Assembly (NCBI RefSeq): GCF_003369835.1
Contig: NZ_QPMJ01000002.1
Location: forward strand, 372,001 to 436,000
Length of the DNA: 64,000 nucleotides
DNA from: Halorussus rarus
GTDB lineage: Archaea; Halobacteriota; Halobacteria; Halobacteriales; Haladaptataceae
Direction: 5' to 3'
This document shows positions 1-64,000 of this stretch, one piece after another. The notes beneath the pieces were generated by a model. That model was given only the letters and a program-made list of their open reading frames with translations, was not told the DNA's origin and searched no databases. Position 1 is the stretch's first letter. Each line of letters begins with the position of its first letter. Position numbers and translations under genes: made by a program.

Positions 1-21
1 AGTCGGGCGTCGCGACCGGAG

Positions 22-801
22 CTAAATCCCCGCGTCGTCCAGGAACTCCAGCACCGCGGCGTTGAACGACTCCGGCTCCTCCAGCATGGCGAGGTGAGCC
101 GCCCCTTCGATTTCCCGATACCGACCGTCGGGTATCTCGTCGGCCAGTTCGCGGTGGTACTCCGGCGGCGTCAGGTGGTCGTTCTCGCCGACCACCGCGA
201 GCGCCGGCACCGCGACGTCGCCGAGACGGTCGCGCACGTCGAACGTGTGGCACGACTCGAAGTCCCGTCGGGTGACCGCCCGCCCGACCGCCCGCATCGC
301 CTCGGTCGAGAGCTCGACGTACCGGGAGTCGGCGTCGTGGAACAGCCGGTTCTCGCCGTGGAGGAACTCGACCGCGCGGTCGAAGTCCGACTCGAGCCAC
401 CGCCGGAGGTCGTCGAGCACCGGGAGCTTCGCGCCGGTCCCCGCGAGGACGAGGCCGTCGAAGTCGTGGTCGCGTTCGACCGCGATCCGGAGCGCGACAG
501 CCCCGCCCAGCGAACTGCCGACCAGCACGCCCGCCCCGGTCTCCTCGGTGACCGCCAGCACGTCGTCGGCGTAGGCCGACAGCGCCTCCCAGCCGGGGTC
601 GGCGTCGATGTCGTCGGACTCGCCGTGCCCGCTCAGGTCGAGCGCGACGACCGGCCGGTCGCTCGCCAGCCGGCCGAACTGGCCCTTCCAGACCTCGTGG
701 GTGCCCCCGGAGCCGTGGACCGCGAGCAGCGGCGACCCCTCGGCGCCCCGGTCGGCGACCCGGTAGGCCGTGGTCCGTCCGTGGTGTGTGACTCGTTCCA
801 T
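22..801 (-). CDS. alpha/beta hydrolase
   Basis: Predicted cytoplasmic alpha/beta-fold hydrolase of 259 residues; the substrate cannot be told from sequence. The nucleophile elbow GSSLG puts the serine near residue 97, after an oxyanion-type HGSGG motif at 30-34. The acid is the Asp in GENDH near the C-terminus and the base is the His in GAAHLAM, so the triad is complete. I chose the ATG at 801, which gives MERVTHHG, because the longer frame up to 909 adds residues unlike the family. An ATG at 825 would add eight residues. It stands alone at the window edge. It could equally be annotated as an esterase or a C-C bond hydrolase. Confidence 0.85.
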   Translation of the reverse strand: MERVTHHGRTTAYRVADRGAEGSPLLAVHGSGGTHEVWKGQFGRLASDRPVVALDLSGHGESDDIDADPGWEALSAYADDVLAVTEETGAGVLVGSSLGGAVALRIAVERDHDFDGLVLAGTGAKLPVLDDLRRWLESDFDRAVEFLHGENRLFHDADSRYVELSTEAMRAVGRAVTRRDFESCHTFDVRDRLGDVAVPALAVVGENDHLTPPEYHRELADEIPDGRYREIEGAAHLAMLEEPESFNAAVLEFLDDAGI

Positions 802-982
802 AGAGTCGATGACGCCCGCGCGCATCAAAATAACCTCGGTCGGGGCCGGAGCGCGGGGCGGTGTCCACGGGCCCCGACTCCGGAGGTCGGACGGTACCGG
901 TGCCGTCACGATTTCCGACCGAACCGCAATTCATCGGTTTTCAGGCTACCCCTGAGCCCTACTGCGATTTTTCAGAGAAACA

Positions 983-988
983 TTTAAG
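983..988 (+). promoter_or_regulatory. TATA box before Hsp20-like/CDC48 operon
   Basis: TTTAAG lies 34-39 bases before the ATG at 1022, inside a locally AT-rich stretch. This fits a haloarchaeal TATA box driving a short-leader transcript of the two overlapping genes. It was assigned by spacing and composition only. Confidence 0.5.
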
Positions 989-1021
989 TACTAGAGCCAC
1001 TAACTGTAGGTTAGGATTGAA

Positions 1022-1267
1022 ATGTCACTGAAGCACATCGCCGACAGAGACGACGTGTTCGCGCGGCGCTACGCCTACGACGACGCCGAGGTACTCGTGG
1101 CGGACCTCGGTATGACCGGCGAGGCGTCCGTGGACGTCCTCGAGGGCGACGCTATCGTCGTCTTCGAGGACGAGGATGGCCCCCGGCAGCTGGAGCTCGA
1201 GCTCCCGGAGGAGGGGGCGGAAGCGTTTATCACCAACGGCGTACTCACTATCGAGGTGGGACTATGA
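1022..1267 (+). CDS. small Hsp20-like protein upstream of CDC48
   Basis: An 81-residue acidic protein. Its C-terminal stretch ends NGVLTIEV, which matches the NGVLTI signature closing the alpha-crystallin domain of Hsp20 chaperones. The alternating beta-strand pattern before it (VLVADLG, IVVFED, QLELELP) also fits a compact Hsp20/p23-like sandwich. It is shorter than usual Hsp20 proteins (about 140 aa) and lacks the N-terminal arm and IxI tail. Its stop overlaps the start of the CDC48 gene by four bases (ATGA), so translation is probably coupled. I infer a co-chaperone or substrate-adaptor role for the unfoldase. The family itself is uncharacterised as far as I know. Confidence 0.8.
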
Positions 1268-3528
1268 AACTCACTGTCAAGCCGTTGAAGCAGAAGGACG
1301 CCGGGCGCGGACTCGCCGCCATCGACCGCCAGTCGATGCACGAGCTCGGCGTCGAGAACGGCGACTACATAGTCATCGAGGGGAAGAACCAGGGCCGGGC
1401 GGTCGCCCGGGTCTGGCCGGGCTACCCCGAGGACGAGGGCCGCGGTGTCGTCCGCATCGACGGGCAGCTCCGCCAGGAGGCCGGCGTCGGCATCGACGAC
1501 AAGGTCACCATCGAGAAGGCCGACGTCAAGCCCGCCTCCTCGGTGACCATCGCGCTCCCCCAGAACCTCCAGATTCGGGGGGACATCACGCCCCACATCC
1601 GGGACAAGCTCAGCGGACAGGCCATCACGCAGGGCCAGAACGTCCCGTTCGGCTTCGGCCTGATGGGGATGGGCTCGGGCCAGTCCATCCCGCTGAAGGT
1701 CGCCAGCACCGACCCCGAGGGGACGGTCGTCGTCACCGACTCGACCGAGATCAACATCAGCGAGCGCGCCGCCGAGGAGATCGCGCAGGGCGGCGCGGGC
1801 AGCCCCGAAGGCACGCCCAGCGTCGCCTACGAGGACATCGGCGGCCTCGAGGGCGAACTCGAGCAGGTCCGGGAGATGATCGAGCTCCCGATGCGCCACC
1901 CCGAGCTGTTCAGCCGGCTCGGCATCGACCCGCCGAAGGGCGTGCTGCTCCACGGCCCGCCCGGCACGGGCAAGACCCTGATGGCGAAGGCCGTCGCCAA
2001 CGAGATCGACGCCCACTTCCAGACCATCTCGGGCCCCGAGATCATGTCGAAGTACTACGGGGAGTCCGAGGAGAAGCTCCGCGAGGTGTTCGAGGAGGCC
2101 GAGCAGAACGCGCCGGCCATCATCTTCATCGACGAGCTCGACTCCATCGCCCCGAAGCGCGACGAGGCCGGCGGCGACGTGGAACGCCGCGTCGTGGCCC
2201 AGCTGCTCTCGCTGATGGACGGCCTCGAATCGCGGGGCGAAGTGACCGTCATCGCGGCCACGAACCGCGTCGACGCCATCGACCCCGCGCTGCGGCGGCC
2301 CGGCCGGTTCGACCGCGAGATCGAGATCGGCGTGCCGGACCGCGAAGGCCGGCTCGAGATCCTGCAGGTCCACACCCGCGGGATGCCGCTGGCCGACGGC
2401 GTCGACCTCGAGGCGTACGCCGACAACACCCACGGCTTCGTCGGCGCGGACTTAGAGAACCTCGCAAAGGAGGGCGCGATGAACGCGCTCCGGCGCATCC
2501 GGCCCGAGATCGACCTCGAGTCCGAGGAGATCCCGGCCGACGTGCTCGACTCGCTGCAGGTCACCGAACGGGACTTCAAGGAGGCCCTGAAGGGCATCGA
2601 GCCCTCGGCGCTCCGGGAGGTCTTCGTCGAGGTGCCCGACGTCACCTGGGACCAGGTCGGCGGCCTGGAGGACACCAAAGAGCGCCTCCGGGAGACCATC
2701 CAGTGGCCGCTCGAGTACCCAGAGGTGTTCGCGGAGCTGGACATGCAGGCCGCCAAGGGCGTGCTGATGTACGGCCCGCCCGGCACGGGCAAGACCCTGA
2801 TGGCGAAGGCCGTCGCCAACGAGGCCGACAGCAACTTCATCTCGATCAAGGGGCCCGAGCTCCTGTCGAAGTGGGTCGGCGAGTCCGAGAAGGGCGTCCG
2901 CGAGGTGTTCAGCAAGGCCCGGGAGAACGCCCCGACGGTGGTGTTCTTCGACGAGATCGACTCCATCGCCACCGAGCGCGGGAGCGGCGGAGGCGGCGGC
3001 TCGCAGGTCAGCGAGCGCGTCGTCTCCCAGCTGCTGACCGAGCTCGACGGGCTCGAGGAGCTCGAGGACGTCGTGGTCATCGCCACCTCGAACCGGCCCG
3101 ACCTCATCGACAGCGCGCTGCTGCGGCCCGGTCGGCTGGACCGCCACGTCCACGTGCCGGTGCCCGACGAGGACGCGCGGCGCGCCATCTTCGAGGTCCA
3201 CACCCGCGACAAGCCCGTCGCCGACGACGTCGACCTCGACTGGCTCGCCGGCGAGACCGAGGGCTACGTCGGCGCCGACATCGAGGCGGTCACCCGCGAG
3301 GCGTCGATGGCCGCCAGTCGAGAGTTCATCCACAGCGTGGACCCCGAGGAGATCGGCGAGAGCGTCGGGAACGTCCGCATCAACCGCGAGCACTTCGAGC
3401 AGGCGCTCGACGAGGTGACGCCCAGCGTCACCGAGGAGACCAAGGAGCGCTACGACGAGATCGAAGAGCAGTTCGACTCGGCCGAGCCCGAGACCGAGCA
3501 GGACCAGCTGGGTCGGACGTTCCAGTAG
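1264..3528 (+). CDS. cdc48: CDC48/VAT-type AAA+ ATPase
   Basis: Hexameric AAA+ unfoldase (archaeal VAT/p97 type), 754 residues, as expected for the family. The N-domain (about 1-185, double-psi barrel plus four-stranded part) is followed by two AAA modules. D1 has P-loop GPPGTGKT at 231-238 and Walker [10 protein letters not shown]2 has P-loop GPPGTGKT at 504-511 and Walker B VVFFDEID, then a Gly-rich insert and the arginine-finger region RPGRLDRH. The family extracts and unfolds proteins, feeding the proteasome. The tail ends LGRTFQ rather than a canonical HbYX motif. The gene is translationally coupled to the small Hsp20-like gene before it. Confidence 0.97.
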
Positions 3529-3840
3529 AACCTTTTGCTGCGTCCTCGTGAGCGCAGCGAACGAGGGCTCGGGACGGCTTCGCCGTCCCGGCGGGTGCGG
3601 CCTGAACGCCGCACCCTGGCAAAACTTTCATGAAAAACACTGCGGTCGTCCCTGCGTCTTCGGCGCGGAGCGCCGAAGGCTCGGAGGACCGAAGGTCCTC
3701 CGGTGGTCCTCCCTTGGTCCGCTCGCTCACTCCGTTCGCTCGCGGTGAGTAACGGTGTACTCCGGCGGTATGATGATTTTTCAAGAATGGAACGACAGAC
3801 CCGAGCGTATCGACTGCTGATTCCCGACAAATAGCACCGA
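3529..3840. repeat. gene-free stretch with tandem hairpins
   Basis: The space between the convergent CDC48 and GINS genes holds no credible gene. It contains five consecutive inverted repeats: an imperfect one at 3544-3566 (CCTCGT/ACGAGG arms), and perfect ones at 3571-3589 (8-bp stem, TTC loop), 3593-3616 (9-bp stem), 3658-3678 (8-bp stem) and 3683-3701 (8-bp stem, GAA loop). The 21 bases at 3546-3566 recur exactly at 14269-14289 inside another intergenic repeat. The hairpins could act as a bidirectional terminator or mark a mobile palindromic element. Confidence 0.7.
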
Positions 3841-4794
3841 CTACTCCAATTTCTCGGCAGCCCCGCGTTCCACGAGGGGCTCCGCGTTCGCTTCCGGTAA
3901 CGTCACCACATCCTCGCTTTCGAGGTCGTAGGTGCGCTCGTCGACGCCGAAAATCTCGCCGACGTCGTCGGTGATCCGGATGGTAGTTCGCTCGTCGAGC
4001 CCCGCCATCGGGTCGTCCGAGTCGGCATCTGCGTCTGCATCGGAGGCCGACGTGGAGGGTGCCGCTCCGTCGCCTGGCTCGGACGACTGCTCGGAGTCGG
4101 GTCCGTCGGCGACCGCAACCGCCTCGGCTGCCCCGGGGCGCGCGTCATCGTCGGCTGCCGCGCCGCCACCCGACGCGGTGCTCCCAGAAGCCGCGTCGGT
4201 CGTGTCGTCGCCGCCCATCACGTCGGCGGCGCTCACGTCTTCACCGGAGTCGCTTGTGTCCGACGAGTCCGCGCTCGCCGAAGGCGGGTCGCCGGGATCC
4301 GGAGTAGACTCCTCGGCGGGCGCGCCGCTGCCGGGGTCGGGCGTCGGTTCGGTCCCCGACTCGGCGTCGGCGGGCGTGGGCGTCGGCGACGAGTCGACGG
4401 GGTCGGCCTCGCCGGCCAGGATGTCGAGCACGTCCTGCTTGTTCTCCTCGATGCGGTCGACCAGTTCGCCGAACAGCTCCTGCTCCTCGCTGGTCAGGCC
4501 GTCCTCGTCGGCTGGCATCCCCGCGGCGGCGAGGCTGGCGCGCTTGACGATCTTGCCGACGCGGCGCTCGTAGATGGCCTCCACCACGTCCTCGGCGGTG
4601 TTTATCTCGTCGGTCAACTGCTCGACCTCGGGGTCGTCGAACGGGCTGTCGGCCCGCTCGGCCGCGCGCTCGCGCTGGTCCTTGAGGTCGGCGATGTAGT
4701 CGGCGACGTCGGCGTAGAACGACTCCCGCAGGTGCTGGAGGCTGTCCTTCGACCGCTCCTTGCTCTGTACCGTGCGGAGTTCGTCCAGATTCAT
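3841..4794 (-). CDS. GINS subunit (Gins51/Gins15 type)
   Basis: Predicted subunit of the archaeal GINS complex, which bridges MCM helicase and primase/polymerase at forks. Of the 317 residues, the first ~140 form the helical GINS A domain (MNLDELRTVQ, the DVVEAIYERR helix, EEQELFGELVD). The last ~55 (TIRITDDVGEIFGV, YDLESEDVVTLP, PLVERGAAEKL) form the small beta B domain. A-before-B is the order of the Gins51 family. Between them is an Asp/Ser/Thr/Gly/Pro-rich low-complexity linker of roughly 120 residues, far longer than in non-halophiles. It lies directly downstream of priS on the same strand, matching its replication role. Confidence 0.85.
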   Translation of the reverse strand: MNLDELRTVQSKERSKDSLQHLRESFYADVADYIADLKDQRERAAERADSPFDDPEVEQLTDEINTAEDVVEAIYERRVGKIVKRASLAAAGMPADEDGLTSEEQELFGELVDRIEENKQDVLDILAGEADPVDSSPTPTPADAESGTEPTPDPGSGAPAEESTPDPGDPPSASADSSDTSDSGEDVSAADVMGGDDTTDAASGSTASGGGAAADDDARPGAAEAVAVADGPDSEQSSEPGDGAAPSTSASDADADADSDDPMAGLDERTTIRITDDVGEIFGVDERTYDLESEDVVTLPEANAEPLVERGAAEKLE

Positions 4795-4926
4795 CGTCGT
4801 CCTGTCATAGCCGTTCCGTCGCGTTCGTCGGTGGAGTCGCGTCGTTCGGTCGGTCTGGGGCGCCGCGCGAGGGCGCGCGGCGGCCGTCGCGTCGGTCGAA
4901 TCGCCGCGTCGTCGGTCCGCCCTCCG

Positions 4927-6084
4927 TCATTCGCGGCCCTTCTCGGCCCGGCCGCGCGCCATCAGGAAGACGGCCACGTATTCGGGAACCGATACGTCAC
5001 CGGCCGAGAGGGTAAAGCTTTCGTCGTTGAGCTCGACCGGTCCGGGCTCGGTCACCTCGACCGCCACCTCGTGGCCCTCGAACGTCTCGGGCACCGGGTC
5101 GCGCAAGGGGTCGAAGTCGCCGACCTCGTCTCGGGGGATGCGGGTCACTTCGAGGCCGGTGCCGCCGTGGAGGCTGCCCGGCAGCCGGATGAGCCGCCGG
5201 AGGTCGGTGGTGACGGGCTCGTCGATGGCCGCCGACTGCTCGGCGACCACCCGCTCGGTCGTCACCTTCGCGAGCTGGCGGATGCCCGGCCCGCCGCGCT
5301 CGACGTTCCCGCTCGCGAGCTCCTCGTAGTCCTCCGAGACGGCACCGAGGATGGTCTTCGCCCGGCCGTCGCCGATGCGGTCGAACTCCTTGAGGCGGTC
5401 GAGGGCGTCCTCGTCGTCCATCGCGAGCAGCTCGTCGGCCAGCGCGAGGAGTTCGCGGTGGACCCGGCGGCCCCACCCGCCGTCCTTCTTGAGCACCCGG
5501 CGGGTGGCGGTGCCGCCCATCTCGGTGCGCTGGATGGCGTCGAGGTCGATGCCCTCGCCGCGGATGTAGTCGACGACCTCCCGGCGCTCGTCCCGGTCGA
5601 GGTCGCGGACGCCCTCGTCGCGCACGTGGACGTGGTACCCGCGGCCGCCCGAGAAGACGACCGTCAGGTCCTCGAACCCGAAGTCGGCGTCGAGGAGGTC
5701 GATGAGGTTCTCGACCTCGGCCTTCCCCGCGGCGAGCATCTCGCCGTAGGCGTCGCGCTGGGGGTCGACCCCCGAGAGGTGGTCGGCGTCGATGTCGAAG
5801 ACGAGGTCGGAGTCGCGCCACCCCTTGGCCTCCATGTCGTCGGCGCCGGGGTCGTCGTAGCGCCCGGCCGAGAAGTAGACGTGGCGCGGGCGCTCGCGCC
5901 GGAGGAAGTCGCCGAGGTCCCCGAGCTCCAGCAGCGACTGGTGGCGGACCATGGTCGTCGGCCCCGCGGTCCAGGGGATGTAGCCCCACTCGCGGGCCTC
6001 GTGGTCCGGCGGCGGGGACACCTCCGACCGGCGGTAGTGGTCCCGGAACCGGCCGCGGAGGTACGCCCGGGTGCGCTCTTCCAT
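4927..6084 (-). CDS. priS: DNA primase small (catalytic) subunit PriS
   Basis: Catalytic subunit of the archaeo-eukaryotic primase, 385 residues (typical). The N-terminal region has RGRFRDHY and the conserved IPWTAG-like segment. The metal-binding acidic motif is in VFDIDADHL (about residues 95-103), and the nucleotide-binding SGGRGYHVHV motif follows near residue 155. RLPGSLHGGTGLEV is the typical C-terminal motif. It makes RNA/DNA primers with PriL, which is not in this window. It is followed 132 bases downstream by the GINS gene on the same strand. Confidence 0.96.
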   Translation of the reverse strand: MEERTRAYLRGRFRDHYRRSEVSPPPDHEAREWGYIPWTAGPTTMVRHQSLLELGDLGDFLRRERPRHVYFSAGRYDDPGADDMEAKGWRDSDLVFDIDADHLSGVDPQRDAYGEMLAAGKAEVENLIDLLDADFGFEDLTVVFSGGRGYHVHVRDEGVRDLDRDERREVVDYIRGEGIDLDAIQRTEMGGTATRRVLKKDGGWGRRVHRELLALADELLAMDDEDALDRLKEFDRIGDGRAKTILGAVSEDYEELASGNVERGGPGIRQLAKVTTERVVAEQSAAIDEPVTTDLRRLIRLPGSLHGGTGLEVTRIPRDEVGDFDPLRDPVPETFEGHEVAVEVTEPGPVELNDESFTLSAGDVSVPEYVAVFLMARGRAEKGRE

Positions 6085-6429
6085 GCTGTCTCGTCCATGC
6101 TCGGGCCGCGTCTAAAAGCGTTGTCTATCGCCGCGAGGGTGGTGTTTGGGAACTGGCGTGACGGAGAACTCGGGCGATTTCTGGTCAGGGATTGAGAGAA
6201 CGAGGTAGTGATTTCGTTTCCGAAAGCCCCCGCCCGGTCGCGGTCGCTGCTGGACATATCCTCGGCTCGCTCCGCTCGCCTCGGATAGCGGTCCCGCAGA
6301 CGACCAGGTAAACGCGACCGGGCGGCCCCTTTCAGTCCACCCAAACGGTGGTGTGGCCTGTCGAGCGCTTCCGAGTGTATGGTTCTCCCGTCGTCGCTGG
6401 TCGAAAGTAAACTCCGCCATCACTTCTTA
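6085..6429. other. intergenic region with repeat element copy A
   Basis: No gene is supported between priS and the protease gene. The main content is a repeat element at about 6217-6343 (listed separately). The flanks show nothing further that I can name. Confidence 0.6.
6217..6343 (-). repeat. haloarchaeal intergenic repeat, copy A
   Basis: Read on the minus strand, the element begins with GGGTGGACTGAAAGGGGC and ends with GGGCTTTCGG. Its first 34 bases (plus strand 6309-6342) are identical to 14163-14196. Later blocks (CTATCCGAGGCGAGC, GATATGTCC) also match copy B imperfectly. The centre holds a small palindrome, GGCGAGCGGAGCGAGCC. Spurious reading frames across it explain why such elements are often mis-annotated as genes. 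Function is unknown; it may be a structured RNA, terminator or mobile palindrome. Confidence 0.75.
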
Positions 6430-7353
6430 TCAAAACGGCAGCAGCGGTCCGACGACAGCGAGAACCACCAGACCGAGCGCGAGGACCGACGCGCCGTGGA
6501 CGACCGCCGACTGCGCGACCGGCGACAGTGAGACACCCGCGCGGTCGGCCACCTCGCGGAGCGCGAGCGCCAGCACCCGGCCCCCGTCGAACATCGAGAC
6601 CGGGAGGGCGTTCAGCAGGGCGAAGTTGGCGTTCAACAGCGCCAGCCAGAAGCAGAAGTTCGTGAGGGCGCCGAGCGCGCCCAGCGTCGCGGCGGTCGGG
6701 GGCGCCCCGCCGACCAGCGCCCACCCGAAGTACGCCATGTAGGTCTCGCGCGGACCGGCCGCGAGCGGCGAGTAGAGGACCGCGAGCGCGGCGACGGCGA
6801 CCACGAGGTTGTGGAAGACCCCGACCGCGTACAGTCGCATCCGGGCGCCCACTGGGGCGCGGTCGATGGCCGCTGCCGGCAGCACGTACGCCGCGACCGG
6901 GAGGACGCCGAGCAGCAGCGCGACGCCCCACTCCTCGACCTCGACGCCGGCGCGTCGACACGCGACGGCGTGGCCGACCTCGTGGACGACGGTGGCGACG
7001 ACCAGGCCGGCGACGACGTAGGGCGCGGCAGCGACCGGCATGAAGTCGTTGAGACCCGGCACCGCCACGGTGTTGGCGGGGTCGTTGAGCGGGGTCACCC
7101 GGGGCTGGCCGAGGGCCCGCCACGCCGCGACCGAGAGCAGCGCCATCCCGCCGACCTGGAGCGCGAGCAGGGCGGCGACGCCGGCGTCGGTCCACCGGTC
7201 CCACGCCGGGTGGCTCGCCGCCGCATCGAGCAGGTCGGGGGTCGCCGTCGAGAACAGGTAGAGGGTCAGGAGGCCGACCTTCACCGGGCCGGGGAGCGCG
7301 CGGTTCAGCCGCGCCTCGACGCGGTCGAGACGCTCGCGTGCCGGAGGCGACAT
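6430..7353 (-). CDS. site-2-protease-like M50 membrane metalloprotease
   Basis: Predicted intramembrane zinc protease of 307 residues. The zinc motif HEVGHAVACRRAG (HExxH) lies in a membrane segment around residue 130. The second ligand motif NALPVSMFDGG (the NxxPxxxxDGG form of the LDG motif) lies near residue 240. At least five hydrophobic segments are visible (LLTLYLFS, VVAGLVVATVV, LVVAVAALAVLYS, FCFWLALLNA, VLALGLVVLAVV). The ATG at 7353 (MSPPARERL) is preferred; an upstream start at 7380 would add nine residues. S2P proteases usually release membrane-tethered regulators. The substrate here is unknown. Confidence 0.88.
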   Translation of the reverse strand: MSPPARERLDRVEARLNRALPGPVKVGLLTLYLFSTATPDLLDAAASHPAWDRWTDAGVAALLALQVGGMALLSVAAWRALGQPRVTPLNDPANTVAVPGLNDFMPVAAAPYVVAGLVVATVVHEVGHAVACRRAGVEVEEWGVALLLGVLPVAAYVLPAAAIDRAPVGARMRLYAVGVFHNLVVAVAALAVLYSPLAAGPRETYMAYFGWALVGGAPPTAATLGALGALTNFCFWLALLNANFALLNALPVSMFDGGRVLALALREVADRAGVSLSPVAQSAVVHGASVLALGLVVLAVVGPLLPF

Positions 7354-7557
7354 GACCGATTTGGCGCACGTTCGGCACATAATTGTTCTGGCAGCCCTAG
7401 AGAAATTCCGATTCGCCTCATGAAGAGACGCCGATGACAGGACCCGAGACGCCCGAGCGGTACGAATCAGGTCGGCACCGAATCGTCGCGGCGTCGTAGT
7501 TTGTTAGTGAGACGAAACTACTACATTTTTAACCCGTGCCTTGAAAATGACAGGCGC

Positions 7558-8226
7558 ATGTCTCCAAACCGCTTGCCGCACCGCCGACGGAGCGCTCTGC
7601 TCGTCGGCGCCGTCGGTCTCCTCCTGACCGCCGGGTGTCTCGGGTCCGTCGGGACCTCGGTCGACGACCCCCGGTCGGTCGCCAGGCAGGTCGACGCGCG
7701 CTACGACTCGCTCGACGAGTACCGAACGACGATAGAGCGAACCGTCTCGGTCGGCGACAGCACCGCCACGACGCGGGCGACCCTCCGCTTCGTGAAGGAC
7801 GAGTCGCTCCGCATCGCCTACGAGACCGGCCCGCGAGCGGGCACCGTCACGGTCGTCGACGATCCGACGCCGTCGACGCTGCTCGCCACCGACGCGGCCC
7901 AGGCCGAGACCGCCGTGGGCGAGACGCCCGCCTCGTACGGCGCGGTCGCCGCGAACCTGGTCCGGACGAACAACGTCACCTACAGCGGGACGACCGTCCT
8001 CGACGGCCGGGCCGCCGTGGTGCTCGCGCTCGAACCGACCGCCAACGAGACGGCCACCAACCTGGTCGAGCGCCGGGTCTGGATCGACGCCGAGCGCCGC
8101 GTCCCGCTCCGGGTCGTCTCGACGTGGCGGGGTGAGTCGGGCGAGATAACCGAGACGCTCCGGTTCACCAACACCTCGCTCTCGGTGGCGAACGCGACGC
8201 CGACCGACGGGAGGGTCGCGGCGTGA
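7558..8226 (+). CDS. LolA-like secreted lipoprotein
   Basis: A 222-residue predicted lipoprotein. An Arg-rich N-terminus and hydrophobic core end in the lipobox LTAGC, followed by CLGS, so Cys near residue 23 would be lipidated. The body (VDARYDSLDEYRTTIERTV, ATLRFVKDESLRIAYETG, GTVTVVDD, RRVWIDAERRVPLRVVSTW) has the strand pattern of LolA/LppX-like half-barrel lipoproteins. It is the first gene of an operon; its stop overlaps the GTG start of the next gene (GTGA). I chose the ATG at 7558 because it places the signal sequence at the terminus. The extracytoplasmic ligand or partner is unknown. Confidence 0.82.
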   Translation: MSPNRLPHRRRSALLVGAVGLLLTAGCLGSVGTSVDDPRSVARQVDARYDSLDEYRTTIERTVSVGDSTATTRATLRFVKDESLRIAYETGPRAGTVTVVDDPTPSTLLATDAAQAETAVGETPASYGAVAANLVRTNNVTYSGTTVLDGRAAVVLALEPTANETATNLVERRVWIDAERRVPLRVVSTWRGESGEITETLRFTNTSLSVANATPTDGRVAA

Positions 8227-9131
8227 AGCCGAGCCAGCCCTCCGTCGTGGACCGCCTCGGCGGGCCGGTCGTCGTCTTCGGCGTGCTCGGCCTGCTGGTC
8301 GGCGCGGCGGTCGCGCCGTTCGCCTGGAACGCCGCGACGGCGCCCGACGGCACGGTCGCGGTCATCGAGGTCCACGGGACCATCACCGGCGACACCGCGG
8401 CTGCCACCGTCGCGGACCTGCGCGAGGCCCGGCAGAACGACTCGATAAAGGCCGTCACGCTCGACATCAACACCCGCGGGGGGACGGCGTCAGCCAGCGA
8501 ACAGCTGTACCTCGCGGTCAAGCGGACCGAACAGGTGATGCCGGTCACGGTCAGCGTGACCGGGTCGGCGGCCTCGGGCGGTTACTACACGGCCTCCCCG
8601 GCCGACCGCATCTTCGTCACGCCCGCGAGCACCGTCGGTAGCGTCGGCGTCCGGGCGGTCGTCCCGTCACAGCAGGAGATAGCCGGCCAGATAGCGAGCG
8701 GCCCCGACAAGGTCTCGTCCGCGACCGAGGCCGAGGTCCGGCGCCGGGTCGAGACGCTCCGGCGCGCGTTCGTCGGTTCCGTCGTCGCCGAGCGCGGCGA
8801 CGCGCTCGAACTCACCGCCGAGGAGATCTCCTACGCGAAGCTCTACGCCGGCTCCCGGGGCATCGAGGTCGGCCTCGCCGACGAGGTCGGCGGCCTCGAC
8901 GCCGCGATCGCTGCGTCGGCCGAGCGAGCCGACCTCTCGGACTACCGGACCGTCCGGATGGAGTCGCCGACCCCGAGCGTCCTCAGCCAGATCGGGCTCA
9001 GCAGCTCCGCCGAGACGTCGGCGACCGGCGCGGCGACCCGCGTCGACAGCGTCCAGTACCTGATGCTCCACGGACAGCTCCACCGACCGACCGCGGAAAC
9101 ACAGGAGGTGACTCCGAATGCAACGAACTGA
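8223..9131 (+). CDS. sppA: signal peptide peptidase SppA-like (S49)
   Basis: Membrane-anchored S49 serine protease of 302 residues, the short bacterial/archaeal form. The N-terminal anchor is at about 14-36 (VVVFGVLGLLVGAAVAP). The catalytic Ser is in GSAASGGYY (Ser118). By alignment with the Bacillus enzyme, the Lys in SGPDK (Lys163) is the general base. TVGSVGV after the Ser motif is also typical. The family cleaves leftover signal peptides and other membrane peptides. The start is GTG at 8223, overlapping the lipoprotein stop. The next gene begins 14 bases before this one ends, so the three genes form one operon. Confidence 0.92.
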   Translation: MKPSQPSVVDRLGGPVVVFGVLGLLVGAAVAPFAWNAATAPDGTVAVIEVHGTITGDTAAATVADLREARQNDSIKAVTLDINTRGGTASASEQLYLAVKRTEQVMPVTVSVTGSAASGGYYTASPADRIFVTPASTVGSVGVRAVVPSQQEIAGQIASGPDKVSSATEAEVRRRVETLRRAFVGSVVAERGDALELTAEEISYAKLYAGSRGIEVGLADEVGGLDAAIAASAERADLSDYRTVRMESPTPSVLSQIGLSSSAETSATGAATRVDSVQYLMLHGQLHRPTAETQEVTPNATN

Positions 9132-10185
9132 CCTGCTCAAGGGCGTCGGGGCGTTCGCGCTGATAGCCGTCGTCGTCATCGGCAGCACGGTGGCGGTCGG
9201 CACGCTCACCGGCGGCCCGACCGACGCGTCCGCGGCGCCGAACGCCACGGCGTTCACGTCCGAATCGCTGCAAGCCACGCCGGTCGCCGACGACGGGACG
9301 GTCGCCGTGCCCGACGCCGGCGAGTCGAAGACGGTCGTCGTCGACCGGAGCCACGCCAACGCCGTGGAGAAGGGCCAGATACAGCCGCTGGTCGACGCGC
9401 TCATCGCCGGCGGTCACGACGTCCGGTTCCACAGCGGCGCCGGGCAGAGCTACAGCGCGCTCTCGGCCGGGTCCTCAGGGTCGTCGCTCAACGCGACGCT
9501 CCGGTCGGCAGACGCCTTCGTCGTCATGAATCCCGGGAGCGCCTACAGCGAGAGCGAGATAGACGCCATCGAGGCGTTCGCCGAGGCGGGCGGCCGGGTG
9601 CTCGTGCTGGCCGACCCGGTCGGCTCCTCGGGGTCGTCGGGGACGTCTCTCCCGCTGATCGGCAGCAGTTCGACGTCGTCGGTGACCCCCGGTCAGCCGA
9701 CGAACCTCGCCGCGCGGTTCGACGTCTCGTTCGACACCGGCTACCTGTACGACATGGCGGATAACGCGAACCACTTCCAGAGCGTCTACGTCAACGGAAC
9801 CGGGAGCGACCCGCTGACGGCCGGGACCGACCGCGTCGTGCTTCGGAGGGCGGCCGCGCTGACGCTCGGCCCGGAGGCGACGCCGCTGTTCGAGGCCGAG
9901 AGTACTCGGCTCTCCGCGACCCGCCGGGAGGGCGACCACGCGGTCGCGGCCCGGAACGGGAACCTGACCGCGGTCGGCGACACCGACTTCCTCGCGCCAG
10001 CGAGCGCGACCGTCGCGGACAACGACGCGTTCGTCGGGAACCTCGCGAGCTTCCTCGTGACCGGCGAGAAGCGGTCGGGCGTGCCCGCCGCGGGCGGTTC
10101 GACCGGGGCCGGTACGAGCACGAGGTACGGCGGCGGACTGCCCACACAGACCGGCGACGCGTCGGGCAACTCGACGTCGACCTGA
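9118..10185 (+). CDS. DUF4350-type membrane-anchored protein
   Basis: A 355-residue protein with an N-terminal membrane anchor (VGAFALIAVVVIGSTVAV, about 9-27) and a large external part. KTVVVDRSHANAV, PLVDALIAGGHDVRFH and EIDAIEAFAEAGGRVLVLADP are the typical strand-helix pattern of DUF4350, a Rossmann-like glutamine-amidotransferase-type fold. The C-terminus (about 310-355) is a Ser/Thr/Gly-rich tail. It overlaps the sppA gene by 14 bases in another frame. The role is unknown; the operon suggests an envelope or secretion-linked function. Confidence 0.82.
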   Translation: MQRTDLLKGVGAFALIAVVVIGSTVAVGTLTGGPTDASAAPNATAFTSESLQATPVADDGTVAVPDAGESKTVVVDRSHANAVEKGQIQPLVDALIAGGHDVRFHSGAGQSYSALSAGSSGSSLNATLRSADAFVVMNPGSAYSESEIDAIEAFAEAGGRVLVLADPVGSSGSSGTSLPLIGSSSTSSVTPGQPTNLAARFDVSFDTGYLYDMADNANHFQSVYVNGTGSDPLTAGTDRVVLRRAAALTLGPEATPLFEAESTRLSATRREGDHAVAARNGNLTAVGDTDFLAPASATVADNDAFVGNLASFLVTGEKRSGVPAAGGSTGAGTSTRYGGGLPTQTGDASGNSTST

Positions 10186-10322
10186 ATCTACCGGCTATTC
10201 TCTTTCGATGGTTCGCGGACGGTGTCACGGCGAAGTAGCAGCGCTGAGCGAAGTAACACTCCGGCAGTGAGGAAGTGAGAGCCGACTACCGGCGGCCGTT
10301 CGCGGGTCGACCGGCGCGCCGG

Positions 10323-10811
10323 TCACCCGCGCATGAACTCCGAGAGCTTCTCGGTGAGCCCGCCGTTCCCGCCGAGCTTCAGGTAGTAGGCGTCGCCGCC
10401 GTCCTCGTAGTAGTTCTGGATGTGGCGCTCGACCTCGAACCCCAGGTGCTCGTAGAAGCCCAGCGCGTTCTCGTTGCTGGCGCGGGCGTGGCAGGTGATG
10501 CTCTCGTGGTTCTCGGCGACCCGGCCCACGAGGCGCTTGCCCACGCCCTCTCCCCGGAACTCGGGCGCGACCGCGAGAAAGAGGATGTAGCCGTCGCGCC
10601 GGACCGCGGCGAACCCCATCAGCTGCTCGTCGGCGTCGTCGCGCGTCACGAGGAGGTGGACCGTCGAGCGCCGGTAGGCGTCGGTGAAGAAGCCCTTGCG
10701 CTGTTTCAGCACGTCCTCGGACTGCCGGATGTGCTCTTTGAGCTCCCACGCCCCGTCGACGTAACTGTCGTCACCGGGGCGAGCGATTTCGGTGTCGACG
10801 TTGACGCTCAC
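10323..10811 (-). CDS. GNAT N-acetyltransferase
   Basis: A 162-residue GNAT-fold acetyltransferase. The acetyl-CoA loop is in LAVAPEFRGEGVGKRLV (the R-G-x-G-x-G/A type), preceded by the FLAV strand and followed by NENALGFYEHLGFEVERH, the standard motif A/B region. A GTG at 10811 gives VSVNVDTEIARPGDDSYV. An ATG 36 bases upstream would add residues that run into the promoter, so GTG is preferred. The acceptor (protein N-terminus, ribosomal protein or metabolite) cannot be decided. Confidence 0.88.
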   Translation of the reverse strand: MSVNVDTEIARPGDDSYVDGAWELKEHIRQSEDVLKQRKGFFTDAYRRSTVHLLVTRDDADEQLMGFAAVRRDGYILFLAVAPEFRGEGVGKRLVGRVAENHESITCHARASNENALGFYEHLGFEVERHIQNYYEDGGDAYYLKLGGNGGLTEKLSEFMRG

Positions 10812-11014
10812 TAGTTTGGCGTAGGTTCGTGGCCAATATAATTCCACCGCCCCGAGGTTCGAGCGGCCGGGCCGTGGCGCCGGTCAGCGCGCCCGTGCGA
10901 CCGAGACGGCGGGATGTCGACGCGAGGGGAGTCGACCGAGCGGGCGGAATGTCGACGAGAAGGGACTCGTCCGAGATGGCGAGACCTTTCCGACGGCGCC
11001 GCGTGGCGTGGCGT

Positions 11015-11428
11015 ATGAGCTACGAACTCCGCGACCACACCGCGGACGTCGCGGTCGAGGCGACGGGGCCGACGCTCGGCGGGGCCTTCGCCGCGGCGGC
11101 CGACGGGATGGCGGCCGCGATGTGCGAGGAGGTCCCCGCGTCGGGTGGCGAGCGGTTCGACGTCGAGGTCCGGGCCGAGGGCCGCGAGGCGCTGCTGTTC
11201 GACTACCTCGACGAACTCATCTACGAGCGAGACGTCCGCGGCGTCCTGCCGGTGGACAACGAGGCCGTCGTCCGACGGGAGGCCGACGAGTGGACGCTGA
11301 CGGGGAGCGCCCGCGGCGTCCCGCTGGCGGGCCTGGGGGCGCGCGACCTCAAGGCGGTCACCTACTCCGAGATGGCCCTGGATGAGACCGACGACGGCTG
11401 GCGGGCGTACGTGGTCTTCGACGTGTGA
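11015..11428 (+). CDS. archease
   Basis: Archease, a 137-residue partner that enables multiple turnover of the RNA ligase RtcB by promoting its guanylylation, in tRNA splicing and RNA repair. The family signatures are the N-terminal DHTADVAVEATG (residues 7-18, with the metal-binding Asp/His), LLFDYLDELIYERD and the C-terminal KAVTYSEMAL. Length and start (MSYELRDHTADV) match the family. An open frame extends further upstream but has no family support. RtcB is encoded 1.2 kb downstream on the same strand, separated by one membrane-protein gene. Confidence 0.95.
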   Translation: MSYELRDHTADVAVEATGPTLGGAFAAAADGMAAAMCEEVPASGGERFDVEVRAEGREALLFDYLDELIYERDVRGVLPVDNEAVVRREADEWTLTGSARGVPLAGLGARDLKAVTYSEMALDETDDGWRAYVVFDV

Positions 11429-11531
11429 CCGACTGCTTCGACGAGTGACGGTCCAATCGGGTTGCGCGGATGATACCCGGTGCCCGGATGGACGCGGGAC
11501 TTTTACGCCGCCTCGGTCAAACTCAACCGTT

Positions 11532-12638
11532 ATGAACTGGCGACGGCGGTGCGTCTGCTCGCTCGCGGCACTTCTCGCGGTCTCCGGGACCGCCAGCGCG
11601 CACGTCAAGTACGTGGTCGACAGCGCGGCGGACGTCGGGGACGCGCTCGCGTTCCTGGCGGAGGTGGTCTCGGAGCCGTTCAACGCCGCGCTCCTCGGCG
11701 GGGGCGGCCTCGCCGTCGCCGTCGCACTCGTCGCCTACCTCCGATTCCGACCGGCCGAGCGCGACCTCGAAGTGCTGCGCGAGACGCTCCGGGGGTACGA
11801 CGACCTCGTGCCGTGGATGCTCCGGCTCTCGATCGGCCTGCCGCTGGTCGGCGCGGGGTTCGCGGGCTACTTCTTCAGCCCGGTCGTCAATGCCGAGGCG
11901 AGGGTCCTCCAGGTCGCCGTCGGGTTCCTCCTGCTGTTCGGACTGGCGACGCGGGCGGTGGCGCTGGTCGGGCTGGGCGCGTACCTCGTCGGCCTGCTCG
12001 CCGAGCCCGCGCTCGTGCTCGCCAGCGAGTACGTCGGCGGCTTGCTGGCCGTCGCGCTACTGGGCGGCGGCCGACCCAGCGCCGACCACATGCTCCAGCG
12101 GGTCGCCGACGCCGAGGGAACCCTCTACGGGCGCTTCGATCCGGTCCACCGCGCGTCGTCGTGGCTGAACGACCGGACCGCCTCGCGGCGGCGGTACGCT
12201 CCCACGCTAGTTCGGCTGGCGCTGGGGTTCAACTTCTTCTACCTGGGATTCACCCAGAAGCTGTTCGCGCCGGGCCCGGCGCTCGCGGTGGTCGAGAAGT
12301 ACGACCTGACGGCCGTGGTGCCGGTCGACGCGGGCCTGTGGGTCGTCGGCGCGGGGCTGACCGAGATGGCCGTGGGCGCGGCGCTGTTCGCCGGCCTGTT
12401 CACCCGCGCGACCGCGGCCACCGCGTTCACCATGCTCACGCTGACGCTGTTCGGGCTGGCCGACGACCCCGTGCTGGCCCACGTCTCGCTGTTCGGCATG
12501 GTGTCGATGCTGTTCATCACGGGGTCGGGGCCGCTCGCTGTCGACAGCTGGCTCCGGGAGTTCGCGTCTGGTGACAGGTCCCACGCCGGAGCGGATGGCG
12601 AAACCACTTCGGCGTCCGCGCCCAACGGACGGGTATGA
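11532..12638 (+). CDS. DoxX-like membrane protein with signal sequence
   Basis: A 368-residue polytopic membrane protein. It begins with a signal peptide (CVCSLAALLAVSGTASA, about 7-24), then has eight or more hydrophobic segments in two similar halves. Each half contains an LR(L/A)..G..F...G..(Y/Q)K-like first helix followed by three helices (LRLSIGLPLVGAGFAGYFF; VRLALGFNFFYLGFTQKLF). This DoxX/DoxD-type arrangement suggests an internally duplicated domain. DoxX proteins are linked to redox or thiol metabolism. The gene stop overlaps the rtcB start (ATGA), placing it in the RNA-repair operon, which is odd for its predicted class. Confidence 0.8.
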   Translation: MNWRRRCVCSLAALLAVSGTASAHVKYVVDSAADVGDALAFLAEVVSEPFNAALLGGGGLAVAVALVAYLRFRPAERDLEVLRETLRGYDDLVPWMLRLSIGLPLVGAGFAGYFFSPVVNAEARVLQVAVGFLLLFGLATRAVALVGLGAYLVGLLAEPALVLASEYVGGLLAVALLGGGRPSADHMLQRVADAEGTLYGRFDPVHRASSWLNDRTASRRRYAPTLVRLALGFNFFYLGFTQKLFAPGPALAVVEKYDLTAVVPVDAGLWVVGAGLTEMAVGAALFAGLFTRATAATAFTMLTLTLFGLADDPVLAHVSLFGMVSMLFITGSGPLAVDSWLREFASGDRSHAGADGETTSASAPNGRV

Positions 12639-14116
12639 CCACGGACGACGCGGAAGACACCACCTACGAGGCGGGCGACGTGACGCTCCACGAGGTCCGC
12701 GACTACGTCTGGGAGATTCCACAAGAGGGCGACATGCGCGTCCCGGCGCGCGTGCTGGCCAGCGAGACCCTGCTGGACCAGATCGCCGACGACAAGACCC
12801 TCGAACAGCTCAAGAACTCCACCCACCTGCCCGGCGTCCGGAAGTACAACGTCTGCATGCCCGACGGCCACCAGGGGTACGGCTTCCCGGTCGGCGGCGT
12901 GGCCGGCATCGACGCCCAGGACGGCTGCATCTCGCCGGGAGCGGTCGGCTACGACATCAACTGCGGCGTCCGGATGCTGAAGACCGACCTCAGTTACGAG
13001 GACGTACAGGGACGTGAGGAGGAACTGGTCGACGCCCTCTTCGCGAACATCCCCTCGGGCCTCGGCGGGGGCGGCGTCGTTGAGGGTGACATCGACACCG
13101 TCGAGGCCATCCTCGACCGCGGGATGGAGTGGGCCCTCGAGGAGGGCTGGGCGGTCGAGGAGGACCTCGCCCACTGCGAGGACGAGGGCGTGCGCCACGA
13201 CAGCGACCCCGCGAAGGTCTCCCAGAAGGCAAAGGACCGCGGGAAGAATCAGATCGGGAGCCTCGGGTCGGGCAACCACTTCCTCGAGGTCCAGCGTGTC
13301 ACCGACACCTACCTCGACGACGTGGCCGACGCCTACGGGCTCGAGGAGGACCAGATCGTGGTGCTCATCCACTGCGGGAGCCGCGGGCTGGGCCACCAGG
13401 TCTGCACCGACTACCTCCGGGACATCGAGAAGGCCCACGCCGGCCTACTCTCGCAGCTCCCGGACAAGGAGCTCGCGGCCGCCCCGGCCGGGAGCCAGCT
13501 CGCCGAGGACTACTACGACGCGATGTGCGCCTCGATAAACTTCGCGTGGGTCAACCGCCAGCTCATCATGCACCGGACCCGGCAGGTGTTCGAGAAGGTG
13601 TTCGGCTCCGACTGGGAGTCGCTCGGGATGGACCTGCTGTACGACGTGGCCCACAACATCGCGAAGAAGGAGACTCATACCGTGGAAGATGGGGAAGAGC
13701 GGGAGCTCTACGTCCACCGGAAGGGCGCGACCCGGGCCTTCCCGGCGGGCCACGAGGAGGTCCCCGGCGCGTACCTCGACGTGGGCCAGCCCATCATCAT
13801 CCCCGGCAGCATGGGCGCCGGCAGCTACGTCCTCCGGGGCGGCGAGGCGTCGATGGACCTGACGTTCGGCTCGACCGCCCACGGCGCGGGCCGGACCATG
13901 AGCCGGACGCAGGCCAAGCAGGACTACTGGGGCGGCGACGTCCAGGACGAACTCGAGCAGGAGCACATCTACGTCAAGGCCCAGAGCGGCGCCACGGTCG
14001 CCGAGGAGGCTCCGGGCGTCTACAAGGACGTCGACGAGGTCGTCCGGGTCTCGGACGCGCTGGGCATCGGCGACAAGGTCGCCCGGACGTTCCCGGTCTG
14101 CAACATCAAGGGGTAG
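12635..14116 (+). CDS. rtcB: RNA-splicing ligase RtcB
   Basis: GTP-dependent 3'-5' RNA ligase joining 2',3'-cyclic phosphate or 3'-phosphate ends to 5'-OH ends, as in tRNA exon ligation. It has 493 residues (typical). Motifs: MPDGHQGYGFPVGG and DINCGVRM (metal-binding Cys), GSLGSGNHFLEV, HCGSRGLGHQ, and STAHGAGRTMSR, which contains the His that is guanylylated. GAATRAFPAG-like (KGATRAFPAG) and PIIIPGSMG are also present. It is translationally coupled to the DoxX-like gene by a 4-base overlap, and archease lies at the head of the same cluster. Confidence 0.97.
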   Translation: MTTDDAEDTTYEAGDVTLHEVRDYVWEIPQEGDMRVPARVLASETLLDQIADDKTLEQLKNSTHLPGVRKYNVCMPDGHQGYGFPVGGVAGIDAQDGCISPGAVGYDINCGVRMLKTDLSYEDVQGREEELVDALFANIPSGLGGGGVVEGDIDTVEAILDRGMEWALEEGWAVEEDLAHCEDEGVRHDSDPAKVSQKAKDRGKNQIGSLGSGNHFLEVQRVTDTYLDDVADAYGLEEDQIVVLIHCGSRGLGHQVCTDYLRDIEKAHAGLLSQLPDKELAAAPAGSQLAEDYYDAMCASINFAWVNRQLIMHRTRQVFEKVFGSDWESLGMDLLYDVAHNIAKKETHTVEDGEERELYVHRKGATRAFPAGHEEVPGAYLDVGQPIIIPGSMGAGSYVLRGGEASMDLTFGSTAHGAGRTMSRTQAKQDYWGGDVQDELEQEHIYVKAQSGATVAEEAPGVYKDVDEVVRVSDALGIGDKVARTFPVCNIKG

Positions 14117-14487
14117 CTCGAATCCGGCTTTTCCTGTTCTCGCGCTGGGGGACATCACGGTCCGGGTGGACTGAAAGGGGCCGCCCGGTCGCGTTTATTC
14201 AGTCGTCTCAGCGACCCCTCTCCGAGGCGAACCGAAGGTGAGCCGAAGATATATCGCTGAGCGACCGTCTCGTGAGCGCAGCGAACGAGGCCTCGGAAGT
14301 CGCATGCCCGCGCAGCCGAAGGCGAGCAGGAACGTCTTCCGGTGGCGACCAGGCGGGGGCTTTCGAAACCTTGTCCATCGACTTCCTTGTCGACACTCGG
14401 AACCTCCTCAACTAACCGTTTCACCAGACGACCACCACGAAACGACCCATCGACAGACCTTTCCCGTACACCTCGGCAGACCGACGT
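14117..14487. other. intergenic region with repeat element copy B
   Basis: There is no supported gene between rtcB and the next small gene. The region is mostly filled by the repeat element at 14163-14377; the last ~100 bases are the presumed promoter region of the 14491 gene. Confidence 0.6.
14163..14377 (+). repeat. haloarchaeal intergenic repeat, copy B
   Basis: This element starts GGGTGGACTGAAAGGGGC and ends GGGCTTTCGAAACC. Its first 34 bases are identical to the reverse complement of 6309-6342, and the tail matches that of copy A. At about 215 bases it is longer than copy A (about 127). The extra part includes the 21 bases 14269-14289, also found at 3546-3566 beside CDC48. The pattern is conserved ends plus a variable interior rich in short palindromes. 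Confidence 0.75.
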
Positions 14488-14712
14488 ATGAACGACGAGC
14501 AGCGCAGGGCGGTCGCCAGGAACGCCTACCGATTCGGGTTCGTGCTCATCGCCTACGTGGTCGCGGAGAGCGCCTACTTCGCCAGCGGCTATCAGAGCAA
14601 CCGCGGCATGGCCGTCCTCGGCGCCCTCATCTGCGTGTTCGCCATCGGGTACGACCTCGCCACCGTGCTCTCGGACGATGTTGCCACCGTTCTCGCCGAC
14701 GATTCACCGTGA
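14488..14712 (+). CDS. small two-helix membrane protein
   Basis: A 74-residue protein with a basic N-terminus (MNDEQRRAVARNAYRFG) and two hydrophobic helices (FVLIAYVVAESAYFA and MAVLGALICVFAIGYDL), ending in an acidic tail. I do not recognise the family. It sits between an intergenic repeat and another tiny membrane protein gene on the same strand. It is supported by strong GC-rich codon use and a plausible transmembrane pattern. Confidence 0.6.
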   Translation: MNDEQRRAVARNAYRFGFVLIAYVVAESAYFASGYQSNRGMAVLGALICVFAIGYDLATVLSDDVATVLADDSP

Positions 14713-14792
14713 GGGCCGTCTTCGTGGTCGCTGGTCACTGAGCGTCCGGAACCCCGGTAGCTTGAAGCGCGTTTCGACCCTACAGTCCGTTG

Positions 14793-15056
14793 ATGAGTCT
14801 CTTCACCGCCGTCGCCGTCTTCGTCGTGGGGTTCGTCTCCGGGACCGTGGTACGCTGGGTCGCGGGCCTCGCCGCCTTCGTCGCGCTCGTGCTCGTGATT
14901 CTCGGGGTCGCGACACCGGAGGTCGGACTGGTGAACCGGATAATCGAGCAGTACTACCTCGGCAACGAACTGCTGTTCATCTCCGGGTTCCTGTTCGGCA
15001 TCGACGCGAAACAGACCAGGGAGGTCGTGGTCGAGCGCCGGGCCGCCGGGGAGTAG
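14793..15056 (+). CDS. small two-helix membrane protein
   Basis: An 87-residue protein with two hydrophobic segments at the start (LFTAVAVFVVGFVSGTVV, WVAGLAAFVALVLVILGVA), then an amphipathic segment (NRIIEQYYLGNELLFISGFLFGI). The ATG at 14793 is preferred over the in-frame TTG at 14790. I do not recognise the family. It follows the 14488 gene by 80 bases and may share its expression. Confidence 0.6.
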   Translation: MSLFTAVAVFVVGFVSGTVVRWVAGLAAFVALVLVILGVATPEVGLVNRIIEQYYLGNELLFISGFLFGIDAKQTREVVVERRAAGE

Positions 15057-15233
15057 CGAACCGAGCGCGGGTTCGACATCCCGGTGTCGTTGACCGACGC
15101 CCCGGCCGCTATCGCGTTTCCCTCGACGAGTCATCTCGTCCCCTCCTTCGCTGCGCGTCGACCAGTTCCCGCGCCGACCAGCTATAACTTATAGATACGT
15201 TATTTCAATCCCATCTATTTGTAACTCTGTGGA

Positions 15234-15241
15234 TTTATATA
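15234..15241 (+). promoter_or_regulatory. TATA box for 15269 gene
   Basis: TTTATATA lies 28-35 bases before the ATG at 15269, in a clearly AT-rich 70-base stretch. The spacing predicts an almost leaderless transcript, common in haloarchaea. Confidence 0.7.
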
Positions 15242-15268
15242 CCCACGCCCCGTATTATAGAGTATACG

Positions 15269-15463
15269 ATGAACTACTACGACCTCATTCTCGGCCTGAT
15301 CCCGCTCGCTCTCCTCGGTCTGACCGCCATCCTCACCACGGTCGGCGTGGGTCTCACCACCGCCGTCCCGCTGGCCGGCACCGTCTCGGTCGGCATGATC
15401 GGCCACGCGATGTTCGTCCGGACCCCGACCGAGACGCCCGCGCCCTCGGCCGTCCAGCAGTAG
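15269..15463 (+). CDS. small hydrophobic membrane protein
   Basis: A 64-residue protein with two hydrophobic segments (LILGLIPLALLGLTAILTTVGV and AVPLAGTVSVGMIGHAMFV) and a short Pro/Thr tail. The sharply defined TATA box and near-leaderless start support it as real. Proteins of this pattern (MNYYDLILGL...) look conserved in haloarchaea, but I know of no function. A pyrimidine-rich tract (TTCTCTCTCCCTCTC) follows the stop and could be a terminator. Confidence 0.75.
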   Translation: MNYYDLILGLIPLALLGLTAILTTVGVGLTTAVPLAGTVSVGMIGHAMFVRTPTETPAPSAVQQ

Positions 15464-15626
15464 ACCGACTGTTCTCAGCCGTTCTCTCTCCCTCTCGTCT
15501 TCTCTTCGATTTTCTTTCCCGACGGCCTCCGGCCTCGTTCTGTCCCCTCGAATCCGACGGAGTCGGGGCTCGTCGGCCGCCCGTCTGACGAATTTATTTG
15601 TGCCCGTGCGTCGGTGGATTCGGAAT

Positions 15627-15803
15627 ATGCACCAGGACCACCTCGACATGGAGTCGGTCACTCTCGACCTCGAGGAGGAGGAGCTCGACCGCATCGACGA
15701 CATCGCGTTCGCCGACCACCGGGACAACCGCGAGGCCGCGATTCGCGAACTCCTCGACCGGTGGTTGAAACAGCGCGAGCCGGACGAACCGGCCGACGAG
15801 TGA
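15627..15803 (+). CDS. ribbon-helix-helix (CopG-like) protein
   Basis: A 58-residue likely DNA-binding protein. MESVTLDLEEEELDRIDDIAF gives the N-terminal beta strand and first helix, and NREAAIRELLDRWLKQRE gives the second helix, the order of the RHH/CopG fold. The ATG at 15627 starts shortly before the strand; a longer frame from 15600 adds an unrelated basic segment. RHH proteins act as dimers on operators and are often antitoxins, but no toxin gene is adjacent here. The next gene runs towards it on the other strand. Confidence 0.75.
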   Translation: MHQDHLDMESVTLDLEEEELDRIDDIAFADHRDNREAAIRELLDRWLKQREPDEPADE

Positions 15804-15852
15804 GCGACGAAGGGATACCGGATCGCGACCGCGAACCGCAGCCGGACCGCGA

Positions 15853-16257
15853 CTACGGATTGAAGTCGAACCGCGGGCCGTCCTCCTCCTCTTCCTCCGC
15901 GTCGTCTATCGTCGGCCCCGACACCGCGGGCGGGACGAACGACCGGTCGGCCGGGTCGACCTCCTCGCCGTCCTCGAACTTCACGAAGCTGAGATAGAAG
16001 ACCTCGCCGCAGCCCTCGCCGTCGGTCTCCGCGGCCCCGCAGACGATCTCGACGCCGTCCGCCTCTCCTCGCGGGCCTCGCCCGCTCGAACGGTCCGCGG
16101 AACTTCGTTCCGCGCTATCCTCGAAATCCTCGTAGGGCGCCGCGTACTCCCAGCCGTCCAGCGGCGTCGGCGTCACGCACTTGTCGGCGAGGTACCCCTC
16201 GCGGTCGAGGGCGGCGACGGCCCCGCACCGGGGACAGTAGTAGCGGACCTCGGTCAT
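15853..16257 (-). CDS. zinc-ribbon protein, uncharacterised
   Basis: A 134-residue protein starting with a zinc-ribbon half, YYCPRCGAVAALDREGYLADKC. A second Cys pair follows, VCGAAETDGEGCGEVFYLSFVKF, so four or more Cys could bind one zinc. The middle (about 45-65) is low complexity, and the C-terminus is very acidic (EEEEEDG). I recognise no catalytic domain and assign no function. It is divergent from the eIF2B-like gene at 16395, sharing a 137-base promoter region. Confidence 0.7.
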   Translation of the reverse strand: MTEVRYYCPRCGAVAALDREGYLADKCVTPTPLDGWEYAAPYEDFEDSAERSSADRSSGRGPRGEADGVEIVCGAAETDGEGCGEVFYLSFVKFEDGEEVDPADRSFVPPAVSGPTIDDAEEEEEDGPRFDFNP

Positions 16258-16394
16258 GGCCGGAGATTTGGCCGGCGGCTACTTCCGACTGTCGGCGCTC
16301 GCCCGCGCCGGAACCGCCGAAACTGACCCCACGAGCGACCGGTCTCACACCCGGAGAAGCAAGACCTTTGGCCCGCGGCCGAGACGGTTCGGGT

Positions 16395-17246
16395 ATGATA
16401 GACGAGACGGTCGAGGAGATACGGGAGATGCAGACCCACAGCTCCTCCGTCGTCGCCGTGAAGGCCGCCCGGGCGCTGGAGGACCTGGGCGAGCGCGAGT
16501 TCGCGTCGGTCGAGGACTTCGAGCGCGACCTCGAGCGCAACTCGTCGGCGCTCCGGCGGGCCAACCCCTCCCACGCCTCGCTGGTGACGACCCAGCGCGC
16601 CATCGTCTCGATGGTCGAGGACGCCGACAGCGGGACGGTCGCGGCCGCCAAGGACGCGCTCGCCGACGCCGTCGACGCCGTGGTCGAGCAGGTCGAGACC
16701 GCCAAGCGCCGGGCCGCAGAGAACGCCGAGGAACTGCTCGAGGACGGCGCGACCGTCCTGACCCACGACTACTCCTCGACCGTGCTGGAGGCCATCGAGC
16801 GGGCGGTCTCGGACGGGCGCTACCTCACGGTGTACGTCACCGAGGCCCGGCCGCGATACCTGGGTCGGAAGACCGCCCGCGCGCTCGCCGAGATGGACCG
16901 GGTCGACGCCCACCTCCTCGTCGACGGCGCCTCGGGCCACTACCTGCCCGAGTGCGACCGCGTGCTCATCGGGATGGACTGCATCGTCGACGACACCCTG
17001 TACAACCGCATCGGCACCTTCCCGCTGGCCGCGACCGCCGCGCAGGTCGGCGTGCCCGTGACCGTGGTCGGCTCGTCGGCCAAGCTCGTCGGCGAGGGGT
17101 TCCGGTTCGAGAACGACTTCCGGTCGCCCAGCGAGGTGCTGCTCGAGCCCGCCGAGGGGTTCTCGGTGGAGAACCCGGCCTACGACGCGACCCCGACCGA
17201 TCTGCTCGACGCGGTCGTCACCGACGAGGGCGTCCGGGAGTTCTGA
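16395..17246 (+). CDS. eIF2B-alpha-like / R15P isomerase-like protein
   Basis: A 283-residue member of the eIF2B alpha/beta/delta-like superfamily, which also includes ribose-1,5-bisphosphate isomerase and methylthioribose-1-phosphate isomerase. The N-terminal half is helical; the C-terminal Rossmann-like half has VLTHDYSSTV, VYVTEARPRYLG, IGMDCIVDD.LYNRIGT and VPVTVVG. Most members with R15P isomerase activity carry a catalytic Cys in a THC motif; here that position is Asp (THD, residue 125). The Asp of the GMD motif is kept. The start chosen is the ATG at 16395. It may be a regulatory or substrate-shifted paralogue. Confidence 0.85.
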   Translation: MIDETVEEIREMQTHSSSVVAVKAARALEDLGEREFASVEDFERDLERNSSALRRANPSHASLVTTQRAIVSMVEDADSGTVAAAKDALADAVDAVVEQVETAKRRAAENAEELLEDGATVLTHDYSSTVLEAIERAVSDGRYLTVYVTEARPRYLGRKTARALAEMDRVDAHLLVDGASGHYLPECDRVLIGMDCIVDDTLYNRIGTFPLAATAAQVGVPVTVVGSSAKLVGEGFRFENDFRSPSEVLLEPAEGFSVENPAYDATPTDLLDAVVTDEGVREF

Positions 17247-17332
17247 GGGGAGCGTCTCCCCGTTCGGCAGCGGAGACCGACCGGACGCCGTAGCCGGTAG
17301 CCCGAAGGACGCCCCCGTCGTGGGTCCGCTCC

Positions 17333-17797
17333 ATGGACCCGAGAAGCCGACTCGCGCACAATCTCACGGCCGAGTCGGAAGCCTACGGCTACACCCTGAC
17401 CATCTGGGGGTCGGGCGCGATGCTCATCTACAAGGTCCAGACGCCGGACCTGTTCCACATCCTCCTGCTGGCGTTCGGGGCGTTGCTCGCCTTCGCAGTC
17501 CTCGGCGCCTTCGCGTTCGATGAGATGGTGCGGGAGCCCGCCGAGGACGACACGCCGCTGGTCGTCACCTCGATGGTCCACGTCGCCTCGACGCTGGGCA
17601 ACCTGGTCATCGCGTACGTGCTGGTCCGGTTCGTCGTCAGCGGCGCCACCCCGGGCTGGCTCGCCTTCCCGCTCGTGGGGTTCCAGGCGACGTTCACGTA
17701 CAACGTGTTGCTCCTGCTGGAGGACTTCCTCTCCGAGGAGTTCGTCGAGGAGACGCGGTTCGGGGAGGACATCGACGACATCGAGGAGATGGAGTGA
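17333..17797 (+). CDS. four-helix membrane protein, uncharacterised
   Basis: A 154-residue protein with four predicted membrane helices (LTIWGSGAMLIYKV, ILLLAFGALLAFAVLGAFAF, VHVASTLGNLVIAYVLVRFVV, GWLAFPLVGFQATFTYNVLLLL) and an acidic cytoplasmic tail. The family is not recognised. It follows the eIF2B-like gene by 86 bases on the same strand and ends 21 bases from the convergent oxidoreductase gene. Confidence 0.72.
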   Translation: MDPRSRLAHNLTAESEAYGYTLTIWGSGAMLIYKVQTPDLFHILLLAFGALLAFAVLGAFAFDEMVREPAEDDTPLVVTSMVHVASTLGNLVIAYVLVRFVVSGATPGWLAFPLVGFQATFTYNVLLLLEDFLSEEFVEETRFGEDIDDIEEME

Positions 17798-17818
17798 CCC
17801 GCGGCCGCGGACGACCGC

Positions 17819-18931
17819 CTACGCCACGTCGACCCACTCGCCGCGCTCGTCGCTCTCCTGGACGGCCGAGAGGACGCGCTGGACCGCGAGGCCGTCCTCG
17901 AAGTTGGGCCGGTACTCTCCGCCGGAGCTGTCGGCGTCAACCACCGACAGGAACTCGTAGTTCTCGTGGACGAAGGTGTGCTCCCACCCGATGACGTGGC
18001 CCGGCGGCCACCAGTGCTCGACGTAGGGGTCCTCGGCGTCGGTGACCAGCACCGTCTCGTACCCCCTGTCGTCGCCCCGGAGCACCTCCAGTTCGTTCAG
18101 CCGCTCCAGCGAGAACTTCAGACTCCCCTCCGACCCGTGGACCGCGACGGTGTGGTCGTTCTTGTGGCCGTTCGCGAACCGCGAGGCCTCGAAGGTCGCC
18201 ATCACCCCGTCTTCGAGTTCGGCCTGCGCGGAGTAGGCGTCGTCGACCGTGACCGGCCGAGTTTCCCCGTCCTCGCCCTCCACCGGGCGCTCGTCCACGA
18301 ACGTCCGGAGGTGGCCCGAGACGCGCTCGACGTCGCCGACGAGGAAGCGCGCGAGGTCGATGGTGTGAGCGCCGAGGTCGCCCAGCGCGCCGCTGCCGGC
18401 CAGTTCCTCGCTGTTGCGCCACGACCACGGCGCGTCGGGGTCGACCAGCCAGTCCTGGAGGTACCGGCCGCGGAACTGGTGGATCTCCCCGAGCACGCCG
18501 TCGTCGATGAGGTTCTTCGCGTACTGGATGGCGGGGACGAACCGGTAGTTGAACGCGGTGGCGGTCGGGACGCCGGCCGACGCGGCGGCGTCGGCCATGC
18601 GCTCGGCCGATTCGAGGTCGTTGGCCAGCGGCTTCTCGCAGAGGACCGGCGTGCCGGCCTCCAGCGCCGCGACGGACGGCTCCGCGTGGACGTGGTTCGG
18701 CCCGAGATTGTAGAAGACGTCGACCTCGTCGACCACGTCCTCCCAGTCGGTCGCGGTCTCCGCGAACCCGAGGCGGTCGGCCGCGTCGGCGAGCGCCGCC
18801 TCGTCGCGACCGACGAGGACGTGTCGTTCGACCTCCGGGGCGTCGGGGAAGAACATCGGTAGTCGCGCCATCGCGTTGGCGTGCGCCTTGCCCATGAACC
18901 GGTAGCCGAGGACGCCGACTTTGACGGTCAT
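17819..18931 (-). CDS. Gfo/Idh/MocA-family oxidoreductase
   Basis: NAD(P)-dependent sugar or cyclitol dehydrogenase-like protein of 370 residues. The Rossmann start is MTVKVGVLGYRFMGKAHANA, with the G-x-G-x-x-(G/A) pattern. VFYNLGPNHVHAEPSVAAL and the catalytic-type motif PVLCEKPLAND (EKP, about residue 97) follow. GALGDLGAHTIDLARFLVGDV is the C-terminal domain signature with the conserved Asp/His. The same strand carries a TIM-barrel isomerase/epimerase 1.4 kb upstream; such pairs usually act in inositol or uncommon sugar catabolism. The substrate is not predictable. Confidence 0.92.
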   Translation of the reverse strand: MTVKVGVLGYRFMGKAHANAMARLPMFFPDAPEVERHVLVGRDEAALADAADRLGFAETATDWEDVVDEVDVFYNLGPNHVHAEPSVAALEAGTPVLCEKPLANDLESAERMADAAASAGVPTATAFNYRFVPAIQYAKNLIDDGVLGEIHQFRGRYLQDWLVDPDAPWSWRNSEELAGSGALGDLGAHTIDLARFLVGDVERVSGHLRTFVDERPVEGEDGETRPVTVDDAYSAQAELEDGVMATFEASRFANGHKNDHTVAVHGSEGSLKFSLERLNELEVLRGDDRGYETVLVTDAEDPYVEHWWPPGHVIGWEHTFVHENYEFLSVVDADSSGGEYRPNFEDGLAVQRVLSAVQESDERGEWVDVA

Positions 18932-19007
18932 CGCCTCGGACGTACTCGGGGGAGACCCTTATGCGTTCAGGCGTCGGCCGGCGGGAATCGACCCCCGACT
19001 CCGCCAG

Positions 19008-19760
19008 TCACTCGACCGCCGCGCGGACGACGAGCAGTTGCGGGTCGGTCATCGCGTCCTCGTACCGGTCGGGGCAGTGCTCGCGGAACGCCGCGGTCGG
19101 TCTCGGCTCCTCGAACGACTCGATCCGGAGTCCGGACGAAACGACGGCATCGACGACCTCTCCCATCGGTCGGTAGTACGTCGGGATGTCGGCGCCCGGC
19201 CACGGATTCTCGAACGCCGCGGTCTCGTAGTAGTTCGCGTCGGTTCGCTGCCGGAGGTAGTGGGGATGGACCGTGGCGAACGCGAGCGTCCCGTCGGGCG
19301 CGAGGAGGCGCCGGAACGACGCGAACACGGGCGGCCACGACTCGACGTGGCTCAGCGCGAGGTTGCTGACGACGAGGTCGAACGCCCCGTCTGCGAAGTC
19401 CAGCGCGTCGGTCAGGTCGGCCCGGCGGAACGTCGCTTCCGTGCCGAACCGGTCGCGGGCGGCCGCGACCGCCCGCTCGCTCACGTCGACGCCGACCACC
19501 CGGGCCCCGCGGTCGAGGAACCAGCCGACGTGGTCGCCCCGACCGCACCCGGCGAGCAGTACCCTGTCGTCCCCGACGTCGGGGAGGATGGCCTCGAGCG
19601 CGGGCCAGGCGTAGTGGCGCTGGAAGCGGCTGTCACCCCAGGGGCTCTCGGTCCGGTCGAGGTCGTCGGAATCGGCCCGGTCGGCCAGTTCGTCGTATCC
19701 CGCTGCCACCGTCGAACGCGAAGAATCGGTGTGTTCCTCTCCCAAACTTTCCCTCGCCAC
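19008..19760 (-). CDS. class I SAM-dependent methyltransferase
   Basis: A 250-residue methyltransferase of the UbiE/type 11 class. Motif I is RVLLAGCGRGDHVGWFLDRG (about residues 66-85), with VVGVDVSERAV for the ribose-binding acidic loop. FDLVVSNLALSHVESW is the motif around strand 4, and LLAPDGTLAFATVHPHY is motif III. The substrate is unknown. It is encoded between the oxidoreductase and an uncharacterised gene on the same strand. Confidence 0.88.
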   Translation of the reverse strand: MARESLGEEHTDSSRSTVAAGYDELADRADSDDLDRTESPWGDSRFQRHYAWPALEAILPDVGDDRVLLAGCGRGDHVGWFLDRGARVVGVDVSERAVAAARDRFGTEATFRRADLTDALDFADGAFDLVVSNLALSHVESWPPVFASFRRLLAPDGTLAFATVHPHYLRQRTDANYYETAAFENPWPGADIPTYYRPMGEVVDAVVSSGLRIESFEEPRPTAAFREHCPDRYEDAMTDPQLLVVRAAVE

Positions 19761-19842
19761 CGCGTAGCACGGAGCGGCTGATATACTTTCTATCCCCCGT
19801 CCGGCGGCGCAGGGGATCGGGCTACCCGGCGGCGACGGGGTC

Positions 19843-20226
19843 TCACTCCGGATCGTGCCCTTCGAGCACTGATCCGACCGCCGAGGCGAGCTCCTTGAAC
19901 AGGTTCATCTCCATCTCGTCGGTCGTCACGAACGCGCCGTGGTCGCCGACGATGACCCGGGTCACGTAGCCGCGGTCGAACACGCGGATGTTGAACCGGT
20001 AGTCGCCGAGTTCGGTGTCCTGGTACACCGCCTGCGTCCGGAACCCCAGCCGCTCGTTGTCCGCGAAGCCGACGAGGTCGGCGTCGGCCTCGAGGCCATC
20101 GCGGAGGTAGATCTGGTCCTCCGCGTCTTCGGTGAAGTACGTGATGCTCCGGAGTTCGTCGCCCACGCTCGTTCGGGCTGCGCTGACGAGCTGGTCGGCG
20201 AGGTCGTCGGCTACGTTGTCCCCCAT
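19843..20226 (-). CDS. uncharacterised haloarchaeal protein
   Basis: A 127-residue protein without recognised catalytic motifs. The pattern is an N-terminal helix, then beta strands LRSITYFTEDAEDQIYLRDGL, YRFNIRVFDRGYVTRVIVGDHGAFVTTD and a C-terminal helix. The same layout (SITYF..D...LY.RD; C/R-x-V-x-x-x-D-x-x; two strands; final helix) recurs in the protein at 43409-43825, suggesting one family with two members in this window. Function is unknown. It is 69 bases downstream of the TIM-barrel gene. Confidence 0.7.
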   Translation of the reverse strand: MGDNVADDLADQLVSAARTSVGDELRSITYFTEDAEDQIYLRDGLEADADLVGFADNERLGFRTQAVYQDTELGDYRFNIRVFDRGYVTRVIVGDHGAFVTTDEMEMNLFKELASAVGSVLEGHDPE

Positions 20227-20295
20227 GGCTGGACCGTCTACCCGCAGCAGGAAAAGTGCTGGTGGCGGTCGCCGAAGTCCGAGAATCGGCCCCGT

Positions 20296-21264
20296 TCAGG
20301 CCCAGTAGGCCTCGCCGGGCTGGTCGCGGAACACCGCGCGCTGGAGCATCGCCACCGCCTTCTCCAGGCCCTCGTTCGAGCTGGTCAGCGAGTCCTCGTG
20401 TTCGATGGAGAGCGCGCCGTCGTAGCCCACCATCCGGAGGGTGCTCACGACGTCCTTCCAGTGGTCCTCGCCGTGGCCGTAGCCGACCGACCGGAACAGC
20501 CACGACCGGTCGGCCTCCTCGTCGTACGGCACCGTGTCGAGTACGCCCTTGTACCGGGCGTTGGCGTCGTACACCTTGGTGTCCTTGGCGTGGAAGTGGT
20601 GGATGGCGTCGTGTTCGCCCAGGAACCGGATGGCGTCGGTCACGTCGATGTCCTGCCAGTAGAGGTGCGAGGGGTCGAAGTTCGCGCCGATGCGCTCGCT
20701 GGTCTCCTCGCGCAGCCGCAGCATCCCCGAGGGCTCGTACACCAGCATGTTCGGGTGCATCTCGATGGCGACGTCCACGCCGTGGTCGGCGGCGTGGTCC
20801 GCGATCTCCTGCCAGTACGGGACGGCGACCTCCTCCCACTGGTACCGGTGTGCCTCGGCGTGCTCGCCGGGCCACGGCGCGGTGATCCAGTTGGGCGTCT
20901 CGTCGTTCGGACTCCCCGCCGGGAGCCCCGAGAAGGTCGTGACCGTGTTCACGTCGAGCTGGTCGGCGAGTTCGATGGCCTCCCGGAGCTCGGCGTCGGC
21001 CCGCTCGGCGGTCTCGTCGTCGGGATGGAGCGGGTTGTTGTGGGTCGCGAGCGCCGAGATACGCATCTCGTACTCGTCGAGCAGGTCGAACAGGTGGTCC
21101 TGGGCCTCGTCGTCGCCGAGGTACTCCTCGCGGGGGAGGTGGTCGTCGCCGGGGTGGCCCCCGCAGCCGAGTTCGACCGCGTCGACCCCGATGCCGTGGA
21201 GGTACGCGAGCGCGTCGTCGAGCGACTGTCCGCCGAGCGGAACGGTGAGAACGCCGATGTCCAT
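20296..21264 (-). CDS. sugar phosphate isomerase/epimerase-like TIM barrel
   Basis: A 322-residue protein of the xylose-isomerase-like TIM-barrel superfamily (IolE/Hyi/AP_endonuc_2 type). The start MDIGVLTVPLGGQSLDDALAYL and GVDAVELGCGG form strands 1-2. Metal-ligand candidates are the Glu in VAIEMHPNM, Asp and His in NFDPSHLYW, the His in IHHFHAKD and the final Glu in LSIEHED. The ATG at 21264 is preferred over a start at 21318. With the Gfo/Idh/MocA gene nearby it could act in inositol or rare-sugar metabolism. Confidence 0.9.
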   Translation of the reverse strand: MDIGVLTVPLGGQSLDDALAYLHGIGVDAVELGCGGHPGDDHLPREEYLGDDEAQDHLFDLLDEYEMRISALATHNNPLHPDDETAERADAELREAIELADQLDVNTVTTFSGLPAGSPNDETPNWITAPWPGEHAEAHRYQWEEVAVPYWQEIADHAADHGVDVAIEMHPNMLVYEPSGMLRLREETSERIGANFDPSHLYWQDIDVTDAIRFLGEHDAIHHFHAKDTKVYDANARYKGVLDTVPYDEEADRSWLFRSVGYGHGEDHWKDVVSTLRMVGYDGALSIEHEDSLTSSNEGLEKAVAMLQRAVFRDQPGEAYWA

Positions 21265-21314
21265 ACCTCGTCTCACCACGGAGGGAGGAATAAAATTGTG
21301 GGCGGCCGGCGGGC

Positions 21315-21827
21315 TCACCGGTTCTCGGCGAGCTGGACGTCCAGGCGGTCCTCCAGGGCCTCGATGAGCGATCCGCCGACGTTGGCCTGGTTCGCCCGGC
21401 CCTGCTCGACCGCCAGCAGGTCGTTCTCGGGAACGTCCAGTTCCTCGGCGAGTTCGTCGCGCCGGAGCCCCTCGTCCTGGCGGGCCCGCTCGACCGTCTC
21501 ACCGTAGTCGGCGACCAGGTACGGCAACTGGTCGTCGTCGTAGTTGGTCCCCTCCTCCTCCCAGTGGCTGGAGTCGCCGTCGTAGACCCCGCTCGCCTTC
21601 GCGGCGTTCTGTGCGGCCTTCTTCCTCCGGTTTCGCTCGTCGTCGCCGCCCGACTGCGTCTGTGTCTTCTTCGCGTTGTCGTTGTGCGAGGACGCGCAGT
21701 CCGAGCAGACCCGTAGCTGCGCCCCGGCCACGTTCGCCTCGGTCAGCGCGTCGCTCGACTTGCCGCAGAGTTCGCACGAGCCGCCGCTACCGCCGCCGGA
21801 CGACCCACCAGTCGAGTACTTAGCCAT
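21315..21827 (-). CDS. MBF1-like transcription factor (zinc ribbon + HTH)
   Basis: A 170-residue archaeal multiprotein-bridging-factor-1 type protein. The N-terminal zinc ribbon has CELCGK and VCSDC Cys pairs (about residues 18-45). A charged linker follows, then a Cro/C1-type helix-turn-helix near 110-165 (YGETVERARQDEGLRRDELAEELDVPENDLLAVEQGR). MBF1 proteins bridge TBP and regulators or associate with ribosomes in archaea. The ATG at 21827 (MAKYSTGG) is the family start. Confidence 0.93.
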   Translation of the reverse strand: MAKYSTGGSSGGGSGGSCELCGKSSDALTEANVAGAQLRVCSDCASSHNDNAKKTQTQSGGDDERNRRKKAAQNAAKASGVYDGDSSHWEEEGTNYDDDQLPYLVADYGETVERARQDEGLRRDELAEELDVPENDLLAVEQGRANQANVGGSLIEALEDRLDVQLAENR

Positions 21828-21987
21828 ACCCACCTGTTGGAGCACGACGCATTTGAATACCCCGCTTGGCGGGCGGCCGCGACCCGCGGTCGCGGCGGTT
21901 CCGCGCGGAGGGGCGGTCCGGGTTCGAGTCGCGCCGGTGACGCTTTCCGGCGGCCGAACACTCTTTAGGCCCGAATCCCGAGACGTG

Positions 21988-22404
21988 ATGACGATGGGCG
22001 CGGACCGACCCGACGACGGTTCCGAGACGGTGGGAGAGCTATTCGACGTCCTCTCGCGGCCCGAGCGCCGGCTCCTGCTGTACTACCTCCGCGACAGAGA
22101 GGCGGTCCCGGTCGAGGAGCTGACGACCGTGGTGGCGGGCTGGCTGCGGGCCCGCCGGGACCCCGCGGAGGCCGTTACCCCGGCCGAGCGCGAGCGAGTC
22201 CTGGCGGCGCTCCACCACGTCCACCTGCCGCGGCTCGAGGCCGCCGGGCTGGTCCGGCGCGACCGCGAGTCGGGCGAGGTCGCCCTCGCGGAGCCGTCCC
22301 AGTTGTTCGAGGACATCCTGACGCAGGCGCTCGCCCAGGAGCGAGGTGCCGCCGAGCGGACGACCGGCGAAGCGAGCGACCGGACAGACCCGGAGAACCC
22401 ATGA
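21988..22404 (+). CDS. winged-helix regulator (DUF7344-like)
   Basis: A 138-residue predicted winged-helix DNA-binding protein. The signature is ELFDVLSRPERRLLLYYLRDRE at about 18-39, then VPVEELTTVVAGW and ALHHVHLPRLEAAGLVRRDRESGEVAL, the recognition helix and wing. This is the pattern of a large haloarchaeal HTH family (I believe DUF7344). It overlaps the following DICT-domain gene by four bases (ATGA), so the two are likely translationally coupled, giving a DNA-binding plus sensor pair. Confidence 0.85.
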   Translation: MTMGADRPDDGSETVGELFDVLSRPERRLLLYYLRDREAVPVEELTTVVAGWLRARRDPAEAVTPAERERVLAALHHVHLPRLEAAGLVRRDRESGEVALAEPSQLFEDILTQALAQERGAAERTTGEASDRTDPENP

Positions 22405-23132
22405 CGCTCCGGGACTTCGTCGACGAGGTCGCGTCGGACAGCCGGACGCTCACGGTGTACGCCCCAGAGCCCGACGAGGCGCTCGAGCGCCACTTCGAGG
22501 CGCGGCAGGTGGCCGTCGAGCACGAGCCGATACCCGACGACGGGTCGGGCGGCTTCGTCGTCGTGACCGCCCAGGGTGAGTTCGTCGGGAGCCTCGGCGC
22601 GACCGCGGTTCGAGAGCTGATCTTACCGTCTGTCGACGAGTGGGAGCTCGGCCCCAACGAGTCGATACGGGTGCCGATGAACCTGCTCGCGGACACCACC
22701 TTCGTCTCGTTCGACGCCCGCCAGCTGCTGGTGGCGACCCGCGAGATAGAGGACCGGGCCTACCGGCGCGGTCGCGGGACGCTCCGGGCCGGCTTCCAGT
22801 CGCTGGCCCGACTCTCGACCCAGTGCGGCAAGTACGAGACGCTGTCGGGCGAGACGGAACTCGACGTGCACGTCTACGGCCGGCCGGACGCCGACCCGGA
22901 CCTGCCGCGGGCGACGATTCACGGCGACGACGCCGAGGAGATCGCGAGCCACTGGTTCGTCGTCTTCGACGGGGGCGGCGACGACCGGCAGGCCTGCGCA
23001 CTGCTGGCCGAGGAGGTGGCGGACGACCCGCGGTCGTTCCGTGGCTTCTGGACCTACGACCCCGGGACCGTCGCCGACGTCGACGGCTACCTCCGGGAGA
23101 CCTACGGAAGCGAGCGAGCCGGAAAGCGATAG
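22401..23132 (+). CDS. DICT sensory-domain protein
   Basis: A 243-residue protein with a DICT domain, a predicted small-molecule or light-related sensory domain. LRDFVDEVASDSRTLTVYAPE starts the domain. TTFVSFDARQLLVATREIEDRAYRRGRGTLRAGFQSLARL is the linker, and LDVHVYGRPDADP, ATIHGDDAEEIASHWFVVFDGG and GFWTYDP complete the typical region. No enzyme or DNA-binding module is visible, so it probably works with the overlapping upstream HTH protein. Confidence 0.85.
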   Translation: MTLRDFVDEVASDSRTLTVYAPEPDEALERHFEARQVAVEHEPIPDDGSGGFVVVTAQGEFVGSLGATAVRELILPSVDEWELGPNESIRVPMNLLADTTFVSFDARQLLVATREIEDRAYRRGRGTLRAGFQSLARLSTQCGKYETLSGETELDVHVYGRPDADPDLPRATIHGDDAEEIASHWFVVFDGGGDDRQACALLAEEVADDPRSFRGFWTYDPGTVADVDGYLRETYGSERAGKR

Positions 23133-23164
23133 AGGGAACTTGGCCGACTCCCGACGTGTGACCG

Positions 23165-23566
23165 ATGACTGACTACTCGTTTACCGCGGACGTGGAGGTT
23201 CGCTTCCGGGACATCGACGCGATGGGCCACGTCAACAACGCGGTGTACGCGACGTACTTAGAGCAGGCCCGGACGGCCTACTTCGACGCGGTGCTGGACG
23301 CCTCGCTCGCGGACGTGGGCACCGTGCTGGCCAACCTCGAACTCGACTTCCGGCGCCCGGTCGAACTCGGCGACGAGGTGACGGTCGCCACGCGCGTGTC
23401 GGAACTGGGCCGGTCGTCCATCCCGATGCGGTACGAGGTCCGGGCCGACGGCGGGGTCGCCGCGGTCGGCGAGACCGTCCAGGTGGCCATCGACGAGGAG
23501 AGCGGCGAGTCGAAGCCGATCCCCGACGCGTGGCGCGAGCAGATCCGGGAGTACGAGGGGTTGTAA
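23165..23566 (+). CDS. acyl-CoA thioesterase (4HBT/YbgC-like)
   Basis: Hotdog-fold thioesterase of 133 residues. The N-terminal motif EVRFRDIDAMGHVNNAVYATYLEQAR (about 11-36) contains the catalytic Asp (RDIDAMGHVNN) of the 4-hydroxybenzoyl-CoA thioesterase class. The LELDFRRPVELGDEVTVATRV strand follows. It would hydrolyse an acyl-CoA; chain preference is unknown. It starts 32 bases after the DICT gene on the same strand, so it may be read from the same transcript. Confidence 0.9.
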   Translation: MTDYSFTADVEVRFRDIDAMGHVNNAVYATYLEQARTAYFDAVLDASLADVGTVLANLELDFRRPVELGDEVTVATRVSELGRSSIPMRYEVRADGGVAAVGETVQVAIDEESGESKPIPDAWREQIREYEGL

Positions 23567-23721
23567 TCGGTTCTTGCTGGAGGCTCTTCGCGGCAGTTTA
23601 GAGCGGTCGAGAGAAGACCGGAGCTATCGCTCGGGAGTTTGCGTCCGAAAGGAATTGTGCGTGGGTGCAGTCCCAAGGGACTCCACCTGCATCCTTCGCG
23701 CGGCGGAACCGCGCTATGCGA

Positions 23722-23806
<85 letters not shown>

Positions 23807-23930
23807 TCGCCGGGTCACTTTCCGCAGTCAAACGTAGACACTACCCGGATAAAATGCCTTTCGTTTCAACCCCGGGACGGCACCGCCACACACGGCAAGG
23901 CGTATTTCGCTGGGGTCCCTATCGGCGCCC

Positions 23931-24488
23931 ATGCAGCGACTCGCCGAGCGTCACGTCCCCGCGCTGACCGGGCTCCTGACCGTCGTCTCGCTCGCGCTGG
24001 TGTTCGCGGCCGCACTGCGCGTCGTGCCGGAGGGCGCGCTCCCGCGGGCGCCCGACGCCGTGCTGGCGGCCATCCCGCACGTCAACGCCGCCATCAGCAC
24101 TGTCGCGTTCGCGGTCGTCGCGGCCTCGTGGCGGGCGATTCGGCGGGGAAAGGTCGCGCGCCACCGGACGGGGATGCTGACCGGCGTCGTCCTCTTCGCG
24201 GCGTTCCTGACGCTGTACCTCTACCGGGTCGCGCTGCTCGGGCCGACCCACTTCGACGGCCCGCAGGTGGTCGAGCAGTTCGTCTACTACCCGATCCTCG
24301 GGATTCACGTCCTGCTGGCCGTGGTCTGCATCCCGCTGCTGTACTACGTCCTGCTGCTGGCGCTGACCCGGCCCGCCGCCGAACTCCCGGCGACGAACCA
24401 CCCCCGGGTCGGCCGCGTCGCGGCGTCGCTGTGGCTGACGTCGTTCGCGCTCGGCGTGGTGGTGTACCTGCTGCTGTACCTGTTCTGA
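23931..24488 (+). CDS. DUF420 membrane protein
   Basis: A 185-residue protein with five hydrophobic helices (ALTGLLTVVSLALVFAAAL, AAISTVAFAVVAASW, GMLTGVVLFAAFLTLYLYRV, YPILGIHVLLAVVCIPLLYYVLLLAL, LTSFALGVVVYLLLYLF). Conserved His in IPHVN, ARHRTGM, ILGIHV and TNHPRVGR match the DUF420 (YozB/CtaM-like) family. Its members are linked to heme-copper oxidase assembly. No oxidase genes lie next to it here, so the role is inferred from the family. Confidence 0.88.
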   Translation: MQRLAERHVPALTGLLTVVSLALVFAAALRVVPEGALPRAPDAVLAAIPHVNAAISTVAFAVVAASWRAIRRGKVARHRTGMLTGVVLFAAFLTLYLYRVALLGPTHFDGPQVVEQFVYYPILGIHVLLAVVCIPLLYYVLLLALTRPAAELPATNHPRVGRVAASLWLTSFALGVVVYLLLYLF

Positions 24489-24527
24489 GGTTCGCCGAGT
24501 CGGTCAGACCCGTCGGAGCCGGGCGGG

Positions 24528-24587
24528 GTGCGCCGGGTTCGGTCGGAGTGCGCCGGGTTCGGTCAGATGTGCCGGATTCAGTCGGGA
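24528..24587. repeat. tandem 20-bp repeat, three units
   Basis: Three head-to-tail units of 20 bases begin at 24528, 24548 and 24568. The first two differ at one position (GTGCGCCGGGTTCGGTC core); the third is diverged (TGTGCCGGATTCAGTC). It lies between two convergent genes and encodes nothing. It probably arose by slippage. Confidence 0.8.
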
Positions 24588-24608
24588 CACCGGCTCCGGG
24601 GGCCAGCC

Positions 24609-24869
24609 TCACTCCGTCAGTTCGCCCTCGTAGGTCTCCAGCAGCACCTCCCACGCGTCGTAGCCCGCGTGGTAGCGGCTGTCGAGGACCCGCCCGTTCG
24701 GTCCGACCTCCGCGGCGTGCCGCGGCTCGCGGAGCTGCATCCACCGGAGTTCGGGTTGCGGCCGGGTCGCGACGCGCTCGTCGGCCGCTTCAGCCTCTTC
24801 GACCGCGTCGGCTCGGTCGGCGGTGTCGCCGCCGTCCGCGCGAGGTGACCTGTCGGGGCCGCGAGTCAT
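24609..24869 (-). CDS. small uncharacterised protein
   Basis: An 86-residue protein with a charged, probably disordered first half and a more ordered second half (PELRWMQLREPRHAAEVG, VLDSRYHAGYDAWEVLLETYEGEL). No family is recognised. Support comes from the coding-like third-base composition and a defined C-terminal part. It lies 107 bases upstream of another small minus-strand gene's stop, with no overlap. Confidence 0.5.
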   Translation of the reverse strand: MTRGPDRSPRADGGDTADRADAVEEAEAADERVATRPQPELRWMQLREPRHAAEVGPNGRVLDSRYHAGYDAWEVLLETYEGELTE

Positions 24870-24976
24870 CCTCGAGTTCCACGGTACCGGTCGGATTAAC
24901 CGTTGTGGCCCGTCAGCCCGCGGCGTCTGCTCGTCGTCGAACCCTCAGTGTCGCACCGGCGAACCTTCACTGGAAT

Positions 24977-25357
24977 TTACGTCTCGTCGCGCTCGTCGTC
25001 GTCGGCCACGGAGTCGTCGCTGTCGACGTTGATGCTGATGCTCTCGGTCCGCTCGGTCCGGTCGGACTCGCCGCCCTCGCCCAGGAACCGCTTCCGGAGG
25101 TCGTCGGCGACCGACTGGACCTGGTCGCGCAGCGTCTCGACCTCGCGCTCGAACTCCTCGACCGTGCGCTCGACGTGGTACACCCGCGAGGCCGGGATGC
25201 GCCGCACGAGGTCCCGGCCCTCGTCGTCCTCGCCGGTCTTGACGATCCAGTGGTCCTGGAAGTACGCGACGTGCTCGTTCTGGACGGTCTTCTCGACGGT
25301 CTCGCCGTCCGGTGCCTCGTAGGTGATCGTCGCCTCTCCGAGGTCCTCCTCGACCAT
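24977..25357 (-). CDS. uncharacterised acidic protein with coiled coil
   Basis: A 126-residue protein. The N-terminal part is a beta-rich small domain (EATITYEAPDGETVEKTV, YFQDHWIVKTGEDDEGRDLVRRIPASRVYHVER). A likely coiled coil follows (VEEFEREVETLRDQVQSVADDLRKRF), then an acidic Ser/Asp tail. The ATG at 25357 begins the conserved domain; a frame to 25441 adds unrelated residues. The family function is not known to me. Confidence 0.68.
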   Translation of the reverse strand: MVEEDLGEATITYEAPDGETVEKTVQNEHVAYFQDHWIVKTGEDDEGRDLVRRIPASRVYHVERTVEEFEREVETLRDQVQSVADDLRKRFLGEGGESDRTERTESISINVDSDDSVADDDERDET

Positions 25358-25463
25358 GGTTGGTGGTCGGCCTCGAAACGGGTAGTGACTGTGGCCGCCG
25401 GGGCCGGTCGACGGAATCGTAATCGTAACGGGGGGCGACAAAACCGAATCGCGTCGGTCCGAC

Positions 25464-26141
25464 TCAACTGATCTGGATGTGCTCGCGGGCGCAGTCGGCG
25501 AAGTAGAGGTGGTCGCGCTTCTCGTACCCCTCCGGTCTCGGGTCGTTGCGCTCGCTACAGAGGTTGACCCCGCCGCCGCCGTGGCCCATCGGCGTCCGGT
25601 TCCACGACCGGGTCGCCTCGTCGACCCACGTCCGGCCCCAGCTGCGCTCGTGGCCGCCGGCGTGGAGGTTGTGGCCGAGCTCGTGGAGCGCGCCGTAGAC
25701 GCAGTGGCGCGGGTCGTCGGGTCGCACCCACTCGGCCATGTCCGCGTCCTCCGTGAGCGTCCCGCCGGGCGCGATGCCGGCTCGCTTGCCCAGCTTCGAG
25801 ATGCCGCCGCCCTTCCGGTCGGTGAGAAGGAGGTTCGAGTCCTTCCGGACGTGCGGGGTGCGCTCGTCCGCGAGGCGCTCGGCCCACTGGTTCAGCTGGG
25901 TGCGCTTGTTCTCCCTGCCGGGGCGCGACGGCGCGACGTCCTGGACCGGCGGCAGGTCCCAGACCACCCGGTAGGAGACGCCGAGCCGCTCGAACGCTCG
26001 CTCGACGTACGCCGCGACCTGCGCCTCGGGATGGCCCTTCGCGCGCTTCGAGAGGTCGCCGGTCTGGCGGACGGATACCTCGACGGTCGGCCGGTCGGTC
26101 TCGACCGGTTTCGGTACGTTCGATAGCTCTTTGACTCGCAC
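25464..26141 (-). CDS. zinc metalloprotease-like protein (HELGH)
   Basis: A 225-residue zincin-type protein. The motif HELGHNLHAGGHERSWG (about residues 155-170) provides two zinc His, the Glu base and a third His seven residues on. This is close to, but spaced differently from, the metzincin HExxHxxGxxH motif. Before it lies a domain of about 120 residues with VSYRVVWDLPPVQDV and KDSNLLLTDRKGGG. No signal peptide is visible, so it is probably cytoplasmic. I chose the GTG at 26141; longer frames lack support. It is divergent from the DUF1989 gene. Confidence 0.78.
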   Translation of the reverse strand: MRVKELSNVPKPVETDRPTVEVSVRQTGDLSKRAKGHPEAQVAAYVERAFERLGVSYRVVWDLPPVQDVAPSRPGRENKRTQLNQWAERLADERTPHVRKDSNLLLTDRKGGGISKLGKRAGIAPGGTLTEDADMAEWVRPDDPRHCVYGALHELGHNLHAGGHERSWGRTWVDEATRSWNRTPMGHGGGGVNLCSERNDPRPEGYEKRDHLYFADCAREHIQIS

Positions 26142-26232
26142 AGGAGGATTGCGCGACTCGCAGGCAAAGGTACTCCGGCCGGTCGCCGCGAGTGCCGGGT
26201 CGCTTTTCCGTCCGTCGGCCTTCAGACGACCC

Positions 26233-26868
26233 GTGGAGACCCATCGCATCCCGGCCAAGAGCGCCGGTGCGTTCGCCGTCGACGCCGGCGCGTCGTTCTC
26301 GGTCGTGACGCCCGAACCGCGACAGGTCGCCGACCTCGTGGCGTTCGTCCGGGACGACCCCGCCGAGGCGTTCGCCCAGTCGTACACCCGCGACCTCAAC
26401 GGTCGCCTCCGGATCTCGACCGGCGACGCCCTCTACACCACCGCGGGCCGCGAACTCCTGACCATCACCGACGACGATTGCGGCGTCCACGACATCATGT
26501 TCGGCCCCTGCACCGGGTGGATGCTCACGGACCGGCCGACCGAGGAGGGCCACCAGAACGAGCCCGGCGGCTGCCGGGAGAACCTCGGTCTCGCGCTCGA
26601 CGCCTACGGACTGGACGTTGCCGTCCCGGACACCATGAACGTCTTCCAGCGCTCGACGGTCACCGACCAGGTGTACTTCGACGCCCGCGAGAGCCCCGCG
26701 GCGGCCGGCGACGCGGTGGCGTTCCGGGCCGAGCGGGACGCGGTGGCGGCGGTGGCGGCCTGCTCGGCCGCGGGCGTCGCCAGCGGGACGACGCTCACCC
26801 CCATCGACGTGGTCGTGCCGGACGGGACCGAGGTCGACCTCGCCTCCGTCCAGGACGACCGGCCGTGA
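26233..26868 (+). CDS. DUF1989 / urea carboxylase-associated protein
   Basis: A 211-residue protein of the DUF1989 family, which accompanies urea carboxylase and related amide metabolism in bacteria. Signature parts are GRLRISTGDALYTTAGRELLTITDDDCGVHDIMFGPCTGWML, with Cys/His residues (DDCGVHD, FGPC) that could bind metal, and GCRENL and VPDTMNVFQRS further on. The start chosen is the GTG at 26233. No urea carboxylase or allophanate hydrolase gene is adjacent, so its substrate is open. Confidence 0.88.
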   Translation: METHRIPAKSAGAFAVDAGASFSVVTPEPRQVADLVAFVRDDPAEAFAQSYTRDLNGRLRISTGDALYTTAGRELLTITDDDCGVHDIMFGPCTGWMLTDRPTEEGHQNEPGGCRENLGLALDAYGLDVAVPDTMNVFQRSTVTDQVYFDARESPAAAGDAVAFRAERDAVAAVAACSAAGVASGTTLTPIDVVVPDGTEVDLASVQDDRP

Positions 26869-27003
26869 GTTTCCCCGCTTTCTTCGCCGGCGCGGCTCGC
26901 CGGCCACGTGCGCCGAGTCCGATGGCGTCCCACGTCCGTCCGCGTGGCACCGTCCCGCACGCGGGCCGCCGCGCTTAACCGCGGGAAGTCCAAGAGAGCC
27001 ACA

Positions 27004-27747
27004 ATGAACGGACCTGCCACTCGAACGGGGGTCGAGTCCGCTATCGGCAGCGGTGGTCTCGCGGCGTGGAAGGCCGAGCGCTACCGGGCGTTCCACCGGA
27101 CGATGACGGACGAGGAGGCGCCGTTTCCGTGCTACTTCGCCGTCGACGCCCATAGCGACGGCGACCTGCGGTATCTCTTCGCGCCCTCCCCGACCACGAG
27201 TGCGGGCGAGACGGTCGTCGCCGACGGCCTCGCGGAGTACCTCGACGGCGCCCGCGACATCGCCGACATCACTGCGCTCGCTGTCTTCTTCGAGCCCTCC
27301 GAGAACGACCTCTCGGTCGCGGAGTACCGCGACCGGGTCTGGACCCTGCTCGCGTCCCTCCGCCGGAACGACCCCGAGCCGTGGCCCGACGACGTCCCCG
27401 CGGACCCGGCGGACCCCGACTGGGAGTTCTGCTACGCGGGCGAGCCGATGTTCGTGGTCGCCCGGGCGCCGGCCTACGACCGGCGGCACAGTCGGCACGC
27501 GCCCCACGGCCTCGAACTCACCGTCCAGCCCAGGTGGGTGTTCGACGGCCTCGGCGGTGACACCGAGGCCGGGCAGCGTGCGAGGGAGGTCATTCGAGAG
27601 CGACTCGCCGAGTTCGACGACGTTGGGCGCCATCCGGCCATCGGCGACTACGGCGACCCCGACGCCCGCGAGTGGGAGCAGTACGTGCTCTCGGACGACA
27701 ACGACGACCGGTTCGAGGAGTTCCCGGTCGACGACTGGGCGGCCTGA
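27004..27747 (+). CDS. YqcI/YcgG family protein
   Basis: A 247-residue protein of the YqcI/YcgG family, whose biochemical role is unknown. Recognisable parts are FPCYFAVDAHSDGDLRYLF near the start, ITALAVFFEP, DWEFCYAGEPMFVVARAPAYDRRHSRHAP in the centre (conserved Arg/His) and LELTVQPRWVFDGL. The ATG at 27004 follows a short leader. It is single, between the DUF1989 gene and the convergent purF gene. Confidence 0.88.
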   Translation: MNGPATRTGVESAIGSGGLAAWKAERYRAFHRTMTDEEAPFPCYFAVDAHSDGDLRYLFAPSPTTSAGETVVADGLAEYLDGARDIADITALAVFFEPSENDLSVAEYRDRVWTLLASLRRNDPEPWPDDVPADPADPDWEFCYAGEPMFVVARAPAYDRRHSRHAPHGLELTVQPRWVFDGLGGDTEAGQRAREVIRERLAEFDDVGRHPAIGDYGDPDAREWEQYVLSDDNDDRFEEFPVDDWAA

Positions 27748-27815
27748 GAGGGGCGGTCGGCGGCCCGACCCCCGTCCGGCGTTGGCCGCCGGACGAACGG
27801 ACCGGGCGGGCCGCG

Positions 27816-29342
27816 CTAGTCGTCGCCGCTCGCGGACTCGCCGACGTCGGGTCGGGGGTTGTCGGCGTGGGTCGGGGCCATCTCCTCGCCCTCGATGTCG
27901 TAGGGGTACTCGCCGGTGACGCAGCCCATGCAGAGGTCGTCCCGGTCCTCGCCCAGCGCCTCGGCGACCGCGTCGGGCGAGAGGTAGCCCAGGCTGTCGG
28001 CCTCGATCTCCTCGCAGATCTCCTCGACCGACCGGTCGGCCGCGATGAGCTCCTCGCGGGTCGCCATGTTGATGCCCATGTAGCAGGGCGCGGCGATGGG
28101 CGGCGCGCCGATGCGCATGTGGACCTCGGCCGCGCCGCAATCCTTGAGCAGGGCAACGAGCTGCGTGGAGGTGGTCCCGCGGACGATGCTGTCGTCGACG
28201 AGCGTGACGGTCTTGCCCTCGACCGTCGACTTGATAGGGTTGAGCTTCAGCCGGACCGCGCGCTCGCGCTCGTCCTGGGTCGGCATGATGAAGGTGCGGC
28301 CGACGTAGCGGTTCTTCATCAGCCCCTCGGCGAACTCGACGTTCGCGCCGTCTTCCTGGGAAGCCTCGGCGTACCCGGAGGCGAACGCCCGGCCCGAGTC
28401 GGGCACCGGCATTACGACATCGGTGTCGATGCCGCTCTCCGCCCAGAGCTTGCGGCCGAGCTCCCGTCGGACCTCGTAGACGAGGTTGTCGTCGATGACG
28501 CTGTCGGGCCGGGCGAAGTAGACGTGCTCGAAGAAGCAGTGGGCGGTGTGCTCGCGCTCGAACAGCTGGTAGGAGTCGAACCCCTCGCCGTCGGGGCTGA
28601 GGACGACGAGCTCGCCGGGCCGGACGTCCCGGACGAGTTCGCCGTCGAGGGTGTCGATGGCCGCCGACTCGCTGGCAACGACGTAGCCGTCGTCGAGCTT
28701 TCCGATGCAGAGCGGGCGGTTGCCCTCGGGGTCCCGGACGCCGAGGACGGTGTCGTCGTGCATGATGGTCAGCGAGTACGAGCCGTGGATGCGGCCCATC
28801 GTGCGCTTGACCGCCCGGACCAGGTCGGCCTCGAGCAGATTGCGCGCCAGGTCGTGGGCGATGACCTCGGTGTCGCCGTCGGAGGTGAACGCGTGGCCCT
28901 GCGCGGCGAGCTCGTCGCGGACCTCGTCGGCGTTGACCAGGTTGCCGTTGTGGCTCAGGCCGAGCGCGCCGCTCCGGAACGAGACGGTGAACGGCTGGGC
29001 GCAGGACTTGTCGACGCTCCCCGCAGTGGGGTAGCGGACGTGGCCGATGCCCGCGCTCCCCCGCAGGCTCTCGATGTCCTCCGGGCCGAAGGCGTCGCCG
29101 ACGAGTCCCATCTCGACGTGGTCGTGCTGCTGGAACCCGTCGTGGGTGACGATGCCCGCCGACTCCTGGCCCCGGTGCTGGAGCGCGTAGAGCGAGTAGT
29201 AGAGCGGCCGCGCGGCGTCGCGCTCCTCGAGCGAGACCCCGACGACGCCGCACTTCTCGGTGGGTCCGGAGAGTGCGGCGGGGGCGTGTGCATCGGCGTT
29301 CTCGGTCGGACTACTGGGGACCGTGTCCCGGCCGTCTGGCAT
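27816..29342 (-). CDS. purF: amidophosphoribosyltransferase PurF
   Basis: First committed step of purine synthesis: PRPP plus glutamine to phosphoribosylamine. It has 508 residues. The Ntn nucleophile Cys is in EKCGVVGV (about residue 31), so a propeptide is removed. The glutaminase domain has LQHRGQESAG, GIGHVRYPTAG and LSHNGNLVN. The PRPP loop is VTLVDDSIVRGTTS. Cys in AHCFFEHVYF, APCYMGI and LCMGC match the four ligands of the oxygen-sensitive 4Fe-4S cluster of the Bacillus-type enzyme. The start is the ATG at 29342; longer frames are not conserved. Confidence 0.97.
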   Translation of the reverse strand: MPDGRDTVPSSPTENADAHAPAALSGPTEKCGVVGVSLEERDAARPLYYSLYALQHRGQESAGIVTHDGFQQHDHVEMGLVGDAFGPEDIESLRGSAGIGHVRYPTAGSVDKSCAQPFTVSFRSGALGLSHNGNLVNADEVRDELAAQGHAFTSDGDTEVIAHDLARNLLEADLVRAVKRTMGRIHGSYSLTIMHDDTVLGVRDPEGNRPLCIGKLDDGYVVASESAAIDTLDGELVRDVRPGELVVLSPDGEGFDSYQLFEREHTAHCFFEHVYFARPDSVIDDNLVYEVRRELGRKLWAESGIDTDVVMPVPDSGRAFASGYAEASQEDGANVEFAEGLMKNRYVGRTFIMPTQDERERAVRLKLNPIKSTVEGKTVTLVDDSIVRGTTSTQLVALLKDCGAAEVHMRIGAPPIAAPCYMGINMATREELIAADRSVEEICEEIEADSLGYLSPDAVAEALGEDRDDLCMGCVTGEYPYDIEGEEMAPTHADNPRPDVGESASGDD

Positions 29343-29632
29343 GGTCGGAGCTACCGCGCCGGCGCAGTAAAAACCCTCGCTATCGTGCCGAAATATCCGC
29401 CGGGCGGCGCCGAAGTATTCACGTTCGCGGATATATCGTCGTGGCAGGTCCTGCCTCGGCCCTCCGGTCGGAGCGACCACGGCTACGCCGCAGCAGCATC
29501 GGAACCGCGCCGCAGAGACAGCGGAGCGGGCCCGGAAGTACGAGAACCGAGCCGTAAGCGCACCCTAACCGCGACTGCGGGACCGTCGGGACCGATACGT
29601 TAATCCGCACTCGGTCGCTGGACACAGATAGC

Positions 29633-30184
29633 ATGCGGATACGCGAGTGGCAGGACATCGTCGAGGACGTGGTCGAGAAGGACGTCGACCCCGACGGCTG
29701 GCGCGCGGTCGGCGGCAAGCGCGCCGGCGGCGTCGGCGAGGACCTCTACCTCGGCCACCCGCGCGGGGGCGTCTACCTCCTCAAGACCTACGCCAAGAAC
29801 CCCTACGAGGTCCGCGGGGTCGGCAGTCGGGTGGCGCGCAGTCTCGACGACGAGATCGGCTCGTTCCTCCCCGAGGAGGAGTCGGGCGGTCGGTTCGCGG
29901 TCCAGAGCCCGCCCGAGGACGAGGACGACGCCGAGGAGAAGGCCCGCCACCTCCAGGAGGTCGTCAAGGCCCACGCCGACGCGCCGACGACGCCCGACGA
30001 CTTCTTCGACGACGTGATGGACGCGCTGGAAAGCCCGGCGTTCGGCCCGATGGACTTCGATCGGTACGGCCGCCCGGACCCCGCAGAGGAGCTCTCCGAC
30101 CGGTTCGAGGAGGCAGAGGACCTGCTGAACGAGGAACTGGACGACCTCGTTGACGAGGACGACGTGGGTCGCGGCTTCCAGTGA
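29633..30184 (+). CDS. uncharacterised conserved acidic protein
   Basis: A 183-residue acidic protein. The first ~70 residues form a defined domain (MRIREWQDIVEDVVEKDVDPDGWRAVGG, LYLGHPRGGVYLLKTYAKNPYEVRGVGSRVAR). A variable acidic middle and a C-terminal helical segment (LSDRFEEAEDLLNEELDDLV) follow. It starts 290 bases from the divergent purF gene. I know of no function; codon use and the clear ATG support it as real. Confidence 0.72.
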   Translation: MRIREWQDIVEDVVEKDVDPDGWRAVGGKRAGGVGEDLYLGHPRGGVYLLKTYAKNPYEVRGVGSRVARSLDDEIGSFLPEEESGGRFAVQSPPEDEDDAEEKARHLQEVVKAHADAPTTPDDFFDDVMDALESPAFGPMDFDRYGRPDPAEELSDRFEEAEDLLNEELDDLVDEDDVGRGFQ

Positions 30185-30227
30185 GCGGCGGGCGGTGACT
30201 TTCGGGCGGTGAGTTCTCGGCGGTCGT

Positions 30228-31019
30228 TCAGTCCAGGTAGGTCGTCGTCCCCTGACGGCGGTAGTCGAGCCACGTCACGCCGTCCAGGTCCTGCATCGCC
30301 TCGACGGCCGCGGGCGTCGCCCGGACGTCGACCCGGAGCCAGCCGGTCCGCTCGACCGTCACGCCCTGGATATCGCGAAGTCGGGCGGCGACCTCGGCGG
30401 TCCGGTTGTCGGCCCGGCGCTCGTACTCGTCCTGTAGCGCCTGCTTGTACTCGGTGTCGGTCAGATTCTCCCGATCGACGGCCTGCTTGACGGCGGTGCG
30501 ATTGATGTCGGCGACCGAGACCGCAACCGGGATCTCCTCGCCCTGGTCGGCCGACTGCAACTGGTCGAAGAGTTCGCGGCTAACGTTGCCGTACTTTCGC
30601 TCGTAGGCTCGTTCGGCCCGCGCTTCGACCGCCTCGCGGTCGACCACGGTGCCGTTCTCGGCGACGAACACCCCGAGCGTCCGGCCCGACTCGCGGTCCC
30701 GGACCTTCGCCGAGTAGTAGCACTCGCCGAGCAGCGGGTAGTCCACGAAGGCGTCGTTGACGACGGAGACGTTCGCGGCGTCGGACCCGGTCTCGCCGGC
30801 GACGCGGTCGGTCGCAATCGCCCGATACCGGTCGGTACTGTCGGGACAGTCGACGGTTGCAGTCGCGGGCGATCCGCCGCTGTCTGTGGTGGGTCCGGCG
30901 AGGGTCGTCGCAGTCTCGGAGGTCGAGTGGCTCGTCGGGCCGCCGGAGGCTCCGAGGCACCCCGCCGAGACGACGAGGACGACCAAGAGGCCGGCGAGCG
31001 CGGCGTTCGGGCGGGTCAC
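30228..31019 (-). CDS. secreted lipoprotein with propeptide-like domain
   Basis: A 263-residue predicted lipoprotein. The signal sequence LAGLLVVLVVSAGC puts the lipid-carrying Cys near residue 21, followed by a Ser/Thr-rich linker. The C-terminal ~90 residues (EIPVAVSVADINRTAVKQAV, VAARLRDIQGVTVERTGWLRVDVRATPAAVEAMQDLDGVTWLDY) resemble the inhibitor/propeptide domain that precedes subtilisin-type proteases, without a protease. It might be a stand-alone protease inhibitor. The start codon is GTG at 31019. Confidence 0.75.
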   Translation of the reverse strand: MTRPNAALAGLLVVLVVSAGCLGASGGPTSHSTSETATTLAGPTTDSGGSPATATVDCPDSTDRYRAIATDRVAGETGSDAANVSVVNDAFVDYPLLGECYYSAKVRDRESGRTLGVFVAENGTVVDREAVEARAERAYERKYGNVSRELFDQLQSADQGEEIPVAVSVADINRTAVKQAVDRENLTDTEYKQALQDEYERRADNRTAEVAARLRDIQGVTVERTGWLRVDVRATPAAVEAMQDLDGVTWLDYRRQGTTTYLD

Positions 31020-31083
31020 GATTCGAGTGAGGGAGTTCGGCGATAAATGCTTTCAGGAGAATGAGACGCGCGTTTCATCCTTC

Positions 31084-31132
31084 GTAGCGCATTCCGTGTC
31101 TCGACTTTCGAAGTGCGTTCCGTGTCTCGATT
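31084..31132. repeat. two 23-bp direct repeats
   Basis: Two direct repeats with a 26-base period begin at 31084 and 31110. Both contain TTCCGTGTCTCGA. They lie between the divergent lipoprotein and SnoaL-like genes, so they could be operators for either. Confidence 0.6.
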
Positions 31133-31191
31133 CTGCGGCCGCCCGGTCACGGACGAGTAGGCTTAAGCGAATCCGCCGACACCGATTTCCC

Positions 31192-31590
31192 ATGAACCCG
31201 ACCGAAACCGTCGAGGAGTACTACGACGCGCTCCGGCGGGGCGACCCGCTCGCGCCGTTCTTCGCGGAGCGCGGGGACGTCGTGAAGTTCGGCGTTCGCG
31301 AACGCCTCGCGGGCGGCGAGACCGTCGCCGAGGGGCTCCGCGAGCAGACGCGGGCCACCGAGGACTGGCGCGTCGAGAGCCGGGACCTGCGGGTCACCGC
31401 CCGCGAGTCGGTCGCGTGGTTCACCGACGACGTCGGGCTGGCGTGGACCGACGCGGGCGGCGACCGACTGTCGTTCGACACGCGCTGGAGCGGCGTCCTG
31501 GAGCGTTCGGCGAGCGGTGACGTGGAAGGCCCGGAGAGCAGCGACTGGCGCTTCGTCCAGATGCACGTCAGTGCGCCCCGCGACTGGTGA
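31192..31590 (+). CDS. SnoaL-like (NTF2-fold) protein
   Basis: A 132-residue NTF2-like fold protein of the SnoaL/DUF4440 type. TVEEYYDALRRGDPLAPFFA is the opening helix. FGVRERLAGGETVAEGLREQTRATEDWRVESRDLRV and AWFTDDVGLAWT, LSFDTRWSGVLER and WRFVQMHVSAP are the curved-sheet strands. No catalytic residues can be assigned. Its stop overlaps or abuts the next small membrane-protein gene. Confidence 0.85.
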   Translation: MNPTETVEEYYDALRRGDPLAPFFAERGDVVKFGVRERLAGGETVAEGLREQTRATEDWRVESRDLRVTARESVAWFTDDVGLAWTDAGGDRLSFDTRWSGVLERSASGDVEGPESSDWRFVQMHVSAPRDW

Positions 31591-31592
31591 CG

Positions 31593-31790
31593 ATGGTCGG
31601 GCCACCGTCTCGCGAGGAGAAGCGCGACGCGATGAACCGGCTCAAGGCCGGCATCGTCCTGCTGGTCGGGGCGTCGGCCGGTCTCATCACGCTGTCCGGC
31701 GGCGGGTCGCTGCTCCAGATCGGACTGGCGGTGGTGGCGGGGCTCGTGGTCGGGGCGGTCCTGCTCGCCTACCTGGTCCGCATCGCGTGA
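31593..31790 (+). CDS. small two-helix membrane protein
   Basis: A 65-residue protein with a charged N-terminus (VGPPSREEKRDAMNRLKAG) and two hydrophobic helices (IVLLVGASAGLITLS and IGLAVVAGLVVGAVLLAYLV). A GTG at 31587, overlapping the preceding stop, is an alternative start. It is co-directional and probably co-transcribed with the SnoaL-like gene. Function is unknown. Confidence 0.65.
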   Translation: MVGPPSREEKRDAMNRLKAGIVLLVGASAGLITLSGGGSLLQIGLAVVAGLVVGAVLLAYLVRIA

Positions 31791-31871
31791 GGCTGCGCGC
31801 AGAACCACGAGAAGGGTCGTTTCCAGACGGGACGACCGATTTCGAGTCGACTGATTGCTGGCCGACCGATT

Positions 31872-32825
31872 TCAGGGACTCACGCGCGCCAGCCACCGCT
31901 GGGGGTCGTCGAGTTCGGCGTCTGTCGGCAGGTTCTCCGGGCGGTCCCACACCGCACTCGCGCCCTCGATGCCGCGGTCGACGGCCACCGCGTCGAAGAA
32001 CGCCTTGCCGCGCTCGTACTGCCGGCGCTTCAGCCCGAGCCCCAGCAGGCGGCGGACGAGTCGGGACAGGGGGTCGCCGCCGCGACGGCGGGCCTCCATC
32101 TTCTCGCGGAGGTCGGCGTACTCGTCGTCGAACGCGCCGTCCATCAGGAGTTCGGCGTACCCCTCGACCGCGGTCATCGCGGCGTCGAGTTCGCGGAACG
32201 CCTCGCGGTCGAGTCGGCCGTTCGCCAGCGCGTCGATGCCCGACTCCATCCGCTCTTCGAGGTGGTCCGAGAGCCACGGGGCCGCGCCGAACTCCGCGGC
32301 GTGGGTGACCTCGTGGAACGCGATCCAGCGCCGGAAGCGGTCGTAGTCCACGTCGAGTTCGCCGGCGATGCGGTCGATGTTCGGCCGGACGAAGTAAAGG
32401 GCGTGCTCGTCGGCCTCGGCGAGCAGGAGCGGATCGTACTGCCCGAGGACGTTCTTGGCGAGCACCGAGAGCATCACCGACATCGTCCCGGTGTTGATGG
32501 TCCGGGCGACGCCCGGCATGACCGCGGGCCCGTGCTCCTCGACGGGCTTCATCACCCGCCGGAAGGTGTCGATGTTGGCGTCGATCCAGTGGTGGCGGTT
32601 CTGCACCTCGACGGTTCCGGGGACGTCGAAGTCGGCCCCCGACACCTCGCGGACTCGGCTCCGGGCGTCGCGGACGTCGGCCGCGTACCCCTCGCGCTCG
32701 GCCGCGGAGAGGTCGAGCGACCCGGGCGGCGTGGCGGCCTTCGCCGCCTCGCCGACCGCGTCCCAGTCGATGGGTCCGTCGCCCGAGGCGTCGGCGATGG
32801 CCCGGACGCTGCGATAGAGAGTCAC
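31872..32825 (-). CDS. zincin-like metalloprotease, DUF2342 family
   Basis: A 317-residue protein of the DUF2342/zincin_2 family, often labelled coenzyme F420 biosynthesis-associated. The zinc motif is in RWIAFHEVTHAAEFGAAPWL (HEVTH, about residue 165). NRHHWIDANIDTF and VLGQYDPLLL earlier, and the Glu-containing helix TAVEGYAELLMDG later, complete the family pattern. No signal peptide is seen. Its 5' end faces the replication-origin-like region. Confidence 0.9.
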   Translation of the reverse strand: MTLYRSVRAIADASGDGPIDWDAVGEAAKAATPPGSLDLSAAEREGYAADVRDARSRVREVSGADFDVPGTVEVQNRHHWIDANIDTFRRVMKPVEEHGPAVMPGVARTINTGTMSVMLSVLAKNVLGQYDPLLLAEADEHALYFVRPNIDRIAGELDVDYDRFRRWIAFHEVTHAAEFGAAPWLSDHLEERMESGIDALANGRLDREAFRELDAAMTAVEGYAELLMDGAFDDEYADLREKMEARRRGGDPLSRLVRRLLGLGLKRRQYERGKAFFDAVAVDRGIEGASAVWDRPENLPTDAELDDPQRWLARVSP

Positions 32826-33736
32826 GGTTTCAGTTGGAGGCGAGTCGTCAAAATCTTTCTGCCGGCGCTCGGCGGGGCTGACCGCCGTTCCGGGGTCGTG
32901 GCCGCCGAGTAGAGTTTCGACAGTGTGGTCGAGTTATAGACGCGCTCGAATGGCGGAAACGCGGAGACGCGGAGCGGAAACGCGGAGACGGGGGCACGCC
33001 GCCGAAATCGGACCGAGGTGGCCCACACCACCGTCGCGTTTGTAAGCGGGGCGGTGAAGGGACGGTGGGTCGACGGTGTCGTCGGGCCCTGACACCACGG
33101 TCGCGGATGTATTCGGAAACCGTCCTCCGAGAGAGTATTTGAGATTGGAGGATTGTGTTTTAGTCCATCTAAACAGTATTTACGCCACATCTACATACGC
33201 GAGGGTGGTGTGTGTTCTACGTCTAGATACGTTCGTCGTTACAGACGCGACGGTGGTGTGTCAGTGTTCCACGTACATCGCTCTCGTCGGCTGATCGCCG
33301 CAGTCAAGGCCTCGTAGTTGCCTGCAGTGTCGTCGAAACTCGCTGACGCTCTCCGGAGGAACTCAGCAGTCACGTCGAGTCCCGGACCCACCCCTCCCGT
33401 CCCCCGGCTTACATCCGCGATGGGGGTGTCTGGGGTAATCGCCGACGATTCTCCGAACGAAAGTAGCGTTGCCCGTACCGACCGAGACGTCCGCGAACTC
33501 CGTACGAGAAGTCCAGAGACGCGAGATCCCGACCAGCCTACAGGCGGAACATCACGACCAGCCCGGAGACGAGACATCCTGGCCAGTCTGCGGGCAGAAC
33601 ATCCGCGAGGGTACTCGAAACTGCCGGTTCGTTCGAACAGGTTCCAAACCCGGTTCTCCCGACGCTGGCCGGCGAGATACATCCGCGACGATACCCCCTC
33701 CATTTATGTGTTGAAGTGCGAACCCACTGCCAGCAG
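32826..33736. other. putative replication origin (oriC) upstream of orc1/cdc6
   Basis: This 0.9-kb region holds no credible gene and lies immediately upstream of orc1/cdc6. It contains at least seven related boxes (core ACATCCGCGACGGTGGTGT). Two are on the minus strand to the left and five on the plus strand to the right of an AT-rich stretch at about 33134-33188, a candidate unwinding element. A G-rich pair of direct repeats (GCGGAAACGCGGAGACG, at 32953 and 32974) lies further left. Inverted ORB-type boxes around an AT-rich core next to an Orc1/Cdc6 gene are the standard archaeal origin layout. Confidence 0.82.
33022..33699. repeat. ORB-like origin repeats (seven copies)
   Basis: The boxes, with orientation, are at 33022-33047 (-), 33091-33116 (-), 33191-33216 (+), 33239-33264 (+), 33409-33434 (+), 33599-33616 (+, partial) and 33679-33699 (+, partial). 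The shared core is ACATMCGCGA followed by CGGTGGTGT in the four best copies. The two copies nearest the gene keep only the left half. They are irregularly spaced, unlike CRISPR repeats. They are presumed Orc1/Cdc6 binding sites that also allow autoregulation of the gene. Confidence 0.8.
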
Positions 33737-34966
33737 ATGGCCACCGACGACGACGTAGACCGAGACCCGCTCTTCCGGTACGACGAACCGATATTCGCCG
33801 ACGAGGATCTGCTCCGCATCTCCCACCTCCCCGGCCCGAACCGCATCGTCGGCCGCGACGAGCACATGCAGAAGGTCGCCGAGGCGCTCAACCCCGCCAT
33901 CTTCGGCCAGGAGCCGACCCACCTCTTCATCTTCGGGAAGACCGGGACCGGCAAGTCGCTCATCTCCCGGAGCGTCTCGAAGCGCGTCGAGAACGAGGCC
34001 CGCCACGAGGACGTCGACGTCGAGACCGCGTTCATCGACTGCGGCGAGCAGACGACCGAGGCGTCGGTCATCAAGACGCTCGGCCGGGAGCTCAACGACC
34101 GGAGCGAGACCGGCATCTCTGTGCCCCAGCGCGGGCTCGGTACCGGCGACTACTACGACCGGCTCTGGCAGATCATCGACGCCTGCAGCGACGTGGCGAT
34201 AATCATCCTCGACGAGATCGACATGCTGGAGGACGACGAGGTGCTCCGGAAGCTCTCGCGGGCGGGGGAGAACCGCCGCATCACCGACTCGACCATCGGC
34301 ATCATCGGCATCTCGAACAAGATAGACTTCCCCGACGAGCTCAACGAGCGGGTCAAGTCGAGCTTCGCCCACGACGAACTGGTCTTCCCGCCGTACGACG
34401 CCCACCAGCTCGTCGACATCCTCCAGAACCGGGCCGACGCGTTCCGCGACGGGGTGCTCTCGGACGACGCCGTCCCGCTCACCGCCGCGCTGGCCGCCCA
34501 GGAGCACGGCGACGCCCGCAAGGCCATCGACATCCTCCGGAACGCGGGTCGCATCGCCACCAAGGAGGAGGACGAGACGGTGACCGAGGAGCACGTCTAC
34601 GCCGCCAAGGAGAAGACCGAGGCCGACCGGTTCGCCGAACTCATCGAGGGTGCGCCGACCCAGGCGAAGGCGATACTGCTGGCGCTGACCGTCCTGACCG
34701 AGAACAAGCCCCGCGACCAGTTCCCGACCCAGCAGATCTACCGGCAGTACCAGTCCATCGCGCGAAGGCTCGACATGGACTCGCTGTCCGAGCGTCGGGT
34801 CCAGGAGATTCTCCAGGAGCAGGACTTCCTCAACGTCATCAACTCCGAGACCAAGGGCCGGGGCCGGGGCCGCGGCGTCCACACCAAGCACCGACTGCTC
34901 GAGGACCCCGACATCGTGAAGAAGGTGCTCAACCGCGACTCCCGGATCGCCGACCTCGGCATCTGA
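33737..34966 (+). CDS. orc1: Orc1/Cdc6 replication initiator
   Basis: Archaeal origin-binding initiator of 409 residues. AAA+ domain: P-loop FGKTGTGKS (about 66-74), Walker B IIILDEIDML, sensor-1 GIIGISNK and arginine/sensor-2 region HGDARKAIDILRNAGRIA. The C-terminal winged helix (about 300-400) includes ILLALTVLTE, TQQIYRQYQSIARRL, LSERRVQEILQEQDFLN and GRGRGRGVHTKH (wing). It binds origin boxes and loads MCM. The ATG at 33737 is preferred; an in-frame ATG at 33716 falls in the box-rich region. The adjacent boxes suggest it serves this origin. Confidence 0.96.
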   Translation: MATDDDVDRDPLFRYDEPIFADEDLLRISHLPGPNRIVGRDEHMQKVAEALNPAIFGQEPTHLFIFGKTGTGKSLISRSVSKRVENEARHEDVDVETAFIDCGEQTTEASVIKTLGRELNDRSETGISVPQRGLGTGDYYDRLWQIIDACSDVAIIILDEIDMLEDDEVLRKLSRAGENRRITDSTIGIIGISNKIDFPDELNERVKSSFAHDELVFPPYDAHQLVDILQNRADAFRDGVLSDDAVPLTAALAAQEHGDARKAIDILRNAGRIATKEEDETVTEEHVYAAKEKTEADRFAELIEGAPTQAKAILLALTVLTENKPRDQFPTQQIYRQYQSIARRLDMDSLSERRVQEILQEQDFLNVINSETKGRGRGRGVHTKHRLLEDPDIVKKVLNRDSRIADLGI

Positions 34967-35098
34967 GTCGGCCGCCGTTCTCCGGTTGCTTCGCCGTCTT
35001 CGTATTCCCCTCGAAATCCCAGTATCGAATCCCTCATTATCGTGAGTATAATGGACATATTACCGTAGCTAAGGTATCTAAGTCATACCGAGGTAGAA

Positions 35099-35106
35099 TT
35101 TATATA
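35099..35106 (+). promoter_or_regulatory. TATA box for 35129 microprotein
   Basis: TTTATATA is 23-30 bases before the ATG at 35129. The spacing predicts a leaderless transcript, which supports this short gene as real. Confidence 0.75.
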
Positions 35107-35128
35107 TCCGGACGAAGCGATTCGAACC

Positions 35129-35305
35129 ATGTCAGCCACGACGACCTGGACCGACCCGAACGACTGCCCGTTCTGCGGGAGCGAACTGCAGAACCCCGGT
35201 GCCGGGTTCATCGACCACATCGAGGACAATCCGAACTGCGAGGCCGGCTTCGAGACGTGGCGGAGCAACATCACCGACGACATCTGCGGCGGCTGGTCCG
35301 GATAA
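35129..35305 (+). CDS. 58-residue zinc-finger microprotein
   Basis: A 58-residue protein. The pattern CPFCGSEL (Cys13, Cys16), then FIDHIEDNPNC (His30, Cys37), is a C2HC-type finger: CPxCG knuckle, H-x6-C. The C-terminal part is FETWRSNITDDICGGW. The family appears conserved in haloarchaea by its DHLxxNPxC pattern; I know of no function. It has a strong TATA box and a following T6 run, so it is an independent leaderless gene downstream of orc1/cdc6. Confidence 0.85.
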   Translation: MSATTTWTDPNDCPFCGSELQNPGAGFIDHIEDNPNCEAGFETWRSNITDDICGGWSG

Positions 35306-35316
35306 CCCGGAACGAC

Positions 35317-35322
35317 TTTTTT
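35317..35322 (+). terminator. T-tract terminator
   Basis: Six consecutive T residues lie 12 bases after the stop of the zinc-finger microprotein gene, the usual simple archaeal terminator. Confidence 0.5.
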
Positions 35323-35539
35323 CGGACACTCAGGGAGTATCGACGGCAAGTCTAGCTAGGACAAATACACCAGCTTCTCCTGCCAGACGATCCTTTTCTT
35401 CCTCGATACGGCTTCTTCGCCACCTGTTGAGATTTCACGCAGAATGCCCGGATATAATAGGTGACCTTATACTAATAATGTCGAATTAGAGGATCTTATA
35501 GGAAGGCTTATCCGCACGTCTCGGTTACGGACTCCCACG

Positions 35540-35635
35540 ATGAGATGCCCTCAGTGCAGCGGTAAACTGGTAGACGCCCACGGGTACGAGTCGTGCCAGC
35601 AGTGCGGCCACATCCCGCCGCACGGCGCCGACTGA
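35540..35635 (+). CDS. 31-residue zinc-finger microprotein
   Basis: A very small protein, MRCPQCSGKLVDAHGYES followed by CQQCGHIPPHGAD. Two CxxC knuckles (Cys3/Cys6 and Cys19/Cys22) form a complete rubredoxin-like zinc ribbon. The TGA is at 35633-35635. An AT-rich stretch with CTTATAG about 45 bases upstream is the likely promoter. Haloarchaea are known to make many CxxC microproteins of under 70 residues. The tight cysteine pattern makes chance unlikely, but expression is unproven. Confidence 0.75.
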   Translation: MRCPQCSGKLVDAHGYESCQQCGHIPPHGAD

Positions 35636-35798
35636 CGACCCGGCGACCCAGTCGTACAGCCATCCGAACAGCAGCTCGCGGCCGTTTTTTCGTCGGAGTC
35701 GTTCCACGCGAGCACCCCGCTACGGGAGCGACTCCGTCGGCACCGGCCCCGCCCGCGACCGGCGGGATTTTTCTACCGTCGGGCGCTACGGGTCTCCC

Positions 35799-38957
<3,159 letters not shown>

Positions 38958-39082
38958 CCGCCGCGGACGCGACTCTCCCTTCTCTCTGACTTCAGGCCGA
39001 ACCGCGGCGAGTCCGCCGATCCGACGAGCCACCGCCGACTGAATCCCGCATCTCAGAACCGCCGGTATCAGAATCCCGCGTC

Positions 39083-39616
39083 TCAGTACGTCGGCGACTC
39101 CTCGGGCACGTCGTCGCGCTCGTTGACCACGCGACCGAGGACGAACAGCGCGTCCGAGAGCCGGTTGAGGTACGTGACCGCGGTGTCGTTGATGTCCTCG
39201 TCGGCTTCGAGCGCCACGGCCCGGCGCTCGGCGCGCCGACACACCGTCCGGGCGTGGTGGAGTCGCGCGCCGGCGTCGCCGCCGCCGGGCAGGATGAACG
39301 ACTGGAGGGGGTCGAGTTCGTCGTCGTACGAGTCCATCCACTCCTCGAGCTGCTCGACGTGCTCCTCGCGGACCTGCGGGTCGTCCTCGTCGGGGTCGGG
39401 GTTGGCGAAGTCGGCCTGCACGACGTGGAGGTGGTTCTGTATCTCCCGCAACCGGTCGTCGACGTCGTCGTGCCCCGTAGGTCGAATCCGGCCGACCAGC
39501 GCGTTCACCTCGTCGACGGTGCCGTAGGCCTCGATGCGGGGGCTGGCCTTCGAGACCCGCGACATGTCCCGGAGGTCCGTCTGGCCCTCGTCGCCGCGGC
39601 CGGTGTATATCTTCAT
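39083..39616 (-). CDS. PduO-type ATP:cob(I)alamin adenosyltransferase
   Basis: A 177-residue enzyme that transfers adenosyl from ATP to cob(I)alamin. The N-terminal ATP-binding motif is KIYTGRGDEGQTDL, then RIEAYGTVDEVNALVG. The C-terminal signature is HHARTVCRRAERRAVAL with LNRLSDALFVLGR (the R-x-x-x-R-R-x-E motif of the family). It provides adenosylcobalamin for ribonucleotide reductase or mutases. It is encoded 51 bases upstream of a glutaredoxin-like gene's stop, with the same orientation. Confidence 0.95.
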   Translation of the reverse strand: MKIYTGRGDEGQTDLRDMSRVSKASPRIEAYGTVDEVNALVGRIRPTGHDDVDDRLREIQNHLHVVQADFANPDPDEDDPQVREEHVEQLEEWMDSYDDELDPLQSFILPGGGDAGARLHHARTVCRRAERRAVALEADEDINDTAVTYLNRLSDALFVLGRVVNERDDVPEESPTY

Positions 39617-39667
39617 GGCTTCGACTACCGACGCGCTCTACTTAGTTCCCCTCCCGAACCGCTTGGT

Positions 39668-39907
39668 TCAGGCCAGCGACTTCTCGACGTACTCGACGAT
39701 CTTCTCGCTCTCGGCCATCGTGACGCCCCGCTCCTCGTCGATCAGGACGGGGACGCCGCGCTGGCCGCTGACGCGCTTGACCTCGTCGCGCTCGGAGTGT
39801 AGCGCTTCGACCCACTCGGTCTCGTACTCGACACCGTGCTCGTCGAGCGCGTCGTGGACGGTCTCGCAGTACGGACAGCCGTCGAGCGCGTACAGCGTGA
39901 TGGACAT
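39668..39907 (-). CDS. glutaredoxin-like protein
   Basis: A 79-residue glutaredoxin-fold protein. The active site is CPYC (Cys11 and Cys14) in TLYALDGCPYCETV. The cis-Pro is in QRGVPVLIDEE, and AESEKIVEYVEKSL is the last helix. The ATG at 39907 is the family start. It may act in thiol redox with bacillithiol-like or gamma-glutamylcysteine systems; the electron donor is unknown. Confidence 0.93.
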   Translation of the reverse strand: MSITLYALDGCPYCETVHDALDEHGVEYETEWVEALHSERDEVKRVSGQRGVPVLIDEERGVTMAESEKIVEYVEKSLA

Positions 39908-40310
39908 GCGCGACGCTTGGACGTCGACACGCAAGTAGCTATTGCCGGCGGAGCCGCCGTCGCCGGGCGTTCCGGTCGACGAATCCGACCGTCAGAAATC
40001 TCCCCGACGAGCGATACGGCGAGGGACTGCGCCGCTCGCAGTTCTACCCTCACCACACTCTCCCACGCTCTGCGGCCGGAGAAGGCCGCACACGTAGACG
40101 ACGGTCGATCGTTTCCAGTTCGACTGGACTGCAGAATTAATATATCGTAATGGGATTTATCTTATATCGAGTGGCTCGTCTCACCCAGCAGTCCAGACGC
40201 CTCGCAGGGCCGACGCGGGTTCCCTCGCTGCCGGGTGGGACTACGACAACTCGGCCGAGCGGCGCCCCGAAACCAGTATCCTCAAATGCGACGCGGTTCG
40301 ACGTTCGAAC
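39908..40310. other. intergenic region with promoter-like AT stretch
   Basis: I see no gene here. An AT-rich stretch at 40132-40172 (TTAATATATCG, TTATCTTATATCG) could hold divergent promoter elements. The remainder is featureless to the eye. Confidence 0.45.
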
Positions 40311-40478
40311 ATGGCCCAGGAACTCGACCACGACTGTCCGCAGTGTGGCACCGAGCGGACGTTCTACCGCACCGCGAGCACGACCCTCCACCTCGGCGAG
40401 AAGACCAAGTGGGGCTGTCCGGAGTGTGACTTCCGGTTCGTCCGCATCGACGGCGACATCGACTCGGCGGAAGCCTGA
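40311..40478 (+). CDS. 55-residue zinc-ribbon protein
   Basis: A small protein with two zinc knuckles, CPQCG (Cys9, Cys12) and CPECD (Cys36, Cys39), separated by a strand-rich hairpin (RTFYRTASTTLHLGEKTKWG). This matches a stand-alone zinc ribbon like those of TFS/RPB9 or L37-type proteins. It ends with an acidic tail. A haloarchaeal conserved family seems likely. Role unknown. Confidence 0.82.
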   Translation: MAQELDHDCPQCGTERTFYRTASTTLHLGEKTKWGCPECDFRFVRIDGDIDSAEA

Positions 40479-41346
40479 TTGCGCTCTCTCCTTCGCCGCG
40501 ACGCCGCACATCGGACAGTCCCGGAACTGTCGAGTGTTCGCCGGTCCGTGCCGCGCCCGCCGACCGGTTCGCAGACGAGACGATCTCCGTTCGGACACGT
40601 ATTCTGGCACGGAAGTCGACGTGAGACTCGTTTTTCGTGATTTTTCGCGTGCGCGTGGGCAGAACGGGGTACCCTCACTACGTGTCCCCTCCTGATTTCT
40701 CGACTCAACTCGCGGGCGCGATAGCAGGAGCTGGTAACTCTGCGTTCGCCTCTAAGCGACTCGGCGGAGTAATCCGGAGAACCGGGGAAAAGAGGATGCC
40801 GCAACGGGTCTAAGAGCCGGGGCGAGATTGACTCAGCATTCGCCCGCCGGACCCGACAGCCGCCGGTCGCAATGTTTCGGCCCGCCATCCGAGTCGTGCC
40901 ATCGCACCGATTGTCGATGGAGTTCACGGAAGACGAGTCGTCGGGGACTCGCAGCGATCGCCGTCCCGGACGGACGTGTCTCCCACTTGAATCCGATCTG
41001 AGGGGCCGCTACAGCCGCTCTCGGGGAAGCGAGTCCCGACACGACCTATACTGATAAATCAGGTATTGATATACAAAATCTGTTCCTCGTCACTTCAGTT
41101 ACCGATGTTCCGATGACGACGGTTCGATGGAACGCTCGTGGTCGAGGACGTACCTGAACGCCGGACTGCAGACCATATCTGGAGGAACGGTGCAGTTGCA
41201 GCCGACCAGTACTGGTCTGCGGACGAACCTACCGCGAGGCGTGTGCCGGTCTGGACGGAACGCCGAGCAGGGCGACGGTCTGACGTTCGTGCGATCGAGC
41301 CCGCGTGTAGAAAGGGTTATCAGTCGACCGGGACCGTAAACGAAAC
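40479..41346. other. long gene-free stretch before thrS
   Basis: This 868-base stretch has several open frames of 60-190 codons on both strands, but none shows protein-like composition or a recognised motif. It is locally less GC-rich than its neighbours, with an AT-rich patch at 41053-41076 (GATAAATCAGG, GATATACAAAAT). It may hold decayed genes, an unrecognised RNA or only the thrS leader. I can support nothing more. Confidence 0.4.
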
Positions 41347-43275
41347 ATGAGCGAAATCACCGTCGTCCTCCCGGACGGGTCCGAACTCGAACTGGAGGAC
41401 GAAGCCACGGTCGAAGACGCGGCGTACGAGATCGGTCCCGGACTCGGCCGGGACACGGTCGCGGGGGTGGTGGACGGCGACCTCGTCGACAAGGCAAGCG
41501 AACTCCACGACGGGGCGAAGCTGGAAATCGTCACGCCCTCCAGCGACGAGTACCTCGACGTGCTTCGCCACTCGGCGGCCCACGTCTTCGCCCAGGCGCT
41601 CCAGCGGCTCTACCCCGACGCCCGGCTGACCATCGGGCCGTGGACGGACGACGGGTTCTACTACGACGTCTACGGCGTCGAACTCGACGAGGAGGACCTC
41701 GAGGCCATCGAGGAAGAGGCCTACGACATCATCGAGGAGGACCTCGCCATCGAGCGGTTCGAGCGCTCCCGGGAGGAGGCGTTCGAGGTCTACGAGGACA
41801 ACCGGTTCAAGCGCGAGATTCTCGACGAGGAGGCCGCCGACGCGGAGTCGGTCTCGTTCTACGAGCAGGGCGAGTTCGAGGACCTCTGCCGCGGCCCGCA
41901 CGTCGAGTCGACCGGCGAGATCGGCGGCTTCGCGCTGCTCTCGATCTCCGGGGCCTACTGGCGCGGCGAGGAGGACAACGAGATGCTGACCCGGGTGTAC
42001 GGCACGGCGTTCGAGAGCGAGGAGGAACTCGAGGAGTTCCTCGAACGGCGCGAGGAGGCCGAGGAGCGCGACCACCGGAAGATCGGCCGGGAGATGGACC
42101 TGTTCTCCATCCCCGACCACTCGCCGGGCTGCGCCCACTACCACCCCAACGGGATGACCATCCGGCGGGAGCTCGAGGACTACATCCGGACCAAGAACGA
42201 CGAACTCGGCTACGACGAGGTCTGGACGCCCGAGCTCAACAAGGCCGAGCTCTGGAAACCGACGGGCCACTACGACACGTTCAGGGAGGCCGGCGAGATG
42301 TTCGCGTGGGAGCAGGACGACACCGAGTACGGCCTGAAGCCGATGAACTGCGCGAACCACGCCTCCATCTACGACGACCACAGCTACTCCTACCGCGACC
42401 TGCCGGTCCGGTTCTCGGAGTTCGGGACGGTGTACCGCAACGAGCAGTCGGGCGAACTCTCGGGCCTGCTGCGGGTCCGCGGCCTGACCCAGGACGACGG
42501 TCACGCGTTCATCCGCGAGGACCAGATCCGAGAGGAGATCACCCAGACGCTGAGCATCATCGAGGACATCTACGGCCACTTCGACCTCGAGGTCAAGTAC
42601 AAGCTCGAGACCGAGGGCGACAACGCCGTCGGTAGCGACGAAATCTGGGAGACGGCGACCGGGGCGCTGAAAGACGCGCTCGAATCCCAGGGGCTCGAGT
42701 ACGACGTCGAGGAAGGCGAGGCGGCCTTCTACGGCCCGAAGATCGGCCTCGACGCCGTCGACGCCATCGGGCGGGAGTGGACCATCGGCACGGTCCAGCT
42801 CGACTTCAACATCCCCGAGCGCCTCGACCTGACCTACACGGGCGAGGACAACGAGCCCCACCGCCCGGTGATGGTCCATCGCGCGCTGCTGGGGTCGTTC
42901 GAGCGGTTCATGGGCGTGATGATCGAGCACTTCAAGGGGAAGTTCCCGACGTGGCTCGCGCCCGAGCAGGTCCGCATCCTCCCGGTGAGCGACGACAACA
43001 TCGGCTACGCCAAGCAGCTCCAGAACCGCTACCTCGGCGACTTCCGGGTCGAGATCGAGGACCGGTCGTGGACGGTCGGCAAGAAGATCCAGCAGGCCCA
43101 CGACGACAACGTCCCCTACATGCTCATCGTCGGCGACGACGAGGAGGCGGACGGTACGGTCTCGGTCCGCGACCGCCAGGAGCGCGACCGCAACGACGTC
43201 GACGTCGAGGCGTTCCGCGACCACCTCCGAGAGGAGGTCGAGAGCAAGGCGACCGACGTGACGTTCCTCGAATAG
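41347..43275 (+). CDS. thrS: threonyl-tRNA synthetase (bacterial type)
   Basis: Charges tRNA-Thr; 642 residues. The N-terminal TGS domain ([28 protein letters not shown]) and the bacterial-type N2 editing domain ([16 protein letters not shown]; HxxxH, and CRGPHV) precede the class II core. Zinc ligands are the Cys in PMNCANH, His in QDDGHAF and His in [10 protein letters not shown]; motif 2 is [22 protein letters not shown]. The C-terminal anticodon-binding domain starts near 540 ([10 protein letters not shown]). The canonical editing domain marks the bacterial-type enzyme found in haloarchaea, not the archaeal type. Confidence 0.97.
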
Positions 43276-43408
43276 CAGAAATCCGGTTTTGCTAAATTTC
43301 GTCCGAAATTGATTCCGTAGGGCTGCTAAGTTCGTGGTGCGTATCGGCCTCCTCTAAGGCTAATTTGAATCCAGTAACGTGATATCCTTCGACGGCGGTT
43401 AGTACGAC

Positions 43409-43825
43409 ATGCCAGAAGAATCTGCGAATCGTCTGGTGGCCTTTCTCGAAGAACGAGCGGGCGAATACCTGCGCGGTGCAATTCACTATTCTGCAGACGA
43501 ATATGTCTCGCTCTACATGCGAGACGACGTCGAGGCACTGTATTCATCCGAGAAAATGGACGAGCTGGCTACGTATTATCGACAGGAGAACCGGAATCAA
43601 ACTACCGAAGAGCCGTTTCACCTCGGAACGAACCATTGCACGGTGAATTTTTATGACGACGCGATTCTGTTCCACTTCACACAGGGGGAGAACCTGGGGA
43701 CGGTGATTACCCTTGAACCGGATGCAGGCCGAGATATTGTCGGATTCATCACGGAATGTCTGAAACAGCTTCACTACAACTCTCCACAAGAGATAGCAAG
43801 GGCACCGACATGGTTGGAAGATTGA
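43409..43825 (+). CDS. uncharacterised protein, low-GC paralogue of 19843 gene
   Basis: A 138-residue protein with AT-richer codon use than its neighbours (GAA, AAT, TAT, ATT are common), which suggests recent transfer. The fold pattern mirrors the protein at 19843-20226: helix, AIHYSADEYVSLYMRDD, a helix-rich middle, HCTVNFYDDAILFHFTQGENLGTVITLEPD strands, and a final helix. No active-site motif is seen. It stands alone between thrS and a convergent methyltransferase gene. Confidence 0.78.
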   Translation: MPEESANRLVAFLEERAGEYLRGAIHYSADEYVSLYMRDDVEALYSSEKMDELATYYRQENRNQTTEEPFHLGTNHCTVNFYDDAILFHFTQGENLGTVITLEPDAGRDIVGFITECLKQLHYNSPQEIARAPTWLED

Positions 43826-43923
43826 CCCTCTAGCTCGATATACGCTCTGCAGTTAACGAATTGTAGAACTCACTCGGAAGAGTAGAACCGCGCTACCATC
43901 CACGTTGATCTCTGTCCCGCGGT

Positions 43924-44784
43924 TCAGGCCGGCTCCCACACAACCTCCGAGAGCGGGTGGAGCGGATTCCCGCCGACCACGTCGTACGTGGCGCTGGTAA
44001 CGTCGACGCCCTCCGCCGCCCGGAGCGACGTCAGCAGGTCGTCGTTGTAGTCGCGCAGGTCGGCGTAGGCTCGGCGCATGTGGCCCAGTAGCGTCTCCTC
44101 GGGGTGGAGTTCATACACGTGTTCGAGGTGGACGCCGGCACGGGCGTCGTCGAGATAGTCGGTCAGGGTCTCGGCGACGATGTCGGCCACGCTCGGCAAC
44201 GCAGTCAGCGACCCCTGGGTGAACAGGACCACGTCGTTGTCGTCTGTTTCCGCGAGCGCGTCTTCTAGCAGGTCCCACCTGTCGTCGCGGAAGTCGAACG
44301 CGCCGAACGAGATTCGCTCGCGGTCGCCCAGCAGTTCGCGACCGAGTTCGACGCCGTTCGCGGCGGGGTCGCCGCCGACGAACACGCAGTCGGGGTAGGC
44401 GTCGGCGAGCACGCCGAGTTCGTACCCCCAGCCGCAGCCGAGCGCGACCACGGTCTCGCCGCCCTCCAAGACCCCGGCGAACGAGGCGACGAGCGCCTCG
44501 TCCTGCAGTTCCTGCTTCTCGTCGACGTCCGCGAGGTAGAGCTGCTCCGCCCTCGAGATCGGGACCGGGCTCTCCTCGGCGTGGTGGTTGGCGACGCGCT
44601 GGACGTCCCGGAAGTTCATCTCCGGGTTCTCGCGTGCCAGCCCGAGCAGCTTGCCGTACACCTCGTCGTAGATGTCGACCCCGGTCCCGCCCAAGCCCGG
44701 CTGTTCCTCCCAGTCCTCGCGGCCGAGGAGTCGGGCGGGCCACGGCGAGTGGGCCGACAGGTCGTCGAGCGGGAGTTCGCGCAC
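43924..44784 (-). CDS. SAM-dependent methyltransferase-like protein
   Basis: A 286-residue protein with a Rossmann-type core. VVALGCGWGYELGVLADAYPDCVFVGGDPAANGVELG (about 135-170) is a methyltransferase motif I/II pattern, and NDVVLFTQGSLTALP and VHLEHVYELHP follow. The N-terminal ~110 residues are helical and of unknown role. I chose the GTG at 44784 (VRELPLDDLSAHSPWPARLL); further upstream residues are Arg-rich and unlikely to be coding. The substrate is unknown. Confidence 0.75.
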   Translation of the reverse strand: MRELPLDDLSAHSPWPARLLGREDWEEQPGLGGTGVDIYDEVYGKLLGLARENPEMNFRDVQRVANHHAEESPVPISRAEQLYLADVDEKQELQDEALVASFAGVLEGGETVVALGCGWGYELGVLADAYPDCVFVGGDPAANGVELGRELLGDRERISFGAFDFRDDRWDLLEDALAETDDNDVVLFTQGSLTALPSVADIVAETLTDYLDDARAGVHLEHVYELHPEETLLGHMRRAYADLRDYNDDLLTSLRAAEGVDVTSATYDVVGGNPLHPLSEVVWEPA

Positions 44785-44939
44785 GACCCGTAGGCGGCCC
44801 GCGACGCGAAAAAGCGTTCCGGAAGGCCGGCGGTCGCGCGCCCGCAGTCCAGCCGCCGGGCGCATCGAGCGTCGGCGAAGGACCGCGACTTTCGACAGGT
44901 TTTATTCGGGGGGCTCCGTGGCCGGACCACAGGAAACGA

Positions 44940-45296
44940 ATGGCTCCAGAGTTGTTAATCGTGGACGACAGCGACTTCCAGCGGACGATGGTCCGGCAGG
45001 CCGTCGAGAGCGAGTTCGACGTGGTCGCCGAGGCCGCCGACGGCGCCGAGGCGGTCGAGCAGTTCGAGCGCCACCGGCCCGACGCGGTGACGATGGACAT
45101 CATGATGCCCGAGATGGACGGGGTCGAGGCGACCTCCCGGATCAAGGCCGACGACAGCCCGCCGGCGGTCGTGATGGTGACCAGCGTCGACCAGCAGAGC
45201 AAGATGAAGCAGGCCGTCAAGGCCGGCGCGGACGGCTACGTGACCAAGCCGTTCGAGCCCGAGGACGTCACCGCGGAGTTGTTGTCGGTCCTCTGA
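44940..45296 (+). CDS. CheY-like response regulator receiver
   Basis: A 118-residue stand-alone receiver domain. Acidic pocket Asp9/Asp10 (LLIVDDSD), phospho-acceptor Asp53 (VTMDIMMPEMDG), Thr81 (VMVTSVD) and Lys103 (YVTKPFEP) are all present. In archaea such a protein serves chemotaxis to the archaellum switch or other phosphorelays. No che or histidine kinase gene is adjacent, so the output is open. Confidence 0.93.
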   Translation: MAPELLIVDDSDFQRTMVRQAVESEFDVVAEAADGAEAVEQFERHRPDAVTMDIMMPEMDGVEATSRIKADDSPPAVVMVTSVDQQSKMKQAVKAGADGYVTKPFEPEDVTAELLSVL

Positions 45297-45359
45297 GGTC
45301 GGCGAGGCGGTCCGGGAAGTCGCGTCCCGGAGGTCCACGGAACGTCCCCGACTCGCGAG

Positions 45360-46850
45360 CTACTCCTCGGTGTCGAGCGATTGCCACGACAGCCGGAGGT
45401 CCCGCGCCGCGCTGGTCTGGTCGATGCGCCGGGCCGTGGTCCGGTTCGGCGCGCTCGCCAGCGACTCCTCGTCCTCGGCGGCGACCGCGTCGAACGCGTC
45501 CGCGAGCTGGTCTAGCGTGTCCTTGCCCTCGATCTCAGTGGGTTCGGTCATCAGCGCCTCCGGGACGATCTCGGGCCACTTCGTCGTCGGCGGGTGGACG
45601 CCGTAGTCGAGCATGCGCTTGGCGACGTCGGCCGCGTCCTGGTCGCCCGCGCTCGCGACGAACTCGTGGTGGAAGGGCTCGAACGGGACCTCGTAGTCGA
45701 TCTGGCTGGCGAGGTAGTTGGCGTTGAGCACCGCCTTCGCCGAGGCGTCGGCCAGCCCCTCGTCGCCGAGCCGGGCGATGTAGGCGTACGCCTTCACGAG
45801 GACGAGCCAGTTGCCCTCGAAACCGTGGACCTTGCCGACCGTGTTCTCGGGGTCGAAGCGCTCGTACACGCCGCCGGTGCCCCGTCCTTCGCCCTCGCGT
45901 CGGCCGACCTCCCGGACCCGGGGCGCGGGCAGGAACTCCGCGAGGTCCGAGACGACGCCGACCGGGCCGGCGCCCGGCCCGCCGCCGCCGTGGGGTGTGG
46001 CGAACGTCTTGTGGACGTTGTAGTGCATGATGTCGAAGCCCATGTCGCCCGGCCGGGCCCGGCCGAGCAGCGCGTTGAGGTTCGCGCCGTCGTAGTAGAG
46101 CAGCCCGCCCGCGTCGTGGACGACGTCGGCGATCTCCTCGATGTCGCGCTCGAAGAGCCCGAGCGTGTTGGGGTTCGTGAGCATGAACAGCGCGGTCCGG
46201 TCGCTCGCAGCGGCCTCCAGGGCGTCGAGGTCGACCCGGCCGTCGTCGCCCGACGGAAGTTCCACGACCTCGTAGCCGGCCAGCGCCGCGCTGGCGAAGT
46301 TGGTGCCGTGGGCGCTGTCGGGGACGATGATCTCGTCGCGCCGGTCGCCCTCGCCGTTGGCCTCGTGGTAGGCCTTCGCGACGAGGATGCCCGTGAACTC
46401 CCCGGCCGCGCCCGCCGGGGGCTGGAGGCTCACGGCGTCCATCCCGCCGATGCGCGCGAGGTAGTCCTGGAGGCCGTGCATGAGCGCGAGGGTGCCCTGG
46501 ACGCTCCGGCCCGACCGGTCGGGGTGGACCGCCGCGCTCGGGAGCGCGGCCACGTCCTCGGTGAACTTGGGGTTGTACTTCATCGTGCAGCTCCCGAGCG
46601 GGTACGGCCCGGAGTCGACCCCGTAGTTCATCTGGGAGAGTCGGGTGTAGTGGCGCGCGAGCTCGGGCTCCGAGAGGTCCGGGAGCTCGACGCTGTCCCG
46701 GGTCAGGTCGTCGGGCAGCGGGGAGTCGACGTCGACCTCCTTGGTGTTCTTCTCCGAGAGCAGGGGTTCGTACTGGCCCTGAGCGTCCTCGCCCTCACCC
46801 GTCTCGCCGCCGTCGGCGTCGTGAGTCCAGCGGGCCTGGTCGTATCTCAT
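45360..46850 (-). CDS. gcvPB: glycine dehydrogenase (decarboxylating) subunit 2
   Basis: Beta half of the two-subunit P-protein of glycine cleavage, 496 residues. The PLP lysine is in YNVHKTFATPHGGGGPG. Other motifs are LGSCTMKYNPKF near the start, LQPPAGAAGEFTG, PDSAHGTNFASA, LTNPNTLGLFE and YYDGANLNALLG. With GcvPA it decarboxylates glycine and loads aminomethyl on GcvH. It follows gcvPA with one base between them; together with gcvH and gcvT, upstream beyond an inserted block, it makes the full system on the minus strand. Confidence 0.97.
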   Translation of the reverse strand: MRYDQARWTHDADGGETGEGEDAQGQYEPLLSEKNTKEVDVDSPLPDDLTRDSVELPDLSEPELARHYTRLSQMNYGVDSGPYPLGSCTMKYNPKFTEDVAALPSAAVHPDRSGRSVQGTLALMHGLQDYLARIGGMDAVSLQPPAGAAGEFTGILVAKAYHEANGEGDRRDEIIVPDSAHGTNFASAALAGYEVVELPSGDDGRVDLDALEAAASDRTALFMLTNPNTLGLFERDIEEIADVVHDAGGLLYYDGANLNALLGRARPGDMGFDIMHYNVHKTFATPHGGGGPGAGPVGVVSDLAEFLPAPRVREVGRREGEGRGTGGVYERFDPENTVGKVHGFEGNWLVLVKAYAYIARLGDEGLADASAKAVLNANYLASQIDYEVPFEPFHHEFVASAGDQDAADVAKRMLDYGVHPPTTKWPEIVPEALMTEPTEIEGKDTLDQLADAFDAVAAEDEESLASAPNRTTARRIDQTSAARDLRLSWQSLDTEE

Positions 46851-46851
46851 C

Positions 46852-48195
46852 TCAGGCCACCTCCTCGAAGGCCGCGACCAGGTCGTCGACGGCGTGCTCG
46901 TTGGCGTCGGTGACGCAGACCTGGACCAGGTGTTCGCCGACGGCGTGGACCGCGAACCCCTCGGCTTCGAGATCCGAAGCGACCGCTGCGGCGGGCTGGT
47001 CGGTGTGAGCGACGAACTCCCGGAAGTGGTGGCGGTCGTGGACCGGCGCCTGGACGCCGGTCACGTCGTCGAGCCTGTCGGCGAGGCCGGCGGCGAGGCG
47101 CACGCAGTCGTTGCCCAGGTCCACCAGCCCCTCGGGACCGAGGTAGGCGGCGTGGATGGCGGTCCGGAGCGCGACCCACGCCTGGTTGGTGCAGATGTTG
47201 CTCGTCGCGCGCTCCCGGCGGATGTGCTGCTCGCGCGTCTGGAGCGTCAGGGTGTAGGCCCGCCGGTCGGCGGCGTCCTCGCTCGCGCCGACGAGGCGGC
47301 CGGGCACCTGTCGGACGAAGTTCTCGCGGCAGGCGAAGAGTCCGAGGCCCATCCCGTAGGCGGTCGGCAGGCCGAGGGTCGCGGCGTCCCCGACCACGAC
47401 GTCCGCGCCGACCGATTCGGGCTCCTGGAGAATCGACAGGGCGACCGGGTCCGACCCGAGGCAGAACAGCGCGTCGTGGTCGTCGGCGAGGTCGCCGATC
47501 TCGGCGAGGTGCTCCTCGACGGTCCCGAGCGTGGTCGGGTTCTCGGCGTACACCATCACCGCGTCGTCGTCGACGGCGTCGGCGAGCGCGTCGGGGTCGA
47601 CGTTGCCGTCGTCGGTGCCGAACGCCTCGACCGTCAGGCCCGCGCCGTCGGTGTAGTTCTCCAGGACGTCCCGGCGCGCGTCGAGCAGGTAGTCGGGCAC
47701 CAGCACCCGGTCGCCGTCGGTCGACCGGACGCGGGCGGCGAGCAGGGCGGCCTCGGCGAGCGCGCTCGCGTGGTCGTACATCGAGGCGTTCACGACCTCG
47801 AGGCCGGTCAGCTCGACCAGCATCGACTGGTACTCGAAGAGGGCCTGCAGGAACCCCTGGGTGATCTCGGGCTGGTACTGGGTGTAGGAGGTCAGAAACT
47901 CCGAGCGCTGCGAGAGGTGGTCGACCAGCGACGGGACGTAGTGGTCGTAGTGGCCCCGGCCGAGGAACTCGGTCAGGTCGTCGTTGCGCGAGAGCAGCCC
48001 CCGGACGCGGCGTTCGGCCTCGCGTTCGGTCCTGGCGTCGATGCCGAACTCCCCGTCGAACGCGACCGACTCCGGGATGTCGAACAGTTCCGCCGCGTCG
48101 TCGGCGCCAACTGCGTCGAGCATCGCCGCCGTCTCGTCGGCGGTGTGCGGTGCGTACGGGCTTCCCCGGACCCCTGGCTCGTGTCGTCCGCTCAT
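46852..48195 (-). CDS. gcvPA: glycine dehydrogenase (decarboxylating) subunit 1
   Basis: Alpha half of the P-protein, 447 residues. Signature: [101 protein letters not shown] and [10 protein letters not shown]. It lies directly before gcvPB on the same strand. Its promoter region (48196-48328) is shared with the divergent CHAT protease gene, so it is separated from gcvT-gcvH and must use its own promoter. Confidence 0.97.
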
Positions 48196-48328
48196 GTGCG
48201 CTGAGGTAGGGAGTCGACGGCTTTAACGTAGGGGGTCTCGGCGCGGACGGGGTCGAGGAACGGGTATCCGACCGAGGGTTTTTTACGACTGGCCCCGACC
48301 GGAGTGGTACGTTCAGGGTTTCCCACTC

Positions 48329-50542
48329 ATGTCTCTCTCCCCGCGATTCGAGTCGACACCGGGCGCGACGGGCGTCGACGTCGTCGACCCGGTCGAGACC
48401 CGACACTTCCCGCTGGACACCGACGCGCCGGTGGAACCGACCCCCGGCGACCCCGGGACGTTCGCCTTCCCGGTCGACGCGGCCTGCCGTATCTCGGTCG
48501 GTCGCCTCGGGCTCCCCTACATGCTCCCGGTGGACGTGCGGACGCCCGAGGGTGATCCGATCGCTTCGGTCGACAGTCCCACGACCCGCGAGCTGCCCGA
48601 CGGCGACTACCTCGTGGAGCTTCACTCCCCCATAAAGGTGTACCTGCGCGCCGCGGGACCCCTCCGGGTCGCCGCGAGCCCCGACGGCGTCGCGTTCGAG
48701 TTCGACGGGACCGCCGCGGTCGACGTCGGCGCGCGGTCGTACCACAGCGCGCCGGCCGCGACCGTCACGGTGCCCGACGACCCCGCGGCGGCGATGGACG
48801 CCGTCTCGACGTTCTCCTCGGCGCTCAAGACCACCTCGCCCGAGCGGGCGTGGCCGACGCTGCGGGGCCACCCGCCGGCCGTCGAGCGGGGCGACGAACT
48901 GGCGATTCCCGACGGCCTCGACGCGCCCGAGACGGGCGTCCGGATCGTCGCGCCGCCGGAGTACGCCGCGGTGTACGCGGTCGCGCCCCTGGCGTACTAC
49001 CTCAGTGCGGCCGTCGTCCCGGGCGAGACCGCCCGGCTGACCGCCGAGAGCGGCGTCGACCGGCCGCTCGGCGACGACCCGACCGAGCTCGCCGACGCGG
49101 TCGCGGCGCTGCTGAAGCGGGTGTTCTTCCTCGACTGCGCGACCAGGACCGAGGGGCTGTACCCCGACGAGCTCCACGAGCGCGACGTCCTGGCGGCCCG
49201 GACGGACCTCGACTTCGCCGACCTCTACGACGCCGACCCGGCCGACCGGCTCGCGGCGTACCTGTCGGTGCCCGACGACGCCGTCGCGGCCGCCGCCTCG
49301 CCGTGGCACCGGGTCACGTACGTCCGGCCCGACGCCGGCGCGGTCGAACTGCTGCCCGCGCTCGTCAACGACCTCTCGCTGATCCGACCGAAGGCGTCGG
49401 CCGACGACCCGGCGGACCGGACGGTCGACGACCGGCTCGACGGGGCGCTCGACTCGTTCCTCCGGCGCCCGCGAGCGAGCGCCGACCGGGCGAGCCCGGA
49501 ATCAGCGAGTACGGGGCGGTCGAACGGCGAGCGCGCGAGCGCCGCGCAGTCGGACGCCGCGAGCGAGGAGTTCGTTCGGTCGGTCCGGAGTCCGACGGGG
49601 GACGCCGAGGACGCGACCGCAGACGGCGTGCCGGAGGTCGGCGAGTACGTCTCGCTGCCCGAGACAGACGCGCTCGAACGGGCGTGGGTGGGCGACGGGA
49701 CCCCGATCAGGGGCACGAAGCTCGTCCCCGAGGCGTTCGCCCACGAGACGCCCGAGCCCTCCGACGGGACCGTCGACGTTACCGTGGTCTGCAACGACGA
49801 GGCGATGCGCGAGGAGTGGGACTCGGTGGGCGAGATATACGGCAGCCGGGAGGACCTGCCGGTCGACGTGACCGCGCGGGTCGGGGTCTCGACGGCCGAC
49901 CTCCGGCGCCTGCTCGCCGAGGACTGCGACGTGTTCCACTTCGTCGGCCACATCGACGGTCGGGGGTTCCAGTGCCCGGACGGCGTCCTCGACGCGGCCG
50001 CGGTCGGCGAGACGAACGCGACCACCGCGCTGCTGAACGGCTGTCGGTCCCACGACCAGGGGGTCGAACTCGTGAAGGCCGGCGCGAGCGCCGCCGTGGT
50101 GAGCCTCTCGGACCTGTTCAACTCGGGCGCGGTCGAGGTCGGCGAGACGCTGGCCCGACTGCTCCACCACGGGTTCGGCGTCGGGGCGGCGATGAAGATC
50201 GTCCGGGAGTACACCTCCATCGGGAACCGGTACGTGGTCGTGGGCGACCCGGGCGTGACCGTGGCGTACTGCGAGAGCGGCCTCCCCATGATCCACCACG
50301 TCGTCGACGGGGGCGACGAACGGTTCGACGTGACCCCATACTCGTACCCGACGCGGGTTCGCAGCGTGGGGACGAACATCCGGTCCTACCTCCAGGGGTC
50401 GGACCGCTACCACGTCGGAGTGGGACCCTGCGGCGAGAAATCGGCGACCCCGCAGGCGCTCCAGATGTCGTTCGTGGGCGACTCACAGCCGCTGATCGTC
50501 GACGGCGAACTCGTCTGGAGCGACGAGTGGCTCGGTCACTGA
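48329..50542 (+). CDS. CHAT-domain (caspase-like) protease
   Basis: A 737-residue protein with a C-terminal CHAT peptidase domain (clan CD, caspase/separase fold). The catalytic His is His541 in DVFHFVGHIDG and the Cys is Cys572 in LLNGCRSHDQGVELVKAG. AAVVSLSDLFNSGAVEVGETLARLLHHGFGVGAAMKIVREY and YVVVGDPGV are the usual C-terminal part. Residues ~1-370 are beta-rich with no recognised domain; ~380-430 is a Ser/Ala/Arg/Glu low-complexity linker. CHAT proteases act in bacterial defence and programmed death. It has its own T-rich promoter (48276-48285) and interrupts the gcv genes. Confidence 0.82.
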   Translation: MSLSPRFESTPGATGVDVVDPVETRHFPLDTDAPVEPTPGDPGTFAFPVDAACRISVGRLGLPYMLPVDVRTPEGDPIASVDSPTTRELPDGDYLVELHSPIKVYLRAAGPLRVAASPDGVAFEFDGTAAVDVGARSYHSAPAATVTVPDDPAAAMDAVSTFSSALKTTSPERAWPTLRGHPPAVERGDELAIPDGLDAPETGVRIVAPPEYAAVYAVAPLAYYLSAAVVPGETARLTAESGVDRPLGDDPTELADAVAALLKRVFFLDCATRTEGLYPDELHERDVLAARTDLDFADLYDADPADRLAAYLSVPDDAVAAAASPWHRVTYVRPDAGAVELLPALVNDLSLIRPKASADDPADRTVDDRLDGALDSFLRRPRASADRASPESASTGRSNGERASAAQSDAASEEFVRSVRSPTGDAEDATADGVPEVGEYVSLPETDALERAWVGDGTPIRGTKLVPEAFAHETPEPSDGTVDVTVVCNDEAMREEWDSVGEIYGSREDLPVDVTARVGVSTADLRRLLAEDCDVFHFVGHIDGRGFQCPDGVLDAAAVGETNATTALLNGCRSHDQGVELVKAGASAAVVSLSDLFNSGAVEVGETLARLLHHGFGVGAAMKIVREYTSIGNRYVVVGDPGVTVAYCESGLPMIHHVVDGGDERFDVTPYSYPTRVRSVGTNIRSYLQGSDRYHVGVGPCGEKSATPQALQMSFVGDSQPLIVDGELVWSDEWLGH

Positions 50543-50544
50543 GT

Positions 50545-50682
50545 CTACGGTCCGGACTTCGCGCACGCGCAGTCGGCGACCGCGCTCCCGCTCTCTGCGA
50601 GCAGCAGCGCGACCGTCCAGAGCGCGCCCATCAGTTTCGGGTTGTCGGCCAGCCGCGCCGTGAGGTCGGACGTTCGTGCCAT
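50545..50682 (-). CDS. 45-residue signal-peptide-like microprotein
   Basis: MARTSDLTARLADNPKL, then a hydrophobic core MGALWTVALLLAE, then SGSAVA and a short tail DCACAKSGP. The tail would be a nine-residue Cys-x-Cys peptide if cut after the AVA site. Alternatively it stays as a single-span membrane peptide. Similar tiny haloarchaeal proteins end in Gly-Pro (I believe DUF7503). Its stop lies two bases after the convergent CHAT gene's stop, and it is divergent from the 50920 gene with an AT-rich shared promoter. Confidence 0.75.
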   Translation of the reverse strand: MARTSDLTARLADNPKLMGALWTVALLLAESGSAVADCACAKSGP

Positions 50683-50878
50683 TGCGTGACAGTATCCGGT
50701 TCCTGCTAATATCTGTCTTTCTTAAATTTACCTAGAACAACAATAACAGATAAACTACCGGTTCCGACGAGGGCGACTCGCCAGCGCCCAGCCCGCCGTC
50801 AGTGGTGTACTCCGAGATCGGAATACTTCCTTTTACGCCTCCCGGGTCATCATGCATCCAATCGTTCGAAGAGGAAAA

Positions 50879-50884
50879 TTTATA
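50879..50884 (+). promoter_or_regulatory. TATA box for 50920 gene
   Basis: TTTATA lies 36-41 bases before the ATG at 50920, preceded by purine-rich GAGGAAAA, a plausible BRE. It is the plus-strand promoter of the intergenic region shared with the microprotein. A TTTAAG-type element on the opposite strand near 50735-50742 may serve the microprotein. Confidence 0.6.
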
Positions 50885-50919
50885 ACTCGACCGTGAAAAT
50901 GTGAGTCACACACAGACGA

Positions 50920-51684
50920 ATGTCGTCCCCAGAATCCGCGGGTTCCGTACGCGGGACCGGGCCGCCGGTCCCCGACGACGACCTCGCGAACTTTCTCGAC
51001 GTCCTGAACGAGCTGAAATCCACCGGATGCAATCTGCTGGTCGTCGGCGACGCGCCCCGGGAGCTGTTCGCGCGGGCGAGCGCGCGAATGCTGGGCGACG
51101 ACGACGCGACGCGGTACCGCGTCCTCGCGGCGACCGACGCGACCCCCGGGAGCATCGCCGACCGGCTCCCCGACCCGACCGAGTCGTCGCGCCCGGTCGG
51201 CGAGACGACCCACGTGCTCAACCACGTCGGCGCGGTCCGGTCGGTCACCGCCTCGGCCGACGAGACGCCCCGGGCGGAGCTCGCGGGCGTCAAGGAGACC
51301 CGGGTCGCGGACCCCCAGCTGGCCGGGCTCCAGTCCGCGCTGGTCGAGGCCATCGACGACTTCGCGACCCGCGCCGGCGATTCGCTCGAACCGGCGGCGC
51401 TCCGCGTGGGCGTCGACTCGCTGGCGCCGCTGGTCGACTTCCACGGCGAGGACGTGGTCCGGCGGTGCCTCCGCATCGTCGGCGGGCACGTCCGGAAGCG
51501 CGACGCCATGGCCCACTACGTGCTGCCGAAGCCGTACGACAGCGAGCTCGTCCGGGCGTTCGCTCCCGCCGCCGACGCCGTCGTCGAGGTCCGGCTGGCC
51601 GACGCCGCCGAGGACGGACGGGTCGGCGAACAGCGCTGGCACGTCCCGAACCGGGAGCTGTCGGTCGGCTGGACGCCGCTGTAG
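50920..51684 (+). CDS. degenerate RecA/KaiC-like protein
   Basis: A 254-residue protein resembling haloarchaeal RecA-superfamily (KaiC/RAD55-like) proteins. It begins LDVLNELKSTGCNLLVVGDAPRELFARASARML, where a P-loop would sit but GKT is missing. LRVGVDSLAPLVDF corresponds to Walker B, and MAHYVLPKPYDSELVRAFAPAADAVVEVRL to the late strands. It therefore probably binds no ATP and may be a signalling or scaffold protein (I believe the family is called DUF7504). The context is the CHAT protease and the microprotein. Its stop is 44 bases from the convergent gcvH stop. Confidence 0.75.
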   Translation: MSSPESAGSVRGTGPPVPDDDLANFLDVLNELKSTGCNLLVVGDAPRELFARASARMLGDDDATRYRVLAATDATPGSIADRLPDPTESSRPVGETTHVLNHVGAVRSVTASADETPRAELAGVKETRVADPQLAGLQSALVEAIDDFATRAGDSLEPAALRVGVDSLAPLVDFHGEDVVRRCLRIVGGHVRKRDAMAHYVLPKPYDSELVRAFAPAADAVVEVRLADAAEDGRVGEQRWHVPNRELSVGWTPL

Positions 51685-51728
51685 CCAAAAGGAGTCCACG
51701 GGCCGTCGCGGCCCCGTACTGCCCACCG

Positions 51729-52112
51729 CTACTCGATCTGCTCGCGATACTCCTCGGCGCTCAGCAGTTCGTCGAGCCCGTCGTCCTCGGCCAGTTCGAC
51801 CTCCAGCATCCAGCCCTCGCCGAAGGGGTCGTCGTTGACGAGTTCGGGCTGGTCGGCCAGCGCGTCGTTGACCGCGGTGACGGTGGCGTTCACCGGCGAG
51901 TAGAGGTCCGAGACCGCCTTGATGGACTCGACGACGCCGAACTCCTCGTCCTGGGAGAGCTCCTCCCCCTCGTCGGGGAGTTCGACGAAGACGACGTCGC
52001 CCAGTTCGTCCTGGGCGAAGCCGGTGATACCGATTCTGGCGGTGCCGTCGGTCGTCTCGACCCACTCGTGTTCGCTACTGTACTTCCGGTCGTCGGGAAC
52101 TTCGAAGCTCAT
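51729..52112 (-). CDS. gcvH: glycine cleavage system H protein
   Basis: Lipoyl carrier of the glycine cleavage system, 127 residues. The lipoylated Lys65 is in [18 protein letters not shown]. The N-terminal [33 protein letters not shown] is typical. It follows gcvT with two bases between them. It shuttles aminomethyl from the P-protein, encoded beyond the CHAT block, to GcvT. Confidence 0.97.
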
Positions 52113-52114
52113 GG

Positions 52115-53206
52115 TTACTCACTCAGGAATGGCGTGTTCGCTATCTTTGCCTTTTTCGACTGGCCGCGGACCACGACGCGGACCTTGGTCCCGGCGTCGG
52201 CGTACTCGGTGGGGACGTAGCCCAGCGCGATGGGCTCGTCCAGCGTCGGACTCATCGTGCCGCTGGTCACCTCGCCGATGACCTCGCCGTCGGGGTCGGT
52301 CACGTCGTAGCCGTGGCGCGGGACGCCGCGGTCGACGAGTTTGATGCCGACGAACTCCTCGTCGGCGCCCTCGGCGTCGACGCCCTCGAGCGCGTCCCGG
52401 CCGACGAACTCGGTGTCGAGCTTGACCGTCCAGCCGACGCCCGCCTCGTAGGGGTTCCGGGGGTTCTCGTCGGCGTCGAAGTCCTGGCCGGACAGCAGGA
52501 ATCCCATCTCCATGCGGAGGGTGTCGCGCGCGCCGAGACCGCAGGGCTGGCAGTCGAACAGGTCCCAGACCGCCTCGGCCGACTCGACCGGGACGACCAG
52601 TTCGAAGCCGGCCTCGCCGGTGTAGCCGGTCCGGGCGGTCCAGCAGTCGACGCCCGCGAACGCCGCGTCCGTGCCCTCGAACTTCGAGAGGTCGGTCACG
52701 TCGTCGTCGGCCGCCTCGGCCACGAGGTCCGTCGCCTCGGGCCCCTGGACCGCGTACATCGCGTACTCCTCGGTGGCGTTCTCCACCTCGGCGTCGAGGC
52801 CCCACTCGTCGCGGTGGTCGGTCCACCGGTCGTACATCTGCTCGTCGTGACCCGCGTTGGGGACGAAGAGGAACTCGGCGTCCCGGCCCTCGGGGAGGCG
52901 GTAGACCACGGTGTCGTCGAGAATCGTGCCCTCCTCGTCGACGACCATCGAGTAGTGGGAGTCCCCGCGGCCGAGTTCGGTCACGTCGTTGGTGGTGAGC
53001 CGCTGGATCAGGTCGGCGGCGTCGGGCCCGCCGACCTCGATCTGGCCCATGTGGGACACGTCGAAGATGCCCGCCTCCTCGCGGACCGCGGCGTGCTCGA
53101 CCTTGATGGAGTCGAACTCCACGGGCATGTCCCACCCGCCGAACTCGGTGAACGACGCTCCCTCGGCGGCGTGGGCCTCGCGCAGTGGCGGTTTCCGAAG
53201 GCTCAT
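52115..53206 (-). CDS. gcvT: glycine cleavage system T protein
   Basis: Aminomethyltransferase of 363 residues moving the methylene group to tetrahydrofolate (or an archaeal pterin) and releasing ammonia. Signature: [42 protein letters not shown], the folate-binding [14 protein letters not shown], and [22 protein letters not shown]. First gene of the gcvT-gcvH transcript. Confidence 0.97.
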
Positions 53207-53276
53207 GTGAGGTGGGTTAGACGCCCGGCACGTAATGTCTTTGTCTTCCGGATAGCTGGCCGGTCGGTTCGACGCC

Positions 53277-53456
53277 TCACGCGGGTTCGACGACGATCTG
53301 GCCGTCCCGGAGCTTGTAGACCAGCCGGTCGCCCTCCTCGACCTCGACGCCCTCCTCGGCGAACTCCTCGCGGACCGCCTTGATGAGGCTGATTCGCCAC
53401 CGCTGGGTCACGGTCGTCGTGCCGAGTATCTTCTCGTCGGAGTCGTCGGAGCTCAT
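53277..53456 (-). CDS. AbrB/MazE-like DNA-binding protein
   Basis: A 59-residue swapped-hairpin AbrB-type protein. LGTTTVTQRWRISLIKAVREEF forms the first strand and loop (TVTxxxRxxLP-like). VEVEEGDRLVYKLRDGQIVVEPA gives the GD(R/E)xxY hairpin typical of AbrB/SpoVT/MazE domains. As a dimer it would bind DNA or act as an antitoxin; no toxin is beside it. It lies upstream of gcvT on the same strand. Confidence 0.85.
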   Translation of the reverse strand: MSSDDSDEKILGTTTVTQRWRISLIKAVREEFAEEGVEVEEGDRLVYKLRDGQIVVEPA

Positions 53457-53631
53457 CTACGGTCGCCTTGGCCATCGGTGTTCATAGGGACTCTTAGCTA
53501 TTTCGACTATATTGACACCCCACCCGATTGCCGAGCCGGCCTCGACAATCCGGACACTTTGGGAAGAGTTGCCCAATCAAGGGGTTGGATCGGCGGACCG
53601 CGGCCGACTCGACGGACCGGCGGGCGCGGCT

Positions 53632-55359
53632 TCAGTCGTCTGCCTTCTGGGCCTCCGGTCGAGTCTCCAGGCCGAACTCCGCGGCGCGCGAGCGCCAGAA
53701 CTCCTCGTAGGCCTCCTCCTCTTGGCGGTCGGTGACCGTGCTCTCGCCGGACTGCACCCGGTCGAGCTTGAGGTCGATCTCCTCTATCAGCCGGCGGCCC
53801 ACGTCGTCGCTGACGGTGCCGTTGCGCATCGCGTCCATTAGGGCGCTCTTCTCCTGCTTGAGCACCCGACGCTCGCCGACCAGCAGCTCCTCGCGCCGGA
53901 GCTCGGGGTTGTTCTCGAGCAGCTGGCCGATGGCCTCGCTCAGGTCCTGCTTCTCGCGCTCGTACTCCCCGCGGAAGTCCTCGTAGACCTCCTCCGAGAG
54001 GTCGCCCGCGGCGTGGAGCCGTTCGGCCGATTCGAGCGCGGCGTCGACCGCGCGAGCGCGCCCGACGAGCAGTTCGTACAGCTCCTCGGCCTCCGACCGG
54101 GTCACGATGTCGAGGCCGTTCATCAGCCGGCCCATCGTGAGCCCCTGGACCACGAGGCTGAACGCCGCGACGCCGAACACCATCGCGCGGAGCTCCTCCA
54201 GCAGCGGGAAGTTCGGCGGCAGCCCCAGCACCAGCGCGATGGGAATCGAGCCGTGGAGCCCGCCCCACACCATGACGTGCTGGTAGTCGACCGGCACCGG
54301 TCGGGCGACCGCCTGGTTGACGAGGTTGACGATGGGGTAGACCACCGCCGCGCGCGCGAGGACGACCAGCGGGATGGCCAGCAGGATGAGTCGCCCGTGG
54401 GTCACCACCTGGTGGATGGGCGTCTTCGCGCCGATGAGCAGGAAGATGAGCGTGTTGACGAGGAAGGCGGCGGTCTCCCACGTGTTGAACACCGAGATCT
54501 TGGTCTGGGCGCTCATCGCGCGCTCGGCGCCCCGGTTGCCGATGAGGAAGCCGGCCGTCACCGTGGCGATGACGCCGCTGAAGTAGTAGTCGCCGATGAC
54601 CCCGCTCAGGGTGTGTTCGGCCAGCAGGAAGCTGCCGTACGCCAGAACGAGCGTCAGCACGATCTCGGTCATGTGCTCGTCGAGCCGGTACATGACCTGG
54701 TACACCGCGAGGCCGGCCACCAGTCCGACGAGCGCTCCGCCGACGCTGGCGACCAGGATGTCGGTCGAGGCGCTGACGATGGTGTCGGCGGTCACCAGTT
54801 CCGCGAGGTCGGTCCCGGCCCGAGTGGACTGGAGGACGAGCGCGTACAGCGTCGTGAAGATGACGACGCCCACGCCGTCGTTGACGAGGCTCTCGCCCTC
54901 GACCAGCACCGAGAGGCGCTCGGGCGCGCCGAGTTCCTCGAACAGCGCCAGCACCGACACCGGGTCGGTGGGCAGGATCATCGCCGCGAACAGCAGCGCG
55001 ACCAGCAACGGGAAGCCGAAGGCGTAGTGGCCGACGACGCCGAGCAGGAGGATCGCCGCTATCAGTCCCACCACCGCGAGGACGAGGATGTGCGTGAGGT
55101 TCGTCCGGAAGTGTTCGAGGTCGGTGGTCGCCGCGCCCTCGAACAGAAGCGGCGGCAGGAAGACCAGCAGGATGAGGTCGTGGGACAGTTCGATGTCGAT
55201 GGTGACGCCGAGGATCGAGACGGTGAGACCCGCGAGCAGGAGCGCGATAGTGTAGGGGAACCGGCCGATCTTGGCGACGAAGACGCCGACGCCAGCCGCG
55301 ATGACGAACACCGACAGCAGGTCGATGAGCTCGGCGGCGATCCCAGTCTCTGCGACCAT
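53632..55359 (-). CDS. Na+/H+ antiporter, CPA1 family
   Basis: A 575-residue cation/proton antiporter. About 12 membrane helices occupy residues ~8-405, with the ion-site motifs ILPTDPVSVLALFEELGAPERLSVLVEGESLVNDG (TDP and ESLVNDG) typical of CPA1/NhaP. LPPLLFEGA near residue 70 and GLHGSIPIAL follow. A cytoplasmic helical tail of ~170 residues (RLHAAGDLSEEVYEDFRGEYEREKQDLSEAI) may regulate it. The role is Na+ extrusion and pH homeostasis. Confidence 0.94.
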   Translation of the reverse strand: MVAETGIAAELIDLLSVFVIAAGVGVFVAKIGRFPYTIALLLAGLTVSILGVTIDIELSHDLILLVFLPPLLFEGAATTDLEHFRTNLTHILVLAVVGLIAAILLLGVVGHYAFGFPLLVALLFAAMILPTDPVSVLALFEELGAPERLSVLVEGESLVNDGVGVVIFTTLYALVLQSTRAGTDLAELVTADTIVSASTDILVASVGGALVGLVAGLAVYQVMYRLDEHMTEIVLTLVLAYGSFLLAEHTLSGVIGDYYFSGVIATVTAGFLIGNRGAERAMSAQTKISVFNTWETAAFLVNTLIFLLIGAKTPIHQVVTHGRLILLAIPLVVLARAAVVYPIVNLVNQAVARPVPVDYQHVMVWGGLHGSIPIALVLGLPPNFPLLEELRAMVFGVAAFSLVVQGLTMGRLMNGLDIVTRSEAEELYELLVGRARAVDAALESAERLHAAGDLSEEVYEDFRGEYEREKQDLSEAIGQLLENNPELRREELLVGERRVLKQEKSALMDAMRNGTVSDDVGRRLIEEIDLKLDRVQSGESTVTDRQEEEAYEEFWRSRAAEFGLETRPEAQKADD

Positions 55360-55463
55360 GTCCGAAGGTAAGCCGCTGAGTCATTAAACGTCCGTGGCTC
55401 GCTCGCGCGAGGGAGACGGTCAGCGGGCCGGAAAGAGAGGCGACGCCGGCTGGCGCGGGTGCG

Positions 55464-57041
55464 TTACTGGTACTCGGTGATGGTCAGGTCGTAGCTCCCC
55501 GACCCGCTGTAGGAGTCGACGTCGATCTGGAGCGCCGTCGACGTGTCGGGGCTGTCGACGGTGATGGACTCCCGGCTGTTCGTGCTGATCGACCGGTAGT
55601 CGTAGTCGCTCGGGGAGGCGTCGGTCGTCGTGCCCTCGTTGACGTAGAGGTCGAAGTCGGCGTCGCTCGGCCCGTCGAGTTCCACGACGATCTGGCTCGG
55701 CGAGCTGTACTCCCACGACCACGAGTAGTCGTCGTAGTCGTAGGAGCCCGACAGCGACCCGCTGACCGTCTCGGACGTCGACCCGCCGTCGCCGCCTCCG
55801 CCGCCACCGCCGCTACCGGGTTCGGTGGTGACCGCGTCGTAGGCGTTGACCTGGCCCGCGCCCTGCTCGTCCGAGGAGAGACCGATGTCCTCGGCGGTGT
55901 TCTTGAGGTGGCTGCGGAGCTCCGAGTTGGTGAGGTCCCACTTCGCGAGCGTCAGGCCGGCGACGCCCGACGTGACCGGCGTCGCCATCGAGGTGCCCGA
56001 CAGCCGCTCGTAGGAGCCACGCTCCTCGGTCGTGGTCGAGAGCACGTCGACGCCGGGCGCGCAGAGCTCGACGCTGCTGCCGTACTGGGAGAACGACGCG
56101 AGCTGCTCGTCGCTGTCGACCGCCGAGACCGCCACGCACTCGCTATAGGCGGCGGGGTACGAGACGCTGCCTGAGCCGTCGTTCCCGGCGGCCGCGACGA
56201 CGAGCGCGCCGTTGTCGGTCGCGTAGGAGACGGCGTTCTTCATCGTGGACGTGTAGCCGCCGCCACCGAGGCTCAGGTTGATGACGTCCGCGCCCCGGTC
56301 GGCCGCCCACTCGACGGCGTCGGCGATGTCGGCCGTCGACCCGCTGCCGCTCTCGTCGAGCGCCCGGCCGTTGATGAGCGTTGAGTTGCCCTGGCCCGCG
56401 ACGCCGGCGCCGTTGTCGACGACCGCCGCGGCGCAGCCCGAGACGTGGGTGGCGTGGTACTCGTCGCTCGGCGCGTCCGGGGCCGGGTCCGAGTCGCCGT
56501 CAGCGAAGTCCCGGCCGGGGTCCGAGGCGTAGTTGGCCGCCAGGTCGGGGTGGTCGTACTGGGCGCCGGTGTCGACGACGGCGATGGTGACCTCCGAGTC
56601 GCCGAACGTGGCGTCCCACGCCCGGTCGGACTCGACCTGCTGGGGCGCGTACTGGTCGCCGAACCGGGGGTCGCTCGGAGTGGCGAGTGCGGTGTGGGTC
56701 GCGTTCGGCTCGGCGTACTTGATGCCGTCGCGCTTCGTGATGGCGTCGATGAAGTTCTGCTTGGCCTTCTCCGGAGCCCGGCTCGGGAACTCGACCGCGG
56801 CGTACCGGAGGTTGTCGTTGGTGTGGACGACCTCCGCGGTGCCCGGGAGGTGGCCGGCGACCGTCGCCTCCACGTCGCCGTGGCCGGCGGAGACGCCGAC
56901 GAGAATCTCGTCCTTCTTCGGACCGGGCTCGCGGCCCGGCGTCGCTGCCGTAACGCCACTCGCCGCGGCGGCGGCGCCGACCGCACCTGTTGCCTTGAGG
57001 AAGTCGCGTCGACCGCATCGGTTGGGGGTTTTGTCCGACAT
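55464..57041 (-). CDS. halolysin-like secreted subtilisin (S8)
   Basis: A 525-residue extracellular serine protease. The Tat signal is RRDFLKATGAVGAAAAASGVTA (residues 11-32), followed by a propeptide to about 118. The catalytic triad is Asp157 (AVVDTG), His196 (HATHVSG) and Ser351 (GTSMATP), with oxyanion Asn287 (AAGNDG). A Gly-rich linker and a C-terminal PPC-type beta domain (SGSYDYDDYSW, DADFDLYV, YSGSGSYDLTI) follow. This is the halolysin layout. It is a single gene with an AT-rich upstream region (57042-57130). Confidence 0.95.
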   Translation of the reverse strand: MSDKTPNRCGRRDFLKATGAVGAAAAASGVTAATPGREPGPKKDEILVGVSAGHGDVEATVAGHLPGTAEVVHTNDNLRYAAVEFPSRAPEKAKQNFIDAITKRDGIKYAEPNATHTALATPSDPRFGDQYAPQQVESDRAWDATFGDSEVTIAVVDTGAQYDHPDLAANYASDPGRDFADGDSDPAPDAPSDEYHATHVSGCAAAVVDNGAGVAGQGNSTLINGRALDESGSGSTADIADAVEWAADRGADVINLSLGGGGYTSTMKNAVSYATDNGALVVAAAGNDGSGSVSYPAAYSECVAVSAVDSDEQLASFSQYGSSVELCAPGVDVLSTTTEERGSYERLSGTSMATPVTSGVAGLTLAKWDLTNSELRSHLKNTAEDIGLSSDEQGAGQVNAYDAVTTEPGSGGGGGGGDGGSTSETVSGSLSGSYDYDDYSWSWEYSSPSQIVVELDGPSDADFDLYVNEGTTTDASPSDYDYRSISTNSRESITVDSPDTSTALQIDVDSYSGSGSYDLTITEYQ

Positions 57042-57216
57042 GCTTCATCGTGATACGAAAAGCCATGGTTATTTATTCTTTTTTCATACTGAAATAAAAT
57101 ATTTATTTAATTTAGTTAGTGTATCAATTAATTAGAGAGGCCTTCGGGCCCACTGTCTCGCGACCGATTCGCGACGGACCGCCACCGCTATGGTCCGAGG
57201 TCGGCTATCGCCGGGT

Positions 57217-57660
57217 ATGCAACCGCTGCGCTCGCTCCTCGACGGGGCGACGACCGTCGCGCTGTTCGTGGACGGGCCGAACGTGCTGCGAGACGAGTTC
57301 GACGTGGACCTCGACGACGTCCGGGCGGCGGCCGAAGAGATCGGCCAGCTCTCGGCGACGCGGCTCTACCTCGACGAACACGCCACGCCCGGGCTCATCC
57401 AGGCCGCCGAGGCCCGAGGCTACGAGGTGACGGTGACCAGCGGCGACGTGGACGTGAAGCTCGCGGTCGACGCGACCGAGTTCGCGCTCACCGAGGGGCT
57501 GGACGTGCTGGCGGTCGCCTCGCGGGACACCGACTTCAAGCCCGTGCTGGAGAAGGCCGCCCGGAACGGAGTCCGGACGGTCGCCATCGCGCCGGGCGAG
57601 CACGGCCGGTCGGACGCCCTGCGGAACGCGGCCCACGACGCGGTCGTGCTGGAGGAGTGA
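57217..57660 (+). CDS. NYN-domain (PIN-like) protein
   Basis: A 147-residue NYN/PIN-fold protein (LabA-like, TIGR00288 type). VALFVDGPNVLRDEFDVDL provides the first acidic residue. VTSGDVDVKLAVDATEFAL and VLAVASRDTDFKPVLEKAARNG hold the Asp residues of a metal-dependent RNase site, and VRTVAIAPGE follows. The ATG at 57217 is favoured. It likely cleaves RNA, with an unknown target. Confidence 0.9.
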   Translation: MQPLRSLLDGATTVALFVDGPNVLRDEFDVDLDDVRAAAEEIGQLSATRLYLDEHATPGLIQAAEARGYEVTVTSGDVDVKLAVDATEFALTEGLDVLAVASRDTDFKPVLEKAARNGVRTVAIAPGEHGRSDALRNAAHDAVVLEE

Positions 57661-57707
57661 GCGCGGGGGCGGAGCAGTTCGCGGTCCCGAAGTGTGTCGA
57701 TCGGGAG

Positions 57708-58178
57708 CTACTCGTCCGCGCCGCCGGCGTCGCCGAGCGTCGCGACGTCGACGCGGTGGTCGTCCCCGTCGAGCCGGAGGACCACCGAGTCCGCGATGGA
57801 GGCGGCGACCGCCTCGCGCCACGCCTCGACCGATGCGACGTGGCGCTCGCGGTGGCGCTCGACCGAGAACTCGACCTCGGAGTCCTCGCGGAGCGCGTCC
57901 TCGGTGTCGTCAGGCGTCGGATACTCGGGTACCGTCCCGCCGTCGACAAATCGTGCGGGCGGGACGTGGACCGCGCCCGTCTCGGGGTCGCGGTCGTCGC
58001 CCTCGCGTGTCGCCGGGCCCGGACCCGTGTCGTGGAGTCGAGCCCGCATCCGGCCCGAGAACGGCGGCGTCACCCGGAGGACGGGCCGGCGGTCGCTCCG
58101 GCGGCTGGCCTCGTACGCCGTCACCACGTCACCGGTCGTGACCGCGAGCGACCGGACGTCGCGGGGGTCGGTACTCAT
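57708..58178 (-). CDS. uncharacterised protein
   Basis: A 156-residue protein starting MSTDPRDVRSLAVTTGDVVTAYEASRR. PVLRVTPPFSGRMRARLH and a helical section (VEAWREAVAASIADSVVLRLDGDDHRVDVATLG) follow. No motif is recognised. The ATG at 58178 gives a good protein start and a 112-base divergent promoter with the TatD-like gene. A longer open frame upstream is not supported. Confidence 0.65.
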   Translation of the reverse strand: MSTDPRDVRSLAVTTGDVVTAYEASRRSDRRPVLRVTPPFSGRMRARLHDTGPGPATREGDDRDPETGAVHVPPARFVDGGTVPEYPTPDDTEDALREDSEVEFSVERHRERHVASVEAWREAVAASIADSVVLRLDGDDHRVDVATLGDAGGADE

Positions 58179-58290
58179 GTGGGGTCGTGCGGGCCGGAGG
58201 CACTTGGAGGTCGCGCCACATCGGAGCGCGACCGCGACGAAGCAACGTCGATTCACAGCCGTTTTTCCCCCGCAACTCCAACACTCGGCC

Positions 58291-59142
58291 ATGAGCGAGG
58301 ACCTCGGAACGCCGGTGCTCGACGACCACCTCCACCTCGACCCCGACCACGGCCGGGGCATGGAGGCGGTCAAGGACTTCGCGCGCAGCGGCGGCACCCA
58401 CCTGCTCGTGGTCAACAAGCCCTCGTGGCTGCTCGGGGTCGAACCCGAGACCGGCGAGGAGTTCCGCCCCGTCTTCGAGACCACCCTCGACGCGGTCTCG
58501 CGGGCGGACGAGATACTCGACGGCCGGGCGTGGCCCGTGCTCGGGGTCCACCCCGGGCTGGTCTCGAAGCTGGTCGACGACCGGGGGTACGCGCCCGAGG
58601 CGGCCCGCGACCTGATGCAAGCGGGGCTGGACCTCGCGGCCGAGTACGTCGAGTCGGGCGAGGCGGTGGCGCTCAAGACCGGTCGACCCCACTACGACAC
58701 GACCGACGCGGTGTGGGAGGCCTCGAACGCGGTGCTCCGCCACGGGCTGGCGCTGGGCGCCGACCGGGATTGTGCGGTCCAGCTCCACACCGAGGCCAGC
58801 GAGGACCTGACCGAGATCGCCGACTGGGCCGAGGACGCCGGCCTGGACCCCGAGAAGGTCGTCAAACACTACGCCGGCGGGAAGCTGGCCGGACCGACGC
58901 CGAGCGTGATGAGCGAGAAGGACAGGCTGGCACGCGCTGCCGAGCGGGGCGAGCCGTTCCTGATGGAGACCGACTTCGTGGACGACCCCGACCGGCCCGG
59001 CGCGGTGATGGGGCCCAAGACGGTGCCCCGGCGCGTCCGGTGGATGCAGGAGGAAGGGTACGACGAGGCGCTGGTAATCGCCCACGTGGAGGCGCCAAAG
59101 CGGGTCTACGGCCTCGACACGGAAGAAACGTTGGACCGGTAG
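58291..59142 (+). CDS. TatD-like metal-dependent hydrolase
   Basis: A 283-residue amidohydrolase-superfamily protein of the archaeal TatD-like type. The metal-binding HxH is in VLDDHLHLDP (His13, His15), with GVHPGLV, AVQLHTEA (His) and FLMETDFVDDPDRP (final Asp) later. Likely phosphoesterase or nuclease activity; the substrate is unknown. The ATG at 58291 is the family start. It is followed 49 bases on by the DUF2150 gene. Confidence 0.9.
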   Translation: MSEDLGTPVLDDHLHLDPDHGRGMEAVKDFARSGGTHLLVVNKPSWLLGVEPETGEEFRPVFETTLDAVSRADEILDGRAWPVLGVHPGLVSKLVDDRGYAPEAARDLMQAGLDLAAEYVESGEAVALKTGRPHYDTTDAVWEASNAVLRHGLALGADRDCAVQLHTEASEDLTEIADWAEDAGLDPEKVVKHYAGGKLAGPTPSVMSEKDRLARAAERGEPFLMETDFVDDPDRPGAVMGPKTVPRRVRWMQEEGYDEALVIAHVEAPKRVYGLDTEETLDR

Positions 59143-59191
59143 CGCAGCCCAAGCAGAAAGGCATATGAAGCGGGCAACACTCGGAAAGCAT

Positions 59192-59779
59192 ATGAGCGCG
59201 CCTCCGGAGGAATTCTACTCCGACGAACGCTGGCAGAACTGGCTCGACCGCATCCGGGAGGAGGACATCGACCCGGAGGACGAGGACTCGGCCCGACTGC
59301 TCCTCAATCTCCAGGACGACGTCGCCATCGCCGTCGCCAAGATCGTCACCGCGTACGACGACGGCGAGGTCGAGGAGGAGGAGGCGCTCGAGGAGCTCGC
59401 CGACATCCGCGAGGTCGTCCTCGACGAGGTGGAGTTCGACAACGACGAGAAGGCGATGCTCATCGACGGCGTCCAGACCAGTCTGGTCTGCGTCTTCTAC
59501 GCGGCCGAGCAGTACGTCGCCGACGGGCCCGCCGACGAGGGTGGCGTCGAGGAGTACGTCGTGGAGGCCGGCCGCGCCGAGGAGGGCGAGGACCTCGACT
59601 CGGCGCTCGGACTGGTCGCGGCGGCCGGGACGCGCATCATCGACGGCGAGGAGCTCGACATGACGGTCACCGAGGACATCGAGTACGGCCTGGTCACCGA
59701 GTGGGTCAACGGCCTCGACAGCCTCCAGAGCGCCATGAGCGACCCCGAGGTCGTCGAAGAGGAAGAGGAAGACGAGTAG
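59192..59779 (+). CDS. DUF2150 family protein
   Basis: A 195-residue acidic, mainly helical protein of the archaeal DUF2150 family. FYSDERWQNWLDRIREEDIDPEDEDSARLLLNLQDDVAIAVAKIV opens the domain. EVEFDNDEKAMLIDGVQTSLVCVFYAAEQYV and TVTEDIEYGLVTEWVNGLDSL continue it. Function is unknown. The ATG at 59192 is preferred over the one at 59165. Confidence 0.9.
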   Translation: MSAPPEEFYSDERWQNWLDRIREEDIDPEDEDSARLLLNLQDDVAIAVAKIVTAYDDGEVEEEEALEELADIREVVLDEVEFDNDEKAMLIDGVQTSLVCVFYAAEQYVADGPADEGGVEEYVVEAGRAEEGEDLDSALGLVAAAGTRIIDGEELDMTVTEDIEYGLVTEWVNGLDSLQSAMSDPEVVEEEEEDE

Positions 59780-59826
59780 CCGCCCCAGCGCTATTTTTAT
59801 CTGTTCGCCCTGAAAGGAGGCGAGTA

Positions 59827-61878
59827 GTGCGACTGCGAACCGACGACCGGGGCGTGACCGTGCAGGTCGGGACGGTGCTGCTGTTCGCGGTGGTTGTCGT
59901 CCTGCTGTCGACCTACCAGGCCTCGGTCGTCCCCCAGCAGAACGAGCAGGTGGAGTTCGACCACAACCAGCGGGTCCAGGGCCAGCTCCAGGACCTCCGT
60001 GACGAGCTCCTCCGGACCGCCGTCACCGGCAGCGGCGGGTCGTCGTCGGTCGCGCTCGGGACCCGGTATCCGGTCCGGGCCGTCTTCGTCAACCCCGCGC
60101 CGCCCTCGGGGACGCTCGCGACGACGCCGGCCGCGAACGCGACGATTCGGAACGCCACCGCCGACGGCGAGACCGGCGACTACTGGACAGGTCACAGTCG
60201 GAACTTCTCGACGCTGGGGCTGACCTACGACCCGCTGTACCACGTCTACCAGAACCCCCCGACGACGGTGTTCCGGAACGGCGTGCTCTACAACCGGTAT
60301 CCGGACGCCAATCGGACGCTGTCGGGTCAGCGACTCGTCCGCGGGAACCGGATCTCGCTCGTGGCGCTGAACGGCAGCCTCTCGGAGTCGGCCAGCGGGA
60401 GCGCGACGGTCGACTTCCGCGCGGTCAGCGCCGCGACCCGGACCGTGACGGTCCGCAACGAGACGGCCAACCTCTCGGTGGTCGTCCCGACCACGCTCGC
60501 CGAGGGGAAGGCGGTCGGCCTCTGGAGGCAACTGCTCGCAGACGAGTGGAGCGAATCGCCCGGCGACGACCGCCGCGTGCTCGCCGTGGAGGCCGGTCCC
60601 CGGCCCGACGTCGCGGACGTCCGAATCGTCCTCGAACCGGGAACTTACGAGCTCCAGCTCGCGAAGGTCGGCGTCGGCTCGGACGTGACGGGCGTCGACC
60701 CTCACTACGTGACCGACGTCCGGGGCGACAACGCGAGCGCGCTCGAAGGCGGCAAGCAGCAACTCGTCGTGGAGGTGCGCGACCGGTTCAACAACCCCGT
60801 GTCGGGCACGATCGTGAACGCGAGCGACGTCACCGACGGGACCGTGACTCCGCAACGGACCCGGACGAACGCTGCAGGTCGCGCAACGTTCGTCTACGAT
60901 GCCTCCGGGGCGGCCGGGACCGAGGCGGTGACGTTCAACATCAGCGACGACCCCGAGCCGCGGGAGGAGGCGACCCTCCGCGTTCACGTCAGCTCGGCTG
61001 GCACGGGGAACGGCACCACCGGAGGAGACGGGGACGACGGTGCCTACTGGACCTGGTGGGAGAACGCCACCATCGACTCCCGGCCCGGGATGACGTGCCA
61101 CGCCAACGACACGTGCAGGTACGACCTCGCGTACGGCGATACCGTGACGCTGACGGCGAACACGACGCCCACCGCCGACGGTGCGACGGTCCAGTTCGCG
61201 GTGAACGACACGGCGACAGCCCAGTTCGCCGCCGACCAGGGGACCACCGGGAGCGACGGCAGCGTCGAGGCCGACCTCCAGGCGCTCGATACCGAGAACG
61301 TCACCGTCTACGCCGCCAGCGGCGGGACCGGCGACAGGCTGGCGATCCAGATCTACGACTCCGGAGCAGAGCCGACCGGCACCATCGTGTACAACGACGA
61401 CGGGACCGCGACGCGCGGCGACAGACAGGGCGGGCAGAAGTCCGGATTGACCTTCAGCGTCACGAACAACGAAGCCGAGTCGGTCACCCTGACCGACGTT
61501 CGCGTCGAACCCGAAGACGGGTCTATCGACGAACTCAGTGACTCGTCTGCGGACGAGGGCATGTACCAGAGCGAACTGCACGTCGACGCGCAGCGCGACG
61601 GAACCTCCGACATCGCCGGCGGGACTGCGCTTCCCAGAACGTTCGACATCGACAGCGACGGTCAGGAACCGCACGCAAACGAGTGGTACGGTGATGTTAC
61701 CTGGACGCTCCAGCAGGAACCGATCATCGCCGGTGACGGCGGCACCGCGACGTTCTACCTCTACGAGTTCTTCAGCGACGGGAACCCCGTCTCGATGACG
61801 AGCGAACGCGTCACCATCACGCTGCGCTTCGAGAACCACGACCCGGTGACGTTCACCGTGCGCGGAAACGACGGTTGA
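59827..61878 (+). CDS. pilin-like surface protein with Ig-like domains
   Basis: A 683-residue secreted protein. The N-terminus RTDDRGVTVQVGTVLLFAVVVVLLSTYQA resembles the type-IV-pilin-like N-terminus of haloarchaeal exported proteins (charged head, then a single hydrophobic helix). The rest is extracellular and acidic. Residues ~310-400 form an invasin-like Ig domain (KQQLVVEVRDRFNNPVSGTIVNASDV, TNAAGRATFVYDASG), and ~440-520 look like a second one. The start is GTG at 59827, with GGAGG seven bases before it. Probably a surface or adhesion factor. Confidence 0.8.
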   Translation: MRLRTDDRGVTVQVGTVLLFAVVVVLLSTYQASVVPQQNEQVEFDHNQRVQGQLQDLRDELLRTAVTGSGGSSSVALGTRYPVRAVFVNPAPPSGTLATTPAANATIRNATADGETGDYWTGHSRNFSTLGLTYDPLYHVYQNPPTTVFRNGVLYNRYPDANRTLSGQRLVRGNRISLVALNGSLSESASGSATVDFRAVSAATRTVTVRNETANLSVVVPTTLAEGKAVGLWRQLLADEWSESPGDDRRVLAVEAGPRPDVADVRIVLEPGTYELQLAKVGVGSDVTGVDPHYVTDVRGDNASALEGGKQQLVVEVRDRFNNPVSGTIVNASDVTDGTVTPQRTRTNAAGRATFVYDASGAAGTEAVTFNISDDPEPREEATLRVHVSSAGTGNGTTGGDGDDGAYWTWWENATIDSRPGMTCHANDTCRYDLAYGDTVTLTANTTPTADGATVQFAVNDTATAQFAADQGTTGSDGSVEADLQALDTENVTVYAASGGTGDRLAIQIYDSGAEPTGTIVYNDDGTATRGDRQGGQKSGLTFSVTNNEAESVTLTDVRVEPEDGSIDELSDSSADEGMYQSELHVDAQRDGTSDIAGGTALPRTFDIDSDGQEPHANEWYGDVTWTLQQEPIIAGDGGTATFYLYEFFSDGNPVSMTSERVTITLRFENHDPVTFTVRGNDG

Positions 61879-61954
61879 GCCGAGCAGCGGTATTTCGACG
61901 ACCGTCGAAAGCGGTATCGACAAAACCTTATAGCCGGTCGCCGGACTTGGGGAC

Positions 61955-63292
61955 ATGACAGCCGTCGGTATCGACGCAGTCGAAATCTGGACGGGGAAAC
62001 TCAAGCTCGACCTCCCGGAGACGTTCGCGCCGGCGAAGGGCGAGGACCCCGAGAAGTACACAAAGGGGCTGGGACTGCACGCGAGCTCGTTCCCGGACGC
62101 CCACGAGGACATCGTGACGATGGGCGCCAACGCGGCCAAGCGCCTGATGGACCGCAAGGGGCTGACTCCCGACGACATCGGCCGCATCGACGTGGCGACC
62201 GAGTCGGCGTTCGACAACTCCAAGCCGGTGTCGACGTACATCGCGGGCTGCCTCGAGCAGGTGTACGACGGCGACTTCCACCACGCCAACAAGGGCGAGC
62301 GCAAGTTCGCCTGCATCGCCGGGACCCAGAGCCTCGACGACGCCTACAACTGGATCAAGGCCGGGCGCAACCGCGGCCGGGCGGCGCTCGTGGTGGCGAC
62401 CGACACCGCCCTCTACGCTCGGGGCGACCCCGGCGAGGCCACCCAGGGCGCGGGCGCGGTGGCGATGCTCATCGACGAGGACCCCAACCTCGTGGAGCTC
62501 TCGACCCACCAGGGGTACGGCAGCGCCGACGAGACCGACTTCCTCAAGCCCAACCAGCAGTTCCCGAGCGTCGACGGGAAGCGCTCGATGCAGGTGTACC
62601 TCGCCCGGATGCGCGAGGCCCTGGAGGACTACGAGTCGGTCGCGGGTGCCTCCCATCCCGACGACTTCGCGTACATTCCGTTCCACACGCCGTTCCCCGG
62701 CATGGTCCGGCGGGCCGCGCTGCTGGCCTATCGCCACATGATCCGGGACACGCCCATCGAGGAGGAACTGGCCGAGGAGATCGGCTTCCAGCCCCGCGAG
62801 GAGGACTTCGACGACCGCGAGGCCTACGAGGAGGCCATCCGCGACCACATGGACGACCTCAAGGCGACCGAGGCGTACCGCGAGTGGTACGCCGACACGG
62901 TCGAGCCGACCCTCTCGATCTCCCGCGAGGTCGGCAACTGGTACACCGGCTCGGTCCACATCGCCCGCGCCGCAGCGCTCAAGGGCGCCGCCGAGGAGGG
63001 CCTCGACCTCGCCGGCCAGAAGCTGGGCGTCGGCTCGTACGGGTCGGGCGCGCAGGCCGAGGTCCACGCCGAGACGATCGCGGAGGGCTGGCGCGAGGAG
63101 ATCGAGCAACTGAACATCGACGAGCAGAACGAGCGCCGCTACGACCTCTCGTACGAGGAGTACGAGGACGTCCACGACCGGCACAACCACGACAAGACAA
63201 TCGAGATGGAGGACTTCACCGTCCCCGACGGCGAGTTCGTGTTCACCGGGCGCGGCCGGATGAACGAGCGCCTCTACGACTACGTGGAGTAG
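61955..63292 (+). CDS. hmgB: hydroxymethylglutaryl-CoA synthase
   Basis: Condenses acetyl-CoA and acetoacetyl-CoA to HMG-CoA, the entry step to mevalonate and archaeal isoprenoid lipids. It has 445 residues. Catalytic Cys120 is in KFACIAGTQSLDDAY, Glu83 is in ATESAFDNS, and the His is in IPFHTPFPGMVRR. GNWYTGSVHIARAAAL and GSYGSGAQAEV are C-terminal signatures. Monocistronic here. Confidence 0.97.
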   Translation: MTAVGIDAVEIWTGKLKLDLPETFAPAKGEDPEKYTKGLGLHASSFPDAHEDIVTMGANAAKRLMDRKGLTPDDIGRIDVATESAFDNSKPVSTYIAGCLEQVYDGDFHHANKGERKFACIAGTQSLDDAYNWIKAGRNRGRAALVVATDTALYARGDPGEATQGAGAVAMLIDEDPNLVELSTHQGYGSADETDFLKPNQQFPSVDGKRSMQVYLARMREALEDYESVAGASHPDDFAYIPFHTPFPGMVRRAALLAYRHMIRDTPIEEELAEEIGFQPREEDFDDREAYEEAIRDHMDDLKATEAYREWYADTVEPTLSISREVGNWYTGSVHIARAAALKGAAEEGLDLAGQKLGVGSYGSGAQAEVHAETIAEGWREEIEQLNIDEQNERRYDLSYEEYEDVHDRHNHDKTIEMEDFTVPDGEFVFTGRGRMNERLYDYVE

Positions 63293-63641
63293 CGGGCCAG
63301 CACGCCTGTCTTCTCGGTTCCGCGTCGATTCTCGTTCTTCTCCGGCTCTTCGGTCGAATCTCGTTGGCAAGATGAGTACGCCTGAGTCTACGAGCAAATG
63401 GGGACGGGAGCTAGCTACTGCCGTCACCGATGAATTACCCCACCGCGACCGCGAGCCTCACACCTCCCCAGCCTCCTCGCTCGCTACGCTCACTCGTCCC
63501 TCGCGCGAACGAGCGCGGCACGGGGCCGCGCTCGCACGCGCCGGAGCACATGAGGCGACATCCTCTTCCCTTCAGTGCTGTCCGAAACTGCGGTCGAATC
63601 CGGCCGAGGCCTTTTAAACGAGCACCTCCGACTATCGGCCC
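63293..63641. other. intergenic region with strong palindrome
   Basis: No gene is supported. The stretch carries a perfect 10-bp stem hairpin at 63510-63534 (CGAGCGCGGC / GCCGCGCTCG, 5-base loop), downstream of a CTCGCTCGCTACGCTCACTC tract. A TTTTAAA element at 63611-63617 is the likely TATA box of the next gene. Confidence 0.6.
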
Positions 63642-64000
63642 ATGAGCGATGTCGGCACGGAGGGCGCGAGCGAGCCGGCCGGCGGCGGAACCCCGGCGGA
63701 ACTCGAATCGGACGAAACGGTCGATCCAGACCCGGACGAGACGAGAGTCGCCGAAGCCGAGACCCGCACGCTCGACCCCGACGTCGAGTCCGCCGAACCC
63801 AGCGACGCCTTCGAGGCGCTGGGCAACGAGGTCCGGATGGCGGTCCTGCGGGCGCTCGTCGACGGCGGCGACGGAGACGGCGAGGGCGGCGTCTCCGGTC
63901 GGGCCATGACCTTCTCGGAGCTGTTCGAGGCGAGCCCCGCCGACACCACCGCGGGGTTCGCCTACCACCTCCGGCAGCTGACCGGCCTCTTCCTGGAGAA
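63642..64000 (+). CDS. ArsR-type winged-helix regulator (3' end cut)
   Basis: A partial gene running off the window. The first ~50 residues are disordered and acidic. SDAFEALGNEVRMAVLRALVDG is helix 1-2 of an ArsR-like HTH, TFSELFEASPADTTAGFAYHLRQLTG contains the recognition helix, and the wing is beyond the end. TTTTAAA lies 25-31 bases upstream. The DNA target is unknown. Confidence 0.85.
   Translation, partial: MSDVGTEGASEPAGGGTPAELESDETVDPDPDETRVAEAETRTLDPDVESAEPSDAFEALGNEVRMAVLRALVDGGDGDGEGGVSGRAMTFSELFEASPADTTAGFAYHLRQLTGLFLE

Follow-up and report, generated by a model that had tools for sequence, protein, structure and literature searches.

Locus organization

The window analyzed in the present study is a 64,000-nucleotide stretch of the Halorussus rarus genome. 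It contains the three adjacent genes of the original prediction, the coordinates of which were confirmed to the base, as was the finding that the convergent stop codons of the CHAT gene and a 45-aa open reading frame (ORF) are separated by exactly two bases (50543-50544). The features of this locus are as follows.

48329..50542, + strand: predicted CHAT/separase-fold cysteine protease, 737 aa (ORF, homologues, AlphaFold2, Foldseek)
48329..48736, + strand: N-terminal beta-sandwich, residues ~1-136; K103, Y105, R136, and S137 conserved (model strands, conservation)
48857..48877, + strand: TLRGHPP motif, CHAT residues 177-183 (conservation; link to the peptide Gly-Pro suggestive only)
48878..49390, + strand: middle alpha/beta domain, residues 184-354, putative pseudo-protease (order of secondary structure in the model)
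49406..49621, + strand: disordered linker, residues 360-431 (pLDDT < 50)
49646..50248, + strand: predicted catalytic domain, residues 440-640 (model and invariant residues)
49949..49951, + strand: codon of the putative catalytic His541 (conserved in 51/51)
50042..50044, + strand: codon of the putative catalytic Cys572 (conserved in 51/51)
50545..50682, - strand: DUF7503 micropeptide, 45 aa, with a basic N-terminal part, hydrophobic helix, and tail DCACAKSGP (PF24335, E=1.5e-12)
50548..50553, - strand: codons of the micropeptide C-terminal Gly-Pro (GP in 107/120 DUF7503 proteins)
50707..50712, - strand: TATA-like box ATATTA of the micropeptide gene, -30 to -25 (AT content upstream)
50920..51684, + strand: DUF7504, 254 aa, KaiC/RecA fold without a P-loop, probable regulator (PF24336, AlphaFold2, Foldseek)

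Predicted fold and active site of the CHAT protein

The 737-aa protein gave no match at E<=1 in Pfam, NCBIfam, or PADLOC and did not reach the curated cut-off of PF12770; a paralogue scored 21.7 bits against the cut-off of 24, and 15 of 46 family members reached PF12770 weakly (best E=3.6e-4). The AlphaFold2 model (pLDDT 86.2, pTM 0.86) had separase (5fby, E=1.1e-6) as its best PDB match in Foldseek, with gingipain R (4ief) and caspases, including caspase-11, also among the best matches, which points to a caspase-hemoglobinase fold. A PDB sequence search with the CHAT profile returned nothing at E<=10, and the fold assignment therefore comes from the model only.

The dyad of His541 and Cys572, which had been described as intact and the conservation of which among close homologues had been set beforehand as a test, was invariant in all 51 homologues aligned, and H537, G540, G546, C549, D551, N570, and S574 were also invariant in the homologue alignment. 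According to the model, the protein is a CHAT/separase-fold (clan CD) protease with predicted proteolytic activity, composed of a beta-sandwich, a putative pseudo-protease domain in the middle, as in separase and gingipain, and a CHAT domain that is predicted to be active. CHAT genes were nearly always annotated as encoding a "hypothetical protein" in the plasmid records checked, and our literature search returned no publication about DUF7503, DUF7504, or CHAT proteins of haloarchaea.

The convergent micropeptide and its Gly-Pro tail

The 45-aa ORF matched DUF7503 at 47.3 bits against a cut-off of 27. Among 80 loci chosen by CHAT alone, DUF7503 was located tail-to-tail in 68, most frequently with a gap of 0 nt, and all 30 loci chosen by DUF7503 alone had a convergent CHAT gene. 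Co-location of the protease and micropeptide, also a test set in advance, was thus found from both sides, and together with the invariant dyad it supports the peptide-linked protease module proposed originally. A small ORF convergent with CHAT and terminating in GP was present at the 3' end of 117 of 154 CHAT genes versus 3 of 575 control genes, and was still found at 13 of the 38 CHAT genes that lacked a DUF7503 match. Approximately 20 CHAT genes had no detectable partner and 13 were paired with DUF7503 proteins without a terminal GP, which indicates that there is no strict requirement for either the peptide or GP; the solo relatives, probably from Methanocella, show that the protease is able to exist alone. 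In 116 upstream regions of micropeptide genes, the AT content was 0.75-0.96 at -37 to -28, the spacing of an archaeal promoter. Genomic linkage alone fits a substrate, an inhibitor, an activator, or a merely co-regulated neighbour alike.

The entropy of the GP codons was 0.36-0.58 bits at positions 1-2 and 1.7-1.85 bits at position 3, and this combination of low entropy with a free third position indicates selection on the protein. In DUF7503, a hydrophobic stretch of approximately 12 residues is followed by an A-x-A-like site and a variable tail with a constant GP, and the basic motif lies at a fixed distance from the C-terminus (29 residues in 83 of 118). The peptides of Natrialbaceae and Haloplanus, in which only the Gly-Pro tail persists, lack the hydrophobic segment. 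The Natrialbaceae tails (AKRVSTYGGP) vary synonymously, and the 13-aa tail unit of Haloplanus is repeated 2-13 times (arrays of 13, 7, 4, 5, and 10 units in fresh loci, and of 2 in a MAG), with 32 codon columns varying only synonymously versus one with an amino-acid change. The partner peptides range between 41 and 190 aa, and their constant feature is the Gly-Pro C-terminus, not a membrane segment. Given the Natrialbaceae and Haloplanus variants, we rejected the view that the peptide is defined by being anchored in the membrane; the membrane-linked module of the original prediction does not stand as a general rule, while a hydrophobic segment is present in most haloarchaea.

Regarding the CHAT residues that may be related to the tail, T177/L178 changed in the same direction in approximately 5 of 11 independent pairs with a GP-less peptide and in the opposite direction in none; these positions were chosen after looking and the sign test gave a median p of ~0.06, and the tendency of both to differ at loci with a Gly-Pro-less peptide is weak, post hoc, and only suggestive. 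Changes at G546, which is located in the loop of the active-site His and is substituted in a GP-less clade, tracked the absence of GP in-sample, and all four new loci with a non-Gly residue at 546 lacked GP; these changes probably correspond to one or two events or clades.

The KaiC-like protein

The 254-aa ORF matched DUF7504 (E=3.2e-47, 161.7 bits against a cut-off of 27). Its AlphaFold2 model (pLDDT 88.1) resembled the KaiC CI domain (E=3.7e-8) and FlaH in Foldseek, and an intact GK[ST] P-loop was read in none of the 32 aligned members, in agreement with the prediction of a RecA/KaiC-like protein that has lost its P-loop. DUF7504 adjoins CHAT in at least 56 of 80 loci and has 14 paralogous members in the H. 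rarus genome, and we rejected it as an obligatory third component. The three-gene module initially envisaged holds for CHAT and the micropeptide; the pseudo-RecA protein is optional and probably a regulator.

Distribution and neighbourhood

The CHAT family was present in 223 of 242 haloarchaeal genomes (~92%). Outside haloarchaea, a single other family, probably Methanocella, had a solo CHAT relative, in four of its genomes, and the system is almost, but not wholly, specific to haloarchaea as had been supposed. The neighbours in the loci examined included gcv (glycine cleavage) genes, HalX, TrmB, IMPDH, and an aminotransferase; two-component genes adjoin the module in several genera, and cell-cycle neighbours were not seen. 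The clustering of conserved neighbours mainly reflected order-level synteny and spurious high-GC ORFs.

A search for phage-encoded relatives found none, PADLOC matched none of the three proteins, and neither a patchy distribution nor a defence neighbourhood was seen at this module. A conventional defence island is difficult to reconcile with near-universality and with housekeeping genes as neighbours, and a defence system as the default reading was rejected. A role in defence or death, the latter suggested originally, is not indicated by a family found in most genomes beside housekeeping or two-component genes.

Proposed function and alternatives

Starting from the genes, their co-localization, the conserved dyad, the protein-level constraint on GP, and the repeats, all of which are directly supported, and from the predicted fold, we infer physical binding, a direction of control, proteolytic activity, and a biological output for this module. 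The best reading, in which we have moderate confidence, is that CHAT is a widespread clan-CD protease that is regulated and has a dedicated peptide as its substrate or ligand. The locus would encode a regulated cytoplasmic cysteine protease of this clan and its own peptide partner, expressed from a separate convergent gene under its own promoter. The working part of the peptide would be its last ~10 residues, ending in Gly-Pro. In most haloarchaea, these follow a segment that is a hydrophobic helix or resembles a signal peptide (DUF7503), whereas Natrialbaceae and Haloplanus carry them on soluble precursors, Haloplanus in 2-13 tandem units. Most likely, the peptide acts as a substrate or pseudosubstrate that binds to the protease, and binding would couple protease activity to peptide level, localization, or export, with the KaiC-like pseudo-ATPase DUF7504 as a probable, optional regulator.

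The micropeptide may instead be the precursor of an exported and sensed peptide of ~9-13 residues ending in GP, in the manner of a pheromone, released by cleavage of the signal-peptide-like segment near VAA|GN or of the Haloplanus array into units, with CHAT as the processing enzyme or intracellular receptor. Short precursors with a conserved C-terminal unit, sometimes in multiple copies, are typical of peptide pheromones and are what we observed, and the fixed spacing, the A-x-A-like site, the variable tail with a constant GP, the multi-unit precursors with synonymous-only variation, and the adjoining two-component genes are all consistent with signalling. Nevertheless, we regard it as rather unlikely: no exporter, importer, or receptor was identified, the Haloplanus precursor has no signal peptide, and the DUF7503 segment, whose Kyte-Doolittle hydropathy averages ~1.6 over 19 residues (a hand calculation on column means), may be a plain membrane anchor. 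A securin-like role, in which the micropeptide inhibits a separase-like housekeeping protease stoichiometrically and is released by DUF7504, appears to be quite unlikely. Separase is the closest fold, a separate promoter permits independent dosage, the distribution is near-universal, and the G546 substitutions of the GP-less clade fall in the active-site His loop; however, securin is much larger than the micropeptide and is not defined by its C-terminus, the G546 changes probably represent one or two events, and cell-cycle genes were not seen in the neighbourhood.

The abutting stops imply that the convergent transcripts overlap, and what is conserved at the 3' end of CHAT may be a DNA or RNA element, with the micropeptide non-functional as a protein. 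The codon analysis led us to reject a DNA-level element at the stops, since GP is fixed but the third positions of its codons are free to vary and the Haloplanus and Natrialbaceae tails vary synonymously, and the association with CHAT persists at gaps of up to 126 nt; this highly improbable explanation is largely refuted. Regulated death or antiviral immunity, with stress or infection activating CHAT and the micropeptide acting as a membrane effector or cleaved substrate, is unlikely given the class-wide distribution, the conserved housekeeping neighbours (IMPDH, aminotransferase, and glycine cleavage genes), the empty PADLOC and phage searches, and the soluble peptide variants, even though prokaryotes use CHAT and caspase-like proteases in defence and death (TPR-CHAT Csx29, PMC10028731; bacterial gasdermins, PMC9079055), the DUF7503 peptide is small and hydrophobic, and H. 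volcanii has a stress-linked caspase-like activity (PMC3615174).

This activity is reportedly abundant, inhibited by zVAD, important under salt stress, and dominant among the proteolytic activities of H. volcanii; it was described as having no known gene homologue, and archaea have been omitted from the discussion of caspases on the grounds of "a lack of gene homologues" (PMC3615174). In a metacaspase survey, only 5 of 114 archaeal genomes were positive (PMC3501461). The CHAT module is a candidate source of the caspase-like activity measured for years in haloarchaea: it was present in 13 fetched loci of other Haloferax, and H. volcanii, which has DUF7503 and DUF7504 matches, probably carries the CHAT gene as well. 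A similar activity reported in Sulfolobus and Pyrococcus (PMC3615174) lies outside the phylum searched here. A dyad-intact family with a predicted caspase/separase fold, present in 92% of the haloarchaeal genomes sampled and below standard domain models, makes the old caspase question testable by one knockout. It comes with a built-in candidate partner, the Gly-Pro-tailed micropeptide with its natural tandem-repeat version, and tail peptides such as GNHGAISGP and MTADGNGSGISGP can readily be synthesized as candidate ligands. Should the peptide be released, this previously undescribed protease-peptide pair, conserved in almost every haloarchaeon, would bear on haloarchaeal cell-cell signalling, which was called largely unexplored in a 2023 paper (PMC10223598). 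As a bolder and tentative possibility, the module may be a new type of system shared by the whole class, for peptide signalling or for the gating of a protease by peptides, and the source of the haloarchaeal caspase-like activity; in it, GP-ended oligopeptides from a signal-peptide-like precursor or tandem-repeat polyprecursors would control, or be matured by, CHAT, and to which the KaiC-like pseudo-ATPase and nearby two-component regulators would belong.

Comparison with known systems

Two of the three proteins are members of the Pfam families DUF7503 and DUF7504, for which no function is given; the descriptions retrieved mention neither the link to CHAT nor the invariant GP tail nor the variants outside DUF7503, soluble or in tandem repeats. 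DUF7504 shares its fold with the RecA-fold ATPases KaiC and FlaH (ArlH) and, unlike them, has a degenerate Walker A motif in 32/32 aligned members. Eukaryotic separase is the best structural match to CHAT and has a similar putative arrangement of a pseudo-protease and an active protease domain, whereas identity is 14% with a TM-score of ~0.2 over the query, the N-terminal half of CHAT is a beta-sandwich and an alpha/beta domain in the AlphaFold2 model instead of helical repeats, and there is no securin homologue.

The CHAT proteases of PF12770, which include Csx29/Craspase and those with gasdermin partners, have in common with the present protein the His-Cys dyad, the caspase-hemoglobinase fold, and pairing with a dedicated partner gene. 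The original prediction that the partners differ from those of known CHAT systems agrees with the Pfam, PADLOC, and neighbourhood results: the N-terminal half of CHAT has no Pfam domain, in contrast to TPR-CHAT/Craspase (type III-E), the neighbours are gcv genes, HalX, TrmB, and IMPDH and not Cas7-11, and the adjacent genes are DUF7503 and DUF7504, with no gasdermin gene and no PADLOC match. The present protein lies below PF12770 detection, its partner is a convergent, GP-tailed peptide of 41-190 aa, and the system is near-universal in one archaeal class.

Gene Arrangement and Conservation of the Module

The positions of the three genes of the original prediction were borne out exactly by an ORF check, as follows:

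48329-50542, + strand, CHAT ORF, 737 aa
50545-50682, - strand, DUF7503 micropeptide ORF, 45 aa, convergent with CHAT, the two stop codons being two bases apart
50920-51684, + strand, DUF7504 ORF, 254 aa

Profile searches assigned the 45- and 254-aa ORFs to the Pfam families DUF7503 (E=1.5e-12) and DUF7504 (E=3.2e-47), respectively, both of which are of unknown function. The 737-aa protein had no match at E<=1 in Pfam, NCBIfam, or PADLOC, and PF12770 (CHAT) was weakly matched by 15 of its 46 relatives. The module splits a glycine-cleavage cluster (45360-53206), with gcvPA/gcvPB on one side and gcvH/gcvT on the other, an arrangement common to three more Halorussus species. Judged by eye from the translations, this cluster is flanked by a response regulator of CheY type and a small ORF resembling AbrB (44950-45296 and 53277-53456).

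An AlphaFold2 model of CHAT built with 46 relatives (pLDDT 86, pTM 0.86) begins with a beta-sandwich, which is followed by a middle alpha/beta domain, a linker predicted to be disordered (360-431), and a C-terminal domain resembling caspases. A Foldseek search of the PDB with this model had separase (5fby, E=1.1e-6) as its best match and also returned gingipain R and caspase-11/4/3. Based on the order of strands and helices in the model, the middle domain may be a pseudo-protease domain. The His541/Cys572 dyad, which had been considered intact, was invariant in 51/51 homologues, and the alignment revealed many further invariant residues in the N-terminal part, such as R136, S137, and TLRGHPP (177-183).

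The proposed co-location of CHAT and the micropeptide was confirmed from both directions: DUF7503 was tail-to-tail in 68 of the 80 named loci selected by CHAT alone, and CHAT was present in all 30 loci selected by DUF7503 alone. In the 68 tail-to-tail loci, the gap between them ranged from -17 to 126 nt, with 0 as the commonest value. DUF7504 adjoined CHAT in at least 56 of the 80 loci and was directly upstream in 45. Its AlphaFold2 model (pLDDT 88) was a KaiC CI/RecA domain, with KaiC as the best match and FlaH also matched, and no aligned member had an intact Walker A, in agreement with the predicted loss of the P-loop. The Halorussus rarus genome carries 14 DUF7504 genes, mostly away from CHAT, and we regard DUF7504 as a probable but optional regulator. 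In several genera, the module also has HalX response regulators or PAS histidine kinases as neighbours (L158:8400-9083, L128:8220-8801, L114:8155-9099, L112:9759-12812, and L148:9202-12834, in loci from other genomes).

The CHAT family was present in 223 of the 242 sampled haloarchaeal genomes and 65 of 73 genera, frequently in multiple copies. Specificity to haloarchaea was thus largely upheld, but not strictly, because four genomes of one single family outside the class, among 295 genomes of the phylum searched, also encode CHAT. These four (L220-L223) are probably Methanocella. Their CHAT relatives are solo genes near dnaG and a UPF0146-like gene, with neither DUF7503 nor DUF7504 beside them at the four loci, and the dyad is retained in three and lost in L222. 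The existence of these solo relatives suggests that the protease probably predates the haloarchaeal module.

The Gly-Pro Tail of the Micropeptide

In the alignment of 120 DUF7503 proteins, a basic N-part leads into a hydrophobic stretch, which is followed by an A-x-A-like region and a hypervariable tail, the last two residues of which were Gly-Pro (GP) in 107. Since the first two positions of the GP codons are nearly fixed while the third is free, selection acts at the peptide level. Upstream of the micropeptide genes, an AT-rich box lies roughly 37 to 27 bases before the start codon, a spacing that fits archaeal promoters whose transcripts have little or no leader. A conserved TATCAGA element, found both at DUF7503 genes and at the repeat gene of Haloplanus described below, precedes the TATA-like box by approximately 10-20 bases (L157, L160, L163, L172, and L248).

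When convergent ORFs of 25-130 aa ending in GP at the CHAT 3' end were sought without the DUF7503 profile, they were found at 117 of 154 distinct CHAT genes; the corresponding figure for the other long genes of these loci was 3 of 575. Among the 38 CHAT genes without a DUF7503 match, 13 still had such an ORF (0.2 expected at the control rate); in 20 regions added later, 12 of 21 CHAT genes had one, and two longer ORFs exceeded the length cut. The Natrialbaceae peptides among the 13 have no hydrophobic helix and end in AK[RG][VI]S[TS]YGGP with synonymous codon variation. Peptides with this ending, which are short, soluble, basic, and outside DUF7503, are encoded convergently with a second CHAT subfamily in Natrialbaceae (L225-L232).

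In five Haloplanus species, a soluble leader precedes a unit of 13 residues (e.g., MTADGNGSGISGP) that is repeated 13, 7, 4, 5, or 10 times; in a Haloplanus MAG it occurs twice. These arrays of 2-13 units ending in ISGP or VSGP are encoded on the strand opposite to CHAT, at its 3' end (L245-L249, L181, and L197). In the five species, 32 codon columns showed synonymous-only variation versus one with amino-acid variation. The unit GN-x-x-x-I-S-G-P matches the Halobellus DUF7503 tail AAGNHGAISGP. Because it has the same promoter as ordinary DUF7503 genes, the repeat gene is the DUF7503 locus after loss of the helix and amplification of the tail. The persistence of GP in the helix-less Natrialbaceae and Haloplanus variants indicates, at the level of sequence, that the conserved working part is the tail, not the membrane segment. 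Therefore, of the peptide- or membrane-linked protease module originally proposed, the peptide link was retained, and the membrane link is not general.

Contact between the tail and the protease is only suggested. In 13 CHAT genes paired with GP-less DUF7503, positions 177/178 (in TLRGHPP) and G546 (in the His541-Cys549 loop) were often changed, whereas they are near-constant where DUF7503 has GP. On a tree that omitted these columns, the GP state changed 13 times; among 11 independent pairs, the TL pair followed GP in about 5 and opposed it in 0 (median p 0.06, the positions having been picked post hoc). In new loci, all four CHATs with non-Gly at 546 were without GP, which probably represents few evolutionary events.

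Possible Function and Relation to Known Systems

The evidence best fits a clan-CD protease that has its own peptide substrate or ligand, a peptide that may activate it, inhibit it, be matured by it, or report through it. A death or defence role is not indicated: the class-wide presence, the housekeeping neighbours, the lack of a PADLOC match among the module's three proteins, and the failure to find relatives encoded by phages argue against a defence island of the usual kind. Two hints, independent of each other, make the function worth testing. One is the caspase-like x-[TN]-A-D-G sequence in the Haloplanus repeats, a candidate cut site by sequence; DUF7503 tails have no conserved Asp. The other is the strong zVAD-sensitive caspase-like activity of H. 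volcanii, for which no gene is known (PMC3615174). All 13 Haloferax loci retrieved have the module, and H. volcanii itself matches DUF7503 and DUF7504, which hints at a link to this activity; however, similar activity reported for Sulfolobus and Pyrococcus, outside the groups searched here, counts against it.

No description of this CHAT lineage, the GP-tailed convergent micropeptide, or the tandem-repeat form was found in the literature searched. The pairing of a CHAT protease with a dedicated partner is already known; on the boldest reading, this module would be a signalling system of a categorically new kind.
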